Part shown: positions 1 to 64,000 of the stretch, piece by piece
Layout of the letters: each line of letters starts with the position of its first letter
How positions within the stretch are numbered: position 1 is the stretch's first letter
Assembly (NCBI RefSeq): GCF_020616515.1
Contig: NZ_CP085135.1
Coordinates: 4,340,001 to 4,404,000 of the forward strand
Source of the DNA: Mesorhizobium sp. PAMC28654
GTDB taxonomy: Bacteria; Pseudomonadota; Alphaproteobacteria; Rhizobiales; Rhizobiaceae
DNA: 64,000 bases
Direction: 5' to 3'
Program-made: the position numbers and the translations under genes
Notes under the pieces: generated by a model
The model's database searches: none
Told to the model about the DNA's origin: nothing
Seen by the model: the letters and a program-made list of their open reading frames with translations, nothing else

Positions 1-1
1 C

Positions 2-1411
2 TCAAAGCCTGTAGGCTTTTTTCGCAAGCGAGTAAGCCAGCTCCCCGGCCAGCTCATGCGCCTCGTCCTGGCCAAGCCGATGCTCCGCGACGAGCCGCGC
101 CAGGAAGGCGCAATCGACGCGGCGCGCCACGTCGTGACGGGCCGGGATCGATGGAAAGGCGCGCGTGTCGTCGTTGAAGCCGACGGTGTTGTAGAAGCCG
201 GCGGTTTCCGTCGTCATCTCGCGGAATCGGCGCATGCCTTCAGGGCTATCATGGAACCACCAGGCCGGCCCGAGCTTCAGCGCCGGATAGACGCCGGCAA
301 GCGGCGCCAGTTCGCGCGCATAGCTGCTCTCGTCAAGCGTGAAGAGCACGACCGTGAGATCCCGTTCCAGCCCGACGCAGTCCAGCAGCGGCCTCAGCGC
401 CGTCACATAGTCGGTTCGGGTCGGGATATCGAAACCCTTGTCCCGGCCGAATGTCTCGAACACTGCGCGCGAATGATTTCGCAGGGAGCCGGGATGGATC
501 TGCAGGACCAGCCCGTCGTCCAGGCTCATCTTGGCCATCTCGGTCAGCATCTGGGCGCGAAACAGCCGCCGTTCGCGCTCGTCGTCCGAGCCAAGACGAA
601 TCCGGTTGAACAGCTCCTCGGAAGCAGCGGCGGAAAGATTGGCGGTTTCGGCCGTCGGATGGCCATGGTCGGAGGAGGTCGCGCCAAAGCCCTTGAAGAA
701 AGCCCGGCGCTGGCGATGCGCGTCGAGATAGCCGCTCCAGCTACCGGTATCGCAGCCGGTGATTTCGCCGAAACGATCGAGATTGGCCAGAAAGCCCTCA
801 AAATCCGGATCGACGACCGCGTCGGGCCTGTAGGCGGTGACGACCCGGCCCTGCCAGCCGCTGTCGCGGATCATCTTGTGCCACTGCAGATCGTCGAGCG
901 CGCCTTCCGTTGTCGCGATCACCTCGATGTTGAAGCGCTCGAACAGCGCGCGTGGGCGATAATTGTCCCACTGCAGCAAGGTCGCGATCGTGTCGTAGTG
1001 ACGTTCGGCGGTCGTGGCGTTCAGCGGCTCTTCTATGCCGAAAAGATGAGACAGCACATGGTCGAACCAAAGCCGGGTCGGCGTACCACGAAACAGATAA
1101 TAGTGTTCGGCGAAGCGTTTCCAGATCGCCCTGCCGTCGGTCTCCATGGCCGAACCGCCGAGGGTTGGAACGCCGAGATCCTCGAGGCGAACACCCTGGC
1201 TGAGCAGCATGCGGAAAATATAGTGATCGGGAACGATGAGCAGTCGCGCCGGATCGGGAAACGGTTCGTTGAGCGCATACCAGCGCGGATCGGTATGGCC
1301 GTGCGGACTGACGATCGGCAGGCTTTTTATGCCCGCATAGAGGTCGCGGGCAATGGAGCGCGACTGCGCATCGGGTTGAAAAAGCAGGTCCGGATCGGTC
1401 AGCGCGATCAT
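2..1411 (-). CDS. uxaC: Glucuronate isomerase (uronate isomerase)
   Basis: Cytoplasmic isomerase of the hexuronate pathway (EC 5.3.1.12), converting D-glucuronate to D-fructuronate and D-galacturonate to D-tagaturonate. The 469-residue product has the usual family length and is complete, with the TGA at the very left edge of the window. It carries the N-terminal HGHTDPRW segment (residues about 37-44), part of the amidohydrolase-type metal site, and the C-terminal GFNDDTRAF segment typical of UxaC. An AGGAG ribosome site lies about ten bases before the ATG. It is divergent from the mannitol dehydrogenase-family gene at 1549, which probably encodes the next step of the pathway. Identification is by family recognition and is firm. 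Confidence 0.95.
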   Translation of the reverse strand: MIALTDPDLLFQPDAQSRSIARDLYAGIKSLPIVSPHGHTDPRWYALNEPFPDPARLLIVPDHYIFRMLLSQGVRLEDLGVPTLGGSAMETDGRAIWKRFAEHYYLFRGTPTRLWFDHVLSHLFGIEEPLNATTAERHYDTIATLLQWDNYRPRALFERFNIEVIATTEGALDDLQWHKMIRDSGWQGRVVTAYRPDAVVDPDFEGFLANLDRFGEITGCDTGSWSGYLDAHRQRRAFFKGFGATSSDHGHPTAETANLSAAASEELFNRIRLGSDDERERRLFRAQMLTEMAKMSLDDGLVLQIHPGSLRNHSRAVFETFGRDKGFDIPTRTDYVTALRPLLDCVGLERDLTVVLFTLDESSYARELAPLAGVYPALKLGPAWWFHDSPEGMRRFREMTTETAGFYNTVGFNDDTRAFPSIPARHDVARRVDCAFLARLVAEHRLGQDEAHELAGELAYSLAKKAYRL

Positions 1412-1548
1412 GGGAAAAACAGCTCCTTCCAGGTTGGATATCGGTACGGTTGGGCAAGGGTGATGTCAACGTATACGCCGAAACAGGCATCCTTGCGGCA
1501 ACCGGGAACAGGTGTTACGCAACCCGCGATCCGCTCGGGGACGACGCC

Positions 1549-3030
1549 ATGACCAGCAACCATTTGTCGGACAACACGCTACGATCGCTGTCCAAGGGCG
1601 TCACGACCCCCGGATATGATCGAGACAAGGTTGCGCTAGGCATCGTCCATCTCGGTGTCGGCGCCTTCCATCGCGCCCACCAGGCTGTCTATGTCGACGA
1701 TTGCCTCGGAGCCGGGGAGACAGGTTGGGGGATTGTCGGCGTCTCGCTGCGCAGCGCCGACACCCGCGACGCCCTGTCGCCGCAGGATGGGCTCTATACG
1801 CTGGCGGTCCGAAGCAGCCGCGGTGAACAGCTGCGCGTCATCGGCTCGATCGGCTCGATGCTGGTAGCACCGGAGGACGCTGGTGCCGTGCTTGCGGCAC
1901 TTGCCGATCCGCGCACGCGCATCGTCACCCTGACGATCACCGAAAAGGCCTATCTGAGGGCGCCGGGCGGCGGTCTCGACAGCGCTCATCCCGACATTGT
2001 CAGCGACCTGGCGCGGCCGGAACTGCCTAGGACCGCGCATGGCTTCCTGGCGGAAGCTCTCCGCCGCCGCCGCGCCGCCGGCGTCGCCCCCTTCACCGTG
2101 CTCTGCTGCGACAATCTCCCGGCCAATGGTGCGACACTGCACCGGCTGATGATCGAATTCGCCACGCTGCGCGATGCCGATCTTGCCCGTCACATTGCTG
2201 ACGAAGTGGCTTTTCCCTCGAGCATGGTCGACCGCATCGTGCCGGCAACCACGGATGCCGACCGGGCAAGGATCGCCGTCGAACTCGGTGTTCAGGACGC
2301 CTGGCCGGTGATGACCGAGCCATTCCGCCAATGGGTCATTGAAGACCACTTTCCGGCCGGGCGGCCGGCGTGGGAAAAATTCGGCGTCACCATGGTCGAG
2401 GACGTGCGGCCATACGAGGAGATGAAGCTGCGCCTGCTCAACGGCTCGCACTCGGCCATTGCCTATCTCGGCCTGCTCAGCGGTCATGCGACCGTGGACA
2501 GGGCTTTCGCCGACCCGGCGATCCGGCAATTCGTCGACGCATTGTGGGCGGAAGCCATTTCGACCCTGCCCGAGGATGCCGGACTCGACACGAGCTACAC
2601 CGAGGCGCTGGCGGAGCGTTTTTCCAACCCCGCGCTCGCCCACCGCACGGCGCAGATCGCCAATGACGGCAGCCAGAAACTACCGCAGCGTATCATCGCC
2701 TCCGCCATCGATTGCCTCGAAGCTGGTGATGAGATGGTCCATCTGACGCTGGTGGTGGCCGCCTGGATCGCCGCCTGCGCGGCGCGCGGAAGCACCTTGC
2801 CCGAAAGCCATTTCACCGATCCGCTCGACACGGCGCTGACAACACTTTTGCGCCAGCATTTGCCCGCGACCGAAACCGTGGCGGCGGTGTTCGACCTCGC
2901 CGGCTTCGCCGGGGATCATGCCGAGCGCCAGACGCTGATCGAACTCGCCGCCGTCCATCTCGTCCACCTGCGGCGGGGCGGCCCCACTCTTGCCTTCGCC
3001 GCGCTTGGCATAGGAAGCGAAGAGGCTTGA
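1549..3030 (+). CDS. uxuB: Mannitol dehydrogenase family protein, probable fructuronate reductase
   Basis: NAD-dependent polyol/hexuronate dehydrogenase of the long-chain mannitol dehydrogenase family. The ATG at 1549 gives 493 residues, the normal length, and begins just before the conserved GIVHLGVGAFHRAHQA nucleotide-binding start; an earlier in-frame ATG at 1450 would add an unconserved tail. The family active-site block is KLRLLNGSH at residues 293-301 with Lys293, Asn298 and His301. Divergent pairing with uxaC argues for fructuronate reductase (D-mannonate formation, EC 1.1.1.57) rather than mannitol 2-dehydrogenase, but sequence alone does not settle the substrate. Confidence 0.85.
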   Translation: MTSNHLSDNTLRSLSKGVTTPGYDRDKVALGIVHLGVGAFHRAHQAVYVDDCLGAGETGWGIVGVSLRSADTRDALSPQDGLYTLAVRSSRGEQLRVIGSIGSMLVAPEDAGAVLAALADPRTRIVTLTITEKAYLRAPGGGLDSAHPDIVSDLARPELPRTAHGFLAEALRRRRAAGVAPFTVLCCDNLPANGATLHRLMIEFATLRDADLARHIADEVAFPSSMVDRIVPATTDADRARIAVELGVQDAWPVMTEPFRQWVIEDHFPAGRPAWEKFGVTMVEDVRPYEEMKLRLLNGSHSAIAYLGLLSGHATVDRAFADPAIRQFVDALWAEAISTLPEDAGLDTSYTEALAERFSNPALAHRTAQIANDGSQKLPQRIIASAIDCLEAGDEMVHLTLVVAAWIAACAARGSTLPESHFTDPLDTALTTLLRQHLPATETVAAVFDLAGFAGDHAERQTLIELAAVHLVHLRRGGPTLAFAALGIGSEEA

Positions 3031-3103
3031 GATAGATCCGGCGCGGATCCGGCGCGGCGATCCCCGTGACATCGCCGCATGCCCGGCAGACCGACAAGCA
3101 GCT

Positions 3104-4063
3104 TTATCTGACGATCTGGCGATAGGTGTAGTCGATGCCGCGCGAGTTCCAGAACAGGCGCTCGGCCTTGCCGACCAGATTCTCAAAGGGGACAAAGCCG
3201 ACGTCAAAGCGGCTGTCGGCCGAATTGTCGCGGTTGTCGCCCAGCATGAAATAGCAGCCTTGCGGGACCACCAGGGCAGGTGTGTTATCGCCCGTCGAAC
3301 CATCCATCAGGTCGACGACGAAATGCGACACGCCGTTGGGCAGCGTTTCGCGCTGCAGCCTGGCGGTCTTCTCCGAAAACTCATCCGAGGCAAAAGGGCC
3401 GACATCCTGGAGGCTCACCGCCACGCCATTGATGTGCAGGATGCCATTGATCATCTGGATCCTGTCGCCGGGCATGCCGACGATCCTCTGGACGTAGTCG
3501 ATGTCCGGGTCAGGCGGAAATCGGAACACGACGACATCGCCTCGCTCGGGCTGCGCCGCCAGCACCCGTCCCGTGATCGGCAGCAACGAGAACGGCACGC
3601 TGTAGCGGCTGTAGCCATAGGCGAACTTGGATACGAACAGATAGTCGCCCCGTTCAAGTGTCGGCAGCATGCTGGTGGACGGAATCGAGAACGGTTGGAA
3701 CAGGAACGACCTGATCACGAAAGCCACCAGGTAGCTGGCGAGGAAGACCAGCCCGAGGACCGACAATCCGCGCGCATACCATTTGACCGGCCGGAACCTG
3801 CCGGCGAAAGGCACGACGACCGCCACCGAAAGAACAGAAACGGCCAGGCTCGTGACATTGGCCGCCCCAAGCCCGCTGGACCCGGGAACGCCGAATGCCG
3901 GGAAGCCGACATAGCAGGCCAGCAGCCCGATCAGGACGATCGCAATCAGGCTCGCAACCGCGAGCTTTCCACTGCCGATCCAGAGGAACCCGCCGAACGG
4001 CCCGCCAAAGAACGACACCAGGGCTGTGGACCATCTTGATCGTGATGGAGGTTCTTCTGCCAT
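3104..4063 (-). CDS. Signal peptidase I (S26) paralogue with extra N-terminal membrane segments
   Basis: Inner-membrane serine protease family that removes signal peptides. The 319-residue protein has about four hydrophobic segments (roughly residues 14-30, 34-55, 68-87 and 98-122) ahead of the catalytic domain; E. coli LepB has two. Box B is SIPSTSMLPT with the nucleophile Ser131, and box E is GDNRDNSADSRF. The box D segment reads DYVQRIVGMPGD, so Gln192 (codon CAG at 3490-3488) occupies the place of the general-base Lys of E. coli LepB (Lys145). It is therefore either an enzyme with altered chemistry or an inactive paralogue. It is not next to the rnc/era/acpS genes that usually flank rhizobial lepB, so the housekeeping copy is probably elsewhere. 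Confidence 0.85.
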   Translation of the reverse strand: MAEEPPSRSRWSTALVSFFGGPFGGFLWIGSGKLAVASLIAIVLIGLLACYVGFPAFGVPGSSGLGAANVTSLAVSVLSVAVVVPFAGRFRPVKWYARGLSVLGLVFLASYLVAFVIRSFLFQPFSIPSTSMLPTLERGDYLFVSKFAYGYSRYSVPFSLLPITGRVLAAQPERGDVVVFRFPPDPDIDYVQRIVGMPGDRIQMINGILHINGVAVSLQDVGPFASDEFSEKTARLQRETLPNGVSHFVVDLMDGSTGDNTPALVVPQGCYFMLGDNRDNSADSRFDVGFVPFENLVGKAERLFWNSRGIDYTYRQIVR

Positions 4064-4111
4064 CGGCTACCAAATGGGACCGCAAACGAGGCAGGACTTT
4101 CCAACAAACAA

Positions 4112-4135
4112 AAAAGCGAGGCAAGCCTCGCTTTT
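4112..4135 (-). terminator. Rho-independent terminator of the atp operon
   Basis: An 11-bp inverted repeat AAAAGCGAGGC / GCCTCGCTTTT with a minimal loop, followed on the minus strand by a TTTTTTG run, lies 42 bases past the atpC stop. It separates the ATPase operon from the lepB-like gene. Confidence 0.85.
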
Positions 4136-4176
4136 CAATTGCCCGATGGTCTGGGCGTATCGATGTGAGCCGAATG

Positions 4177-4584
4177 TCAGGCCGGCAGGATGGCGCCTTC
4201 CAGCGTCGTAAGCTGGCTAAGGAACTGCTCCGCCTTGCTGCGGCTGTGGTCGTCCTTGGCGTCGGCGGCGTCTTCCTTCGCCTCCTGGATGCGGCGGGCG
4301 AGATCGGCGCGGTCGACATTCTTCACGGCAACGGCGGATTCCGCCAGCAGCGTGCAACCCGAAGGAACGATGTCGGCGAAGCCGCCGAACACCACATAGC
4401 GCTCTTCCTGGCCAGACACGGACTTTACAGTGACAACGCCCGGCTTGATCGTGGTCATGACCGGCGCGTGATGGGCCATCACCGTCATCTCGCCTTCGGC
4501 ACCCGGAATGACGACCGATTCGACCTGCTCGGAAACCAGCAGGCGCTCCGGCGAGACCAGTTCGAATTTGAAAGCTTCAGCCAT
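4177..4584 (-). CDS. atpC: F1F0 ATP synthase subunit epsilon
   Basis: Epsilon subunit of the F1 sector, the rotating central-stalk partner of gamma and an inhibitor of ATP hydrolysis. The 135-residue product starts FKFELVSPERLLVSEQVESV and contains the GAEGEMTVMAHHAPV block of the N-terminal beta-sandwich; the C-terminal helical part follows. It is the last gene of atpHAGDC, 60 bases after atpD and just before the terminator at 4112. Confidence 0.97.
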   Translation of the reverse strand: MAEAFKFELVSPERLLVSEQVESVVIPGAEGEMTVMAHHAPVMTTIKPGVVTVKSVSGQEERYVVFGGFADIVPSGCTLLAESAVAVKNVDRADLARRIQEAKEDAADAKDDHSRSKAEQFLSQLTTLEGAILPA

Positions 4585-4644
4585 GGTGTCTCACAAACGC
4601 TTGGATCGAAGGCAGCGCGGCTGAACCGCGCTGCCAAATGGGAA

Positions 4645-6288
<1,644 letters not shown>

Positions 6289-7173
6289 CTAGAGCGCCTC
6301 GGCGCCCGAAATGATTTCGATCAGTTCCTTGGTAATCTGCGCCTGCCGCTGGCGGTTGTAGGTGATCGACAGCTTGTTGATCATGTCGCCGGCGTTGCGC
6401 GTCGCATTGTCCATCGCACTCATCTTGGCGCCCATTTCGCCGGCCGCGTTTTCAAGCAGCGCCCGGAAAACCTGCACGGAGATGTTGCGCGGGATAAGGT
6501 CGGAGAGGATTTCACCCGGCTCCGGTTCGTATTCATAAACGGCATTGCCGCCATCGGTCGCCTGGACTGGCGCGGAAGCGAGCCCAGCCGGAATGATCTG
6601 CTGCGCGGTCGGAATCTGGCTGATCACCGACTTGAACTGCGAATAGAAAAGCGTGCAGACGTCGAAGCCGCCCTCGCTGAAGAGGTGGATGACCTTCCTT
6701 GCGATCGCGTCGGCATTGGCGAAGCGAAGTGTCTTCACCTCGCGCAGATCGATGCGCTCAAGGATCATCGATGCATAGTCGCGGCGCAGGATGTCGAAAC
6801 CCTTCTTGCCAACGCAGATGATCTTGACCTGCTTGCCGTCGGCCAGCAGCCTGCGGATATGGTCGCGGGCGTGACGGGCGATCTGTGAGTTGAAGCCGCC
6901 GCACAGGCCGCGCTCGGCGGTGCATACGACCAGCAGATGCACGTCATCCTTGCCGGTACCGGTCATCAGCGTCGGCGCATCGCCGCCGCCGCCGATAGCC
7001 TGGGTGATGTTGGCCAGCACCGAACCCATGCGCTCGGAATAGGGGCGTGCCGCTTCGGCCGCCTCTTGCGCACGGCGCAGCTTCGCCGCGGCGACCATCT
7101 GCATCGCCTTGGTGATCTTCTGCGTCGCCTTGACCGAGGCGATACGGTTACGAAGGTCTTTTAATGAAGGCAT
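6289..7173 (-). CDS. atpG: F1F0 ATP synthase subunit gamma
   Basis: Central-stalk rotor subunit. The 294-residue protein begins [20 protein letters not shown], the conserved N-terminal coiled-coil helix, and ends in the conserved C-terminal helix with [22 protein letters not shown]. Length and both termini match the family. It sits between atpA (47 bases upstream) and atpD, in the standard order. Confidence 0.97.
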
Positions 7174-7219
7174 GCTTCAAACCTGATCCCGTCTTGTCTC
7201 ATCCGGACTGGCGCTTCGC

Positions 7220-8749
7220 TCAGGCGAAGGTCTTGGCGAAAGCGTCGATCTCGGCCTTCAGTTTGGCACGCAGGTCGTCCGACAGCGCCTTTTCCTTGCG
7301 GATGGCCTCAAGGACATCCTTGCCGGCCGCACGCATGTGGCTGAGCAGCCCGTGCTCGAACTTGCCGACCTGATTGACCGGCAGCTTGTCGAGATAGCCG
7401 TTGACGCCGGCGAAGATCACCGCGACCTGCTCTTCCGTCTTCAGCGGCGAGAACTGCGGCTGCTTCAGGAGTTCGGTCAGGCGCGATCCGCGGTTGAGCA
7501 GGCGCTGCGTGGCGGCATCGAGATCCGAGCCGAACTGCGCGAACGCAGCCATTTCGCGGTACTGCGCGAGCTCACCCTTGATCGAGCCGGCAACCTGCTT
7601 CATCGCCTTGATCTGCGCGGCAGAGCCGACGCGGCTGACCGAAAGGCCGACGTTCACGGCAGGACGGATGCCCTGGAAGAACAGGTTGGTTTCGAGGAAG
7701 ATCTGGCCGTCGGTGATCGAGATCACGTTGGTCGGGATGTAGGCCGACACGTCATTGGCCTGCGTTTCGATGATCGGCAGGGCGGTCAGCGAGCCACCAC
7801 CCAGATCGTCGTTGAGCTTGGCGGCGCGCTCGAGCAGACGCGAGTGCAGGTAGAAGACGTCGCCAGGATAGGCTTCGCGGCCCGGCGGGCGGCGCAGCAG
7901 CAGAGACATCTGGCGATAGGCGACCGCCTGCTTCGACAGATCGTCGTAGCTGATCAGCGCGTGCATGCCATTGTCGCGGAAATATTCGCCCATGGTGCAT
8001 GCCGTGAACGGCGCCAGGAACTGCATCGGCGCGGGATCGGAAGCGGTGGCGGCGACGATGATCGAATATTCCAGCGCGCCGCGCTCTTCCAGGACCTTGA
8101 CGAACTGCGCGACGGTCGAGCGCTTCTGGCCGACGGCGACGTAGACGCAGTAGAGCTTTTCCTTCTCGGGGCCGTTGTCGTGCACCGACTTCTGGTTGAG
8201 CATCGTGTCGAGGATGATGGCGGTTTTGCCGGTCTGGCGATCGCCGATGACCAGCTCGCGCTGGCCGCGACCGACCGGGATCAGCGCATCGATGGCCTTG
8301 AGGCCCGTCGACATCGGCTCGTTCACCGATTTGCGCGGGATGATGCCGGGCGCCTTGACGTCGACGCGCTTGCGTTCGGTCGCCTTGATCGGGCCCTTGC
8401 CGTCGATCGGGTTGCCCAGCGCGTCGACGACGCGGCCGAGCAGGCCCATGCCGACAGGCGCGTCGACGATGGCGCCGGTGCGCTTGACGATGTCGCCTTC
8501 CTTGATGTCGCGGTCGGCGCCGAAGATGACGACGCCGACATTGTCGGCTTCGAGGTTGAGCGCCATGCCGCGGATGCCGCCGGGGAACTCGACCATCTCG
8601 CCGGCCTGGACGTTGTCGAGGCCGTAGACGCGGGCGATACCGTCACCGACGGACAGCACCTGACCGACTTCGGAGACTTCAGCCTCCTTGCCGAAATTCT
8701 TGATCTGGTCTTTCAGAATTGCGGAAATTTCCGCGGCGCGGATGTCCAT
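7220..8749 (-). CDS. atpA: F1F0 ATP synthase subunit alpha
   Basis: Regulatory nucleotide-binding alpha subunit of F1. The 509-residue protein starts [19 protein letters not shown] and has the P-loop [10 protein letters not shown] near residues 170-179 and the C-terminal helical domain. Its ATG overlaps the atpH stop codon (TGATG at 8751-8747), so the two genes are translationally coupled. Confidence 0.98.
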
Positions 8750-9309
8750 CAGCCGACCTCTTTCAGTGCAAGCTTGAGCGAATTGAGTTTGGTTTTGAGT
8801 GACGTGTCGATCTGGCGCGAGCCCATCTTGACCACCAGCCCGCCGAGCAGCGACGGATCGACGGTGACGATGATCGCCACGTCCTTGCCGGCAACGCTTT
8901 TCAGCGCGGCCTTCAGTTCTGTTTGCTGGGCCGCCGTCAGCTCATGCGCCGACGTGACATCAGCAGTGGTCTCGCCACGAGCTTCGGCGGCGATCTGGCG
9001 GAACGCCTTGATCATGCCGGGCACCGCGAACAACCGCCGGTTCTGGGCGACGACGCGCAGGAAATTGCCGGCGAGGCCGGTGATCTTGGCCTTGTCGGCA
9101 ATGGCAGCGATGGCCTTGGCCTGGTCCTCGCTGGAGAACACTGGGCTGTTGATCAGGCGGGTAAGGTCCGCGCTGCCTTCCAGCATCGCTTCGAAACTGT
9201 TGAGGTCGGCCTCGACCTTGGCGATCGAATTTGCCTGCCGGGCGAGTTCGAACAGCGAACCCGCATAGCGTTCTGCAACACCTGAGATTGGCGATGACGT
9301 TTGAGCCAC
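8749..9309 (-). CDS. atpH: F1F0 ATP synthase subunit delta
   Basis: Peripheral-stalk delta subunit (OSCP family) joining F1 to the b subunits. The 186-residue product has the family C-terminal block [20 protein letters not shown]. It is the first gene of the F1 operon; the F0 genes (atpB, E, F) are not in the window, which is normal for alphaproteobacteria, where F0 is a separate locus. The 245-base upstream gap to 9555 must hold the operon promoter, but no convincing -35/-10 pair could be chosen by eye. Confidence 0.96.
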
Positions 9310-9554
9310 GGACCGTCTTTTCTCTTGTCTGACAGGCCGCAGATTGTTGGCGCGAGCAAAAACTCTGGCTAAATCTTTGACCTTACTGCATTTTTTCGAG
9401 CACGGAGGCGCGGCTTCCGCTATCCCCGGCCGAAAGTCGATTGCCGTCTAGCACAGGCATTTTAAGACCGCAATGCGTCGTCCCGCATGGTTTTAGGCAC
9501 TATTGTCGCATCCGGCGGCCCAGTTCAACCGGAAGCCCCTGATTAGTCGATGAT

Positions 9555-9950
9555 TCAGGGCAGAAAGCCGAAGGCGAAGGCCAGCGGCGGCACGGCCAGC
9601 GCGAGTTCGATCACCACCGAAACCCAGTTGTAGGGCGTGTTGGCGCCATCCGACATCATTCCCAGCAGGCGGCCAAAGGCGGAGAACAACCAGCAGAAGC
9701 CCAGCGTCATGTAAATAAGCGGCTGGGCGAGCAATATCGCGCAGATGCCGACGCCGAGATAAAAACCCGCCATGGCCGCGCGGCCTTCGGCGATCGCCTC
9801 CGGTTTTGCGGGAATGGGCTGGATCCGCATGATCCTGAATCCAAAGCGCGGCGCCAGGAACATCAGCAAGCCGAACACAAGCGTAATGGCGGCACTCGAC
9901 CATGCCGCCCACTCGCCCTGGCTCATCGGCCACGGAAACGTAAAGTCCAT
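9555..9950 (-). CDS. Small four-helix membrane protein, DUF4345-like
   Basis: The 131-residue protein is almost entirely hydrophobic, with four predicted membrane segments (about residues 17-33, 60-78, 80-95 and 109-130) and a short charged loop (RIQPIPAKPEAIAEGRAAMAG) between the first and second. Size, topology and the AEGRAAMAGFYLG stretch resemble the DUF4345 family of unknown function. It stands alone between the atp operon and the toxin-antitoxin pair. No function can be assigned. Confidence 0.6.
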   Translation of the reverse strand: MDFTFPWPMSQGEWAAWSSAAITLVFGLLMFLAPRFGFRIMRIQPIPAKPEAIAEGRAAMAGFYLGVGICAILLAQPLIYMTLGFCWLFSAFGRLLGMMSDGANTPYNWVSVVIELALAVPPLAFAFGFLP

Positions 9951-10100
9951 CTTGTCCCCTCGAAAAGCCCCTGCTTCGAAATTTTAGGCAGTCTAACGCA
10001 CGCCCTTGGAAATCGGAATCGGTTTCCGGAAAGGATCATGCGTGAAATCAGATGCCAACGGCACACGCATGGCGAACTGTTCCTTTCCAGACACAATTCC

Positions 10101-10130
10101 TATATTATGACCACATGAGACCACAAGGAG
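10101..10130 (+). promoter_or_regulatory. Candidate promoter/operator of the toxin-antitoxin pair
   Basis: A TATATT box at 10101-10106 is followed by two direct copies of GACCACA (10109-10115 and 10119-10125), spaced exactly ten bases apart, one helical turn. An AAGGAG ribosome site (10125-10130) follows, seven bases from the antitoxin ATG. Direct repeats in this place suit autorepression by the antitoxin or complex; this is inferred from position only. Confidence 0.4.
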
Positions 10131-10137
10131 AGCCGAT

Positions 10138-10383
10138 ATGAAAACCATGCAGGTTCGAGAAGCCAAGGCGGGGTTCTCGGCACTCGTCGAGGCTGCGGAG
10201 AGCGGCGAGCCAACCATTATCACGAAGCATGGCAAGCCGGCAGCGATGATCGTGCCGATCGATGAGGGATGGAAGCTCTATCCTCAGGGCAACCAGAAGA
10301 GATTCGTGGATTTCCTGCTTCAATATCCGGGGGGCATCGAGCTTGAGCGCAATGAATCACCATCGCGGGAAGTCGAATTTTGA
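10138..10383 (+). CDS. Phd/YefM-family antitoxin
   Basis: DNA-binding antitoxin of a type II module. The 81-residue protein starts MKTMQVREAKAGFSALVEAA and continues with SGEPTIITKHGKPAAMIVP, the classic Phd/YefM N-terminal fold; the C-terminal third (residues 50-81) should be the toxin-neutralising tail. Its stop codon overlaps the TTG start of the PIN-domain toxin gene by four bases, indicating coupled translation. Confidence 0.88.
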   Translation: MKTMQVREAKAGFSALVEAAESGEPTIITKHGKPAAMIVPIDEGWKLYPQGNQKRFVDFLLQYPGGIELERNESPSREVEF

Positions 10384-10835
10384 GCGGCTACCTGCTTGAT
10401 ACTTCTTTTCTCTCAGCCTTCGCACCTGACCGCGCTCCGCTTCCTGCTCACGTCCAGACGTGGGTTGCCGAACAGCGCGAGCGTGGCGCCTGGTATATGT
10501 CGTCGATCGTTGTTCAGGAGGTGGAACGAGGCATTGCGAAATTGATGCGGTCGGGCGCGCTTGCCAAGGCGGAACGCCTCGGCCTCTGGTTCAATAGCCT
10601 CGTCATCGAGTTCGACCAACGCATCATCCCGGTCGATGCGGTCGTCGCACGGGAAGCCGGGCGGCTCGAAGACGCGACTATAGCGCGAGGCTCCAGTCCT
10701 GGCTTGGCTGATGTGCTGATCGCGGCGACCGCCCGTTTGAATGATCTTTCCGTGCTGACAGCCAACGTCCGGCATTTTGCCGCTCTCGATGTGCGCTATC
10801 TGAATCCGTTCGCCGAGGGCGGCCCGGCAGCGTAA
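10380..10835 (+). CDS. vapC: VapC-type PIN-domain toxin
   Basis: Predicted Mg-dependent RNase of a type II toxin-antitoxin system. The 151-residue protein has the PIN acidic residues Asp7 (YLLDTSFLS), Glu47 (VVQEVERG) and Asp111 (GLADVLIAATA), and ends with the LTANVRHF block that follows the last strand. Translation starts at a TTG (10380-10382) inside the antitoxin stop region (TTGA). Pairing of a VapC toxin with a Phd-type antitoxin is common. The cellular RNA target cannot be read from sequence. Confidence 0.88.
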   Translation: MSGYLLDTSFLSAFAPDRAPLPAHVQTWVAEQRERGAWYMSSIVVQEVERGIAKLMRSGALAKAERLGLWFNSLVIEFDQRIIPVDAVVAREAGRLEDATIARGSSPGLADVLIAATARLNDLSVLTANVRHFAALDVRYLNPFAEGGPAA

Positions 10836-10845
10836 CGCTCCGGCT

Positions 10846-13029
10846 TTACAAAAAACTCTGCGGATCGATATCAACCTGCACCCTGACCGAGCCGCGCGGC
10901 TTCGGCCCATTGGCGAGCATCGCCCTTATGAAGCCTTGGATGTCGGCGCGGCGCTCGCCCTGGATCAGCAGGCGAAAGCGATGGCGTCCGCCGAGCAGTG
11001 CCAACGGTGCTTCGGCCGGGCCCAGCACGAACAGGTCGGAGGCTTCGGGCGCCGTGCGCCGCAGCGCTCGCGCATGGCCTTCCGCCTCGGCGCGGCTTGC
11101 GGCACTCACGATCACGCCGGCCAGCCGGCCGAATGGCGGCAGCACCGCCCGTTCGCGCTCGGCGATCTCGCGCTCGTAAAAGGCCTCGGCGTCGCCGGAA
11201 ATGATCGCCCGCATCACCGGGTGGTCCGGCTGGAAGGTCTGAAGCAGGCCAAGGCTCTTCTTGCCCGTGCGCCCGGCGCGGCCGGTGACCTGGCTGAGCA
11301 GCTGGAAGGTCCGCTCGGCGGCACGCGGATCGCCATTGGCAAGGCCAAGGTCGGCATCGACGACGCCGACCAGCGTCATGTTCGGGAAATTGTGCCCCTT
11401 GGCGACGAGCTGTGTGCCGATGACGATGTCGGCCTCGCCATTGGCGATGGCTTCGAGCTCCAGCCTGAGGCGCCGCACGCCGCCCATGATATCGGACGAA
11501 AGCACGATCGTGCGCGCGTCAGGGAAATGCGTGACAACCTCTTCGGCGATACGCTCGACGCCCGGTCCGCAAGCCACCAGATGATCGAGCGTGCCGCATT
11601 CCGGACAGGCTTCGGGACGGCGCTCATTGTGGCCGCAATGATGGCAGACGAGCTGGCCGCGAAAGCGGTGCTCGACCAGCCAGGCAGAGCAGACGGGACA
11701 GCCGAAGCGATGGCCGCAGACCCGGCAGAGCGTCAGCGGCGCGTAGCCACGCCGGTTAAGGAACAGCAGGGACTGTTCCTTCTTGTCCAGGGTCCGGCTG
11801 ACATGGTCGAGCAGCACCGGCGACAGAAACCCACCGCGTGCCGGCGGCGCCCGGCGCATGTCGATCGCCTTCAGGTGTGGCAGTGCCGCCTCGGCGAAAC
11901 GGGCGGAGAGAATAGCCCTGTTGTATCGACCCTGCTGGGCGTTGACCCGGCTTTCGACCGACGGCGTCGCCGACGCAAGCACCACCGGGAAGCCGCCGAT
12001 ATGGCCGCGCACGACAGCCATGTCGCGCGCATTGTAGAAGACGCGATCCTCCTGCTTGTAGGCAGGGTCGTGCTCCTCGTCGACGACGATCAGCCCGAGT
12101 TCCTTGAACGGCAGGAACAGCGCCGAGCGCGCGCCGGCGACAACGCGCACGCCGCCCTCGGCCACCTGCCGCCAGACCCTTTCGCGCATCCTTGGCGGCA
12201 GGTCGGAGTGCCATTCTCCCGGCTTGGCCCCGAAACGCTGCTGGAAGCGTTCGAGGAAGGCATGGGTCAGCGCGATCTCCGGCAGCAGGATGAGCACTTG
12301 GCTACCCCGGTCGAGCGCGGCCGCGACCGCCTCGAAATAGACTTCCGTCTTGCCCGATCCCGTCACGCCGTCGAGCAGCGCGACATTGAAGACACCGGCC
12401 GCGACATTGGCGCGCAGCATCTCGGCCGCAGCGCTCTGGTCGGGCATCAGTTCCGGCACGGCGTAACTCGGATCAGGTGCCGCCACCACCGGGCGTGGCG
12501 GGATCATCACCGTTTCGAAGACACCTTGCGCCCGCAGGCCATCGATCACGGTCGACGACACGCCGGCCGCATGGGCGAGACCCGATCGCGTCCAGGCAAG
12601 CCCGCCTTCGGCTGTCTCCAGCACACGCTGCCTTGCGGCAGTCATCCGGTCGGGATCGGCGAGCGTACGCTGCAGCCCCTCGATCCAGGGTTCGGGGTCG
12701 AAAGCCTCGGGCGCCCGCAACAGCATGCGCGCCACCATGCCGGGCGGTGACAGCGTGTATTGCGCGACCCAGTCGACGAAACGACGCATGGCACGATCGA
12801 TCGGCGGGCAGTCGAAGACCTGCTCGATCGGCCGCAATTTCCTGGCGTCGACCTTCTCGACCACGCCGTCCCAGACGATGCCGGCTACCTGGCGCGGACC
12901 GAGTGGAACGCGCACGATCGAGCCCGGCACCACGCGCATGCCTGCGGGCACCGCATAGGTATAGGGGCGTTCGGCTGGCATCGGAACGAGCACGGGCGCG
13001 GCCGTGGCAAAGGGCGAATCTTCGATCAT
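10846..13029 (-). CDS. priA: Primosomal protein N' (replication restart helicase PriA)
   Basis: 3'-5' superfamily 2 DNA helicase that reloads the replisome at stalled forks. The 727-residue protein has the N-terminal 3' DNA-binding domain, Walker A GVTGSGKTEVYF, Walker B VVDEEHDP, and a zinc-binding insertion with CRVCGHRFGCPVC and CHHCGH...CPECG cysteine pairs around residues 440-480, followed by the C-terminal helicase motifs (VAKGHNFPN, QVTGRAGR). Length is typical. It converges with vapC with only ten bases between the stops. Confidence 0.97.
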   Translation of the reverse strand: MIEDSPFATAAPVLVPMPAERPYTYAVPAGMRVVPGSIVRVPLGPRQVAGIVWDGVVEKVDARKLRPIEQVFDCPPIDRAMRRFVDWVAQYTLSPPGMVARMLLRAPEAFDPEPWIEGLQRTLADPDRMTAARQRVLETAEGGLAWTRSGLAHAAGVSSTVIDGLRAQGVFETVMIPPRPVVAAPDPSYAVPELMPDQSAAAEMLRANVAAGVFNVALLDGVTGSGKTEVYFEAVAAALDRGSQVLILLPEIALTHAFLERFQQRFGAKPGEWHSDLPPRMRERVWRQVAEGGVRVVAGARSALFLPFKELGLIVVDEEHDPAYKQEDRVFYNARDMAVVRGHIGGFPVVLASATPSVESRVNAQQGRYNRAILSARFAEAALPHLKAIDMRRAPPARGGFLSPVLLDHVSRTLDKKEQSLLFLNRRGYAPLTLCRVCGHRFGCPVCSAWLVEHRFRGQLVCHHCGHNERRPEACPECGTLDHLVACGPGVERIAEEVVTHFPDARTIVLSSDIMGGVRRLRLELEAIANGEADIVIGTQLVAKGHNFPNMTLVGVVDADLGLANGDPRAAERTFQLLSQVTGRAGRTGKKSLGLLQTFQPDHPVMRAIISGDAEAFYEREIAERERAVLPPFGRLAGVIVSAASRAEAEGHARALRRTAPEASDLFVLGPAEAPLALLGGRHRFRLLIQGERRADIQGFIRAMLANGPKPRGSVRVQVDIDPQSFL

Positions 13030-13119
13030 GATGCGTGACCTTGCCCCTACTTTGCTCTAGATCAAAGGGCAACGCTGAACGTGCCATTCTGGCACGAGAA
13101 AATCGTCAGGAGACCCGCC

Positions 13120-13776
13120 ATGAAATTTTTTGTCGACACCGCCGATGTCAAGGACATCCGTGAACTGAACGACCTGGGGCTGCTCGACGGCGTCACCACC
13201 AATCCGTCGCTGATCCTGAAATCCGGCGGCAAGATCGCCGAGGTAACCAAGCAGATCTGCGACATCGTCAAGGGCCCGGTTTCGGCCGAAGTGACCGCCA
13301 CTGAATATTCGGAGATGATGCAGCAGGCCAAGATTCTGGCGGAGATCGCCGACAATGTCTGCATCAAGGTGCCGCTGACCCTCGACGGCCTGAAGGCCTG
13401 CAAGACGATCCGCACCGAGATGAAACGCATGGTCAACGTCACGCTGTGCTTCTCGGCCAACCAGGCGCTGCTGGCGGCCAAGGCGGGCGCGTCCTTCATC
13501 TCGCCCTTCGTCGGACGCATCGACGATACCGGCATCGACGGCATGGAGCTGATCCAGGAGATCCGGCAGATCTACGACAATTACGATTTCCAGACCGAGA
13601 TCCTCGTCGCTTCGGTCCGCACCGTGAACCATGTCAAGCAGGCCGCCCTCATCGGCGCCGATGTCGCTACGGTGCCGCCGGCAACGCTGAAGGCTTTGGT
13701 CAAGCACCCGTTGACCGACAAGGGCCTGGAGCAGTTCCTTGCCGACTGGGCAAAGACCGGCCAGACGATCGGCTGA
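13120..13776 (+). CDS. tal: Transaldolase / fructose-6-phosphate aldolase family (TalC-type)
   Basis: Small class I aldolase acting in the pentose phosphate pathway. The ATG at 13120, preceded by a CAGGAG site, gives 218 residues, the family length. It begins [13 protein letters not shown] and contains TTNPSLI near residue 26 and the Schiff-base Lys83 in [10 protein letters not shown]. The family contains both transaldolases and fructose-6-phosphate aldolases; the short TalC form is usually annotated transaldolase in rhizobia, but activity is not proven by sequence. A strong terminator follows. Confidence 0.92.
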
Positions 13777-13801
13777 GATCAAGACAACGGCATCCCAAAA
13801 G

Positions 13802-13828
13802 AAAAGGCCGAGCAATCGGCCTTTTTTC
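13802..13828 (+). terminator. Rho-independent terminator after tal
   Basis: The 7-bp stem AGGCCGA / TCGGCCT with a GCAA loop, extended by flanking A/T pairs and ending in TTTTTT, lies about 25 bases after the tal stop. It may also serve the convergent lptE gene because A residues flank the left arm. Confidence 0.88.
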
Positions 13829-13853
13829 GTTTCGGCACATCAGGCCGGATACC

Positions 13854-14435
13854 CTACCCGGCCGTCTTGCCGTGCTTGATCAGATCCTGGGCAATGGCGA
13901 GATGGAGCACTTCGGCCAGTTCGCGCGCGGCGCGGTTCTCCGCGTCGATCTGCGCCCGGTATGATGCATATTCCTGACGTGGCCGGTCGAAGGACGATGT
14001 GATCGCACGCCTGCCCTTGGAGATCGTTGCGCCGGTCTTGGAGTCGGTCAAGGTGTAGGCGGCCGTCAGTGTCACGCTGCCTGACGTCGGCTCGTCCTCA
14101 TCCGTTGCCACCTGCTCTATCGCAGCCGATTCGACGAGTTCGGTGACGCCAAGATCGAGCGAATAGGCAGGCGAAGCCGGTTCGCCCTGGCCACCGCCAA
14201 GCCCGAAGACCAGGTTGTTGCGAACCTGCTGGGCATAGCGCGTCTTGACCGGCTTGATGCCGATCGAGGCAAGCTCGGCGGTGGGGCTGACTTGCGAACC
14301 GGGGGTCAGCGGCGCGCTCGAATAGAGCGGGCGCACCGTGCACGCGGAAACCAGCGCCATGCAGGCGAGGCCGAAAAGCGCCATGCGGCGCAGGGAACGC
14401 GTCACTTGCGTCTTCTCCGGATCAGGCAACGACAT
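13854..14435 (-). CDS. lptE: LPS-assembly lipoprotein LptE
   Basis: Outer-membrane lipoprotein that plugs and folds the LptD translocon in lipopolysaccharide export. The 193-residue protein has a lipoprotein signal with lipobox VSAC (Cys32) followed by TVRPLYS, the typical start of mature alphaproteobacterial LptE. Its start overlaps the end of leuS by 14 bases, the usual leuS-lptE arrangement in this group. Assignment rests on the lipobox, length and context more than on catalytic motifs, since the family has none. Confidence 0.87.
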
Positions 14436-17046
14436 TGACGATCCTCTGCGGGACGATGATCACCTTGCGTGGTGCCTTACCTTCGAGCGCTTTCTGCACG
14501 AAGTCGAGAGCGAGCACCGCTTTTTCGACCGCACCTTGGTCCGCGTCGCGGGCAATTGTCAAATCCCCACGCTTCTTGCCGTTGACCTGGACCGGCAGGA
14601 CGATCTCGCTGTCGACAATGAGCGACGGATCGTAGGCCGGCCACGGCCGCTCGGCGACCAGATCGGTGCCGCCAAGCGTGTGCCAGCATTCCTCGGCCAG
14701 ATGCGGCATGACCGGCGCGATCAGGTGCACGAGAATGTCCACCGCCTCGCGGCAGGCGCCTTTCAGCGCCGCGTCGGCCTTGCCTTCCACCACCTCGTTC
14801 AGCGGTGTCGTCAGCGCATTGGCCAGTTCGTAGACACGGGCAATGGCACGGTTGAAGGCGAGCTTCTCGATATCCTCGCCGACAGCCTTCAACATCTTGT
14901 GCGCGGCCTTGGAAACCACCCCGGCCTCGCCGTCCCTGGCTGCGGCCGGCTGGATTGCGGCGAGTGATTCGGCCGCTGTCGACACCAGGCGCCAGATGCG
15001 CTGCATGAAGCGATGCGCGCCGGCGGCACCGTCATCGGTCCATTCCACGTCGCGCTCGGGCGGCGAATCTGACAGCATGAACCAGCGGGCCGTGTCGGCG
15101 CCGTAACCGTCGGTGATCTCTTCCGGGCTCACCGTGTTCTTCTTCGACTTCGACATCTTCTCGAGCGGTCCGATCGACACCTCGTCGCCGGTGGCGATCT
15201 CGATGGCGCGGCGATTGCCCTCCGCGTCCTCAAGCCGCACCTCGCTCGGCGCCAGCCAGCGGCCATTCGATGCGCCGCCGACCCGGTAGGTCTCGTGCAC
15301 CACCATGCCCTGGGTGAACAGGCCCTTGAATGGCTCGGCCAGATCGACATGGCCGGTCTCGCGCATGGCGCGGGTGAAGAAGCGCGAATAGAGCAGGTGC
15401 AGGATCGCGTGCTCGATGCCGCCAATGTACTGGTCGACCGGCAGCCATTCGTTCGCGGCCTTGGGATCGGTCGGCTCATGCGCCCAGGGCGCGGTGAAGC
15501 GGGCGAAATACCAGGACGAATCGACGAACGTATCCATCGTGTCGGTTTCGCGGCGCGCGTCCTTGCCGCACCGCGGGCATTCGACATGGCGCCATGTCGG
15601 ATGGCGGTCGAGCGGATTGCCCGGCCGGTCGAACTCGACATCATCCGGCAGCTTGACCGGCAGGTCGGCCTTCGGCACCGGCACCACGCCGCAATCCTCG
15701 CAATGGATCATCGGGATCGGGCAGCCCCAGTAGCGCTGGCGCGAAATGCCCCAGTCGCGCAGGCGGAAATTCACCTTGCGCTCGGCCATCGGCCGGTTGC
15801 CGATCGTCTTCTGCTCCAGCAGCCTGGCCACCTCGTCGAAAGCCTGGGTCGGCTTCATGCCGTCGAGGAAACGCGAATTGATCATCGCGCCGTCATCGCC
15901 GTAGGCCACGTCGATGATCTGGAAGGTCGCCTGATTCTCGCCCTCCGGCATCACCACCGGCACCACCGACAGGCCGTATTTATTGGCGAAGTCGAGGTCA
16001 CGCTGGTCGTGCGCCGGGCAGCCGAAGATGGCGCCGGTGCCGTATTCCATCAGCACGAAATTGGCGACGTAGACAGGCAGCGTCCAGCTGTCGTCGAACG
16101 GATGGACAACGCGGATGCCGGTGTCGAAACCCTTCTTCTCGGCCGTCTCCAGCGCCGCCACCGAAGTACCCATGTGGCGGATCTCTTCGATGAACTTCGC
16201 CAGCGCTGGATTGTTCTCGGCGGCCTTCCTGGCCAGCGGATGGTCGGCGGCGATCGCCATGAAAGAGGCGCCGAAAATGGTGTCGGGCCTGGTCGTGTAG
16301 ACTTCCAGTTCGTGTTCGCCGGCAACGTCCGAGGCCAGCGGCCAGCGGATCAGCAGGCCCTCGGAACGGCCGATCCAGTTCTGCTGCATCAGCTTCACTT
16401 TTTCGGGCCATTCGTCGAGGCCGTCGAGCGAGTCCAGCAGGTCCTGCGCGAAATCGGTGATCTTGAAGAACCACTGGGTCAGCTCACGCTGTTCGACCAG
16501 CGCGCCGGAGCGCCAGCCACGGCCATCGATGACCTGCTCGTTGGCGAGCACGGTCATGTCCTCCGGGTCCCAGTTGACCTTGGAGGATTTGCGCGTCACC
16601 AGCCCCTTCTCGACGAAGTCGAGGAACAGCATCTGCTGGCGGTGGTAATAGTCGACGTCGCAGGTGGCGAATTCGCGCGCCCAGTCCAGCGACAGGCCCA
16701 TGACCTTGAGCTGCTCGCGCATGGCGGCGATGTTCTTGTAGGTCCATTCCTTGGGATGGACCTTGTTCTGCATGGCCGCGTTTTCGGCCGGCATGCCGAA
16801 GGCATCCCAGCCCATCGGGTGCAGCACGTTGAACCCCTTGGCCCGCTTGTAGCGCGCCACCACGTCGCCCATCGTGTAGTTGCGGGTGTGTCCGATATGG
16901 ATATTCCCCGACGGATAGGGGAACATCTCCAGCACATAGTATTTCGGGCGCGGATCGTTGTTGTCAGCTTCGAACAGCTTCTTGGCGTCCCAGGCCTTCT
17001 GCCATTTGGGCTCTGATATGCGCGGATTGTATCGTTCGGTTGCCAT
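14422..17046 (-). CDS. leuS: Leucine--tRNA ligase
   Basis: Class I aminoacyl-tRNA synthetase (EC 6.1.1.4). The ATG at 17046 gives 874 residues, beginning [19 protein letters not shown]; upstream in-frame starts would add unconserved residues. The HIGH motif is in [15 protein letters not shown], the CP1 editing domain and the zinc-finger-like CEDCG...CPRCG insertion follow, and the KMSKS motif reads [11 protein letters not shown]. It is co-transcribed with lptE. Confidence 0.98.
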
Positions 17047-17200
17047 GGGACGTTTTTCACTTAAAAGCATCGCGGACTGCGGGCGACAGCTCGGCAGTTC
17101 AGGGAATGTGGTCCGGGTGTTCACCATGGTTTGGCAAACCCGTCAACCATATGGGTATCGCGTCGGTTAAAAACGCGGGTCAAAACAGCAGGATTCAGAC

Positions 17201-17863
17201 ATGGGCGACGCCGTTCAGCAGTTTTTCGCGGTCAGGGCCAGGATCGCCGCCGCCGAGCGCGAGGCGGCTCGCGAGGCCGGCGGCGTAACACTGGTCGCGG
17301 TTTCCAAGACCTTCGACACCGCCGACATCCAGCCGGTGATCGAGGCCGGCCAGCGCGTCTTCGGCGAAAACCGCGTGCAGGAAGCGCAAGGCAAATGGCC
17401 GGCTCTAAAGGAGGCTTTCCCCGATATCGAGCTGCATCTCATCGGCCCGCTGCAGTCGAACAAGGCGAAGGAAGCGGTGGCCCTGTTCGATGTCATCGAG
17501 ACGGTCGATCGCGAGAAGATCGCCGCCGAACTCGCCAAGGAGATCGCGAGGCAGGACCGCGCTCCAAAACTCTATGTCCAGGTCAACACCGGTTCCGAAC
17601 CCCAGAAGGCCGGCATCGAGCCCCGCGAGGCCGTCGCCTTCGTCGCCCGCTGCCGCGATACCCATGGCCTCGCCATCGAAGGCCTGATGTGCATCCCGCC
17701 GGCCGACGAGAACCCCGGCCCGCATTTTGCACTGTTGGAAAAACTTGCGCGCGAGGCCGGCGCCGCCAAACTGTCGATGGGCATGTCCGGCGACTACGAG
17801 ACGGCGATAGCCTTCGGCGCCACCAGTGTCAGGGTCGGTTCTGCGATTTTCGGCAGCCGGTAG
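17201..17863 (+). CDS. yggS: YggS family pyridoxal phosphate homeostasis protein
   Basis: COG0325 PLP-binding protein (PLPBP) with alanine-racemase-like barrel; it buffers free pyridoxal phosphate and has no established catalytic activity. The 220-residue protein has the PLP-binding Lys36 in LVAVSKTF, the FGENRVQEA block and the C-terminal MGMSGDYETAI and VRVGSAIFG phosphate-binding segments. It is divergent from leuS. Confidence 0.95.
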   Translation: MGDAVQQFFAVRARIAAAEREAAREAGGVTLVAVSKTFDTADIQPVIEAGQRVFGENRVQEAQGKWPALKEAFPDIELHLIGPLQSNKAKEAVALFDVIETVDREKIAAELAKEIARQDRAPKLYVQVNTGSEPQKAGIEPREAVAFVARCRDTHGLAIEGLMCIPPADENPGPHFALLEKLAREAGAAKLSMGMSGDYETAIAFGATSVRVGSAIFGSR

Positions 17864-17882
17864 TAGCTCTGCTGGTCTGGTG

Positions 17883-17888
17883 TATAAT
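17883..17888 (+). promoter_or_regulatory. Candidate -10 box before the orphan antitoxin gene
   Basis: A perfect TATAAT lies 29 bases before the ATG at 17917, between the yggS stop and the antitoxin. No good -35 hexamer is visible at the right spacing. Confidence 0.35.
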
Positions 17889-17916
17889 TTGCGAAGCTAT
17901 TCAGCGGGCAGCCCTT

Positions 17917-18171
17917 ATGAAATGGGATATTCAGAGCGCAAAGAGCAATCTCTCGAAACTGGTAGGTCAGTCTCGCGAAAAAGGGCCGCAAACCATTAGC
18001 GTGCGCGGAATGCCAGTTGCCGTCGTGCTGGCTGTCGAGGACTCTGAACGGTTTGTCGCTGAAAAACCTTCGCTTGCGGAATATCGTCTTTCCGGTCCCG
18101 AGTGGGATGACGACCTCGTCGAGGAGGTCAATCGCCGCTCGAACACGATGATCCGAGCCGTTGATCTCTGA
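17917..18171 (+). CDS. Unpaired Phd/YefM-like antitoxin
   Basis: The 84-residue protein starts MKWDIQSAKSNLSKLVGQS and continues with GPQTISVRGMPVAVVLAVED, the Phd/YefM fold in which the protein normally represses its own promoter. The C-terminal half (PSLAEYRLSGPEWDDDLVEE) is acidic, as expected of a toxin-binding tail. No toxin-sized frame follows: the next gene starts at 18322 and encodes an aldo/keto reductase. It is either an orphan repressor or the remnant of a lost module. Confidence 0.75.
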   Translation: MKWDIQSAKSNLSKLVGQSREKGPQTISVRGMPVAVVLAVEDSERFVAEKPSLAEYRLSGPEWDDDLVEEVNRRSNTMIRAVDL

Positions 18172-18321
18172 TAAATTCTGAGACCACCATCATAAATGCA
18201 GCGGTAATGGCGGTCGACCGAGGATGGTCCAGCTTGAAAGGTCCATTACGCCAAGTCTAGAAACGAAACGTACCGTTCCTATTCGCCTTGCGTCATCACA
18301 ATTCTCTTGGAGTCTCCACCC

Positions 18322-19371
18322 ATGCGTTACAATCAGCTTGGAAATACGGGGATGTTCGTCTCCGAACTGTGCCTCGGCACCATGACCTTCGGCGCCGCCG
18401 GGGAAAATGCCCAATGGGGCCTGATCGCCAGCCTCGACCAGAAGGGCGTGAACGAGATCGTTGCCCGCTCGCTGGTCGCCGGCGTCAACTTCTTCGACAC
18501 GGCCGACGTCTACTCGTTCGGCGAGTCCGAGCGACTGCTCGGCCAGTCGCTCAGGGATCTCGGCGTCGCCAGGTCGAACGTGGTCATCGCCACCAAGGTC
18601 CACGGCGCCATGGGCGAGGGCCCGAACCAGCGGGGCTCGTCGCGAGGCCACATCATGGATTCGGTCGATGCCAGCCTGGAGCGCCTGCAACTCGACCATA
18701 TCGACCTCTACCAGCTGCATGGCACCGACACCGTGACGCCGATCGACGAGACCTTGCGGGCGCTGGACGACCTCGTTGCCAGCGGCAAGGTTCGCTATGT
18801 CGGCGTTTCCAACTGGGCGGCGTGGCGCATCGCCAAGGCGCTGGGCATTGCCGACCGCAAGGGCTTTGCCCGTTTCGAGACCATCCAGTCCTACTACTCG
18901 ATCGCCGGCCGCGACCTCGAGCGCGAGATCGTGCCTTTGCTCAACGAGGAGAAGCTTGGACTGATGGTCTGGTCGCCGCTGGCGGGCGGCCTGCTGTCCG
19001 GCAAATACGGACCTGGCGCAGCTGGCAATGGCGAGGGCCGCCGCGCCAGCTTCAACTTCCCGCCGGTCAACGAGGACCGTGCCTGGGCGGCTGTCGCGGT
19101 GATGCGCGAGATCGCACGCAAGCACGATGTCAGCGTCGCCACGGTGGCGCTCGGTTATGTGCTGGCGAAACCCTTTGTGATGAGCGTCATCATCGGCGCC
19201 AGCCGCATGGAACAGCTCGAACAGAACCTCGCCGCGACCCAGCTGAAGCTCGACACGGATGATCTTGTCCGTCTCGACGAGGTCAGCGCGCTGCCGGCCG
19301 AATATCCCGGCTGGATGCTCGAACGCCAGGCGGCGGGCCGACGCCCGGCGCCGTTCACACCGAAAGCATAG
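18322..19371 (+). CDS. Aldo/keto reductase (Tas/YajO-like)
   Basis: NADPH-dependent oxidoreductase of the AKR superfamily, (beta/alpha)8 barrel. The ATG at 18322, preceded by a GGAG site, gives 349 residues. It begins MRYNQLGNTGMFVSELCLGT; the catalytic Asp and Tyr are in FFDTADVYSFGESE (about residues 63-76), the catalytic His in DLYQLHG, and the C-terminal VIIGASRMEQLEQNL contacts cofactor. It is similar to the second reductase at 21709; the two bracket a LysR-MFS pair. Substrate unknown. Confidence 0.9.
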   Translation: MRYNQLGNTGMFVSELCLGTMTFGAAGENAQWGLIASLDQKGVNEIVARSLVAGVNFFDTADVYSFGESERLLGQSLRDLGVARSNVVIATKVHGAMGEGPNQRGSSRGHIMDSVDASLERLQLDHIDLYQLHGTDTVTPIDETLRALDDLVASGKVRYVGVSNWAAWRIAKALGIADRKGFARFETIQSYYSIAGRDLEREIVPLLNEEKLGLMVWSPLAGGLLSGKYGPGAAGNGEGRRASFNFPPVNEDRAWAAVAVMREIARKHDVSVATVALGYVLAKPFVMSVIIGASRMEQLEQNLAATQLKLDTDDLVRLDEVSALPAEYPGWMLERQAAGRRPAPFTPKA

Positions 19372-19422
19372 CGCCCAGCCAGACATCTCGGGAGCCCGAC
19401 GGCTCCCGAGAGCCTGCTCCTG

Positions 19423-20331
19423 TCAGGTCAGCCGCACGGTCTCGGCCAGGAAATCGAGAAACGCGCGCACGCGCGCCGGCAGATGCCGGCCCTGTCCTAC
19501 ATAGACCGCGTGGGTGACCTCCTGGTCACCGGGATTGAAGCCCTCCAGCAGCGGTACCAGCCGACCGGCGGCGATATCGCCAGCGACATGCCAGCGCGCC
19601 AGCCTGGAGATGCCGGCTCCGGCAAGTGTCATCAGCCGCATCGCCTCGCCGTCGCTGACCAGGGTGTTGCCCGTGATCGGGACCGTGACGGCGTTGCCGG
19701 CCTCGTCGAGGAACGGCCAGCCGTCGACATGCCGCACGAAGCAGAAGCCCATGCGATTATGCCCATCGAGATCGGCCGGTGTCAGCGGCGTGCCATGCAT
19801 GCCTAGATAGCTCGGCGCGGCAACGACCACCACCGGGCTTTGCCCGAGCTTGCGCGCCACCAGCCGGGATTCGCTGAGTGGCCCCGCTCGAACGGCGACA
19901 TCGGCCCGTTCCGCCATCAGGTCGATGACGCTGTCGGTCAGCACCAGATCGACCGAAATCTCGGGATAGCGTTCGAGGAAATCGGGCAGAAGCGGGATCA
20001 GCCGGTGTACCCCGAAGGGTACGTAGGTGTTGACGCGAAGCCGCCCGCGCGGCGCGGCCCCCGCTGCCGCCTCGCGCTCGGCGGCCGCCAGGTCGGCCAG
20101 GATGCGCAGACCGCTATCGTAGAATGCGGTCCCTTCCGGGGTGAGTTGCAGCTTGCGCGTCGAACGGCTGACCAGCCGCGCACCAAGCCGAGCCTCCAGC
20201 CGCGCGATCAGCTTGCTTACCGCCGACGGTGTCATGCGCAACATGCGCGCCGCGGCTGAAAAGCTGCCCGCCTCCACAACGCGGACAAACACTTCTATCT
20301 CGCCGGAGCGGTTGACGTCGTGTCTGGCCAT
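19423..20331 (-). CDS. LysR family transcriptional regulator
   Basis: DNA-binding regulator with an N-terminal winged helix-turn-helix (residues about 12-70, SFSAAARMLRMTPSAVSKLIA) and a C-terminal periplasmic-binding-type effector domain. The ATG at 20331 gives 302 residues, the family norm. It is divergent from the MFS gene at 20470 and probably controls it; a perfect palindrome sits directly upstream of its start codon. The effector is unknown. Confidence 0.92.
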   Translation of the reverse strand: MARHDVNRSGEIEVFVRVVEAGSFSAAARMLRMTPSAVSKLIARLEARLGARLVSRSTRKLQLTPEGTAFYDSGLRILADLAAAEREAAAGAAPRGRLRVNTYVPFGVHRLIPLLPDFLERYPEISVDLVLTDSVIDLMAERADVAVRAGPLSESRLVARKLGQSPVVVVAAPSYLGMHGTPLTPADLDGHNRMGFCFVRHVDGWPFLDEAGNAVTVPITGNTLVSDGEAMRLMTLAGAGISRLARWHVAGDIAAGRLVPLLEGFNPGDQEVTHAVYVGQGRHLPARVRAFLDFLAETVRLT

Positions 20332-20350
20332 CTGTGAATCTATTTCACAG
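20332..20350. promoter_or_regulatory. Palindromic LysR-type operator candidate
   Basis: CTGTGAATCTATTTCACAG is a perfect 7-bp inverted repeat with a 5-base spacer, immediately before the lysR-type start codon and in the divergent region with the MFS gene. Size and position fit the autoregulatory site of LysR-type regulators. Confidence 0.5.
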
Positions 20351-20469
20351 AAAATGTTCCCAAGGCAAGTCTGGTTCACAATGCATGCCGGCACGATCTT
20401 TCAGGTCGGGGGCGCGGTTTGGACGAGGCGCCCATTGCATCAACCGCCCGTCTTCGAAGTGAGAACCCC

Positions 20470-21651
20470 ATGCCTCTTGCTCTCTATGCCCTCGCCGCTG
20501 GTGCCTTTGGCATCGGCGTCACCGAATTCGTCATCATGGGTCTGCTGCTCGATGTCAGCAAGGATCTCGGTGTCTCGATCTCGGCCGCCGGCCAGCTCAT
20601 TTCCGGCTATGCGCTCGGCGTCGTCATCGGCGCACCCCTGCTGACCATCGCCACCGGCAACTGGCCACGCAAGACGGTGCTCCTGGCACTGATGGCGATC
20701 TTCACGCTTGGCAATCTCGCCTGTGCGCTGGCTCCGGACTACTGGACGCTGATGGGCGCGCGCGTCATCACCGCCTTTGCCCATGGCACCTTCTTCGGCG
20801 TTGGCTCGGTTGTCGCCACCGGCCTGGTCGCGCCCAACAAGAAGGCCTCGGCCATCGCGCTCATGTTCACTGGGCTGACGATCGCCAACATCCTCGGCGT
20901 TCCCTTCGGCACCTGGCTCGGCCAGGCCTTTGGCTGGCGGGCGACCTTCTGGGCGGTAACCGTGGTCGGCCTGGCGGCCTTCGCCGTCATCCTGCTTCTG
21001 GTGCCACGTAGCCAGACAGCCCCCGAAAAGAGCGACCTGCGCGCCGATCTCGCCGTGCTTCGCCGAACGCCGGTCCTGCTCGGCCTCGCCACCACCGTGC
21101 TCGGCTATGCCGGCGTTTTCGCCGTCTTCACCTACATCGCCCCGTTGCTGACCGAGATCAGCGGCTTCAAGGAAGCCGCGGTGTCCCCGATCCTGCTCGT
21201 CTTCGGCGGCGGCCTCATCGCTGGCAATCTCGCCGGCGGCAAGGTTGCCGACCGCTGGCTGGTGCCGGCTGTGCTGGGCAGTCTCGTCGTGTTGGCCGTG
21301 GTGCTGGCAACCATGACCTTCGCGATCCACAGCCAGGTCATGGCCGTCATCTATGTCGGCCTGCTTGGTGCTGCTGCCTTCGCCACCGTGGCGCCACTGC
21401 AGATGTGGGTGTTGGAGAAAGCGCAAGGAGCCGGCCAGAGCCTCGCCTCGTCCTTCAACATCGCCGCCTTCAATCTCGGCAATGCCGCCGGCGCCTGGCT
21501 CGGTGGTGCGGTCATCGCCCATGGCCTTGGCCTGGGTTCGCTCACCTGGGTCGCTGCCTTGCTGCCGCTCGCGGCCCTTGTCGTGGCGGGAACGGCACTA
21601 CGTCTCGATCGCACGCCTGCGCTCGGCGCGCCTGCCTCCATCCGGTCGTGA
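20470..21651 (+). CDS. MFS transporter, DHA1 (AraJ-like) family
   Basis: Twelve-helix proton-driven efflux permease of 393 residues. The start GAFGIGVTEFVIMGLLLDVS and the RVITAFAHGTFFGVGSV segment are characteristic of the AraJ/YdhP-type drug/sugar efflux branch. The ATG at 20470 matches the beginning of helix 1. It is divergent from a LysR regulator and followed 57 bases later by an aldo/keto reductase, with which it may form an operon. Confidence 0.9.
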   Translation: MPLALYALAAGAFGIGVTEFVIMGLLLDVSKDLGVSISAAGQLISGYALGVVIGAPLLTIATGNWPRKTVLLALMAIFTLGNLACALAPDYWTLMGARVITAFAHGTFFGVGSVVATGLVAPNKKASAIALMFTGLTIANILGVPFGTWLGQAFGWRATFWAVTVVGLAAFAVILLLVPRSQTAPEKSDLRADLAVLRRTPVLLGLATTVLGYAGVFAVFTYIAPLLTEISGFKEAAVSPILLVFGGGLIAGNLAGGKVADRWLVPAVLGSLVVLAVVLATMTFAIHSQVMAVIYVGLLGAAAFATVAPLQMWVLEKAQGAGQSLASSFNIAAFNLGNAAGAWLGGAVIAHGLGLGSLTWVAALLPLAALVVAGTALRLDRTPALGAPASIRS

Positions 21652-21708
21652 CCGCAAGCCAGCTCCCTATTCGACATTCCCCCGTTCCACATCATCAGGA
21701 GTAAAATC

Positions 21709-22743
21709 ATGGACTATCGACGTCTCGGCTCATCCGGCCTGAAAGTGCCGGCACTTTCATTCGGCGCGGGCACCCTTGGCGGATCCGGCCCGCTGTTTGG
21801 CGCCTGGGGCAACAGTGATGCCAACGAAGCGCGGCGGCTGATCGACATCTGCCTCGAGGCCGGCGTCAACCTGTTTGATACCGCCGATGTCTACTCGAAT
21901 GGCGCTTCGGAAGAAGTGCTTGGCGAAGCCATCAAGGGCCGTCGCGACGCGGTGCTGATCTCGACCAAGACCTCGCTGCCGATGGGCGACGGGCCGGCCG
22001 ATTACGGCTCGTCACGTTCGCGGCTGATCAAATCCGTGGACGCCGCGCTGAAGCGCCTCGGCACCGACTACATCGACCTCTTGCAGCTGCATGCCTTCGA
22101 TGCCGGCACGCCGATCGAGGAGGTGCTGTCGACGCTTGACGAGCTCGTGCGCTCCGGCAAGCTGCGCTACGTCGGCGTCTCCAATTTCTCCGGCTGGCAA
22201 GTGATGAAGTCGCTGGCGGAAGCCGACAAGCACGGCTACCCGCGCTACGCAGCGCATCAGGTCTATTATTCGCTGGTCGGCCGCGACTATGAATGGGAGC
22301 TCATGCCGCTCGGCCTCGACCAGGGTGTCGGCGCGCTGGTGTGGAGCCCGCTCGGCTGGGGCCGGCTCACCGGCAAGATCCGTCGCGGACAGCCACTGCC
22401 GGAAAAGAGCCGGCTGCATGACACGGCGAGCTTCGGGCCGCCGGTCGAGGACGAACATCTCTACCGGGTCATGGATGCCCTCGACACAGTGGCCGAGGAA
22501 ACCGGCAAGACAGTGCCGCAGATCGCCATCAACTGGCTTCTGCGGCGCCCGACCGTTTCATCCGTCATCATCGGCGCCCGCAACGAGGAGCAGTTGCGCC
22601 AGAACCTTGGCGCCGTCGGCTGGACGCTGACGCCAGAGCAGATGAAGACGCTCGACGCGGCGAGCGCGGTAACCGCGCCCTATCCTTACTTTCCCTATCA
22701 CCGGCAGGAAGGCTTCGCACGGCTCAACCCGCCGGCGGCCTGA
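21709..22743 (+). CDS. Aldo/keto reductase
   Basis: NADPH-dependent AKR-superfamily oxidoreductase of 344 residues. It begins MDYRRLGSSGLKVPALSFG; the catalytic Asp/Tyr block is LFDTADVYSNGASE, and TSSVIIGARNEEQLRQN-like residues lie near the C terminus (VSSVIIGARNEEQL). It follows the LysR-controlled MFS gene closely and is similar over its length to the reductase at 18322. Substrate unknown. Confidence 0.9.
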   Translation: MDYRRLGSSGLKVPALSFGAGTLGGSGPLFGAWGNSDANEARRLIDICLEAGVNLFDTADVYSNGASEEVLGEAIKGRRDAVLISTKTSLPMGDGPADYGSSRSRLIKSVDAALKRLGTDYIDLLQLHAFDAGTPIEEVLSTLDELVRSGKLRYVGVSNFSGWQVMKSLAEADKHGYPRYAAHQVYYSLVGRDYEWELMPLGLDQGVGALVWSPLGWGRLTGKIRRGQPLPEKSRLHDTASFGPPVEDEHLYRVMDALDTVAEETGKTVPQIAINWLLRRPTVSSVIIGARNEEQLRQNLGAVGWTLTPEQMKTLDAASAVTAPYPYFPYHRQEGFARLNPPAA

Positions 22744-22791
22744 CATCCCGTCGCTTGGGTCGCGTGATGCGCGACCCAAGCCTTGGACAAC

Positions 22792-23184
22792 CTATCCCCA
22801 GATCGGCCAAAGCGCCGCCTGGCCGCTGCCGATCAGGGCGATGACGATCAGGCAGACGATCCACAGCGCCGGATATTCCCAGCCGCCGCCCGCATTGGTG
22901 AACCAGAAACCATTCTTGCCGTGGACGAGCACGATCGTGCCCGCCATCAGGGGAATGAGCAGGATCGCCGCCAGCCGCGTGGCGACACCGAAGATCAGGC
23001 CAAGACCGCCGGCCGTTTCGGCGGCGATGGCGATCAAGCCGAAATAGCCGGGTACGCCGAGCGACTGGAAATAGTCGGTCGTGCCCTTGGGCGTGAAGAC
23101 GAAGTATTTCAGATAGGCATGGGCAAGAAACAGTCCGCCGACGCTGACACGAAGCAGCAGTGCGGCATAGTCGAAAGCGGTCAT
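22792..23184 (-). CDS. DoxX family membrane protein
   Basis: The 130-residue protein has four predicted membrane helices and the DoxX pattern: LLLRVSVGGLFLAHAYLKYF at the N terminus and ETAGGLGLIFGVATRLAA in the middle. The ATG at 23184 has a GGGAGA ribosome site; an upstream in-frame start would add a polar tail ahead of helix 1. DoxX proteins have been linked to respiratory or thiol stress functions, but the family role is poorly defined. Confidence 0.85.
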   Translation of the reverse strand: MTAFDYAALLLRVSVGGLFLAHAYLKYFVFTPKGTTDYFQSLGVPGYFGLIAIAAETAGGLGLIFGVATRLAAILLIPLMAGTIVLVHGKNGFWFTNAGGGWEYPALWIVCLIVIALIGSGQAALWPIWG

Positions 23185-23305
23185 GTCCGTTCTCCCGATC
23201 GCGGACGCCGGGCACTCTGCCTTGCCGCGCCGCCCGCCAACCATAGCCGACTGCCGCTTGGCTGTCGCCGCACGAGAATGGAAACAGACCGTCCGCGGCC
23301 ACTCT

Positions 23306-23578
23306 TCAGTGCAGCACGAATTCCCCGTCGACCTTGCGCCATTCGTTCGGCGCGATCAGCTTCTGGTGCGTGTAGACAACCGAATGCAGCGGGCCCTCGA
23401 GCTTGGCCTTCCAGAACTCGATGAACCGGATCAACACCGGAAACTTCGGGGCGATGTCGTAATCCTGCCAGATGAAGCTCTGCAGCAGGTGCGGATGGTC
23501 GGGGAAATGATAGAGAATCTTGGCCGTGGTCAGCCCATAGCCCTTGAGCATCAGGTCCATTTCGGCGTGGTCGCGCAT
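23306..23578 (-). CDS. usg: Usg family protein
   Basis: Small protein of 90 residues, MRDHAEMDLMLKGYGLTTAK at the start, with YHFPDHPHLLQSFIWQDYD and FPVLIRFIEFWK, hallmarks of the usg family found in alphaproteobacteria (named after a gene near trp genes). The start at 23578 has an AGAGGA site. No signal peptide is present. The biochemical role is unknown. Confidence 0.85.
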   Translation of the reverse strand: MRDHAEMDLMLKGYGLTTAKILYHFPDHPHLLQSFIWQDYDIAPKFPVLIRFIEFWKAKLEGPLHSVVYTHQKLIAPNEWRKVDGEFVLH

Positions 23579-23886
23579 TGTGGTCCTCTGGGTTCGAGTC
23601 TCCTTCTCCTCCCAATGATGATTCTGCGCTTCATTACTTAATCGTCTATTGATATTTTCGTGATCGGTGTCAGGTTTATCCCGCAAAAACATGCGGTTAG
23701 CAGCGAACTCTCTCGAGTGCTGATAGCGGCTCGGTCGGGACGTGCGGCATCCCGCCGCGCAAACCCAATGTCTAATATTGCCGTCAACGCGGAACTGGTA
23801 ATAATGCCGCCGAATTCGCGGCCGTGTCGCCGCGATCCCCGCTGGCGGCCAAGCCGGCGGTTTGGTTTCGGGAGGAAAGCGAAGAC
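23579..23886. other. Divergent intergenic region between usg and acs
   Basis: About 308 bases that must carry the promoters of usg (minus) and acs (plus). A GGAGGAAAG ribosome site for acs lies at its right end. No RNA gene, repeat or clear operator was recognised. Confidence 0.5.
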
Positions 23887-25842
<1,956 letters not shown>

Positions 25843-25850
25843 CGCGGGAA

Positions 25851-26591
25851 GTGGCAACACTGGGTAGCGTGACCGAGCTTTGGCGTTATCCGGCGAGTTC
25901 GCTCGCCGGGGAACGCCTGGACACGATTTCGGTTAGCCTGGAGACCATCGACGGCGACCGGCTGTTCGGCCTTGTCGATGTGTCGGACAATGAGATCGCC
26001 CGGCCGGATCGCGCGGCGAAATGGCATAAGGTGCCGCGCATCCGGACCCGGCTGTCGGAAACCCGGCAGTTGGAGATCGCGACGCCGGGCAGTGATTGGC
26101 TGGCCGCGCCCGGCGCCGAAAGCGACCGCGCCGTATCAGCCTATCTCGGCTTCGAGGCTTCGATCCGGCCGTTTCGCCGGGACGATGCGACGCCCGACTA
26201 TTCGGGAGCACTAACCGAGGAACGCTATCGCAAGGCGCCCATTCATCTGCTGACCACAGCGTCGCTGGCGCGGCTGAAGGCGCTGCATCCGCAGGGTGCG
26301 GCCGACCCACGCCGTTTCCGGCCCAACATCGTGGTCGACATGGCCGCGGTCGAAGGATCCTTTCCGGAAACGGAATGGATCGGCCGCAAGCTGGCCATCG
26401 GCGACCTGTTGTTGACGATTTCGGAGCCGTGCCGCCGCTGCGGCTTCACCATCATTGCCCAGGACGGTTTCGACAACGATCCGGCGATCCTGCGCAACCT
26501 GGTTCGCCACAACGCGCACAATCTGGGTGTCTACTGCACGGTCGACCAGCCGGCATCAGTGGCGGTCGGCGCGGCGATGCGATTCGTCTAG
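25851..26591 (+). CDS. MOSC domain-containing protein (YcbX/mARC-like)
   Basis: The 246-residue protein has an N-terminal beta-barrel-like part (VTELWRYPASSLAGERL) and a C-terminal MOSC domain with RFRPNIVVD and the conserved cysteine in EPCRRCGFTI, the expected molybdenum-cofactor ligand of the mARC/YcbX type. Translation appears to start at GTG, eight bases after the acs stop, so the genes are probably co-transcribed. Probable molybdenum-dependent reductase of N-oxygenated compounds; exact substrate unknown. Confidence 0.85.
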   Translation: MATLGSVTELWRYPASSLAGERLDTISVSLETIDGDRLFGLVDVSDNEIARPDRAAKWHKVPRIRTRLSETRQLEIATPGSDWLAAPGAESDRAVSAYLGFEASIRPFRRDDATPDYSGALTEERYRKAPIHLLTTASLARLKALHPQGAADPRRFRPNIVVDMAAVEGSFPETEWIGRKLAIGDLLLTISEPCRRCGFTIIAQDGFDNDPAILRNLVRHNAHNLGVYCTVDQPASVAVGAAMRFV

Positions 26592-26676
26592 TGGATTGAT
26601 GCCGGCGTTAGGGTGCTGGCCTTGCCGCCGCGGGTGGGCGTTGACGATCCAACAGCCTCCCGAGCCACGCCTTGCT

Positions 26677-27546
26677 TTATAGTGGGTAGACGCGCAGCGA
26701 CCTGACATACATGGAGTGCCCGGCGGGCTTGTCGGGAATTTTGCCGGCAAAGAAGGCCAGAGCGGTTGAAAAGCGGATGTCCACCGGCTTCTTGATCGCG
26801 CCATGGGTCGCGATCGCCGCGACTGGTTCGCCATCGACCTCGAAGATGATGTCCGTCGGTGTCCAAAGGACGCCAAAGTCGTGGAACCCTTTCGACAGGT
26901 CGCCGCTGAACTTGCTGTCGAACCCAACCCCGGTGCCGGCGCTGGTGACCCAGTTATGAAGGGTCATATGCAAATCGTTGGGGAAGTGCACCTCCGCGAT
27001 GTCGATCTCGAAAGCGTCTTCGCTCACAAGCCAGAAGGCATTGTTGAGCCCATCGATGTCGGCCACCTTGATACTGGCTTCGAAAAATCCGTACGACTGC
27101 TTCGATTTGCTGGTCGCGAAGCCGGTAGACCATTTCGCATGACATTTCACGGCGTCCAGCGTCCTGAGCTCGAGGCCTGTTTGGGTGGTCACCACGTTGC
27201 GCGGCTGACGGCAAGATTGCAGGTCCCCACGGTCGTCCGATTGCAGCGACCATTGCGATTGGAACTCCGCCGGGTCTGTGAAGTTCGTATCGATGACCGG
27301 CTTCTTCCGTCCGGAGCGATAGCTTGCGATCAACGCCCGGTCCGCAGCCGTTACAGGTCGGCGCTCTCCCCAAGGCTGATTGGGATTGAACCATGTCGCG
27401 GCGGCCATCTGCTGCGTGGCGGCGACGAGCGGCGCGGCTGGCAGGCCTGCTACCAGGAAAACCAGGAGCCTCAACAACCACTTGGGCATCGCATGCCAGG
27501 TAGCCTTGTTCGATATGGGATCCGAAGGCTTCCACAGGCGCTGCAT
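26677..27546 (-). CDS. Secreted glycoside hydrolase family 16 protein
   Basis: Predicted endo-beta-glucanase-type hydrolase. The 289-residue protein starts after a strong GGAGGAG site; residues 20-44 (MPKWLLRLLVFLVAGLPAAP) form a signal peptide, so the enzyme is exported. The GH16 active site EIDIAE has nucleophile Glu180, Asp182 and acid/base Glu185. Rhizobial relatives cleave exopolysaccharides or beta-1,3/1,4 glucans (for example ExoK), but substrate is not evident here. It stands apart from any exo cluster. Confidence 0.87.
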   Translation of the reverse strand: MQRLWKPSDPISNKATWHAMPKWLLRLLVFLVAGLPAAPLVAATQQMAAATWFNPNQPWGERRPVTAADRALIASYRSGRKKPVIDTNFTDPAEFQSQWSLQSDDRGDLQSCRQPRNVVTTQTGLELRTLDAVKCHAKWSTGFATSKSKQSYGFFEASIKVADIDGLNNAFWLVSEDAFEIDIAEVHFPNDLHMTLHNWVTSAGTGVGFDSKFSGDLSKGFHDFGVLWTPTDIIFEVDGEPVAAIATHGAIKKPVDIRFSTALAFFAGKIPDKPAGHSMYVRSLRVYPL

Positions 27547-27698
27547 CGGGGCGTCTCTCCTCCGTCGGAATCTGAAGCCGGGCCGCCGACAGCCGAACAG
27601 GCGAAAAAGGCTTATTTAAGCTGCCTGCATCGTGTGGAACCTTGCCGGCCTCATCAGTCGGTCGCTGTCCTCGACGCGCGATTGGGCCGAGCGGGTCG

Positions 27699-28967
27699 CT
27701 ACCGGTAAAGGTCCGCCCGCGTCGGCGGCAGCCCGCTTGGGCCTCGCGCGCGTTTGGTCACGACAGTCTGGAAAATCTGCGCCGAGGCACGCTCGAAGGT
27801 GATTGAACAGCCGGTAAGATAGAGCAGCCAGAGCCGCGCCCTGGCTTCTCCAACCTCGGCGATCGCTTCGTCGAACCGGGCATGGAGGCGCTCGGCCCAC
27901 AGCCGGCAGGTGCGGGCATAGTGCTCGCGCAGGTTCTCGACGTCGTAGACGAAGAAGCCATGCGCTTCGAAATTGCCGAGCGTCATGCCGATCGTGTCGA
28001 GTTCGCCGCCGGGGAAGATGTATTTGATCAGCGCCTTGTATTCCGGCCCCTTGCGCAGGGTTTTCTTCATGTCTCCCTTGCTGCGTCTGGTGATGGCATG
28101 ATGCAGATAGATGCCGCCCGGCTTCAGCAGCCGATGGATGGTGGAGAAATAGGTGGCATGGTTGGCGAGCCCCAGATGCTCGAACATGCCGATCGACGAT
28201 ATCTTGTCGAAGGTGCCGGTGAGTTCGGCGTAGGACCTTATCTCGATGGTGATCTTGTCCTCCAGCCCCTCGGCGCGAATGCGCTGACGGGCGAGTTCGG
28301 TCTGGGCTTCCGACAACGAGACGCCGTGGCCGGTGACGCCGTAATGTTTCGCGGCATGGATCAGCATCGCGCCCCAACCGCAGCCGATGTCGAGCAGCCG
28401 CTCGCCCGGCTTCAGCCGCAGCTTGCGGCAGATGTGGTCGAGCTTGTCGGCCTGCGCCTGATCAATGTCGCTGGCGAAATCCTTGAAGTATCCGCAGCTG
28501 TAGACCATGCGCTCGTCGAGAAAGAGCCGGTAGAAGGCATTTGAAATATCATAGTGATGCTGGATCGCCTGCTTGCTCGATCCGCTGACGAAAGGGTTTC
28601 GTCCGGCAAGGTCGACCGGCGCCGTCATCTGCTTTCGCGAAAACAGCACGGCGGGCAGGTCGCGCAGGATTGCCAGTTTCGGCAATGTCTTGAGCTTCGA
28701 CCTGAGCTTGCCTTGCGATGGCAGGGCGTAGAAATCGAACAGCGATCCGTCTTCCACATCGACCGCCTTGGAAATCCACATCTCGATCAGGGTCGAGAGA
28801 GAAGGGCGGCGCAGGATCTGCCAGACAATGTCTGGGTCGTTGATGGTGAGCACCGGGCCCGTGATGGGGCCGATCCGCTCGCCCGTCCAGAGCTTGATCG
28901 CAAAACCCGGCTTCAGCGTTTCAATGACCGTTCGAACTATCCGCGCGGCCTTGTCGGTGGCGTCCAT
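27699..28967 (-). CDS. cfa: Cyclopropane-fatty-acyl-phospholipid synthase family methyltransferase
   Basis: S-adenosylmethionine-dependent enzyme that methylenates unsaturated acyl chains in membrane phospholipids. The ATG at 28967 directly follows a GGGAGGGAG site and gives 422 residues. The SAM-binding motif LLDIGCGWGA is at residues 191-200, followed by SIGMFEHLG and the family C-terminal domain; an N-terminal lipid-binding domain precedes it. Rhizobia often carry several cfa paralogues, and which one this is cannot be told. Confidence 0.9.
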   Translation of the reverse strand: MDATDKAARIVRTVIETLKPGFAIKLWTGERIGPITGPVLTINDPDIVWQILRRPSLSTLIEMWISKAVDVEDGSLFDFYALPSQGKLRSKLKTLPKLAILRDLPAVLFSRKQMTAPVDLAGRNPFVSGSSKQAIQHHYDISNAFYRLFLDERMVYSCGYFKDFASDIDQAQADKLDHICRKLRLKPGERLLDIGCGWGAMLIHAAKHYGVTGHGVSLSEAQTELARQRIRAEGLEDKITIEIRSYAELTGTFDKISSIGMFEHLGLANHATYFSTIHRLLKPGGIYLHHAITRRSKGDMKKTLRKGPEYKALIKYIFPGGELDTIGMTLGNFEAHGFFVYDVENLREHYARTCRLWAERLHARFDEAIAEVGEARARLWLLYLTGCSITFERASAQIFQTVVTKRARGPSGLPPTRADLYR

Positions 28968-29118
28968 GCTCCCTCCCCGAAGCCAATGCAACAATGTTGT
29001 CCGTTTGCCCCTGGACTGCAAGCCGGTTCGTCCGGAAAGACACACTACCGGCTTTTTGAGGGTGACGCCTTGCCATTTACCGGATGAGACCCCATCATCA
29101 TGGTGTGTTCAACAAATC

Positions 29119-29133
29119 GAAAGGAGGTGATCC
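29119..29133 (+). promoter_or_regulatory. Extended Shine-Dalgarno sequence
   Basis: GAAAGGAGGTGATCC is complementary over all 15 bases to the conserved 3' end of 16S rRNA (GGATCACCTCCTTTC). The GGAGG core ends seven bases before the ATG at 29135, ideal spacing. Ordinary genes in this window show 4-7 matching bases. Confidence 0.8.
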
Positions 29134-29134
29134 G

Positions 29135-29206
29135 ATGTCGAGTGATTTCGTTTTCCAGAACGTGGCCTCAGCGGATTGCACTTTCGGGAAGCAGTCTTCC
29201 CGTTAA
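29135..29206 (+). CDS. Unannotated 23-residue small protein
   Basis: ATG to TAA, 24 codons, beginning MSSDFVFQNV and ending GKQSSR, with one Cys in ADCTFG. It is preceded by a ribosome site with 15-base complementarity to the 16S rRNA 3' end and followed, 70 bases downstream, by a GC-rich terminator with a T-rich tail on the same strand, so a short monocistronic transcript is likely. It is soluble, with no membrane segment. I do not recognise the family. The gene is divergent from cfa and convergent with the TadG-like gene. An alternative is that the ribosome site acts as a ribosome-binding decoy or regulatory RNA, with the peptide incidental. Confidence 0.6.
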   Translation: MSSDFVFQNVASADCTFGKQSSR

Positions 29207-29275
29207 GGCGCGAGATGCGCGGCGGGTGACCTCACAGGTCGCCGCCATTGGGCCGCGCCATGGACGGAAACACGG

Positions 29276-29314
29276 AAGGCCGCCGGCTTCGCAAGAAGCG
29301 GCGGCCTTTTCCTT
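29276..29314 (+). terminator. Rho-independent terminator of the small gene
   Basis: AAGGCCGCCGGCTTC pairs with GAAGCGGCGGCCTT (14 bp, one bulged G, GCAA loop) and is followed on the plus strand by TTCCTTTTCC. The minus strand lacks a T tail, so it belongs to the transcript containing the 29135 gene rather than to the TadG-like gene. Confidence 0.75.
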
Positions 29315-29324
29315 TTCCGCGATG

Positions 29325-30686
29325 CTATTTGCTCAGCGCCAGGCGCTCGATGTTGCGGGCGATGGTCTGGAACGCGGTGTCGAGTTCGGCGCCGTTGGCG
29401 GCCTGGTAGAAATGCTTGATGCCGCCGCTGTCCGGGCTGGCGCAATCCTGCAGGGTTGCCTTGGCGTTCGTCTCGTTGAGATCGAAGCCGATGGTGAATA
29501 TCTCGATGCCCTTGTCACGCATGGCGGCGCAAAGCTTCTTCGCCGCCGTGCGGGTCGGTTCCTTGCCGGCGTCATTGTACACCTGGTTGACGGTGCTGGC
29601 GTCGAAATAGGACAGGTTGAACTCGCCGTCGGTCATCAGGATCGCGTATTTGGCGACCTTCTTGGGATCCATCTTGGCCGGCCGTTCCGAGGCCTTCATC
29701 ACGCTGCCCCAGTTTTCCGAAAGCATGTACCAGGCCCATTGCACGCCGACGTGACCGGCAGTGCCGCCGGAGGCGACGAAGGTCTTGATCACATTCTTGA
29801 GCGCCGTGGCGTCGGCCGTCAGCGGTATCAACGTGGCCGATGGACAAGCGGCGGTGCCTGTCTGTTGCGCGAAGCCCGAAAGCAGATAATCGCGATTGAC
29901 CATGCTGGAGTCGGGGCCAGCGTCTGAATACTGATCGACACCCTTGCGTTCGGTTGCGCAATTGTCCGGACGCGGTGATGCCGAGACGTATTGCGGGTCG
30001 TTGTTGCCCGGCGCCTGTTTGCGTTGGCTGGTGGACGTTTCGACATAAACGCTGCTGGCGGCAAGCGTGCCGGCATTCACCGAATTGGCGTAAGGCACAA
30101 TGGATACGCGCACCCGAGGCTTGGACAAATCCTGGCCGGCGAGGAATGTGTCGACCGCGTTGCTCGCGGCGGCCTTGAGATCCTTGATTTTCTGGCCGGC
30201 CATGGATCCTGTCACGTCAAGCATCATGGCCACCTCGATCGTCTTGTCCGAATAGACGGCCGTGGTCGAGACAGGCACGCGCTGCATGTTGCCGATGCTG
30301 AACAGCGGGAAATAGAACGCGATGTTGACATAAACATCCGCCTGCACCGTCTTGGCAATCGGGTCGACCGTCAATTTGTCGAGAACGATCTGATTGGCCT
30401 GCAGGATGCCCGCCGAGTTGTTGGCATCGAGAAAGGCCTGCACCGACGCGTTCGCATTGGCCTCCTTGATGACGCCGGTCGTCAGATCACGCGCCGTCGA
30501 GGTGACGGCGGCATCGACCACGCCCTGCAGGCTCGACCTGGCATTGTAGAGCTGGGACAGGTTGACCGAGAAGCCGACGGCCAGCGCCAAGACCGAGGCG
30601 GTAAGGCCGAACAGGACTGCGAAATTTCCACCGCGATCCTTGGCGAAACCGCCAATCGCGTGAACAAGACCCCCGTAATTCCGCAT
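29325..30686 (-). CDS. TadE/TadG-like pilus-associated protein with VWA domain
   Basis: The ATG at 30686 has an AGGAGAGG site and gives 453 residues. Residues 15-45 (DRGGNFAVLFGLTASVLALA) are the single N-terminal hydrophobic helix typical of TadE/TadG pseudopilin-like proteins, which are secreted with Flp/Tad pili. A von Willebrand factor A domain follows, with a MIDAS motif Asp157-x-Thr159-x-Ser161 (MLDVTGSMAG) and TDGEFN further on. No other tad/cpa gene is nearby, so it is a solitary member; several such solitary VWA-TadG genes occur in rhizobia. Confidence 0.82.
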   Translation of the reverse strand: MRNYGGLVHAIGGFAKDRGGNFAVLFGLTASVLALAVGFSVNLSQLYNARSSLQGVVDAAVTSTARDLTTGVIKEANANASVQAFLDANNSAGILQANQIVLDKLTVDPIAKTVQADVYVNIAFYFPLFSIGNMQRVPVSTTAVYSDKTIEVAMMLDVTGSMAGQKIKDLKAAASNAVDTFLAGQDLSKPRVRVSIVPYANSVNAGTLAASSVYVETSTSQRKQAPGNNDPQYVSASPRPDNCATERKGVDQYSDAGPDSSMVNRDYLLSGFAQQTGTAACPSATLIPLTADATALKNVIKTFVASGGTAGHVGVQWAWYMLSENWGSVMKASERPAKMDPKKVAKYAILMTDGEFNLSYFDASTVNQVYNDAGKEPTRTAAKKLCAAMRDKGIEIFTIGFDLNETNAKATLQDCASPDSGGIKHFYQAANGAELDTAFQTIARNIERLALSK

Positions 30687-31098
30687 CCTGTTGCCTCTCC
30701 TCGCCTCGGCCTCGTCGCCGGGAAGGTTCGATGCAGGATTCCAGCCGGATGACGCCGCCAATCGCCCAAAGGCAGGGCAGGCGACACAAACTCTTTGTTT
30801 TTGTTGGGTTTTGTCAGGAAGACAGGGTCAACAATCCGTAAACGCGACAGCAACTCTCGCGCCGTTTACCTGGCGCTTACCACGATCTGGTCCACCCAAA
30901 AGGAGCCGTCTGGAACGCGTCCCGCGGCGGCACAGCCGGACTGTGCCAGAGCGGATCACCGCCAGCTGATGCCGTGACCAGTGCATGTCGCCCAAAGTGG
31001 AAACCGGTTTCTCGGACAAACGGTCCCCGTTTGTCCAGAGATCATGGTCAAGCAAGAAGATAGAGTCCCATCCCGACACCATCGGGATGGGACAGGCT
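30687..31098. other. Intergenic region with two perfect hairpins
   Basis: About 412 bases between the TadG-like and transglutaminase-like genes. No coding frame is convincing. GCCCAAAGTGGAAACCGGTTT followed by a 10-bp hairpin GGACAAACGG / CCGTTTGTCC (31014-31036) resembles a degenerate rhizobial intergenic palindromic element; this likeness is from memory. The hairpin at 31065 is listed separately. Confidence 0.5.
31065..31093 (-). terminator. Terminator-like hairpin after the transglutaminase gene
   Basis: A perfect 12-bp stem GTCCCATCCCGA / TCGGGATGGGAC with a five-base loop begins six bases past the stop at 31099. The T tail on the minus strand is poor (TCTATCTTC), so it may stabilise the 3' end rather than terminate strongly. 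Confidence 0.55.
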
Positions 31099-31968
31099 CT
31101 ATGCCAGCATGTGCGCGCTGACTGTCTTGTCGACAGCGTGATAAGGCGGATTGAACAGATTGCCTTCCTGCTCGTAGGTCCAGACCTTGAACAGGCTGAG
31201 CCGATGCGGACCGAAACTGTGCAGCAGCGGCACGTCGGTGGCGTCACGACCGCGCGCGATGACGACGCGGCCGATCCTCGGCATGTTGTGACGGGCGTCG
31301 AATGTGTACCATTTGCCGTCGAGGAACACTTCCAGCCACGCCGAAAAATCCATCGGTGCGGGGTCGATGGGCACGCCGATATCACCGAGATAGCCGTTCA
31401 CATAACGGGCGGGAATGTTCATGCAGCGGCAAAGCGTGATCGCCAGATGCGCGAAGTCGCGGCAGACGCCGACCCGTTCCTCATGCGCCTGCGCCGCCGT
31501 TCGGGTCGGCCGCGCATAGCCATATCCGAAGGACAGGCGATTGTGGACATAGTCGACGATCGCCTGGACGCGCGCCCAACCCGCCGGGACATGGCCGAAC
31601 AGTTGCCAGGCAAGTCCGCTGAGATGGTCGGTCTCGCAATAGCGGCTGCCAAGCAGGTAGCCGAGCACCTCGTCCGGCAGTTCCGCTACCGGCACTTCCC
31701 TGGCAAGCGTGTTGACCTCATCCGTCTGGCCGCCATCCTCGACGACGGCGTCATAGAGAATGCGAAAGCCGCCAGGAGGCGCCGTGAAGCGCCGGCAGGC
31801 ATTGCCGTGAAGGTCGTGATAAAGGCGCGTATGGACGGAAGGCGACGTCAGCACGCGTGTCTGCCGCTTGATTGTGGGCTGGCGATCCCTGTGGATCTCG
31901 AGCAGCGAAACAATGGGTGTGGCCTGTGTGCATTCAATGGAGATTTCGTAGCCGAGCCGGATCAGCAT
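31099..31968 (-). CDS. Transglutaminase-like family protein
   Basis: COG1305-type protein of 289 residues with an N-terminal beta-rich domain and a transglutaminase-like core. Cys169 lies in RVGVCRDFAHLA and Asp224 in YTFDARHN, matching two members of the Cys-His-Asp triad. At the usual His position (normally xHAWxE) the sequence reads MDFSAWLEVF, with Ser209; a His occurs only in ARHN. Members with this FSAW form are, to my recollection, a common subgroup in rhizobia. Function is unknown; it may be a peptidase or a non-catalytic relative. It is alone on its strand. Confidence 0.82.
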   Translation of the reverse strand: MLIRLGYEISIECTQATPIVSLLEIHRDRQPTIKRQTRVLTSPSVHTRLYHDLHGNACRRFTAPPGGFRILYDAVVEDGGQTDEVNTLAREVPVAELPDEVLGYLLGSRYCETDHLSGLAWQLFGHVPAGWARVQAIVDYVHNRLSFGYGYARPTRTAAQAHEERVGVCRDFAHLAITLCRCMNIPARYVNGYLGDIGVPIDPAPMDFSAWLEVFLDGKWYTFDARHNMPRIGRVVIARGRDATDVPLLHSFGPHRLSLFKVWTYEQEGNLFNPPYHAVDKTVSAHMLA

Positions 31969-32136
31969 CGCGGGTCCCCTTCAATCGACATGGAGGTCAG
32001 AACTGTTGAAACGCGGTAGGGCCGGGCATGGTTCCCTGAGCCCAGGCGAAAAACGCCCCGCGTCTTTCAAATCCACCACCGCACCGATACGGTTGTCTGG
32101 AATCGATAGTTCCGTGAACAGCCATCAAGGAAACCA

Positions 32137-32808
32137 ATGCTCGCAGGCAGAAAATTCGCCGCATTCCTGTTCGACATGGACGGCACATTGCTCAATTCGA
32201 CCGCCGCGGCAGAGCGGGTGTGGAGCGCATGGGCGACCCGCCACGGTCTCGACGTGGCGGCTTTCTTGCCGACGATGCACGGCAGGAGGGCGATCGAAAC
32301 CGTTCGCAGGCTGGCCCTCCCAGGCGTTGACCCGCAGCGGGAAGCGGACCAGATTACCCGCGATGAAATCGCCGATGTCGCGGGAATCGAAGCACTCCCC
32401 GGCGCGGCCGCCTTCCTGGACTCGCTGCCGCCAAAGCGCTGGGCCATTGTTACGTCATCACCGCGCGTGCTGGCGCTGAGGCGGATCGAGGCCGCGGGCA
32501 TTCCGGTTCCGGCCACTCTTGTCACGGCCGAGGACGTAGCGCATGGCAAGCCGGCTCCCGATTGTTTCCGGCTGGGGGCCGAGCGGCTCGGCTTTGATGC
32601 CAGCGACTGCCTTGTTTTCGAGGATGCAACGCCCGGCATCCAGGCGGGCGAGGCTGCCGGAGCCGAGGTGCTCGTCGTCACCGCCACACATCAGCACCCG
32701 ATGGCAACAGCGCACGCCACCATCTTCGACTATGATGGTCTGAGGGCGGTCACGGACGCCCAGGGCCGTATCGGCATGGAGCGGACACAAGCCGCGGCGG
32801 CTTCCTAG
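32137..32808 (+). CDS. HAD family phosphatase (GPP/2-deoxyglucose-6-phosphatase-like)
   Basis: Haloacid dehalogenase superfamily, subfamily IA, 223 residues. Motif I is FLFDMDGTLLNS with Asp13 and Asp15, motif II is the Ser/Thr in IVTSSPRV, motif III is the Lys of AHGKPAPD, and motif IV is LVFEDATPGI. The Lys-Pro-Ala-Pro block and size suit sugar or glycerol phosphate phosphatases. An AAGGAAA site precedes the ATG. Its stop codon overlaps that of the convergent DUF1674 gene. Confidence 0.88.
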   Translation: MLAGRKFAAFLFDMDGTLLNSTAAAERVWSAWATRHGLDVAAFLPTMHGRRAIETVRRLALPGVDPQREADQITRDEIADVAGIEALPGAAAFLDSLPPKRWAIVTSSPRVLALRRIEAAGIPVPATLVTAEDVAHGKPAPDCFRLGAERLGFDASDCLVFEDATPGIQAGEAAGAEVLVVTATHQHPMATAHATIFDYDGLRAVTDAQGRIGMERTQAAAAS

Positions 32809-33023
32809 AAATCGCTGGTCAGGCCCTTGACCTCCCAGTCGCCGTAGCGGCCGGGTTCCTTGCCGCCACGGCCGCCGATCTCGCGGGGCAGCGCGGCTTC
32901 CTTCTGGCGATAATCTTGCCGCCGTGCCTCGGCTTCCGCCAGTGCGCGGCGGGCGGCGGCCGTCAGCTCTTTTGGCGGCGCGTCATCCGTGCCGGCGGGC
33001 GTTTTACTGGTTTCGTCGTTCAT
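32805..33023 (-). CDS. DUF1674 / succinate dehydrogenase assembly factor 4 homologue
   Basis: The 72-residue protein ends EIGGRGGKEPGRYGDWEVKG followed by LTSDF, the diagnostic C-terminal signature of DUF1674, the family of mitochondrial SDHAF4, which helps flavinated SdhA join the succinate dehydrogenase complex. The N-terminal part is charged and probably disordered. Its stop overlaps the stop of the HAD gene on the other strand (CTAG at 32805-32808). It is divergent from htpX. The bacterial function is inferred from the family. Confidence 0.85.
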   Translation of the reverse strand: MNDETSKTPAGTDDAPPKELTAAARRALAEAEARRQDYRQKEAALPREIGGRGGKEPGRYGDWEVKGLTSDF

Positions 33024-33040
33024 GCGATATTTCCAGCGGA

Positions 33041-33069
33041 TTGAAACAGGGACAGGCCTTTCCCATCAT
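33041..33069 (+). promoter_or_regulatory. Candidate htpX promoter
   Basis: TTGAAA (33041-33046), a 17-base spacer and CCATCAT / CATCAT (33063-33069) lie about 60 bases before the htpX ATG. The TTGAAA and CCAT elements would suit either the housekeeping or the heat-shock sigma factor; this was chosen by eye. Confidence 0.3.
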
Positions 33070-33128
33070 ATAGCGATGACCCCACGAGGATCGACCCCTT
33101 TTCATCACCATCCGCAGAGGAGCAGACG

Positions 33129-34157
33129 ATGAACACACTTCGCACCGCCATGCTTCTAGCCGCCATGACCGCGCTGTTCATGGGCGTAGGCTTTCTGATC
33201 GGCGGAACAGGCGGCATGATGATCGCGCTGGTCGTCGCCGCCGGCACCAATCTGTTCAGCTACTGGAACGCCGACAAGATGGTGCTGTCGATGAACCACG
33301 CAATCGAGGTCGACGAAAAGAACGCGCCCGAATATTACGCGATCGTGCAGGGCCTTGCGCAACGCGCCGGCCTGCCGATGCCCAGGACGTATCTGATCGA
33401 CAATCCGCAGCCGAATGCCTTCGCCACCGGCCGCAATCCGCAAAATGCCGCGGTCGCCGCCTCCACCGGCCTCCTGAAGGCGCTGACCCATGAAGAGGTC
33501 GCGGCCGTCATGGCGCACGAGCTCGCCCATGTTGAGCATCGCGACACGCTGACCATGACCATCGTCGCGACCTTTGCCGGCGCCATCTCGATGCTCGGCA
33601 ATTTCGCCTTCTTCTTCGGCGGCAACCGCGACAACAACAACCCGTTTGGCTTTGTCGGCGTGCTCGCCGCCATGATCGTGGCGCCCTTTGCCGCGATGGT
33701 CGTGCAGATGGCGGTCAGCCGCACACGCGAATACGAGGCCGACCGGCGCGGCGCCGAAATCTGTGGACACCCGCTGTGGCTGGCATCGGCGCTTGACAAG
33801 ATCGCCCGTGGCGCCGAACGCATCCGCAACCCCGATGCGGAACGCAACCCGGCGACCGCCCACCTCTTCATCATCAATCCCCTTTCCGGCGAGCGCATGG
33901 ACAATCTGTTTTCCACCCACCCAAGCACCGAGAACCGCATCGCCGCCTTGCAGGCGATGGCGCGGGAGGGCTCGGGTGCCGCTTTTGAAACGGCACGCGC
34001 GCCAGGACGGGCATCGGCTCCACGGCAAGCGGACGAGCAGCAGCCCTCCGGTCCGTGGGACCGGCCCGCGCAGCCGCAAGCGCCGGCCGAGCCTGCCAGG
34101 CCGAAATCCAACCCGTGGGGACGCAACCCGACCGGACCCAAAGGTCCGTGGTCGTGA
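33129..34157 (+). CDS. htpX: Zinc metalloprotease HtpX
   Basis: Inner-membrane M48 protease that degrades misfolded membrane proteins. The 342-residue protein has two N-terminal helices, the zinc motif HELAH (His130, Glu131, His134), two further membrane segments near residues 150-200 and the third ligand region [11 protein letters not shown] Pro/Ala-rich tail of about 50 residues follows the family core and ends [10 protein letters not shown], a feature seen in rhizobial HtpX. An AGAGGAG site precedes the ATG. rsmB starts two bases after its stop. Confidence 0.96.
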
Positions 34158-34159
34158 GC

Positions 34160-35536
34160 ATGGCAAGGCCTCGCCCGGCAATGTCAGGCAATCGTGAAGA
34201 CAGTACAGGCGGCGACACCGTTGCCGGCCTCGCCGCGCGCAAGGCGGCCGCACGCCTGCTTGCCGCTGTCATCGACGCCAGGACGCCGCTGGATGGGCTG
34301 ACCGACCACGAGAACGGCCACCCGCAGTACAAGGCACTCGATCTGCGCGACCGTGGCCTGGTGCGCGCCATCCTGGTCACCGCATTGCGCTATCGCATGA
34401 CCATCGTCGGCCTGCTGGCCCGGCGCCTGGAAAAGTCGCTGCCGCCCAACGCGACGGCACTGTCGCACATCCTGCACGTGGCCGCGGCGCAGATCCTGTT
34501 CCTCGACATTCCCGACAGCGCCGCTGTCGACCTTGCCGTCACCCACGCCAAGTCCGACCCGCGCACCCAGCGCTTTTCAGGTCTCGTCAACGGGGTGCTG
34601 CGCACGCTGGCGCGCGCCAAGGAAACCGAACTGCCTGCCGCACTTGCCACCACCGACGAGGCACCGAAATGGTTTTCGGATCGGCTGAAGGCGGCCTATG
34701 GCGCTGATAAGGCCAGGCAAATCCTCTCTGCCCATCGCCATGAGGCGCCGGTTGATTTTTCGGTCAAGGCCGACCCCGCGCTATGGGCCGAACGCCTCGG
34801 TGGCATCGTCCTGCCGACCGGCACGGTGCGAGTGGAAAAGCTCAGTGCGTCCGTCCCGGAATTGCCCGGCTTCGCTGATGGAGCCTGGTGGGTTCAGGAT
34901 GCTGCGGCCAGCTTTCCTGCGAGGTTGTTCGGCGATGTCAGCGGGCTTCGCGTTGCCGATCTCTGTGCGGCGCCCGGCGGCAAGACCGCACAATTGATTC
35001 TTGCCGGCGCCAGGGTCACCGCGGTCGACACCTCCAAGAACCGGCTGGCGCGTCTCTCCCAGAACCTCGAACGCCTTGGCCTGTCGGCGGAGACCGTGCA
35101 GGCAGACCTCCTCAAATACGAGCCGACGGAGCTGTTCGACGCGGTTCTTCTCGATGCGCCATGTTCCTCGACCGGCACGGTGCGGCGGCATCCCGACGTG
35201 CCCTGGACGAAGACCGCTGCCGATGTCGAAAAGCTCGCCGACCTGCAGCGCAGGCTGCTCGCCCGCGCCGTCAATCTGGTCAAGCCGGGCGGCAGGATCG
35301 TGTTTTCCAACTGCTCGCTCGACCCGCTGGAAGGTGAAGACCTGCATCGCGCCTTTCTCACCGAGACCCCCGGCGTCATCGACGATCCGCTTCATGCGGG
35401 AGAGATCGCCGGCATCGATCCGTTCCTGACGGCGCGGGGTACGCTGCGCACCACGCCCGCCGACCTCGACCTGGGGTCGCCGGAACGCTCCGGCCTGGAT
35501 GGTTTCTTCGCCGCCCGCATGCGCAGGATTGGCTAG
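34160..35536 (+). CDS. RsmB/NOP family 16S rRNA or tRNA (cytosine-5) methyltransferase
   Basis: SAM-dependent RNA m5C methyltransferase of 458 residues. The N-terminal third is a NusB-like domain, and the C-terminal Rossmann domain has the SAM motif ADLCAAPGGKT, the motif IV LLDAPCSSTG and the motif VI cysteine in FSNCSLDPLEGED. Translation is coupled to htpX; a GTG at 34154 is an alternative start. In rhizobia this RsmB-like gene commonly follows htpX and precedes a heparinase-like gene, as here. Confidence 0.92.
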   Translation: MARPRPAMSGNREDSTGGDTVAGLAARKAAARLLAAVIDARTPLDGLTDHENGHPQYKALDLRDRGLVRAILVTALRYRMTIVGLLARRLEKSLPPNATALSHILHVAAAQILFLDIPDSAAVDLAVTHAKSDPRTQRFSGLVNGVLRTLARAKETELPAALATTDEAPKWFSDRLKAAYGADKARQILSAHRHEAPVDFSVKADPALWAERLGGIVLPTGTVRVEKLSASVPELPGFADGAWWVQDAAASFPARLFGDVSGLRVADLCAAPGGKTAQLILAGARVTAVDTSKNRLARLSQNLERLGLSAETVQADLLKYEPTELFDAVLLDAPCSSTGTVRRHPDVPWTKTAADVEKLADLQRRLLARAVNLVKPGGRIVFSNCSLDPLEGEDLHRAFLTETPGVIDDPLHAGEIAGIDPFLTARGTLRTTPADLDLGSPERSGLDGFFAARMRRIG

Positions 35537-35681
35537 CGATCTTCCGCGGTGCGTTTCAAACTTTTTGGGGTGGATGCGGGTCAAAACCGGGTGAACCGGT
35601 ATCGTTCCATGGAATTGGCCTTCGCATAAGTTCTTGAATCATATAAACTTGCTTTGGGGAAGTGGACGACCAGGAGGGGCT

Positions 35682-37406
35682 TTGGCACTTGTTGCCGGCA
35701 ACACGACGCGTCTATGGACGCTTGTCGCGAAGGAGTTCTGGCGCAAAACGCGCCGGCGCCTTCGTGCCGGGCCTGCCTATCGCTGGCGCTATTCCGGCCG
35801 CACGCCGGAGCGCGTGCTGATCGCGCCGCCGGACCTGCGCCTGGCCGATCCGCAGATCGCGCTCGAGATTTACTACGGCCGTTACCCGCTGTCGGGCCAT
35901 CTGGTCGAGACAGGCGGCAAATCGCCCTTCCAGATCAACGTGCCAAATCCCGGCTGGCAGAAGACGCTGCACGGCTTTCGCTGGCTGCGCCACATGCGGG
36001 CGGCCGGCACGGAGCTTGCCGCCGCCAACGCACGCGCCCTGGTTTCCGACTGGATCGCCATGCATGGCAACCACATCTCCGGCATCGCCTGGGAGCCCGG
36101 CACGACGGCCAAGCGTGTCATCGCCTGGCTGCAGCATTCCTCGGTGGTGCTGCAAGGGGCCGAATATCCGTTCTACCGGGCCTTCCTGAAATCGCTTGCC
36201 GTTCAGATCCGTTACCTGCGCTCGATGGCGCGCGAAATGCCGGATGGCAAGGACAGGCTACGCGCCCGCATCGCGCTTGCCTTTGCCGCTTTGTCGCTGC
36301 CGGCGCCGGCATCGGCATTGCGCGGCGCGACCCGCAATCTGGCCGAGGAACTCGATCATCAGATCCTCCCCGACGGCGGTCACATCTCTCGCAATCCGAT
36401 GGCCGTTCTGGAAATCCTCGCCGACCTTCTGCCGCTGCGCCAGACCTATGCCAATCAGGCCGAAACGCCGCCGGCGGCGCTGATGGGCGCCATCGACCGC
36501 ATGCTGCCGGCGCTGCGCTTCTTTCGCCACCAGGACGGCAGCCTCGCCCGCTTCAACGGCATGGGCGCGACCATTCACGATCGCATCGCCACCATCCTGC
36601 GCCACGACGACACCGCCGGCGCGCCGCTGCTGCATGCACCGCATTCCGGCTACGAGCGCTTGTCCATGGGCGGCGTCACGGTGATCGCCGACACTGGCCT
36701 GCCGCCACCGATCGACGTTTCCAATGCGGCGCACGCCGGATGCCTCGCCTTCGAACTGTCCTCGGGGCGCCAGCACTATATCGTCAATGCCGGCATCGAC
36801 ACCTATGGCGCCGCCGAATTCCGGCCGCTGGCCCGAGCAACGGCAGCACACTCGACCGCCACCATCAATGACACGTCATCGGCACGCTTCAGCCATTCCC
36901 TGCGCTTCAACGACCTCCTCGGCTCGCCGCTGATCGGCGGCCCGCAGCATGTTCCCTGCAAGCGTATCGACCAGAAGGGCAGCCAGGGTTTCGTCGCCCG
37001 CCATGACGGCTATGCCCAGCGCTTCGGTTTTCTGCACGAGCGTGAGCTGAAACTGTCGACGAACGGCAATGTGCTGGCCGGCAGGGACCGGTTCCAGCGG
37101 CCAGGCGGCGCGCCGATCCGCAACACCGGGCGCGACTTCATCACGGTGCGCTTCCACATCCATCCCGATATCAATCTGTTCCAAGACGAGCATGATCGGC
37201 TGGTGCTGACCGCCGAAGCCGCCGACAGCTGGGTGTTCACCTGCGCCGAAGTGGCGCCCGAAGTGGAGGAATCGATCTATTTCGCCGGACTTGGCGGCCC
37301 GCGCCGCAGCCGCCAGATCGTGCTTGCCTTCAAGGCATCGGACGTCTCCGAAGTCCATTGGCAGCTGACGCGCACCAGCATCGCCGGCCATCCGGAAAAC
37401 AATTAG
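35682..37406 (+). CDS. Heparinase II/III family protein
   Basis: Protein of about 574 residues with an alpha-helical N-terminal toroid-type half and a C-terminal beta-rich half (YERLSMGGVTVIADTG, FELSSGRQHYIVNAG, AHSTATINDTSSA), the layout of heparinase II/III-like polysaccharide lyases. The TTG at 35682 follows an AGGAGGGG site, so I chose it; an in-frame TTG at 35634 lacks such a site. It lies between rsmB and purH, a conserved rhizobial neighbourhood, so a cell-envelope polysaccharide role is likelier than catabolism. No signal peptide is clear. Confidence 0.85.
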   Translation: MALVAGNTTRLWTLVAKEFWRKTRRRLRAGPAYRWRYSGRTPERVLIAPPDLRLADPQIALEIYYGRYPLSGHLVETGGKSPFQINVPNPGWQKTLHGFRWLRHMRAAGTELAAANARALVSDWIAMHGNHISGIAWEPGTTAKRVIAWLQHSSVVLQGAEYPFYRAFLKSLAVQIRYLRSMAREMPDGKDRLRARIALAFAALSLPAPASALRGATRNLAEELDHQILPDGGHISRNPMAVLEILADLLPLRQTYANQAETPPAALMGAIDRMLPALRFFRHQDGSLARFNGMGATIHDRIATILRHDDTAGAPLLHAPHSGYERLSMGGVTVIADTGLPPPIDVSNAAHAGCLAFELSSGRQHYIVNAGIDTYGAAEFRPLARATAAHSTATINDTSSARFSHSLRFNDLLGSPLIGGPQHVPCKRIDQKGSQGFVARHDGYAQRFGFLHERELKLSTNGNVLAGRDRFQRPGGAPIRNTGRDFITVRFHIHPDINLFQDEHDRLVLTAEAADSWVFTCAEVAPEVEESIYFAGLGGPRRSRQIVLAFKASDVSEVHWQLTRTSIAGHPENN

Positions 37407-37443
37407 GCCCTTCGACTGCTTCGGGCAGACGATGTTTCGCCGG

Positions 37444-37743
37444 CTATGAGATGCCGAACGCGTCATACGTGCTGAGCGACGGCGGACCGGCAAAGGCGAA
37501 GCGTATTTTGTCGACCATCGTCGCGGCCTGGCCGCTTCGGTCATAACGCTCAGCGTCCTCGATGGTGCTCCAGACAGTGATTGTTAAGAACGAGGTTCGT
37601 TCCTGATGCTGCTGCAGCAGCACGGCGCTGATATTGCCGCTCGCCGCGCGGATGACGGGTATCGCTTCGGTTTCGTAGATCGCGCGCAGTTGCTCGGTGC
37701 TGTCTGGCAACGCCTTGAACTGGCCAATACGGACAAATGCCAT
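37444..37743 (-). CDS. Antibiotic biosynthesis monooxygenase (ABM) domain protein
   Basis: Ninety-nine-residue dimeric alpha/beta-barrel protein, starting MAFVRIGQFKALPDSTEQLR and containing SFLTITVWSTIEDAERY, the ABM pattern. A GGAGGAG ribosome site precedes the ATG. Such proteins may be cofactor-free monooxygenases or quinol-oxidising enzymes; the substrate here is unknown. It is divergent from purH. Confidence 0.75.
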   Translation of the reverse strand: MAFVRIGQFKALPDSTEQLRAIYETEAIPVIRAASGNISAVLLQQHQERTSFLTITVWSTIEDAERYDRSGQAATMVDKIRFAFAGPPSLSTYDAFGIS

Positions 37744-37895
37744 GGTTTTGCTCCTCCAACGATCGGCGAGCCTACACCCAAAACCATTGGATTGCAGGCC
37801 ATCACGTGCTCGGACAGCGCGCGCCGGTTTGATTTCCGAGCGTCATGTGCTACGGCGCGCGGACCCTTCAAATCAGCCTTGAAAGGCCGCCAGCC

Positions 37896-39510
37896 ATGGC
37901 CGTCGCCGCCAAGAACATTCCCGCGCCAGACCTCGTTCCGGTCCGCCGCGTCCTGCTCTCCGTTTTCGACAAGACCGGCCTCATCGATTTCGCCAGGGCG
38001 CTGGCCGGGGCCGGCGTCGAGCTGGTTTCGACCGGCGGCACGGCCAAGGCGATCGCGGAGGCCGGCATGGCCGTGCGCGATGTCTCCGAACTGACCGGCT
38101 TTCCCGAGATCATGGACGGCCGCGTCAAGACGCTGCATCCGTCGGTGCATGGCGCGCTGCTGGGCGTCCGCGACGATCCCGAACATGCCGCGGCGATGCA
38201 GAAATACGGCATCGAGCCCATCGATCTCGTCATCTGCAATCTCTACCCCTTCGAGGAAGTGCGCCGCTCCGGCGCCGACTACGCGTCGATCGTCGAGAAC
38301 ATCGACATTGGCGGGCCGGCGATGATCCGCGCCTCGGCCAAGAACCACGCCTATGTCGCTGTTGTCACCGATCCCGGCGACTATGCTTCGGTGCTCAACG
38401 CGCTGGAGATGAATTTCGGCTCGCTGTCGCTGGATTTCCGCAAGAAGCTGGCAGCCAAGGCCTTTGCCCGCACCGCCACCTACGACGCGGCGATTTCCGG
38501 CTGGTTCGCCGAGGCTCTGGAGATCGAGCATCCAACCTGGCGTGCCTTCGGCGGCAGGCTGGAATCCGTCATGCGCTATGGCGAGAACCCGCATCAGAAT
38601 GCCGGCTTCTACGTCAATGGCGACAAGCGACCGGGCGTCGCCACGGCGCGCCAGTTGCAAGGCAAGCAGCTGTCCTACAACAACATCAACGACACCGATG
38701 CCGCTTTCGAACTGGTCGCCGAGTTCGACCCCGCCCGCTCGGCCGCCGTTGCCATCATCAAGCACGCCAATCCGTGCGGCGTCGCCGAGGGCGCATCGCT
38801 GAAGGACGCCTACGCCAAGGCGCTGGCCTGCGACCGTCTCGGCCTTCGGCGGCATCGTCGCGGTCAACCGCATCCTCGATGCCGAGGCCGCCGAGGAAAT
38901 CGTGAAGACCTTCACCGAAGTGATCATCGCGCCCGGGGCGACCGACGAGGCAGCGGCAATCGTCGCTGCAAAGAAGAACCTGCGCCTTCTGGTCACCGGC
39001 GGCCTGCCCGACCCACGCACGCCCGGCACGATGGTCAAAACCGTCGCCGGTGGCCTGCTCGTCCAGTCACGCGACAATGCGGTCGTCGACGATCTTGAGC
39101 TGAAGGTGGTGACCAAACGTGCCCCGACCCCGGCTGAGATGGCCGATCTGAAATTCGCCTTCCGTATCGCCAAGCACGTCAAGTCCAACGCCATTGTCTA
39201 CGTGAGGGATGGCGCGACGGTCGGCATCGGCGCCGGCCAGATGAGCCGCGTCGATTCCTCGCGCATCGCCGCGCGCAAGGCGCTCGATGCCGCTGAGGCA
39301 GCGGGCCTGGCCGAACCGCTGACCAAAGGCTCGGTCGTCGCGTCCGACGCCTTCTTCCCCTTTGCCGACGGCCTCCTGTCGGCAATCGAAGCCGGCGCCA
39401 CCGCCGTCATCCAGCCGGGTGGCTCGATGCGCGACGACGACGTCATCGCCGCCGCCGACGAGCACGGCATCGCCATGGTGTTCACCGGCGTGAGGCACTT
39501 CAGGCATTGA
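37896..39510 (+). pseudogene. purH: purH (AICAR transformylase/IMP cyclohydrolase), interrupted by a frameshift
   Basis: Bifunctional enzyme of the last two steps of IMP synthesis. From the ATG at 37896 the frame is intact through the IMP cyclohydrolase domain and into the transformylase domain up to GAC at 38832-38834. After one extra C (38835) the family sequence [12 protein letters not shown] resumes in the next frame and runs to TGA at 39510. The family reads DPVSAFGG here, so a CCG codon appears to have lost two bases. Restoring two bases gives 538 residues, normal for PurH. Since the enzyme is essential for purine prototrophy and both halves are perfectly conserved, a sequence or assembly error is the likeliest explanation. 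Confidence 0.9.
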
Positions 39511-39517
39511 GCACTTC

Positions 39518-39546
39518 TTTCCTTCTTCCCTGAGGGAGAAGGAAAA
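39518..39546. terminator. Bidirectional terminator-like hairpin between purH and the MFS gene
   Basis: TTCCTTCTTCCCT pairs with AGGGAGAAGGAA (one bulge, GA in the loop) in the 40 bases between the convergent stops, with T-rich and A-rich flanks. It resembles the CTCCC/GGGAG cores of the intergenic repeats at 53281 and 62546. Confidence 0.6.
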
Positions 39547-39550
39547 GCAC

Positions 39551-40927
39551 TCACTCCGCCGGCTTGTCTGCCGGATATGGCGTGCGGGCCAGTATGGCCA
39601 GGCCGCCGACCAGGAACAGGATGATGACCGCCATGCCGAGCCGGGGCGAGCCGCTAACGGCGGTGATCGTCGCCACCATGAACGGCGCCAGGAAACTGGT
39701 CGCCCTTCCGGCCAGCGCGTAGATACCGAAATAGCGGCCCGATTCGGCGGCGGTGACACTGCGCGCCATGTAGGACCGCGACGACGCCTGCACCGGCCCG
39801 AAGGCAATGCCGATCAACAGGCCGTAGAGGATATAGACCTTCTCGGCCGCGGTCGCGAAAAGTCCTCCCGAATCCGTGACAGGAAGCGGCAGGGCGCCGA
39901 ACAGCGTGTAGCCCGGCCCGGTCGACACGACGCCGACCGTAGCGATGCTCAACAGCACCAGCGCGATCATCACCACCACCTTCGAACCGAGCGCGGTGTC
40001 GAGCCTGCTGGCGGCCATGCAGCCGAAAATCGCAATGACGTTCAGGATAATGCCGAACAGGCCGATCTCGGTGATCGACCAGTGGAACATCGCCGCCGCG
40101 AACAGGCCACCCAGGCCAAGCAGCGCGTTGACGCCGTCCTGATAGATCATGCGGGCAACGAGGAAGCGGAAGATACCGACGCGACGACGCACTTCGCCGA
40201 GCGTGGATTTGAGTTCCGACAGGCCCTCGCGCACCGCCGGCCGGATGGGAATGCCTTTTATGGCGTCGGGTGTGAAGAAGAACATCGGCAGGATGAACAG
40301 GAAATACCATGCCGCCGACAGCGGCCCGGTTGCCCGCGCGTCCTCGCCCAGCTTTGGATCCAGGCCAAAAAGCGGAGTGATGCCGATGATCGTCTTGCCG
40401 GTCTCCGGCGAGCCGGCCAGGCAGGTGACGACGAAGATCAGCGCGATCATGCCGCCGAGGTAGCCGAGACCCCAGGCGGTGTTGGAGATCCGCCCGATCT
40501 CGCTCTTGGGCACCAGGCGCGGCATCATCGAATCGTTGAACACGGTCGAGAATTCAGCGGCGACCGAGGCCAGCGAGAAGAACAGCACGACCAGGAACAG
40601 GTTCGAGCCTGGCGCGGCAAGCCACAGCAGGCAAAGGCAGGTGATCTTGATCGCTGCGAAGAACGCGATCCATGGCTTGCGTGGTCCGGTCTGGTCGGCG
40701 ATCGAACCGAGGATCGGCGACAGCACGGCGATGACCAGGCCGGCCGCGGCGATGCCGTAGCCCCAGGCCGCCTGGCCCGTAACCGGATCGCTCGCCATTC
40801 GCGAGACGAAATAGGGCCCGAAGATGAAAGTGGTGACGACCGTGAAGAACGGCTGTGCCGCCCAGTCGAAGAACATCCACCCCCAGATGCCGCGTCCCGA
40901 CGCGCGCTGCACTGCTACCTCGGCCAT
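39551..40927 (-). CDS. MFS transporter, UMF1 (Atg22-like) family
   Basis: Membrane transporter of 458 residues and about twelve helices. The start [19 protein letters not shown], the [15 protein letters not shown] loop and [12 protein letters not shown] are characteristic of the UMF1/Atg22-like branch, whose fungal member exports amino acids from the vacuole. No regulator or substrate gene adjoins it. It is downstream of and in the same direction as the glutamate dehydrogenase gene (91 bases apart). Confidence 0.88.
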
Positions 40928-41018
40928 GTCCCCTCCCGGAAGCAGAGCCCCGAAACGGGGCTCTGCTTTGCTCTATAACGAAGTTCTTGCCGGCAATCTC
41001 GCACGAAGCGTCAAACCG

Positions 41019-44000
41019 TCATCGTGCGGTCAGATCGCTCATCAGCCCCGACGCCACCGACAGCCGCGACACGGTGATTTCGCCGCCCTCGGTCAGCGCC
41101 TGCAGCCGCTCGCGGATGCGTGCCACCCGCTCGCCGCCTGCTTCCAGCCACGCTGTCACTGGGTCCGCCGCACTTGCATGGCCGGTCAGTGCGGCCACGG
41201 CGATGCCGCGCCGGGCAGCGCCGATCGTGTCGGTGGCGCGAGACAGCGCGAGCTGGTCGTAATAATCCGACGGCGTGATCGAGCGCGCCGCGTCCTCGAC
41301 ACGAGGGATGCGGAAGGCGTCGCTGACCGCGAAGAACGCCCTGGCCGCAGCGACGATGTCGGCACCGGCCGTGCGTGCCGTCAGCGCGATGTCGGGAATA
41401 AGTTCCGCCACCTCGCTCAGCGCCAGTTGCTCGGCCAGTCTGTCGGGAGCACCGCTCTTGAACAGCCCGTGCCGCTTCTCCTCGATCCGCTCGCGCGAGA
41501 AGACCGGCAGCAGCGAAACGAGCTTGGGCTCCAGCGCCTTGCGCGCATCCTGCAACTCGGCGATCCGCTGGGCCAATGGTGCGGTGCCGGCGTCGTTCTT
41601 CAGGTACCAGCCACTGGTCACATAGATCAGCCGGCTGACCGCCTGATAGAGGTCGAGCTGCACCTGCCCGTCGATATGATTGTCGAGCGCGTCGATCTCG
41701 CGATAGAGCGCCGGCAACGCAAAACCGTCGCGCACCACGGCGAAGGTGCGCACCACGTCGGCGGCGGTGCGGCTGGTCGCTTCCTGAAGCCTGTTGACGA
41801 AGGACGGGCCGCCGCGATTGACCAAATCGTTGGCGACGACGCGGGCGATGATCTCGCGGCGCAGCCGGTGGCCGTGGATCTCGGCGGCGTATTTCTTCGC
41901 CATGCGGTCGGGGAAATAGCCCATCAGGTCGCGGTCGAAATGCGATTCGTCCGGTGCGTCGCTGGCGACGATGTCGGAGAACAGCACGATCTTTGCATAG
42001 GCGAGCAACACACCGAGTTCGGCCCGGGTCAGCGGTTCGCCGCGCGCTTCGCGCTCGGCAAGGGCAGCCGGCGACGGTAGCGTTTCCACAGTGCGGTCGA
42101 GCAGGCCGCGCGCCTCCAGCGCCGTCATGAACCGGCTCTGGTGCGCAATGTCGGCAAGTCCACGCTTGCGGGCGATGGAGAGTGCCAGGGTCTGCTCGTA
42201 ATTGTTGGACAGCACCAGTCCGCCGACCTCCTCGGTCATCTCGGCCAGCAGCTTGTTGCGCGCCGGCCTGGTCAGCGATCCCTTGCGCATGGCGGACGCC
42301 AGCGCGATCTTGATGTTGACCTCGACGTCGGAACAATTGACGCCGCCCGAATTGTCTATGGCATCGGAATTGCAGCGGCCGCCATTCAATCCGAACTCGA
42401 TGCGGGCCCGCTGCGTGACGCCCAGATTGGCGCCCTCTCCGATCACCTTGGCGCGTACGTCGAGCGCGGTGATGCGGATGGCATCGTTGGCGCGGTCGCC
42501 GACCTCGGCGTTGGTTTCGGTTGATGCCCTGAGATAGGTGCCGATGCCGCCGAACCAAAGAAGGTCGACCGACGCCTTGAGGATGGCGGTCATGATCTCC
42601 ACCGGCGTGGCGGTCGTCTTGCTCAAACCGATCGCCGCCGCCGCCGCCGCCGGAAGGGTGATCGACTTCTGATTGCGCGAGACGATGATGCCGCCGTCCG
42701 ACAGTTTGGTCTTGTCATAGTCCTGCCAGCTCGAACGCGGCAGGGCGAACATGCGCTCGCGCTCGGCCATCGACGCCGCCATGTCCGGATCGGGATCGAT
42801 GAAGATGTCGCGATGATCGAAAGCGGCGATCAGCCGGGTCTTCGGCGACAACAGCATGCCGTTGCCGAACACGTCGCCCGACATGTCGCCGACACCGACT
42901 ACGGTGAAGGGCGAAGTCTGGATATCCCGGTTCATCTCGCGGAAGTGCCGCTTGACCGCTTCCCACGCACCCTTGGCGGTGATGCCCATCTTCTTGTGGT
43001 CGTAGCCGGCCGAGCCGCCGCTGGCAAAGGCATCGTCGAGCCAGAAGCCATGCTTCTCGGAAATGGCGTTGGCGGTGTCGGAGAAGGTCGCCGTGCCCTT
43101 GTCGGCGGCAACGACGAAATAGGGATCGTCCTGGTCGCGTCTGATAACGCCGGCAGGCGGGATGACACCGTCGAGGCCGATATTGTCGGTGATCGACAGA
43201 AGGCTGGAGACAAAGTTCTTGTAGGCCGATGTGCCGGCCTCGAAGATGGCATCGCGACCAGCGCTCATCGGCAGCTTCTTTGGATAGAACCCCCCCTTTG
43301 CGCCGACCGGCACGATGACGGCGTTCTTGACCTGCTGCGCCTTGACGAGGCCCAGCACCTCGGTGCGGTAGTCCTGTGCACGATCCGACCAGCGCAGGCC
43401 GCCACGCGCGACCGGGCCGAAGCGCAGATGCAGGCCCTCGACCTCGGAACCATAGACAAAGATCTCCCGCCACGGCCGCGGCGCCGGCAATCCCTCGACC
43501 GCGTGCGACTCCAGCTTGATCGCCAGCGACTGGCCCTTTTTCTTTGTATCGGCAACGAAATGGTTGGTGCGCAGCGAGGCTTCGATCAGGTTGAGGTAGC
43601 GGCGGATGATGGTGTCGTCGTCGATGTTCGGCACATCTTCAAGCGCATCCTTGATCTTGGCCTTGAGATGCTTTGCCGCCACCACGCCTTCGCCCTCCGC
43701 GGTCGGGCCGAGCCGGGCAATGAACAGCGCATGCAGGCCGCGCGCGATGTCGGGGTAGCGGTTGAGCGCCGCTGCGATGAAATCCTGGCTCTGCGGGATG
43801 CCGACCTGCTGCAAATAGCGGCCATAGGCGCGCAGGATGGTGATCTCGCTCGACCACAGGCCGGCGGTCTGGGCAAGGCCGCTATAGCCGTCATTGTCGA
43901 CGTCGCCGCGCCACACCGACAGGAAAGCGTCCTCGAACAGCGCGCCGCCATCGGCAAGGTCGATCGGCTTGGCGTAGCGGTTCTCCAGCTCCATGTCATG

Positions 44001-45833
44001 GATGAAGACCATGCCGGATTGGTCGTCGCCGACCTCGAACGTGCGCTCGCTGATGACGCGGAAGCCAATGTTTTCCAGCACCGGCACGCGCCGCGACAGC
44101 GCCACCGGTGCGCCATGATGATAAATCTTCAGCGCCGCCTGCTGCGGCTTCTGGTGGGCGTGGCGATAATAGTCGATGGCGATCGGATTGGCCGCGTTGA
44201 TCCTGGCGATACGCCCGGCATCGACCAGCGCCACGGTCGGCGAGAAACTGTCGCGGTAGCTCTCCGAAAAGCGTGAGGCGATCGCTGTAAGCGCGGCATC
44301 GGCGCCGCTTTCGGCGGCGGTTTCGCGCAGCGCATCGTCCCAGGTCCGCACGATGTCGCGGATCGCCGCCTCGATCGCCGCTTGCTCGACCTTCGGCGTC
44401 TTGCCGCCGGACCGACCGATGATGAAATGGACGCGCGCCAGCCCGCCTTCGGGAAATGCCGGATAGTAGGCCGACAGCCGGCCTTCGAAAACGGTCTTGA
44501 GGTAGGTGCCGACCTTCTCGCGCACGACGCTGTCGTAGCGATCGCGCGGCACGAAGACGAGGATCGAGACGAAACGGTCGAACTGGTCGGCGCGCACCAG
44601 CGCGCGCACGCGCGGCCGTTCGACCAACCCCAGAATGGCTTCGGCGTGCTTCCTGAGAATGGGCACCGGTACCTGGAACAGTTCGTCGCGCGGATAGCTT
44701 TCCAGCACGTTGATCAGTGCCTTGCCGGAGTGATCGCCGGGATTGAAGCCGGATTTGGCGATGACGGTTTCCGCCTTCGAGCGCAGATAGGGGATCTTCA
44801 TCACCGAGCGCGTGTAGGCGGTCGACGTGAACAGGCCGACCATGCGCAGCTCGCCCGAAAGCACGCCCTTGGCGGTGTATGTCTTGACGCCGATGTAGTC
44901 GAGATAGATGCGGCGATGCACCGCCGACTTGGCATTGGCCTTGGTGACGATCAGCGGCTCCGGCCCGTGCAGGAAGGCGCGGATTTCCGGCGTCGTCGTC
45001 ACCGCTTCGGTGCCGCGTCTCAGCACCAGCACATCGGGATCGGTCAGGATGCCGAGGCCGGCCTTGTCGGCGCGTTCCAGCGTGCCGCTTTTCTCACCGC
45101 CTGTGTATTTGAACTCACGCATGCCGAGGAAGGTGAAATTGTCATCGCGCAGCCATTCGAGGAAGGCGATCGCCTCGGTGACGTGGGCCTTGTCGAGCGG
45201 AACGGGCGCATAGCGGAATTCCGAGATCGCCTGGTCAAGACGGGCCAGCATCGGTTTCCAGTCGGTGACGGCGGCACGCACCTGCGACAGGATCTTCTTC
45301 AGCCGCGCGGTCAACGCCTCGGCCTGCTCGGCGGAGAGACGACCGATGTGGACGTGGACGACGCTCAGCCGATCGTGGTTGTGATCGCCCTTGGCGAAGC
45401 CGCCATCGCCGAGTATCTCGTCGACGCCAGCCTTGCCGTGCTTCACGACGACGACCGGATGGGTGACCAGCAGCGGCTCGCCGGCGCTCTCGGTGATTTC
45501 ACCGAGGATGGAATCGAAAAGGAACGGCATGTTGTCGTTGACGACGGTGATGATGGTCATCGGCCGGCCCTGCCGGACGACACCCGAATCGACATCTATG
45601 GCGACGACGCAATCACCCTTCTTGTGCCGGGCGACGGCGCGGCCGGCGAGGTCGGCGGCGCGCTCGAGGTCGGCGACATCATAGGCGGCGACATCTTCCG
45701 CCGGGGCTCGGGCAAGCAGGTAATCCGCGAGCCTGCCGGGCTTTTCGCTCGCCTTCGCAGCAGCCCCGTTTGTCCCGCTTCCCTTTGTGACGCTCGTCTT
45801 TTTTGGGCCACTTGCGGATTTCAGGCTTGCCAT
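41019..45833 (-). CDS. gdhB: NAD-specific glutamate dehydrogenase, large (180-kDa) type
   Basis: Giant NAD-dependent glutamate dehydrogenase (EC 1.4.1.2) that deaminates glutamate to 2-oxoglutarate. The 1604-residue product has the usual length for this class: a long N-terminal regulatory region with ACT-like segments, then a catalytic core of about 500 residues with RGGLRWSDRAQDYRTEVLG, VPVGAKGGFYPKK, GVGDMSGDVFGNG and VIGEGANLGVTQRARIE, and a C-terminal helical region. It begins with a Lys/Ser/Ala-rich tail. It stands as a single large gene, divergent from an AhpD-like gene. Confidence 0.96.
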   Translation of the reverse strand: MASLKSASGPKKTSVTKGSGTNGAAAKASEKPGRLADYLLARAPAEDVAAYDVADLERAADLAGRAVARHKKGDCVVAIDVDSGVVRQGRPMTIITVVNDNMPFLFDSILGEITESAGEPLLVTHPVVVVKHGKAGVDEILGDGGFAKGDHNHDRLSVVHVHIGRLSAEQAEALTARLKKILSQVRAAVTDWKPMLARLDQAISEFRYAPVPLDKAHVTEAIAFLEWLRDDNFTFLGMREFKYTGGEKSGTLERADKAGLGILTDPDVLVLRRGTEAVTTTPEIRAFLHGPEPLIVTKANAKSAVHRRIYLDYIGVKTYTAKGVLSGELRMVGLFTSTAYTRSVMKIPYLRSKAETVIAKSGFNPGDHSGKALINVLESYPRDELFQVPVPILRKHAEAILGLVERPRVRALVRADQFDRFVSILVFVPRDRYDSVVREKVGTYLKTVFEGRLSAYYPAFPEGGLARVHFIIGRSGGKTPKVEQAAIEAAIRDIVRTWDDALRETAAESGADAALTAIASRFSESYRDSFSPTVALVDAGRIARINAANPIAIDYYRHAHQKPQQAALKIYHHGAPVALSRRVPVLENIGFRVISERTFEVGDDQSGMVFIHDMELENRYAKPIDLADGGALFEDAFLSVWRGDVDNDGYSGLAQTAGLWSSEITILRAYGRYLQQVGIPQSQDFIAAALNRYPDIARGLHALFIARLGPTAEGEGVVAAKHLKAKIKDALEDVPNIDDDTIIRRYLNLIEASLRTNHFVADTKKKGQSLAIKLESHAVEGLPAPRPWREIFVYGSEVEGLHLRFGPVARGGLRWSDRAQDYRTEVLGLVKAQQVKNAVIVPVGAKGGFYPKKLPMSAGRDAIFEAGTSAYKNFVSSLLSITDNIGLDGVIPPAGVIRRDQDDPYFVVAADKGTATFSDTANAISEKHGFWLDDAFASGGSAGYDHKKMGITAKGAWEAVKRHFREMNRDIQTSPFTVVGVGDMSGDVFGNGMLLSPKTRLIAAFDHRDIFIDPDPDMAASMAERERMFALPRSSWQDYDKTKLSDGGIIVSRNQKSITLPAAAAAAIGLSKTTATPVEIMTAILKASVDLLWFGGIGTYLRASTETNAEVGDRANDAIRITALDVRAKVIGEGANLGVTQRARIEFGLNGGRCNSDAIDNSGGVNCSDVEVNIKIALASAMRKGSLTRPARNKLLAEMTEEVGGLVLSNNYEQTLALSIARKRGLADIAHQSRFMTALEARGLLDRTVETLPSPAALAEREARGEPLTRAELGVLLAYAKIVLFSDIVASDAPDESHFDRDLMGYFPDRMAKKYAAEIHGHRLRREIIARVVANDLVNRGGPSFVNRLQEATSRTAADVVRTFAVVRDGFALPALYREIDALDNHIDGQVQLDLYQAVSRLIYVTSGWYLKNDAGTAPLAQRIAELQDARKALEPKLVSLLPVFSRERIEEKRHGLFKSGAPDRLAEQLALSEVAELIPDIALTARTAGADIVAAARAFFAVSDAFRIPRVEDAARSITPSDYYDQLALSRATDTIGAARRGIAVAALTGHASAADPVTAWLEAGGERVARIRERLQALTEGGEITVSRLSVASGLMSDLTAR

Positions 45834-45970
45834 GATGCCAATTTCCTCCCGTCACATGCTTTTACGACTATCGTAGCAGATGACCGGTATTTGGCGACAA
45901 AGGTTTGACGGCTTGCCAACAAATATCGAAATCCATCGGAAAATAGCCAGCGAATGAGGAAAAATGCTCC

Positions 45971-46534
45971 ATGACCGGCAAAATCACCGCACTTGACCTC
46001 GGCACCGCCGAGCTCAGCGAAGCGACAAAAACCTATTTCGCCAAATGCGAGGAGAAGCTCGGTCTCGTTCCCAACGTGCTCAAGGCCTATGCCTTCGACG
46101 AGAAGAAACTGCGTGCCTTCACCGACACCTACAACGACCTGATGCTGGGCGAATCCGGCCTGTCCAAGCTGGAGCGCGAGATGATCGCGGTCGCCGTCTC
46201 CTCGATCAACCATTGCTATTATTGCCTGACCGCGCATGGCGCGGCGGTGCGTCAGCTTTCGGGCGACCCGGCACTCGGCGAGATGATGGTGATGAATTTC
46301 CGTGCCGCCGATCTCTCGCCGAAGCAGACCGCGATGCTCGAATTCGCGGTCAAGCTGACTGAGGAGCCGGCTAAGATCGTCGAGGCCGACCGGGCCGCGC
46401 TGCGCGAAGCCGGTTTCTCCGACCGCGACATCTGGGACATCGCCTCGACCGCCGCCTTCTTCAACATGTCGAACCGAGTGGCGGCGGCCATCGACATGCG
46501 GCCGAACGACGAATATCTCGCCATGGCGCGGTAG
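45971..46534 (+). CDS. Peroxidase-related enzyme, carboxymuconolactone decarboxylase/AhpD family
   Basis: Alkylhydroperoxidase-like protein of 187 residues. The redox motif is HCYYCLTAHG with Cys82, Cys85 and His89, and Glu residues in LSKLEREMIAVAVS precede it, matching AhpD-type proton relay. The family is annotated as uncharacterised peroxidase-related enzyme (YciW-like). The ATG at 45971 is 137 bases from the divergent glutamate dehydrogenase start. Confidence 0.9.
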   Translation: MTGKITALDLGTAELSEATKTYFAKCEEKLGLVPNVLKAYAFDEKKLRAFTDTYNDLMLGESGLSKLEREMIAVAVSSINHCYYCLTAHGAAVRQLSGDPALGEMMVMNFRAADLSPKQTAMLEFAVKLTEEPAKIVEADRAALREAGFSDRDIWDIASTAAFFNMSNRVAAAIDMRPNDEYLAMAR

Positions 46535-46562
46535 TTCTTCTCGGAAACCGGGGCGAGGGGAA

Positions 46563-47174
46563 TCAGCGCGTCGCGATCGCCGCCGCTGCTCCGGCCATCG
46601 TCGTGGCGCTGACGCGGTTGGCGATCTTCATTGCCCGCTTGCTCTTCAGCAGTTTTCGCGCCTGCGAGGCGGCAAGCACCCAGGCGAGATCGATGGCGAT
46701 GAGGACAACGGCCATGGTCAGCGTCAGCTCGACCCAGCCGACCACCGTCACCGAAGCCAGGTCGATGATGGTCGGCAGCAGCGCCAGGTAGAACATCATG
46801 ATCTTGGGGTTGCCGAGCGTCACAGCCATGCCGGCGAAGAACAGTTTCACGGCTGAATCTTCACGCGGCATATCGCCTTCCCCGGCTTCGACAGGCGCCG
46901 TCCACATCTTCCAGGCCAGGTAGGCGAGATAGGCGACGCCAACCCATTTCACGACAACAAAGGCAAAGTGGAAGGTCTGCGCCACGACAGCCAGGCCGAA
47001 CACCGCCAGCGACAACCAGATGCCCTCGCCGATCCACATGGCGAGCAGGAACGGGAAGACGTCGCGAAACCCCTTGGAGATGACACGCGCGACAAGTGCG
47101 GCAATCGACGGGCCGGGCGAGCCGGCGGCAACGAACAGCGCGGCGGCGAAGATCAGGAGAGAGGTGAGCTGCAT
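46563..47174 (-). CDS. LysE/RhtB family amino-acid exporter
   Basis: Six-helix inner-membrane exporter of 203 residues from the ATG at 47174. The N-terminal AAGSPGPSIAALVARVISKG is the LysE/RhtB signature, and the central VTLGNPKIMMFYLALLPT segment is also conserved. Members export lysine, homoserine, threonine, leucine or related compounds; the substrate cannot be inferred. Confidence 0.9.
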   Translation of the reverse strand: MQLTSLLIFAAALFVAAGSPGPSIAALVARVISKGFRDVFPFLLAMWIGEGIWLSLAVFGLAVVAQTFHFAFVVVKWVGVAYLAYLAWKMWTAPVEAGEGDMPREDSAVKLFFAGMAVTLGNPKIMMFYLALLPTIIDLASVTVVGWVELTLTMAVVLIAIDLAWVLAASQARKLLKSKRAMKIANRVSATTMAGAAAAIATR

Positions 47175-47567
47175 GGCGAGGATCTCTGTTTGAAAACCTT
47201 CGATATCAGACATTAGCGCAAGTGATTGAGCGACGGTAGCGCTGACAAGAAAGACGCTTGCCGGCCGAACGCCTCGCGGCTAGAAGTGCCGCCGCGAAAC
47301 AATTTCGAGCGTCACTTTGCCCCAGTAACCGCCGGTCTCGTCAACTCCCCTGATACACCACAAGACGTCGCATTGGCGGCGTCTGCTTTATTTCATGTGT
47401 TCCTCAGGCGGCGGTTCGAGACCGGTTTGGCACTGCTGAACCGCTGTCGCGCTTTCCGCCGTGACGCCTGATTTCCGACTGCCACAGCCTCTTCGCCACG
47501 CCGTGCCCGCATGGGCATCTCGACATCGCCGGCCTGATGAACTTCCCGACGGGAAGGACTTTTCGGC
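47175..47567. other. Intergenic region before the DUF1062 gene
   Basis: About 393 bases. An 81-codon open frame (47226-47471) has no ribosome site, no recognisable similarity and unremarkable composition, so I do not call it. GGCGGCGTC/GACGCC-type short repeats are present, but no clear RNA gene or terminator. Confidence 0.4.
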
Positions 47568-48195
47568 ATGTGTGGACACCTGCGTATCCGCTGGACGATC
47601 ACCCCCAAGATCGCGCCTCAACCGCTCATCAACTGCAATCGCTGTGGCGGCCTGAAAGCCTATCGCAGCAGCGGCAAATTTCGCGTCAACGCCAACGGCA
47701 AACGCATTGACGTGTGGCTGATCTATCGCTGCATCGGTTGCGACAATTCCTGGAATTTCGGCATTTTCGAGCGCTGCAACCGCCGCGACATCGATGCAGC
47801 GCGACTGGCGGCGCTCGAAAGCAATGATCCGGCGCTCGCGCGTCGTCACGCCTTCGATGTGGACGCGCTGCGAAGCCAGGTGCGGCGCGTCGAGGAGTTT
47901 CCGGATGTAGCCGTGCGCAAGGACGTGCTCGGCGGCAGCCAGGAAAACGCTACCGCATTGGAATTGCGCCTGGAAATGGAGGGGCCGACATCCCTTAGGG
48001 TTGACCGGTTGCTGGCCAACGAGTTCGGCGATCTCGCGATCGAGACTTCAGGCGCTGGAGGAGAAGCAACTGCTCGTCACTCACCCGGATGGGGTCAAAG
48101 CCCTGCGCAAGCCGACCCGCCAGGGAGCCATGATCCTTGTCAACTTGGCAGGCGAGCCCGATCGCAAGGACATTATCTCGGCTGCTGCTGGATGA
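47568..48195 (+). pseudogene. DUF1062 family protein, interrupted by a frameshift
   Basis: From the ATG at 47568 (GGGAAGGA site) the product reads LRIRWTITPKIAPQPLINCN with CNRCGG and CIGCDNSW cysteine pairs, then IDAARLAALESNDPALARR, a DUF1062 pattern with a probable zinc ribbon. The frame is good to GAG TTC GGC at 48021-48029; an extra G (48030) shifts it, and the continuation ISRSRLQALEEKQLL is found in the next frame to TGA at 48195. The C-terminal part resembles an S4-type RNA-binding element (RVDRLLANEFG-ISRSRLQALE). Either a one-base insertion in the sequence or a genuine lesion. Function unknown. Confidence 0.8.
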
Positions 48196-48200
48196 ACGAA

Positions 48201-48236
48201 AAGAGGGGCGCGGCACACCTATGCTTCGCCCCTCTT
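48201..48236 (-). terminator. Terminator of typA
   Basis: AAGAGGGGCG and CGCCCCTCTT form a 10-bp stem with a 16-base loop; on the minus strand it ends in TTTTCGTT, 22 bases after the typA stop. Confidence 0.7.
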
Positions 48237-48257
48237 GGCTGTTGGAAAATCGAAAGC

Positions 48258-50087
<1,830 letters not shown>

Positions 50088-50284
50088 GTTCTGGTCTCGG
50101 GAGCGTTGCAGGCAGCAGGCCAAAGGCGCTGCCTTCTTTCGGTTGCGCGGCTCATACAGGGTTTTTCGCATTTGCGAAAGAGGAAGCGCGACACCAAATA
50201 CTCATCAAATCTTAAGCATCATAGTGTGAGATGATTTTGTTAACCAAGGTGGGAACCTTAAGGGGCCCGGGCAGTTCGAACCTC

Positions 50285-50566
50285 ATGACCGACAAACTCA
50301 CCCGTTTCTGGCCACTCATCGCGTCGGCGGCATTTGCCGTCCTGCTGGCGGTCAACGCCGCGCAGTCCGCCGCGACGCGCAATGACGCGCGCACGGTTCT
50401 GCCGCCAGACACGATTTCCGCGCAGCAGGTCTATACCAATGCGCCAGACGGCGTCGACCCGATCGTGACCGGCCCCGTCAGCACCGCCTTCAAGCAAAGG
50501 CAGGCCGCAGCCAACTGCGAAACCGCTGTATGGCCGAACATCCCGATGGTTTGCTACCCGAACTGA
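50285..50566 (+). CDS. Small secreted hypothetical protein
   Basis: Ninety-three residues from the ATG at 50285. The start MTDKLTRFWPLIASAAFAVL followed by LAVNAAQSAA looks like a cleavable signal peptide; the mature part is polar with two Cys (NCETAVWPNIPMVCYP) that could form a disulfide near the C terminus. Family not recognised. It is divergent from typA across a short AT-rich stretch. Confidence 0.6.
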   Translation: MTDKLTRFWPLIASAAFAVLLAVNAAQSAATRNDARTVLPPDTISAQQVYTNAPDGVDPIVTGPVSTAFKQRQAAANCETAVWPNIPMVCYPN

Positions 50567-50618
50567 TTTCTGATCCCTATCGCCGCAATGCCGCGACGAG
50601 ACCGACCGACCCCTCGCC

Positions 50619-51902
50619 TCAGGCTGCCTGCGGTTCAGGATCGAAGGCCGGGCGGCTGGTGTTGATCAGCAGCGAAATGCAGGCGGCGGCTATTGCCGTC
50701 ATGCCGGCAATGAGGAAGGCAAGCTGGTAATTGCCCTGCAGTTCGCGCATCGTGCCACCGAAGGCGGCCGCGGAAGCCGCACCGATCTGATGGCCGGCCA
50801 CGATCCAGCCGAACACGATAGGACCGCTGCGGTCGCCGAATGCCTCGTTGGCGAGCCTGAGCGTCGGCGGCACGGTGGCGATCCAGTCAAGCCCATAGAG
50901 CACGGCGAAGATGATCAGGCTGACCGCCGAGAAACCGGAATAGGGCAGGTAGATCAGCGACAGGCCCCGCACCGCATAGTAGAATCCGAGCAGCTTGCGC
51001 GGATCGAACCGATCGGTGAGCCAGCCCGACAGCGTCGTGCCGATCAGGTCGAAAATGCCCATCATCGACAGCAGGCCGGCGGCTTGCACCTCGCCGATGC
51101 CCATGTCGCCGCAGAAGGCGATCAGGTGCGTGCCAACCAGACCGTTGGTGGTGAAGCCGCAGACGAAGAAGGTGGCGAACAGGTACCAGAACACCCGTGT
51201 GCCGGCTGCCCGGCGCAGCGTCGAGAGCGTGTGCGCGAGGAAATTGCCTTGCGATGCCGGCGGCGTCGGCGGCACGTCGTCGAGTTCGGCGCCAAAGCGC
51301 ACCATGCCGATGGCGGCGGGCCGTTCCGGCACCAGCAGCCAGACCAGCGGTATGAGACAGGCGGTCGCGACTGCCACGGCGACGGCAACCGGCTTCCATC
51401 CGCCCGACTGCGCCAGTGCCGCGAGCAGCGGCAGGAACACCAGGAGACCGGTGGCGCTGGAGGCTGACATCAGCCCCATGACCAGGCCGCGATTGGTCTT
51501 GAACCAGCGATTGACGATGGTGGCGCCAAGCACACTGGCGACCGCCCCGGAACCGATACCCGAGAAGACGCCCCAGGTGATGAACAGATGCCAGGGCTTG
51601 GTCATCAGCAGGCTGAGCGCCGTCGAGGCCGACATGACAACCAGCGATGCAAGCAGCGTGCGACGCAGGCCGATGCGTTCCATCAGGGCCGCGGCGAATG
51701 GTCCCGTCAGGCCATAGAGCAGGATGCCGATGCCAGCGGCAAGGGAGACGACATCACGGCGCCAGCCAAAACTGTTCTCCAGCGGCAGCATCATGACGGC
51801 GGGCGCCGACCGAAGCCCTGCCGCGATGAGCAGGCAAAGGAATATGACGGCGACCACAACGAAGGCGTAGCGCTGGCCAAAGGGGCGGGACTGAGCTATC
51901 AT
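50619..51902 (-). CDS. MFS transporter
   Basis: Twelve-helix major facilitator of 427 residues. The first loop has the pattern PFAAALMERIGLRRT, and a second such block (GWLTDRFDPRKLLG) follows in the C-terminal half; the central loop is about 40 residues (PERPAAIGMVRFGAEL). The NGLVGTHLIAFCGDMG segment and overall look resemble monocarboxylate/oxalate-type MFS proteins. It is divergent from a TetR regulator with palindromic operators between, so its expression is probably repressed by that protein. Confidence 0.88.
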   Translation of the reverse strand: MIAQSRPFGQRYAFVVVAVIFLCLLIAAGLRSAPAVMMLPLENSFGWRRDVVSLAAGIGILLYGLTGPFAAALMERIGLRRTLLASLVVMSASTALSLLMTKPWHLFITWGVFSGIGSGAVASVLGATIVNRWFKTNRGLVMGLMSASSATGLLVFLPLLAALAQSGGWKPVAVAVAVATACLIPLVWLLVPERPAAIGMVRFGAELDDVPPTPPASQGNFLAHTLSTLRRAAGTRVFWYLFATFFVCGFTTNGLVGTHLIAFCGDMGIGEVQAAGLLSMMGIFDLIGTTLSGWLTDRFDPRKLLGFYYAVRGLSLIYLPYSGFSAVSLIIFAVLYGLDWIATVPPTLRLANEAFGDRSGPIVFGWIVAGHQIGAASAAAFGGTMRELQGNYQLAFLIAGMTAIAAACISLLINTSRPAFDPEPQAA

Positions 51903-51904
51903 GT

Positions 51905-51953
51905 TACTGACCGGTACGTTGCAGTTGACTTTACGTATACGTACCGATCGGTA
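51905..51953. promoter_or_regulatory. TetR operator region
   Basis: Between the divergent MFS and tetR-type genes lie a near-palindrome TACTGACCGGTA (51905-51916), a perfect palindrome TACGTATACGTA (51932-51943) and a perfect palindrome TACCGATCGGTA (51942-51953). The first and last also form the arms of a larger inverted repeat (15 of 17 positions). The first site overlaps the MFS leader, so binding would block it. Confidence 0.6.
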
Positions 51954-51975
51954 ACACTGTCAAGCGAGTCCCCGG

Positions 51976-52593
51976 ATGACATCGGACAAAAATATTGAAC
52001 CATCCATCAAGGATGATCACGGATCGGCCCCGCTGAAGGCTGGCGAAAAGATCCTCGACGTGGCGCGTGACCTGTTCTACCGGGAGGGCATCAGGGCGAT
52101 CGGCGTCGACGAGATCGTGAGGCGCGCCGGCGTCACCAAGCCCAGCCTCTATCGCAGCTTCCCGTCGAAGGACGAATTGGCCGCCTCCTATCTCAGGCGG
52201 TACGATCTCGAATTCTGGGACCGTTTCGACGAGGCGGTGGACGCCCATCCGGGTAACCCCCGCGCGCAGATCATCGCTTTCCTGACCCGCGTCGGCAAGC
52301 GTACGCAGATGCCGCAATATCGCGGCTGCGGCATGACCAACGCGGCGGTCGAATATCCAGAACATGGCCATCCGGCCCGCGTCGTCAGCGAGGCCAACAA
52401 GCAGGAACTGCGGCGCCGCCTGCGCGCCATGGCGACGGCGATGGGCGCCGGCGACCCCGACACGCTGGGGGACGGTCTGCTGCTGTTGATCGAGGGCGCC
52501 TATATCAGCGGCCAGTTGTTTGGCCTCGGCGGCCCTGCGCAATCGGTTGCCCGCAACGCCGACCTGCTGATCGAAGCGAGCTTGAAGAAATAG
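51976..52593 (+). CDS. TetR/AcrR family transcriptional regulator
   Basis: The 205-residue repressor has the N-terminal helix-turn-helix at about residues 22-68 (ILDVARDLFYREGIRAIGVD, RRAGVTKPSLYRSFPSKDEL) and a helical ligand-binding domain. It is divergent from an MFS transporter gene; the palindromes between them are likely operators. The ligand is unknown, though the transporter substrate is a fair guess. Confidence 0.93.
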   Translation: MTSDKNIEPSIKDDHGSAPLKAGEKILDVARDLFYREGIRAIGVDEIVRRAGVTKPSLYRSFPSKDELAASYLRRYDLEFWDRFDEAVDAHPGNPRAQIIAFLTRVGKRTQMPQYRGCGMTNAAVEYPEHGHPARVVSEANKQELRRRLRAMATAMGAGDPDTLGDGLLLLIEGAYISGQLFGLGGPAQSVARNADLLIEASLKK

Positions 52594-52637
52594 CGTTTGG
52601 CGATACGCTGCGGCGGCTCGAAACGGAGTTGTCCGCC

Positions 52638-53228
52638 ATGCGTGCGCTGCTGATCCCGCTTATTCTCGCTGGCTTATGCCAAGCGGCCCGCGCGGGCGAT
52701 ATCTCCAGCGTCTACACCGATCTCGACTGGAAGAAAGACTGCGTTACCTATGCGCAGTCCGGACAGGGCGACGGCGACTGGGCCGATCTCGCCTGCTCCG
52801 GCTATCGCGGCTATCCCGTGCTCATCGCCTATGACGACAACAGGGAATCGCTGTTCTACGGCTTTTCGCCCAGCGATATGACCTCGGTGTGGGAGAGCTT
52901 TTCCGGCTTCAATTCGGCGGGACCCAAGGTCGAATGGCGTATCGAAACGACCGGCGAGACCGTCGTGCCCTTCGCCGCCATCCATCGCCGCTCTGTCAGC
53001 GATCCTGAAAACGCCGATAAGAAAACCGAAATCCTGATTGTCGCCAAGGTCGGCCAGATGGAGGCTCGCGACGGTTGCACCATCGGCCTGGTGCTGGCCA
53101 CCGGCAATCCCGACGCCAACGACCAGGCGCGCAAGCTTGCCGATGAAAAGGCGCGGACATTCGCCTGCGGCAAGGACCACCACACCGTCATCGGCAACGT
53201 GCCGGCTTTCGGCCGGGTGGATAACTGA
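52638..53228 (+). CDS. Secreted hypothetical protein
   Basis: The ATG at 52638 has a CGGAG site at nine bases and gives 196 residues. Residues 1-20 (MRALLIPLILAGLCQAARAG) form a signal peptide, so the product is periplasmic or secreted. The mature protein has four Cys (in KDCVTY, LACSGY, DGCTIG and FACGKD) that could form two disulfides. I do not recognise a named family. It follows the TetR gene by 44 bases. Confidence 0.7.
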   Translation: MRALLIPLILAGLCQAARAGDISSVYTDLDWKKDCVTYAQSGQGDGDWADLACSGYRGYPVLIAYDDNRESLFYGFSPSDMTSVWESFSGFNSAGPKVEWRIETTGETVVPFAAIHRRSVSDPENADKKTEILIVAKVGQMEARDGCTIGLVLATGNPDANDQARKLADEKARTFACGKDHHTVIGNVPAFGRVDN

Positions 53229-53280
53229 AAGCCGTCAAAACGACCTCACGCAGCACTTTCGTGAGACATGCTTGGTCCGT

Positions 53281-53412
53281 GCCGCCCCTCATTGCCCTAC
53301 CGGGCATTTCTCCCCGTAGAACGGGGAGAAAGAAGCCGTCGTCAATGGTTTCGCCAATTGTCAGCGTTGCAGAATGGGCGCAGGAATCGGCGCCAGGCGG
53401 ATGAGGGGCGGC
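53281..53412. repeat. Mosaic intergenic repeat, copy A
   Basis: An element of 132 bases with 12-bp terminal inverted repeats GCCGCCCCTCAT (53281) and ATGAGGGGCGGC (53401-53412). The left 52 bases match the left end of copy B (62546) at 49 of 52 positions and contain the perfect hairpin TTCTCCCCGT-AGA-ACGGGGAGAA. An inner module (53345-53396, ATGGTTTCGCCAAT...GGCGCCAG) is present in copy B in inverted orientation. It lies between two convergent genes. Confidence 0.85.
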
Positions 53413-53449
53413 GCTACGTTCGCAACAGTTCGCGCGCTCCGATCGTCGC

Positions 53450-53983
53450 CTACTTGCTCTTCTTTGCCCGCTCGATCGCCTCGACGATCATCCTCTTGGC
53501 ATGAGCGGAATCGTGCCAGCCTTCGATCTTGACCCATTTGCCGGGTTCGAGGTCCTTGTAGTGCTCGAAGAAGTGCTGCACCTGGTCGCGCGTGATCTCA
53601 GGCAACTGCGTGTACTCGGTGACGTTCTCGTAGCGCAGCGTCAGCTTGGGCGACGGCACGGCGATGATCTTTTCATCCTGGCCGGCATTGTCTTCCATGA
53701 TCAGCACGCCGATCGGCCGTACATTGATGACGCAGCCCGGCACCAGTGCGCGCGTGTTGCAGACCAGCACGTCGATCGGGTCGCCGTCGCCCGACAGCGT
53801 GTGCGGCACGAAGCCGTAATTGCCGGGATACCGCATGGACGTGTGCAGGAAGCGGTCCACGAACAGCGTGCCGGCTTCCTTGTCCATCTCGTACTTGATC
53901 GGCTCGCCGCCGATCGGCACCTCGATGATGACGTTGACGTCCTCGGGTGGATTCTTTCCAGTGGCTATGGCTTCGATGCGCAT
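53450..53983 (-). CDS. ppa: Inorganic pyrophosphatase
   Basis: Family I soluble pyrophosphatase (EC 3.6.1.1), 177 residues. The metal-binding signature is DGDPIDVLV with Asp66, Asp68 and Asp71; Lys30 (IKYE) and the YPGNYGFVP block are also conserved. Length equals that of bacterial hexameric enzymes. It removes pyrophosphate from biosynthetic reactions. Confidence 0.97.
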
Positions 53984-54185
53984 GGCGTTGTCCCTCTTTC
54001 GATGGGAGACCGATAGCGGGCGGCGCGGAATGGCGCAATGCGGCGAATGGTGTTCGCCGGCGTCAGGCGAGACACGATGTCACCCGGCGCGTTCAATCAT
54101 CAGCACAAGATGTTTCAGCGTCGTGATTTCGTGTTGGATGCGTCCCGCGGACCGGCTCCGGTTTCCGGGACCATCCGTAAAGCGC

Positions 54186-54692
54186 TCATTCCCAGACGAA
54201 GGCGACTTTCTTCAGCGCTCTCTGTTCGAAGACCTCGACGCCCTCGGCGACATCGCGGCCACCCGCGCCAGCATAGAAGGCGAGTGCGTTCTGGTTGTCC
54301 TCCAGCGCCCACACCACCATGCCCTTGAACCCGTGGTCGGCAAGCCGTGCCCTCGCCGCGGCGAACAAACGGCTGCCAAGCCCGATGCCCTGGTATTCCG
54401 GACGCATGTAAAGCTCGTAGATCTCGCCCTGCTGCCTCAGTTCACGAGCACGATTCTTGCCGATCGTGGCATAGCCGGCGATCTTGCCGCCAATCTCGAC
54501 GACCAGCACGGTGGCGGCGCGACGAATCGCATTCGCCCACCAGTCGGCGCCGCGACGGTTGATCATCGAGGTCAGCGTCTTATGAGGGATGATGCCGGAA
54601 TAGGCGCCTTGCCAAGCCTGCTGGTGCACGTCGGCGATGTCTTGCGCATCGCGCGGCTCGGCTTTCCTGATGTCGATCGTCAACGTGTTCAT
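54186..54692 (-). CDS. GNAT family N-acetyltransferase
   Basis: The 168-residue protein starts MNTLTIDIRKAEPRDAQDIA and has the acetyl-CoA motif RPEYQGIGLGSRLFAAARAR near residues 97-116, followed by MVVWALEDNQNALAFYAGAG, the usual GNAT C-terminal block. It resembles the RimI/YkwB-like branch. The acceptor substrate is unknown. Confidence 0.9.
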   Translation of the reverse strand: MNTLTIDIRKAEPRDAQDIADVHQQAWQGAYSGIIPHKTLTSMINRRGADWWANAIRRAATVLVVEIGGKIAGYATIGKNRARELRQQGEIYELYMRPEYQGIGLGSRLFAAARARLADHGFKGMVVWALEDNQNALAFYAGAGGRDVAEGVEVFEQRALKKVAFVWE

Positions 54693-54811
54693 GATTGGTT
54701 AACCATAAACCCGCATCAACCGATTGCAAGAGTCCGCGTCGGCCCTAGCCGCGCTTTCGCACAGGCCATCTTTCGCCCCTGCAGGACCGCGCCTTGGCTA
54801 GTTGGAGTGGC

Positions 54812-55450
54812 CTAGATTTCGACCAGGTGGTCGTCCAGTTCGTTGATGTCTCCGGGGGTAACCGGGAAATGCTCGGCCAGCACCGCCCCGACGGATTCGA
54901 TGGTCTTGATGAAACCATCGGCGAGACGGTCGTCGCCGGCATGCGCGGTCAGGTCGCGCACGGCGCCGTCCCAGACATGCTGGCCAACACGGCCGTCGAT
55001 GCCGCTGTCGGCGACCACTTCGGCATAGCGTTCGGCGATCGAGACGAACACCAGCACGCCGGTGCGCGCGGCGGTACGATGGACATTGCGGCCGAGGAAC
55101 TGTTTTACCGCATTGGCGTGCGCCGCCTTGTAGCGCAGCCGCCTCGGCACCAGATGGATGCGCAATCCCGGCGCCACCCACAAGAGCACCACCACGCTGC
55201 CCAGCGCCAGAAGCTGGGCGAGCACGAAATGCGGCAGGCGCAGCGACAGCCACCAGGCCTCCAGCCCATAGGCGACGGCGAGGCTGACGATCAGCATGCC
55301 GAGCGTCGCCATGAAGGCAGCCGGATAGAAGTAATCGTCGCTGGCGTGTGCCACGACGCAGTAGATCTCGCCGTCGGTATTGGCCTCGGCGGCGCGGATC
55401 GCGGCGGCGATGCGGTCATGATCCTGCGGGCTGATCGGTCGTGTCGCCAT
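54812..55450 (-). CDS. TPM domain-containing membrane protein
   Basis: The ATG at 55450, four bases after the preceding gene, gives 212 residues. The N-terminal ISPQDHDRIAAAIRAAEANT and GEIYCVV belong to the TPM (DUF477) domain; two membrane segments (about residues 43-62 and 70-90) interrupt it, and the C-terminal GVLVFVSIAERYAEVVAD completes it. It ends the lemA-TPM-TPM operon. This is the YgcG/DUF2207-associated type found in many bacteria; function is uncertain. Confidence 0.87.
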   Translation of the reverse strand: MATRPISPQDHDRIAAAIRAAEANTDGEIYCVVAHASDDYFYPAAFMATLGMLIVSLAVAYGLEAWWLSLRLPHFVLAQLLALGSVVVLLWVAPGLRIHLVPRRLRYKAAHANAVKQFLGRNVHRTAARTGVLVFVSIAERYAEVVADSGIDGRVGQHVWDGAVRDLTAHAGDDRLADGFIKTIESVGAVLAEHFPVTPGDINELDDHLVEI

Positions 55451-55454
55451 GATC

Positions 55455-56279
55455 TCACCAGCTTCCCGAGGAACCGCCGCCGCCGGACGACCCACCGCCG
55501 CCGGAGAAGCCGCCGCCACCGCCGCCGGACGACCAGCCGCCACCGGAACTTCCCGACGACCAGCCACCGGATGAATGTCCAGGTTGGAACGTCATGCCGA
55601 GCCAGCGATAGCGGCCAGGGCCGAGCTTCTGGCCGAAGATTGGCGGCAGCACCGAGGCGGCCAGGCCGCCGAAGAAGATGAGCACCCAGATACCGATAAA
55701 GACGGCGAAAAACAGATTGTCCGTGTTGACCGGCGCTTGCTGGTTGCGGGCGCCGCGCGCCTCGAGCTCTTCGGGATTGCCGTTCAGCACCATGATCATG
55801 TCATCGACGGCCTTGTTGATGCCGCCGGAGAAATCGCCGGCACGGAAGGCCGGCACCATGTCGTTTTCGATGATCAGTTTTGTATGCAGGTCGGTCAGCG
55901 TGCCTTCGAGGCCATAGCCGACCTCGATGCGCATCTTGTGGTCGTTCTTGGCCACCAGCAGCAGGACGCCGTTGTTTTCCTTCGCTTGCCCAAGCTTCCA
56001 CGCGCGGTACAGCCGGTTGGCGTAGGGTTCGATCTCCTCGCCGTCGAGGCTGTTGATCGTGGCGACGACGATCTGATCCGAACCCTTGGTCTCGAAATCC
56101 GCGAGCTTCTGGGTGAGCGCCGCCTTGGTCGCGGCATCGATGATGCCGGCATTGTCGATCACCCGCCCCGTCAGCGCCGGCAGCTCGGCGGCCAAGAGCT
56201 TGAGCGGAAGCAGAGCGATGAGGAGCGCGAACGCGACAATGCGAACCCGGTACCAGCCCTTGTCAACTTGGGATATCAC
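55455..56279 (-). CDS. TPM domain protein with Gly/Ser-rich tail (YgcG-like)
   Basis: Exported membrane-anchored protein of 274 residues, probably starting at GTG. Residues 12-31 form a signal peptide, the TPM domain follows (LTGRVIDNAGIIDAATKAAL to about residue 165), then a membrane helix around 185-205, and a C-terminal tail of about 45 residues rich in Gly and Ser ending GSSGSW. The Gly/Ser tail and TPM fold are typical of YgcG-type proteins. Middle gene of the lemA operon. Confidence 0.9.
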   Translation of the reverse strand: MISQVDKGWYRVRIVAFALLIALLPLKLLAAELPALTGRVIDNAGIIDAATKAALTQKLADFETKGSDQIVVATINSLDGEEIEPYANRLYRAWKLGQAKENNGVLLLVAKNDHKMRIEVGYGLEGTLTDLHTKLIIENDMVPAFRAGDFSGGINKAVDDMIMVLNGNPEELEARGARNQQAPVNTDNLFFAVFIGIWVLIFFGGLAASVLPPIFGQKLGPGRYRWLGMTFQPGHSSGGWSSGSSGGGWSSGGGGGGFSGGGGSSGGGGSSGSW

Positions 56280-56297
56280 GGCAATCGGCCCTGGATA

Positions 56298-56945
56298 TCA
56301 GCCGCCCTGCTTTGTTGTTGTCGTTCCGAAGTCGACCTTCGGCACCTGCAGCTTGTCTTCGTCGATGGTGAAGTTCGCGAATGGCTGGTTGCTGCGGAAC
56401 CACAAGCTTGCCCATATCACCGAGGGGAATGTCCGCAGCGTCAGATTGTAATCCTTCACCGCCTGGATGTAATCGCGGCGGGCGACCGCGATGCGGTTCT
56501 CGGTGCCTTCCAATTGCGCCTGCAGCGCCAGGAAGTTCTGGTTGGCCTTGAGATCCGGATAGGCCTCCGAGACCGCGATCAACCGCGACAACGCGCTCGT
56601 CAGCCCCGCCTGGGCATCCTGGAACTTCTTGAGAGCTGCCGGGTCGTTCAGCGTTTCCGGCGTCACCGTTATCTGCGTCGCCTTGGCGCGGGCTTCCACC
56701 ACGGCATCAAGCGTGTCCTTCTCGTGCGTGGCGTAACCCTTCACCGTCTCGACCAGGTTTGGGATCAGGTCGGCGCGGCGCTGATACTGGTTCAGCACCT
56801 CGCTCCACGCTGCCTTGGCGTTTTCCTCGGCGGTCGGGATGGTGTTGAAGCCGCAACCGGCCAGCAACGGCAGCACGATGGCCAGCATCACAAAGGCGGG
56901 CAAGGCGCGGAGCCTGGACGGTGAGGAAAGGCGCTGGGCAAACAT
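56298..56945 (-). CDS. lemA: LemA family protein, lipoprotein form
   Basis: The ATG at 56945 (GAGGGA site) gives 215 residues. The signal ends in lipobox LLAGC (Cys about 31), so this is membrane-anchored by lipid rather than by the usual helix. The mature part has the LemA signature: AWSEVLNQYQRRADLIPNLV, then VKGYATHEKDTLDAVVEARA and long helices ending RDYIQAVKDYNLTLRTFP. It is the first gene of a lemA-TPM-TPM operon, a recurring arrangement whose role is unknown. Confidence 0.92.
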   Translation of the reverse strand: MFAQRLSSPSRLRALPAFVMLAIVLPLLAGCGFNTIPTAEENAKAAWSEVLNQYQRRADLIPNLVETVKGYATHEKDTLDAVVEARAKATQITVTPETLNDPAALKKFQDAQAGLTSALSRLIAVSEAYPDLKANQNFLALQAQLEGTENRIAVARRDYIQAVKDYNLTLRTFPSVIWASLWFRSNQPFANFTIDEDKLQVPKVDFGTTTTKQGG

Positions 56946-57121
56946 GATCGGATCCCTCGGCAAGAAATCGGCAATAAAGTTGTAGGCGAAGCATTAGCAC
57001 AATCCGCGCGCAAGAAAATGACCCCGGCCGGAAAGCATTTCCGGGCCCGGCGCCATCCGGCGCACAGCCCCTGTGATTGACTGGTCGAACACGCTAAGGT
57101 CATTGCAAACGGGACATCACC

Positions 57122-57373
57122 ATGGCGGGACGCCAGGACAGCGACGACGAATCGCGCCGGATCCTCGAGCGCATTGCGCGCGAGACCGATCCGGCGGGCA
57201 CGTCGTTCGTGGCGCGGGCCGTGAAGGACGCGCACGATCACGTCACCGCGGCTGACGCCGACCGCTCGGATCCGATCGAATATTGGGGGACCCGCGTTGG
57301 CCGGGCACTCGGCCTTCTTCTGGCCATTGGCCTGATGATCTGGCTCGTGCTCTTCATCATCCGGGGCAGTTAG
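57122..57373 (+). CDS. Small membrane protein of unknown function
   Basis: Eighty-three residues with a charged N-terminal two thirds (MAGRQDSDDESRRILERIAR) and one C-terminal membrane helix (ALGLLLAIGLMIWLVLFIIR), a tail-anchored layout. It begins 176 bases after the divergent lemA and precedes pdxY by 15 bases, so it may be transcribed with it. Family not recognised. Confidence 0.65.
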   Translation: MAGRQDSDDESRRILERIARETDPAGTSFVARAVKDAHDHVTAADADRSDPIEYWGTRVGRALGLLLAIGLMIWLVLFIIRGS

Positions 57374-57388
57374 CAGACAAGGAACATA

Positions 57389-58273
57389 ATGAGCGCCGAA
57401 CAAACCGACGCGCCGCGCGCGGTCATCGTCATCTCCAGTCATGTCGTGCGTGGTTCGGTCGGCAATCGAGCCGCTGTCTTCGCACTGGAAACGCTGGGCT
57501 TCCCCGTATGGGCGGTGCCGACCGTCATCCTGCCTTGGCATCCGGGCCACGGCCGGGCAACGCGCATCGTGCCGCCGCTCGACCAGTTCAAGGCGATGAT
57601 GGCCGATCTCGAGCGCGCGCCGTGGCTGGGAGAGGTTGGCGCCGTGCTGTCGGGCTATCTCGGCGAAGCCGGCCAGGCCGAGGCGGTCGCCTCGCTGGTT
57701 GCCGCGGTCAAGGCGAAGACGCCCGGCGCTGTCTACATCTGCGACCCGGTGATGGGCGACAAGGGCGGGCTTTATGTGCCGGAACCGACAGCCGCCGCCA
57801 TGCGCGACCGGCTGATGCCGATCGCCGATATCGCCACGCCCAACCGTTTCGAGCTTGAATGGATGGCGGGCGCGCCGCTGCCCGACATGAAGTCGACGAT
57901 CGCGGCCGCGCTGCACGCCGGGCCGTCGACCATGCTGGTCACCTCGGCGCCGTCGATGATGACGGGCGGCACCGGCAATTTGCTGCTCAACGGCAGCCAG
58001 GCGCTGCTGGCCGAACACCGCCTGATCGACAAGCCGCCGAATGGACTGGGCGACCTGACGGCGGCCGTCTACCTGGCCCGCACCCTGTCCGGCCAGCCGG
58101 CGGTCAAGGCGCTGCAGTCGACGACGGCCGCGGTCTACGAGATCCTGGCGCGCACGGCCAAGCGCGGCGGTGACGAATTGCAGCTTGAAACCGACGCACA
58201 GAGCCTGTCGCACCCGATGGCGATGGTGCAGCTTCGCCACCTCACGCATCCGGGGCGGGACCGCCGGGCGTGA
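57389..58273 (+). CDS. pdxY: Pyridoxal kinase
   Basis: PfkB/ribokinase-family kinase of the vitamin B6 salvage pathway (EC 2.7.1.35). The 294-residue protein has VVRGSVGNRAAVFALE near the N terminus, YICDPVMGDKGGLYVP, TPNRFELEWMAG and the active-site segment PNGLGDLTAA with the catalytic Asp, here with Leu-Gly-Asp. Length is normal. The DUF429 gene overlaps its stop by four bases (GTGA), indicating coupled expression. Confidence 0.9.
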   Translation: MSAEQTDAPRAVIVISSHVVRGSVGNRAAVFALETLGFPVWAVPTVILPWHPGHGRATRIVPPLDQFKAMMADLERAPWLGEVGAVLSGYLGEAGQAEAVASLVAAVKAKTPGAVYICDPVMGDKGGLYVPEPTAAAMRDRLMPIADIATPNRFELEWMAGAPLPDMKSTIAAALHAGPSTMLVTSAPSMMTGGTGNLLLNGSQALLAEHRLIDKPPNGLGDLTAAVYLARTLSGQPAVKALQSTTAAVYEILARTAKRGGDELQLETDAQSLSHPMAMVQLRHLTHPGRDRRA

Positions 58274-59037
58274 CAGCCCAAAGCAGCGTGCTTGTCGGCG
58301 TCGACGGCTGCAAGGCCGGCTGGATCGCCGTCAAGCATGAGGATGACGCACTCTCAGTCGAGGTCATCGCATCCTTCGCCGCCCTGCTTGCGGCACTTCC
58401 CGACGATGCGGTCGTCGCCGTCGACATGCCGATCGGCCTGCCGGAGTTCTCGCAAAGAGGCGGGCGCGGACCGGAAGTGCTGGTGCGGCCACTGCTTGGA
58501 CAACGCCAATCCAGCGTCTTCTCCATCCCCTCACGCGCCGCCGTCCACGCCGACACCGACGGCTTCACCACGATCGACGCCTGGTATTCAGCCCATCGCA
58601 AGGCGAGCGACGTGGCGAAGGCCACATCCGATCCGCCACGCGGCGTTTCGATCCAGGCGTTCGGCATCTTTTCCAAGATCCGCGAGATCGACGCATTGCT
58701 GATCGCGCGGCCCGAATTGCGTGGCCGCGTCTTCGAATCCCATCCAGAGGTCGCCTTCTGCCGGCTGAACGGAGATCAGGCCATGCGACTGCCCAAGAAG
58801 ATCAAGGGCGCCATCAATCCGGCCGGAATGGCGGAGCGCAAGGCGCTGCTCTGTCGGCATGGCTACAACCGTGCCTTTCTCGATCAGGCACCGCCGCGTG
58901 GTGCGGCGGCCGACGATTTCCTCGATGCCGCGGCAATGATGCTGATCGCCGGCCGCATCGCCAGCGGCAAGGCCACGCCATTTCCCAACCCGCCGCTCAC
59001 CGACCGTTTTGGCATACCGATCGCCATCTGGGCGTGA
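58270..59037 (+). CDS. DUF429 domain-containing protein
   Basis: The 255-residue protein, starting with GTG in a GTGA overlap with pdxY, has the DUF429 pattern: VGVDGCKAGWIAV at the N terminus, VAVDMPIGLPE, and SHPEVAFCRLNG later. The spaced acidic residues suggest an RNase H-like fold, so a nuclease has been proposed for the family; no function is established. Coupling to pdxY is conserved in rhizobial relatives as far as I recall. Confidence 0.85.
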   Translation: MTAQSSVLVGVDGCKAGWIAVKHEDDALSVEVIASFAALLAALPDDAVVAVDMPIGLPEFSQRGGRGPEVLVRPLLGQRQSSVFSIPSRAAVHADTDGFTTIDAWYSAHRKASDVAKATSDPPRGVSIQAFGIFSKIREIDALLIARPELRGRVFESHPEVAFCRLNGDQAMRLPKKIKGAINPAGMAERKALLCRHGYNRAFLDQAPPRGAAADDFLDAAAMMLIAGRIASGKATPFPNPPLTDRFGIPIAIWA

Positions 59038-59183
59038 CAGTGTCGGCGGACGTCACGCATTGGCGCATGGCATTTATGGTCGGCCCCCGCAATTCTGCAT
59101 TGCTCGTAACAGGCTTTTACCGTTAGAGCCTTTTTCGACCGCAACGAGCTGCCGCCTCCAACCCGGAAAGGCCTTAGCCGCCC

Positions 59184-59828
59184 ATGCCCCATCTTCCCGA
59201 CCATCTCATCACCGGCTACCGCAATTTCATGAACGGCCGCTATCTCACCGAGAGCGGGCGCTATCGCGAACTCGCCCGCGAGGGCCAGTCTCCGGAAACC
59301 ATGATCGTCGCCTGCTGCGATTCGCGCGCGGCCCCCGAGGCGATCTTCGACGCCGGACCGGGTGAGCTCTTCGTGCTGCGCAATGTCGGCAACCTCGTGC
59401 CGCCCTACGCGCCGGATGGCGAGTTCCATTCGACGTCGGCCGCGCTCGAATTCGCCGTGCAGAGCCTCAAGGTCAAGAACATCGTCGTCATGGGCCATGG
59501 CCGCTGCGGCGGCATCCGAGCCGCGCTCGACACCACCTCCGCCCCTTTGTCGTCCGGCGATTTCATCGGCAAGTGGATGAGCCTGATCGCGCCGGCGGCC
59601 GAAACGGTCTCGTCCAGCACCTTCATGACGGCGACCGAACGCCAGACCGCACTTGAGCGCATCTCGATCCGCTATTCGATCGCCAATCTCAGGACCTTTC
59701 CGTGCGTGTCGATCCTCGAAGGCAAGGGGCGGCTGTCGCTGCACGGCGCCTGGTTCGACATCTCGACCGGCGAGCTTTGGGTGATGAACAAGGAGACCGG
59801 CGATTTCGAGCGCCCGGAGATGGCATAG
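59184..59828 (+). CDS. Carbonic anhydrase, beta class
   Basis: Zinc enzyme (EC 4.2.1.1) of 214 residues that interconverts CO2 and bicarbonate. Zinc ligands are Cys44, His105 and Cys108, with the Asp46-Arg48 dyad in ACCDSRAAPE and MGHGRCGG. The C-terminal RISIRYSIANLRTFPCV and LHGAWFDISTGELW blocks are also conserved. It is not near a sulfate or cyanate gene, so a general bicarbonate supply role is likely. Confidence 0.95.
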   Translation: MPHLPDHLITGYRNFMNGRYLTESGRYRELAREGQSPETMIVACCDSRAAPEAIFDAGPGELFVLRNVGNLVPPYAPDGEFHSTSAALEFAVQSLKVKNIVVMGHGRCGGIRAALDTTSAPLSSGDFIGKWMSLIAPAAETVSSSTFMTATERQTALERISIRYSIANLRTFPCVSILEGKGRLSLHGAWFDISTGELWVMNKETGDFERPEMA

Positions 59829-59956
59829 GGCGGATTCTGAACTGGAGTTTGGCACCCAAGAAAGCGGGAGACGATTCCAGGCCGGATCGTGCTAGGATGC
59901 TCAGGACGGAGCTCCATTCTGGCTCCATCGGTGCAGGACAAGCTCCAGGGGTGAGC

Positions 59957-60373
59957 ATGATGCGAAATTGGCGTGCGTACGCTTTGTCCGTGACAGCGCT
60001 TGTGTTTTTGCTGACAACTGCCCTTGCTGACGACAGCGCGCTGATCGGCCGCTGGTACGCGGCCTTGCTGGTTGCCGACCGCACCGAAATCTCGGATCTG
60101 CTGTCCGACGACGTCCGCATAAAACTCGATGACCTGGGCGTCGTGCAAAGCAAGCAGGAATTCATCGCCTCCATGGACGACTGGCAAGGCGCCGTCTCGG
60201 GCGCCGCGATCCGGCACCGCATAGCCAGGTCCGAGGGTGGCGTCACCACGGTCATTGCCTGCTACGACTTCCCCAACAATGACATGCTGATGCAGGAGAC
60301 GTTCGCGGTGACCGACAATCGCATCACCGCCAGCTCGCAGGCGGCGATCTCCGAGACCTGCGACGGCTACTGA
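59957..60373 (+). CDS. Secreted NTF2/SnoaL-like protein
   Basis: The ATG at 59957 has an AGGGG site and gives 138 residues; a second ATG follows at 59960. Residues 1-26 (MMRNWRAYALSVTALVFLLT) form a signal peptide. The mature part, SALIGRWYAALLVADRTEIS then LLSDDVRIKLDDLGVVQSKQ, fits the small cone-shaped NTF2-like fold, with a conserved-looking Cys pair (IACYDF, ETCDGY). Assignment to the superfamily is tentative; no substrate is known. Confidence 0.65.
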   Translation: MMRNWRAYALSVTALVFLLTTALADDSALIGRWYAALLVADRTEISDLLSDDVRIKLDDLGVVQSKQEFIASMDDWQGAVSGAAIRHRIARSEGGVTTVIACYDFPNNDMLMQETFAVTDNRITASSQAAISETCDGY

Positions 60374-60472
60374 CGAAGTCATGATCGGCCGCGATGTTGC
60401 GCGCCGCAAGCCCGCGCCCTACATCGGTGACGACACCACCTCCCCTCGCCGCCAATAAGCGAAAGTCTGTTC

Positions 60473-62527
60473 ATGCCCTCCACGAAGACGCTCGACCTTG
60501 CCGCCCATCCTTTGACCGCGTGGCAGGGGCCGCTCGGCCTGCCCGATTTCGCCAGCATTGGTGACGGTGATTTTGCTGATGTCTTCGACGCGGCGCTGAA
60601 GGCGCATGAGGCCGAGATCGAGGCGATCGCCGGCAATGCCGAGGCGCCGACAATCGAAAACACGCTCGAAGCGCTGGAACTTGGCGGCGAGGCCCTCGAC
60701 CATGTCTCGTCGATCTTCTGGTGCCGCGCCGGCGCCCACACCAATGAGGCGATCCAGGCGATGGAGCGCGACATTTCGCCGAAGATGTCCAGGCATTTCT
60801 CCGCGATCTCGATGAACGAAAAGCTGTTTGCCCGCATCGACGATCTGTATCAGCGCCGCGAAACCCTGAAGCTCGATGCCGAGACGCTGCGAGTGCTGGA
60901 AAAAACCTGGAAGGGCTTCGTCAGATCCGGCGCGAAGCTTGACGCCGAAGGCAAGAAGCGGCTGGCCAAGATCAGCGAGGACCTGTCTTCGCTCGGCACG
61001 AATTTCGGCCAGAACGTGCTTGCCGACGAGCGCGACTGGGCGCTGTTCCTCGACGAGGCCGACCTCGTCGGCCTGCCGGATTTCCTGAAGAGTTCCATGG
61101 CGGAAGCCGCCGAGATGCGCGGCCAGAAGGGGCGTTACGCCGTCACCCTGTCGCGTTCGATCTATGAGCCGTTCTCGACCTTCTCCGAGCGCCGCGACCT
61201 GCGCGAGATTGTGTTCCGCGCCTTCACCATGCGCGGCCAGAATGGCGGCGCCACCGACAACACTGTTGTGGTGCGCGACATGCTGAGACTGCGCGCCGAG
61301 AAGGCGAAGCTGCTGGGCTACGCGTCCTTCGCCGCGCTGAAGCTCGACGACACCATGGCCAAGACGCCGAAGGCGGTGCATGCGTTGCTCGATCCCGTGT
61401 GGGAAAAGGCGCTGGAGAAGGCAGCCGCCGACCAGACGCAGCTGGAGCGGCTCGCGACCGAAGCCGGCAGCAACGAAAAGTTCGCCGCCTGGGACTGGCG
61501 CTTCTACCAGGAGAAGCTGCGCGCCGAAAAATTCGCCTTCGACGAGGCGGAACTGAAACCCTATCTGCAGCTCGACCGCATCATCGATGCCTGTTTCGAC
61601 GTGGCGACACGATTGTTCGGCATCACCTTCGAGGAGAAGAAGGGCATTGCCGCCTGGCACCCGGACGCGCGCGCGTTCGTCGTGAAAAATGCTGATGGCA
61701 GCGAGCGCGGCCTGTTCCTTGCCGACTATTTCGCGCGGCCGTCAAAACGTTCCGGCGCCTGGATGAGCGCGCTGCAGTCCGGCTACAAGCTGGGCCACGG
61801 CTCGACGCCGGTGATCTACAACATCATGAACTTCGCCAAGCCGCCGGCCGGCGAGCCGGCGCTGCTGTCGGTCGATGAGGCAAGGACACTGTTCCACGAA
61901 TTCGGCCACGCGCTGCACGGCATGCTGACCGATGTCACCTGGCCATCGGTTGCCGGCACCTCGGTCAGCCGCGATTTCGTCGAGCTGCCTTCGCAGCTCT
62001 ACGAACACTGGCTGACAGTGCCGGCCGTGCTGGAAAAGCACGCGCTGCATGTGAAGACCGGCAAGCCGATGCCGAAGGCGCTGCTCGACAAGATGCTGGC
62101 GACGCGCACTTTTGGAGCCGGCTTCGCCACCGTCGAGTTCACCGCCTCGGCGCTGATCGACATGGCCTACCACGCCCGGCCGAATGGTCCGGAAGAGCCG
62201 CTTCGTTTCGAAGCCGAGACGCTCGAGGCGCTCAACATGCCCGACACCATCGCTATGCGCCACCGCACCCCGCATTTCGGCCATGTCTTTGCCGGCGACG
62301 GCTATTCGGCCGGCTACTATTCCTACATGTGGTCGGAAGTGCTCGACGCCGATGCCTTCGCCGCCTTCGAGGAAACCGGCGACCCCTTCAACCCGGCGCT
62401 GGCCGAGCGGCTGCGCAAGAACATCTATGCCGCTGGTGGGTCGAAGGATCCGGAGGAACTCTACACGGCGTTTCGCGGCAAGATGCCGTCGCCGGAAGCG
62501 ATGATGGCCAAGCGCGGGCTGGTTTAG
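60473..62527 (+). CDS. M3 family oligopeptidase (oligopeptidase A/Dcp-like)
   Basis: Zinc metallopeptidase of 684 residues that degrades short peptides in the cytoplasm. The zinc site is HEFGH (His475, Glu476, His479) in LFHEFGHALHGML, with the downstream Glu in the SRDFVELPSQLYEHW segment. N- and C-terminal helical domains match the M3 fold. The start MPSTKTLDLAAHPLTAWQGP lacks a signal peptide, which favours oligopeptidase A or a cytoplasmic peptidyl-dipeptidase. Symbols prlC and dcp are both used for close relatives, so none is given. Confidence 0.93.
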   Translation: MPSTKTLDLAAHPLTAWQGPLGLPDFASIGDGDFADVFDAALKAHEAEIEAIAGNAEAPTIENTLEALELGGEALDHVSSIFWCRAGAHTNEAIQAMERDISPKMSRHFSAISMNEKLFARIDDLYQRRETLKLDAETLRVLEKTWKGFVRSGAKLDAEGKKRLAKISEDLSSLGTNFGQNVLADERDWALFLDEADLVGLPDFLKSSMAEAAEMRGQKGRYAVTLSRSIYEPFSTFSERRDLREIVFRAFTMRGQNGGATDNTVVVRDMLRLRAEKAKLLGYASFAALKLDDTMAKTPKAVHALLDPVWEKALEKAAADQTQLERLATEAGSNEKFAAWDWRFYQEKLRAEKFAFDEAELKPYLQLDRIIDACFDVATRLFGITFEEKKGIAAWHPDARAFVVKNADGSERGLFLADYFARPSKRSGAWMSALQSGYKLGHGSTPVIYNIMNFAKPPAGEPALLSVDEARTLFHEFGHALHGMLTDVTWPSVAGTSVSRDFVELPSQLYEHWLTVPAVLEKHALHVKTGKPMPKALLDKMLATRTFGAGFATVEFTASALIDMAYHARPNGPEEPLRFEAETLEALNMPDTIAMRHRTPHFGHVFAGDGYSAGYYSYMWSEVLDADAFAAFEETGDPFNPALAERLRKNIYAAGGSKDPEELYTAFRGKMPSPEAMMAKRGLV

Positions 62528-62545
62528 ACAATCGCCAAAGTCGGC

Positions 62546-62772
62546 GCCGCCTCTCATTGCCCCGCCGGGCATTTCTCCCCGTAGAACGGGGAGAAAGTAG
62601 CTGGCCGCGACGCTGGCGCCTTCTTGCAACGCTGGAGATTGGCGAAACCATAGATGACAGCGGCCCTCTCCCTGTCACTATACGGGGAGTTGAGGAATGG
62701 TCCGCTTGGGGACGAAAAGCCAATTGCTTGGCTTTTCGAATGACGAACGCCGGCAGGCAGGTGAGGGGCGGC
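62546..62772. repeat. Mosaic intergenic repeat, copy B
   Basis: An element of about 227 bases with ends GCCGCCTCTCAT (62546) and GTGAGGGGCGGC (62761-62772). The first 52 bases match copy A at 53281 (49 of 52), including the TTCTCCCCGT/ACGGGGAGAA hairpin. Then a module 62613-62651 equals the inner module of copy A in reverse complement. It has an extra segment with another ACGGGGAG copy and a perfect 11-bp hairpin CGAAAAGCCAA-TTGC-TTGGCTTTTCG (62713-62738). It lies between convergent genes. Confidence 0.82.
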
Positions 62773-62801
62773 ACTGACGTCCGCCTCGTTACCTCTGCCC
62801 C

Positions 62802-64000
62802 TCACACCTTCCAAGGATCAGCCACCCGAGGCCAGATCGGCCGCGTCAGCTTGGTGTAATTCGTCACCGCTGGCTCGCTCGGATACGAACTCGGCGCCGC
62901 GACATAGATGATCTCGGCGGCGATCGGTTCGAAGCCGGCATAGAAATGGTTGGTCGACTTGATCAGCAAGATATCCTTGCTCATCGGATCGACGCCGATA
63001 TTGGAAAAGATATCCGGCTCGAAGGTCTGCGTGCGGTTGGTATTGAGGATGATGTCGACCTCGGTGCCTTCGATGCGAACCAGCGCCGTCGGCCCGAGCG
63101 TCACGCGGCTCGGCCCAAAACTCTGCCATCCTTCCGGGACCGCCTTCAGCACCCGCACGCGCGCGTCGATCGGCTCGCCGGCCTGCGGGCCGGCCTTGCC
63201 GCCAAAACGCAGGTCGATGACGGCGCCCTCGCCGGCTGCCAGGGCGAAGGTCACGGCGATCGGATCCCAGATCGTCGCCACGCCGACATTGTTCAGGCCG
63301 CGCGCCAGCATCTGGCGCAGCACGACGGTGCCGTCACCGGGAACTCCACCACCGGGATTGTCCCAGATGTCGGCGATCACCACCGGCTTGCCCGGATTTT
63401 CAGCACACACGGCAAGCGCCCGATCGATGCCGTCGGCGGCGCTGAGCATCGTCATCGCCGTCTTTTCGCGAAGCTCGTAGAGCTCTCGCCCCAGCCGTTC
63501 CGCCAGCGCATCGCCCTTGGCCTTGTCATTGTCGGTGACGACCAGGATGCGCGTGCCCATCTCAGCGACGTCTGCCGCCATGAAGCCGTGGATGACGGAG
63601 ACCGACAGCACGCCGTCCTTGCCATGCAGCGCCTTGATGCGGTCGACGAAGGAGCGCATCGGCTCGCGGCTGGTCGGCAGCACCTGGATCATGCGGCAGT
63701 CGAAGGTCGAGATGACCGGCTTGATCTCGCCGCGCGCCGCGGCAAGGCCGAGTTCGACCACATGCTCGCCGCGCTCGTAGAAATCGGTGTGCGGAAACTC
63801 AAGAAAGAAGGCGAGTATGTCCGATGCCGCCACCCGCTTCGGCGTCAGGTGGCTGTGCGGATCGAGTTCCACGGCGATCACGACATCCGGCCCGACCATG
63901 TCGCGTACGCGCTCAAGCAGATCGCCTTCGCAATCGTCATAGCCCTGCGCCACCATCGCGCCATGCAGGCCGAGGATCACCGCGTCGACGGGAAGGGCTG
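62802..64000 (-). CDS. M81 family metallopeptidase (MlrC-like), 5' end outside window
   Basis: Partial gene whose N terminus lies beyond 64000. The visible 399 residues begin LPVDAVILGLHGAMVAQGYDD and include ELDPHSHLTPK (zinc-type His/Asp), FYERGEHVVELGL, the SVIHGFMAADVAEMG block and ADIWDNPGGGVPGDGT, all characteristic of the MlrC (microcystinase C) family. It may hydrolyse small peptides or amides; most rhizobial members are of unknown substrate. A repeat copy abuts its 3' end. Confidence 0.88.
   Translation of the reverse strand, partial: ALPVDAVILGLHGAMVAQGYDDCEGDLLERVRDMVGPDVVIAVELDPHSHLTPKRVAASDILAFFLEFPHTDFYERGEHVVELGLAAARGEIKPVISTFDCRMIQVLPTSREPMRSFVDRIKALHGKDGVLSVSVIHGFMAADVAEMGTRILVVTDNDKAKGDALAERLGRELYELREKTAMTMLSAADGIDRALAVCAENPGKPVVIADIWDNPGGGVPGDGTVVLRQMLARGLNNVGVATIWDPIAVTFALAAGEGAVIDLRFGGKAGPQAGEPIDARVRVLKAVPEGWQSFGPSRVTLGPTALVRIEGTEVDIILNTNRTQTFEPDIFSNIGVDPMSKDILLIKSTNHFYAGFEPIAAEIIYVAAPSSYPSEPAVTNYTKLTRPIWPRVADPWKV

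Follow-up and report, generated by a model that had tools for sequence, protein, structure and literature searches.

A tiny reading frame behind a fifteen-base Shine-Dalgarno sequence in Mesorhizobium: a distant relative of CC2171 and a candidate translation-gated RNA

A tiny frame with an extended ribosome-binding site

The window analysed here, a stretch of 64,000 nucleotides from Mesorhizobium sp. PAMC28654 (NZ_CP085135.1, positions 4,340,001 to 4,404,000), holds on its plus strand a short RNA that seems to be an independent transcription unit (Table 1). The promoter scan listed one site where 0.1 were expected, and its -10 box ends 20 nt before the Shine-Dalgarno sequence (SD), which is also the commonest spacing in relatives. 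Indeed, when 212 unique sequences of relatives were collapsed at 70% identity into 77 lineages, promoter-like boxes with a -10 ending 12-32 nt before the SD were found in 51 of them (shuffles 2.8, maximum 8), the spacing being 20 or 21 nt in 36 of these 51. Judging from the -10 position, transcription probably starts near 29105, ahead of a leader whose AAC recurs within 14 nt of the SD in 79 of 83 sequences from a search that did not demand it. At the other end, the plus-strand terminator that an earlier note on this DNA had seen after the frame is present as a hairpin followed by Ts; a simple terminator scan listed none, though the hairpin is plain in folds, and a terminator-like hairpin occurs in 196 of 212 relatives.

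The next gene downstream (29325-30761, minus strand), which we take to be of TadG / von Willebrand type, is convergent with the RNA, and this type of gene lies beside it in 32 loci belonging to 6 of the 77 lineages. A mini-ORF followed by a terminator resembles an attenuator, and the RNA could in principle be a cis-acting leader of a neighbouring gene; but the gene that follows lies on the other strand, a conserved same-strand gene downstream is absent, and any one neighbour family recurs in at most 7 of the 77 lineages, many loci spanning just 1.5 kb of flank. We give this explanation hardly any credence. With its promoter-like boxes, its terminator and no recurrent neighbour, the RNA instead seems to stand alone.

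Table 1. Features of the RNA and its surroundings, in window coordinates.
Feature	Position	Strand	Basis
Promoter-like boxes TTGCCA (29070-29075) and CATCAT (29093-29098), spacer 17	29070-29098	+	promoter scan
Short leader with CAAC	29105-29118	+	AAC recurrence before SD
Extended SD GAAAGGAGGTGATCC, complement of the 15-nt 16S tail	29119-29133	+	exact match, pairing-energy rank
Helix A 5' arm: 3' half of SD plus base preceding ATG; partner 29172-29179	29127-29134	+	covariation
Mini-ORF, 23 codons plus TAA	29135-29206	+	conserved start, frame and stop; drifting amino acids
Helix L 5' arm, early ORF; partner 29250-29273	29142-29168	+	fold and own-versus-swapped partner test
Helix A 3' arm CGGATTGC, start of imperfect internal 16S-tail copy	29172-29179	+	covariation
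Hairpin B, CGGGAAG-CAGT-CTTCCCG, end of ORF	29185-29202	+	covariation, 30 relatives
Hairpin separating ORF from 3' arm of helix L; varies among relatives	29221-29246	+	fold only
Helix L 3' arm, directly before terminator	29250-29273	+	fold and own-versus-swapped partner test
Intrinsic terminator: hairpin 29274-29312, T-rich tail 29307-29316	29274-29316	+	sequence and fold

The SD, GAAAGGAGGTGATCC, is the reverse complement of the 16S tail GGAUCACCUCCUUUC, a sequence that we took from the S. meliloti entry in an oligonucleotide table (PMC6943124); we presume that it is also the species' own tail, a presumption because a search of the genome (G000) gave no 16S rRNA gene, which is perhaps masked or withheld (0 of 1, the control search being positive in 9 of 14 well-known genomes). 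The SD is the sole exact match in the window, where three other listed sites each have three mismatches; its 13-base core, AAGGAGGTGATCC, is unique within the genome of 6.70 Mb. Its pairing with the 16S tail, at -28.6 kcal/mol, ranks first among the 5,337 start codons of the window; the second rank (-25.7) falls to an overlapping GTG that uses the same SD, and the next unrelated start reaches -19.4. The very unusual ribosome site noticed before the tiny frame is therefore real, although its placement seven bases before the ATG applies to the GGAGG core and not to the 15-mer, whose end lies one base before the ATG at 29135. Among unrelated SD-like stretches, the strongest after this site is AAGGAGGTGTTC, at 24047 on the minus strand, before the TTG of a 30-codon frame. 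Uniqueness in window and genome, together with recurrence in relatives, rules out a chance match, and a stray 16S end or primer sequence was likewise rejected, as the searches demanded a start codon where 16S has different bases. On the evidence of sequence, tight binding of 30S subunits at this site is supported.

Relatives keep the frame and let the peptide drift

One copy of AAGGAGGTGATCCNATG is found in each of 71 of 151 family genomes, and one of AAGGAGGTGATCCNRTG in each of 73 of 387 class genomes, with no match for the reversed control. In a sample of the phylum, with class counts made by hand, the motif is present in 80 of 161 Alphaproteobacteria against 1 of 236 genomes of other classes, and nearly always as a single copy; one genome (G656) has two exact matches, and the sole genome outside the class to have one is G587. 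Adding the CAAC leader and a TC after the start codon to the motif returned at least 119 named records; among the 80 titles listed, all are alphaproteobacterial, save for 3 that say just Proteobacteria. All of these family, class, phylum and named-record searches demanded the exact 13-base core, so that conservation of the core, and in the named-record search that of the leader and the TC, is not readable from their matches. Within the family only, this bias is offset by two relaxed searches: allowing up to three mismatches in a 26-base family-type pattern reached 91 of 151 genomes, and R1, a covariance model of the 5' domain, reached 102 of 151 with one match each. The group names of some loci were assigned by resemblance to the loci of named genomes.

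At the 91 family sites of the three-mismatch search, the exact 15-mer is kept in 62, three are insertion-type, and 26 carry 30 substitutions; 26 of the latter still pair with the 16S tail, for the most part through G.U, and the other 4 break the pairing. An insertion-type SD, with one base inserted, is also found in a sub-group, at 9 of 20 stretches chosen for variant or weaker model matches, which counts against the switch proposed below; considering these substituted and insertion-type sites, the unbroken 15-bp match is usual but not universal. In nine loci (L246, L247, L250, L251 and L253-L257) the SD contains an additional A (GAAAGGAAGGTGATCC) and the peptides are MSNEIS or MSSE(I/F)S, and one locus (L258) has a degenerate copy, CCAGGGAGATGATCC, with TTG in the place of the start codon and a recognisable hairpin region.

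CCUCC motifs occur in alphaproteobacterial sRNAs. An SD of this kind would be able to pair with any of them, and might serve as a sponge for sRNAs bearing such anti-SD motifs, an idea that we hold to be very unlikely: conservation reaches beyond GGAGG to span the 16S complement, including the flanks GAAA and GATCC, and the SD is accompanied by a start codon, a frame and a stop.

The 23-codon frame that follows the ATG and closes with TAA is present as the earlier note described it, and the finding that it named as refuting, an ATG, frame or stop unconserved in relatives, does not arise, for all three are kept. Frame 0 is open for at least 15 codons in all 212 unique sequences (135 and 85 for frames +1 and +2), and it meets a stop at 15-26 codons in 198 of them, against 33 and 28 in the shifted frames; counted by lineage, the figures are 65 of 77, 17 and 13, with 13.7% under a Markov null. 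The second codon is TCN in 57 of 61 loci from a search that did not demand TC. Three loci (L034, L037 and L058) have a frame of 56-58 codons whose start resembles a signal peptide or membrane segment; elsewhere the length is 18-26 codons.

The encoded residues fare differently. Among 24 related ORFs, selected by MSSDFV and a length of 23 codons so that their first six residues are fixed by choice, pN/pS is 0.93, a value that the constraint of RNA pairing on the ORF may itself distort, and the varying columns at codon positions 1, 2 and 3 number 12, 11 and 11 of 23. A Cys-containing peptide, once suggested as the product, finds no backing in this ratio or in relatives such as L009 and L016, where Cys is replaced by Arg. 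Among the matches listed, the Mesorhizobium loci L063, L076 and L120 encode a peptide identical to that of the window; between groups of relatives the peptides differ, and in a wider alignment 1-base gaps move the bases of hairpin B into another frame (EQPLR against LRSSL) with the hairpin retained. A small mRNA for a functional peptide of 18-26 residues would account for the kept frame and the TCN codon, yet it sits so poorly with this pN/pS, with peptides that change from group to group and with indels that shift the frame while hairpin B stays, that we regard it as highly improbable. Since frame and stop are kept while pN/pS is 0.93, it is a frame of limited length, not a peptide, that seems to be selected. 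Such a kept length with a drifting protein sequence suggests an RNA that works through being translated, and not through its protein product.

Crossing helices and a possible switch

Covariation and folding both point to a helix, helix A, in which an inexact internal copy of the 16S tail masks the SD. When such an internal anti-SD was sought by pooling duplex energies, the signal was weak (group means of z from -0.3 to -1.8), which speaks against a switch; that test gave way to a base-by-base covariation test, in which the base before the start codon is compared with the base that opens an NGG(A/G)T(C/T) motif lying 20-62 nt downstream. Watson-Crick pairs were found in 105 of 144 sequences (permutation mean 60.1, maximum 82), comprising all four kinds (G-C 65, A-T 37, T-A 2, C-G 1), and in 33 of 52 when counted by lineage (permutation mean 18.6, maximum 29); for the same motif 63-150 nt downstream, 27 of 94 are paired. 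The remainder of the 144 comprises 9 G.U and 30 non-pairs (A-C being the commonest, at 9); the non-pairs must be entered on the other side of the ledger, as must the absence of the motif from 68 of 212 sequences. Across an alignment of 30 family members, pairing reaches 97.8% in helix A and 99.0% in hairpin B, where 6 of 7 pairs are altered on both sides; the structure behind these percentages was drawn from the same 30 sequences. In an alignment of CC2171-type sequences, one of the helix A pairs is broken in 11 of 25. Rhodobacteraceae-type loci (L067, L088, L128 and similar) have near their 3' end a segment, CTGGCYCATCTCC, complementary to the SD, and in this group, where the helix A motif is mostly absent, it may replace helix A.

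A second helix, helix L, joins the early part of the ORF to the stretch just ahead of the terminator, and in the fold of the window RNA it has 20 pairs. When the 25 nt after the start codon were set against the 32 nt preceding the terminator in 72 lineages, own partners gave -17.3 kcal/mol and swapped partners -13.1 (sd 0.36, minimum -14.7), the own-partner energy being reached in none of 20,000 permutations. The signal holds for the 36 representatives of the MSS group and also for the 50 that lie outside it, with pairings as different as CAUUGUC/GACAAUG, CAUCGUU/GACGAUG and CACCAAA/UUUGGUG. Among the aligned CC2171-type sequences helix L reaches 97.1% pairing, yet it hardly varies and therefore adds little covariation there.

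Helix L starts no more than 8 nt from the start codon in 76 of 86 representatives, a position that lends itself to another reading, that of a 30S decoy: the 15-bp duplex would trap or titrate 30S subunits, whilst helix L, just past the start codon, would hinder their full accommodation. The complementarity to the full tail, maintained through G.U substitutions, also fits a decoy; a pure trap, however, requires no stop at a fixed distance, and here frame and length are kept. We consider it rather unlikely.

Helices A and L cross, so only one of them can form in a nested fold. For the window RNA, the predicted probability of helix A is 0.985 when the RNA is cut at the stop codon and 0.000 at full length, and among relatives with a pairable motif it exceeds 0.5 in 88 of 114 cut RNAs and 10 of 114 full ones. 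Across 82 sequences preselected for a probability of at least 0.5 when cut, the mean is 0.96 cut at the stop, 0.19 at full length and 0.63 with only the 3' domain shuffled, the full-length value lying below the shuffled one in 76 of 82. From cut to full length, predicted accessibility in the window RNA rises from 0.24 to 0.46 for the whole 15-mer; for GGAGG it barely shifts, from 0.30 to 0.38, which is a point against the switch. Helix A is accordingly predicted to be preferred in the nascent RNA and disfavoured in the full-length RNA.

We tentatively posit, as a reading somewhat short of an even chance, that this stand-alone structured RNA of ~210 nt is a translation-gated conformational switch that engages 30S subunits. 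The motif, the frame, the helices and the distribution emerge from comparison of sequences; translation of the RNA, its order of folding and its output are what we infer. Helix A would close the SD in the nascent RNA; once the 3' part had been made, helix L would displace helix A, and the SD would capture a 30S subunit. A ribosome moving over the 18-26 codons would then melt helix L and hairpin B and expose the 3' strand, and after termination the RNA would close again. The state of the RNA, meaning how stable it is or how freely its 3' strand can meet partners, could thereby report the ease of 30S initiation.

Could such a device serve as a class-wide gauge of free ribosomes, pitting the imperfect 16S-tail copy within it against the true tail, with its shape set by translation of a sequence-neutral ORF of limited length? 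We think this doubtful, though worth stating. If true, the RNA would be a stand-alone 'ribosome riboswitch' with the 30S subunit as its ligand, for which we know of no precedent; direct sensing of ribosome availability by an RNA would become a testable question, and a kind of gene would come into view that neither label, 'coding' or 'non-coding', captures. This RNA, which is widespread in one class and catalogued as an sRNA (CC2171), seems to carry a near-strongest possible ribosome site, before a frame apparently selected for length and not content.

CC2171 and other known systems

At gathering scores, Rfam gave no match in the window; ctRNA_p42d (RF00489), with 26.4 bits at 29273-29318 against a gathering score of 50, was discarded, its match being the terminator hairpin. 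Under an E-value threshold, the whole length of CC2171 (RF01867) can be aligned to 29111-29307, with 34.8 bits and thus below its gathering cutoff of 75. Searched through the whole genome, CC2171 gives a single match (model positions 1-159, E 2.8e-5), and of 14 genomes in a control search only Caulobacter vibrioides matches; same-motif loci in other groups reach the cutoff in 5 of 19 cases. The CC2171 consensus carries GAAAGGAGGUGAUCCAGUGUCUCAUUG. Besides the full-length alignment, the two RNAs share a 5' block of CAAC...GAAAGGAGGUGAUCC and start codon, as well as a long-range helix that links the early ORF to the stretch preceding the terminator, both of which are found in the window. Despite the common 5' block, the ORF starts with MSSDF in the window RNA and MSHCH in CC2171, and the latter is catalogued as an sRNA whereas the window RNA shows a kept reading frame. 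The window RNA is thus, in sequence terms, related to the uncharacterised sRNA CC2171, divergent from it and scoring below its cutoff, so that the impression of 'no described family' has to be given up; a regulatory RNA had already been offered as an alternative. What seems new is the anatomy, namely the SD, the length-kept frame and the crossing helices, CC2171 itself being already catalogued.

CC2171 reportedly originates from a Caulobacter tiling-array study. Our literature search, with subscription papers mostly outside its reach, found no functional study of CC2171 and no paper joining it with Caulobacter. An Rfam 15 table gives its structure as improved by one covarying pair (PMC11701678), and M. 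huakuii MH_s33 appears as RF01867, a 215-nt RNA-seq product whose flanking genes lie on the RNA's own strand (PMC5596092). The arrangement at the window locus is different, and orthology with MH_s33 is for this reason probable, not proven.

The M. huakuii transcript (PMC5596092) and the kinship of this structured, terminator-ended RNA with an annotated sRNA family would suit a base-pairing sRNA, whose 3' domain would pair with target mRNAs in trans whilst translation of the mini-ORF tuned its stability. In the alignments, however, no part is less conserved than the 3' domain that separates the ORF from helix L, and hence no conserved seed is apparent; we find this reading quite unlikely.

As regards the translation-gated switch, the accessible text of a Caulobacter profiling study describes intergenic ncRNA regions as untranslated and leaves CC2171 unnamed (PMC4117421), which weighs against it. 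For S. meliloti, the available portion of a study places a third of 54 new translated small ORFs on annotated sRNAs, an RNA of the window type being unnamed in that portion (PMC10117765). The same source describes rnTrpL, a dual-function sRNA that resembles the window RNA in being short, with a mini-ORF and a terminator, and that has a leader peptide with a function of its own and a downstream operon. Unlike rnTrpL, the window RNA has drifting amino acids and an unconserved downstream gene; of the marks of a dual-function sRNA it has the conserved reading frame, and lacks the conserved peptide sequence (pN/pS 0.93 in 24 related ORFs). A further likeness is with 30S entrapment, in which structured leaders of protein genes are held by a repressor, as in autoregulated ribosomal-protein mRNAs. 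These mRNAs and the window RNA alike have a strong SD adjoining structure at the start codon; the former are leaders of protein genes, whereas the window RNA stands alone.
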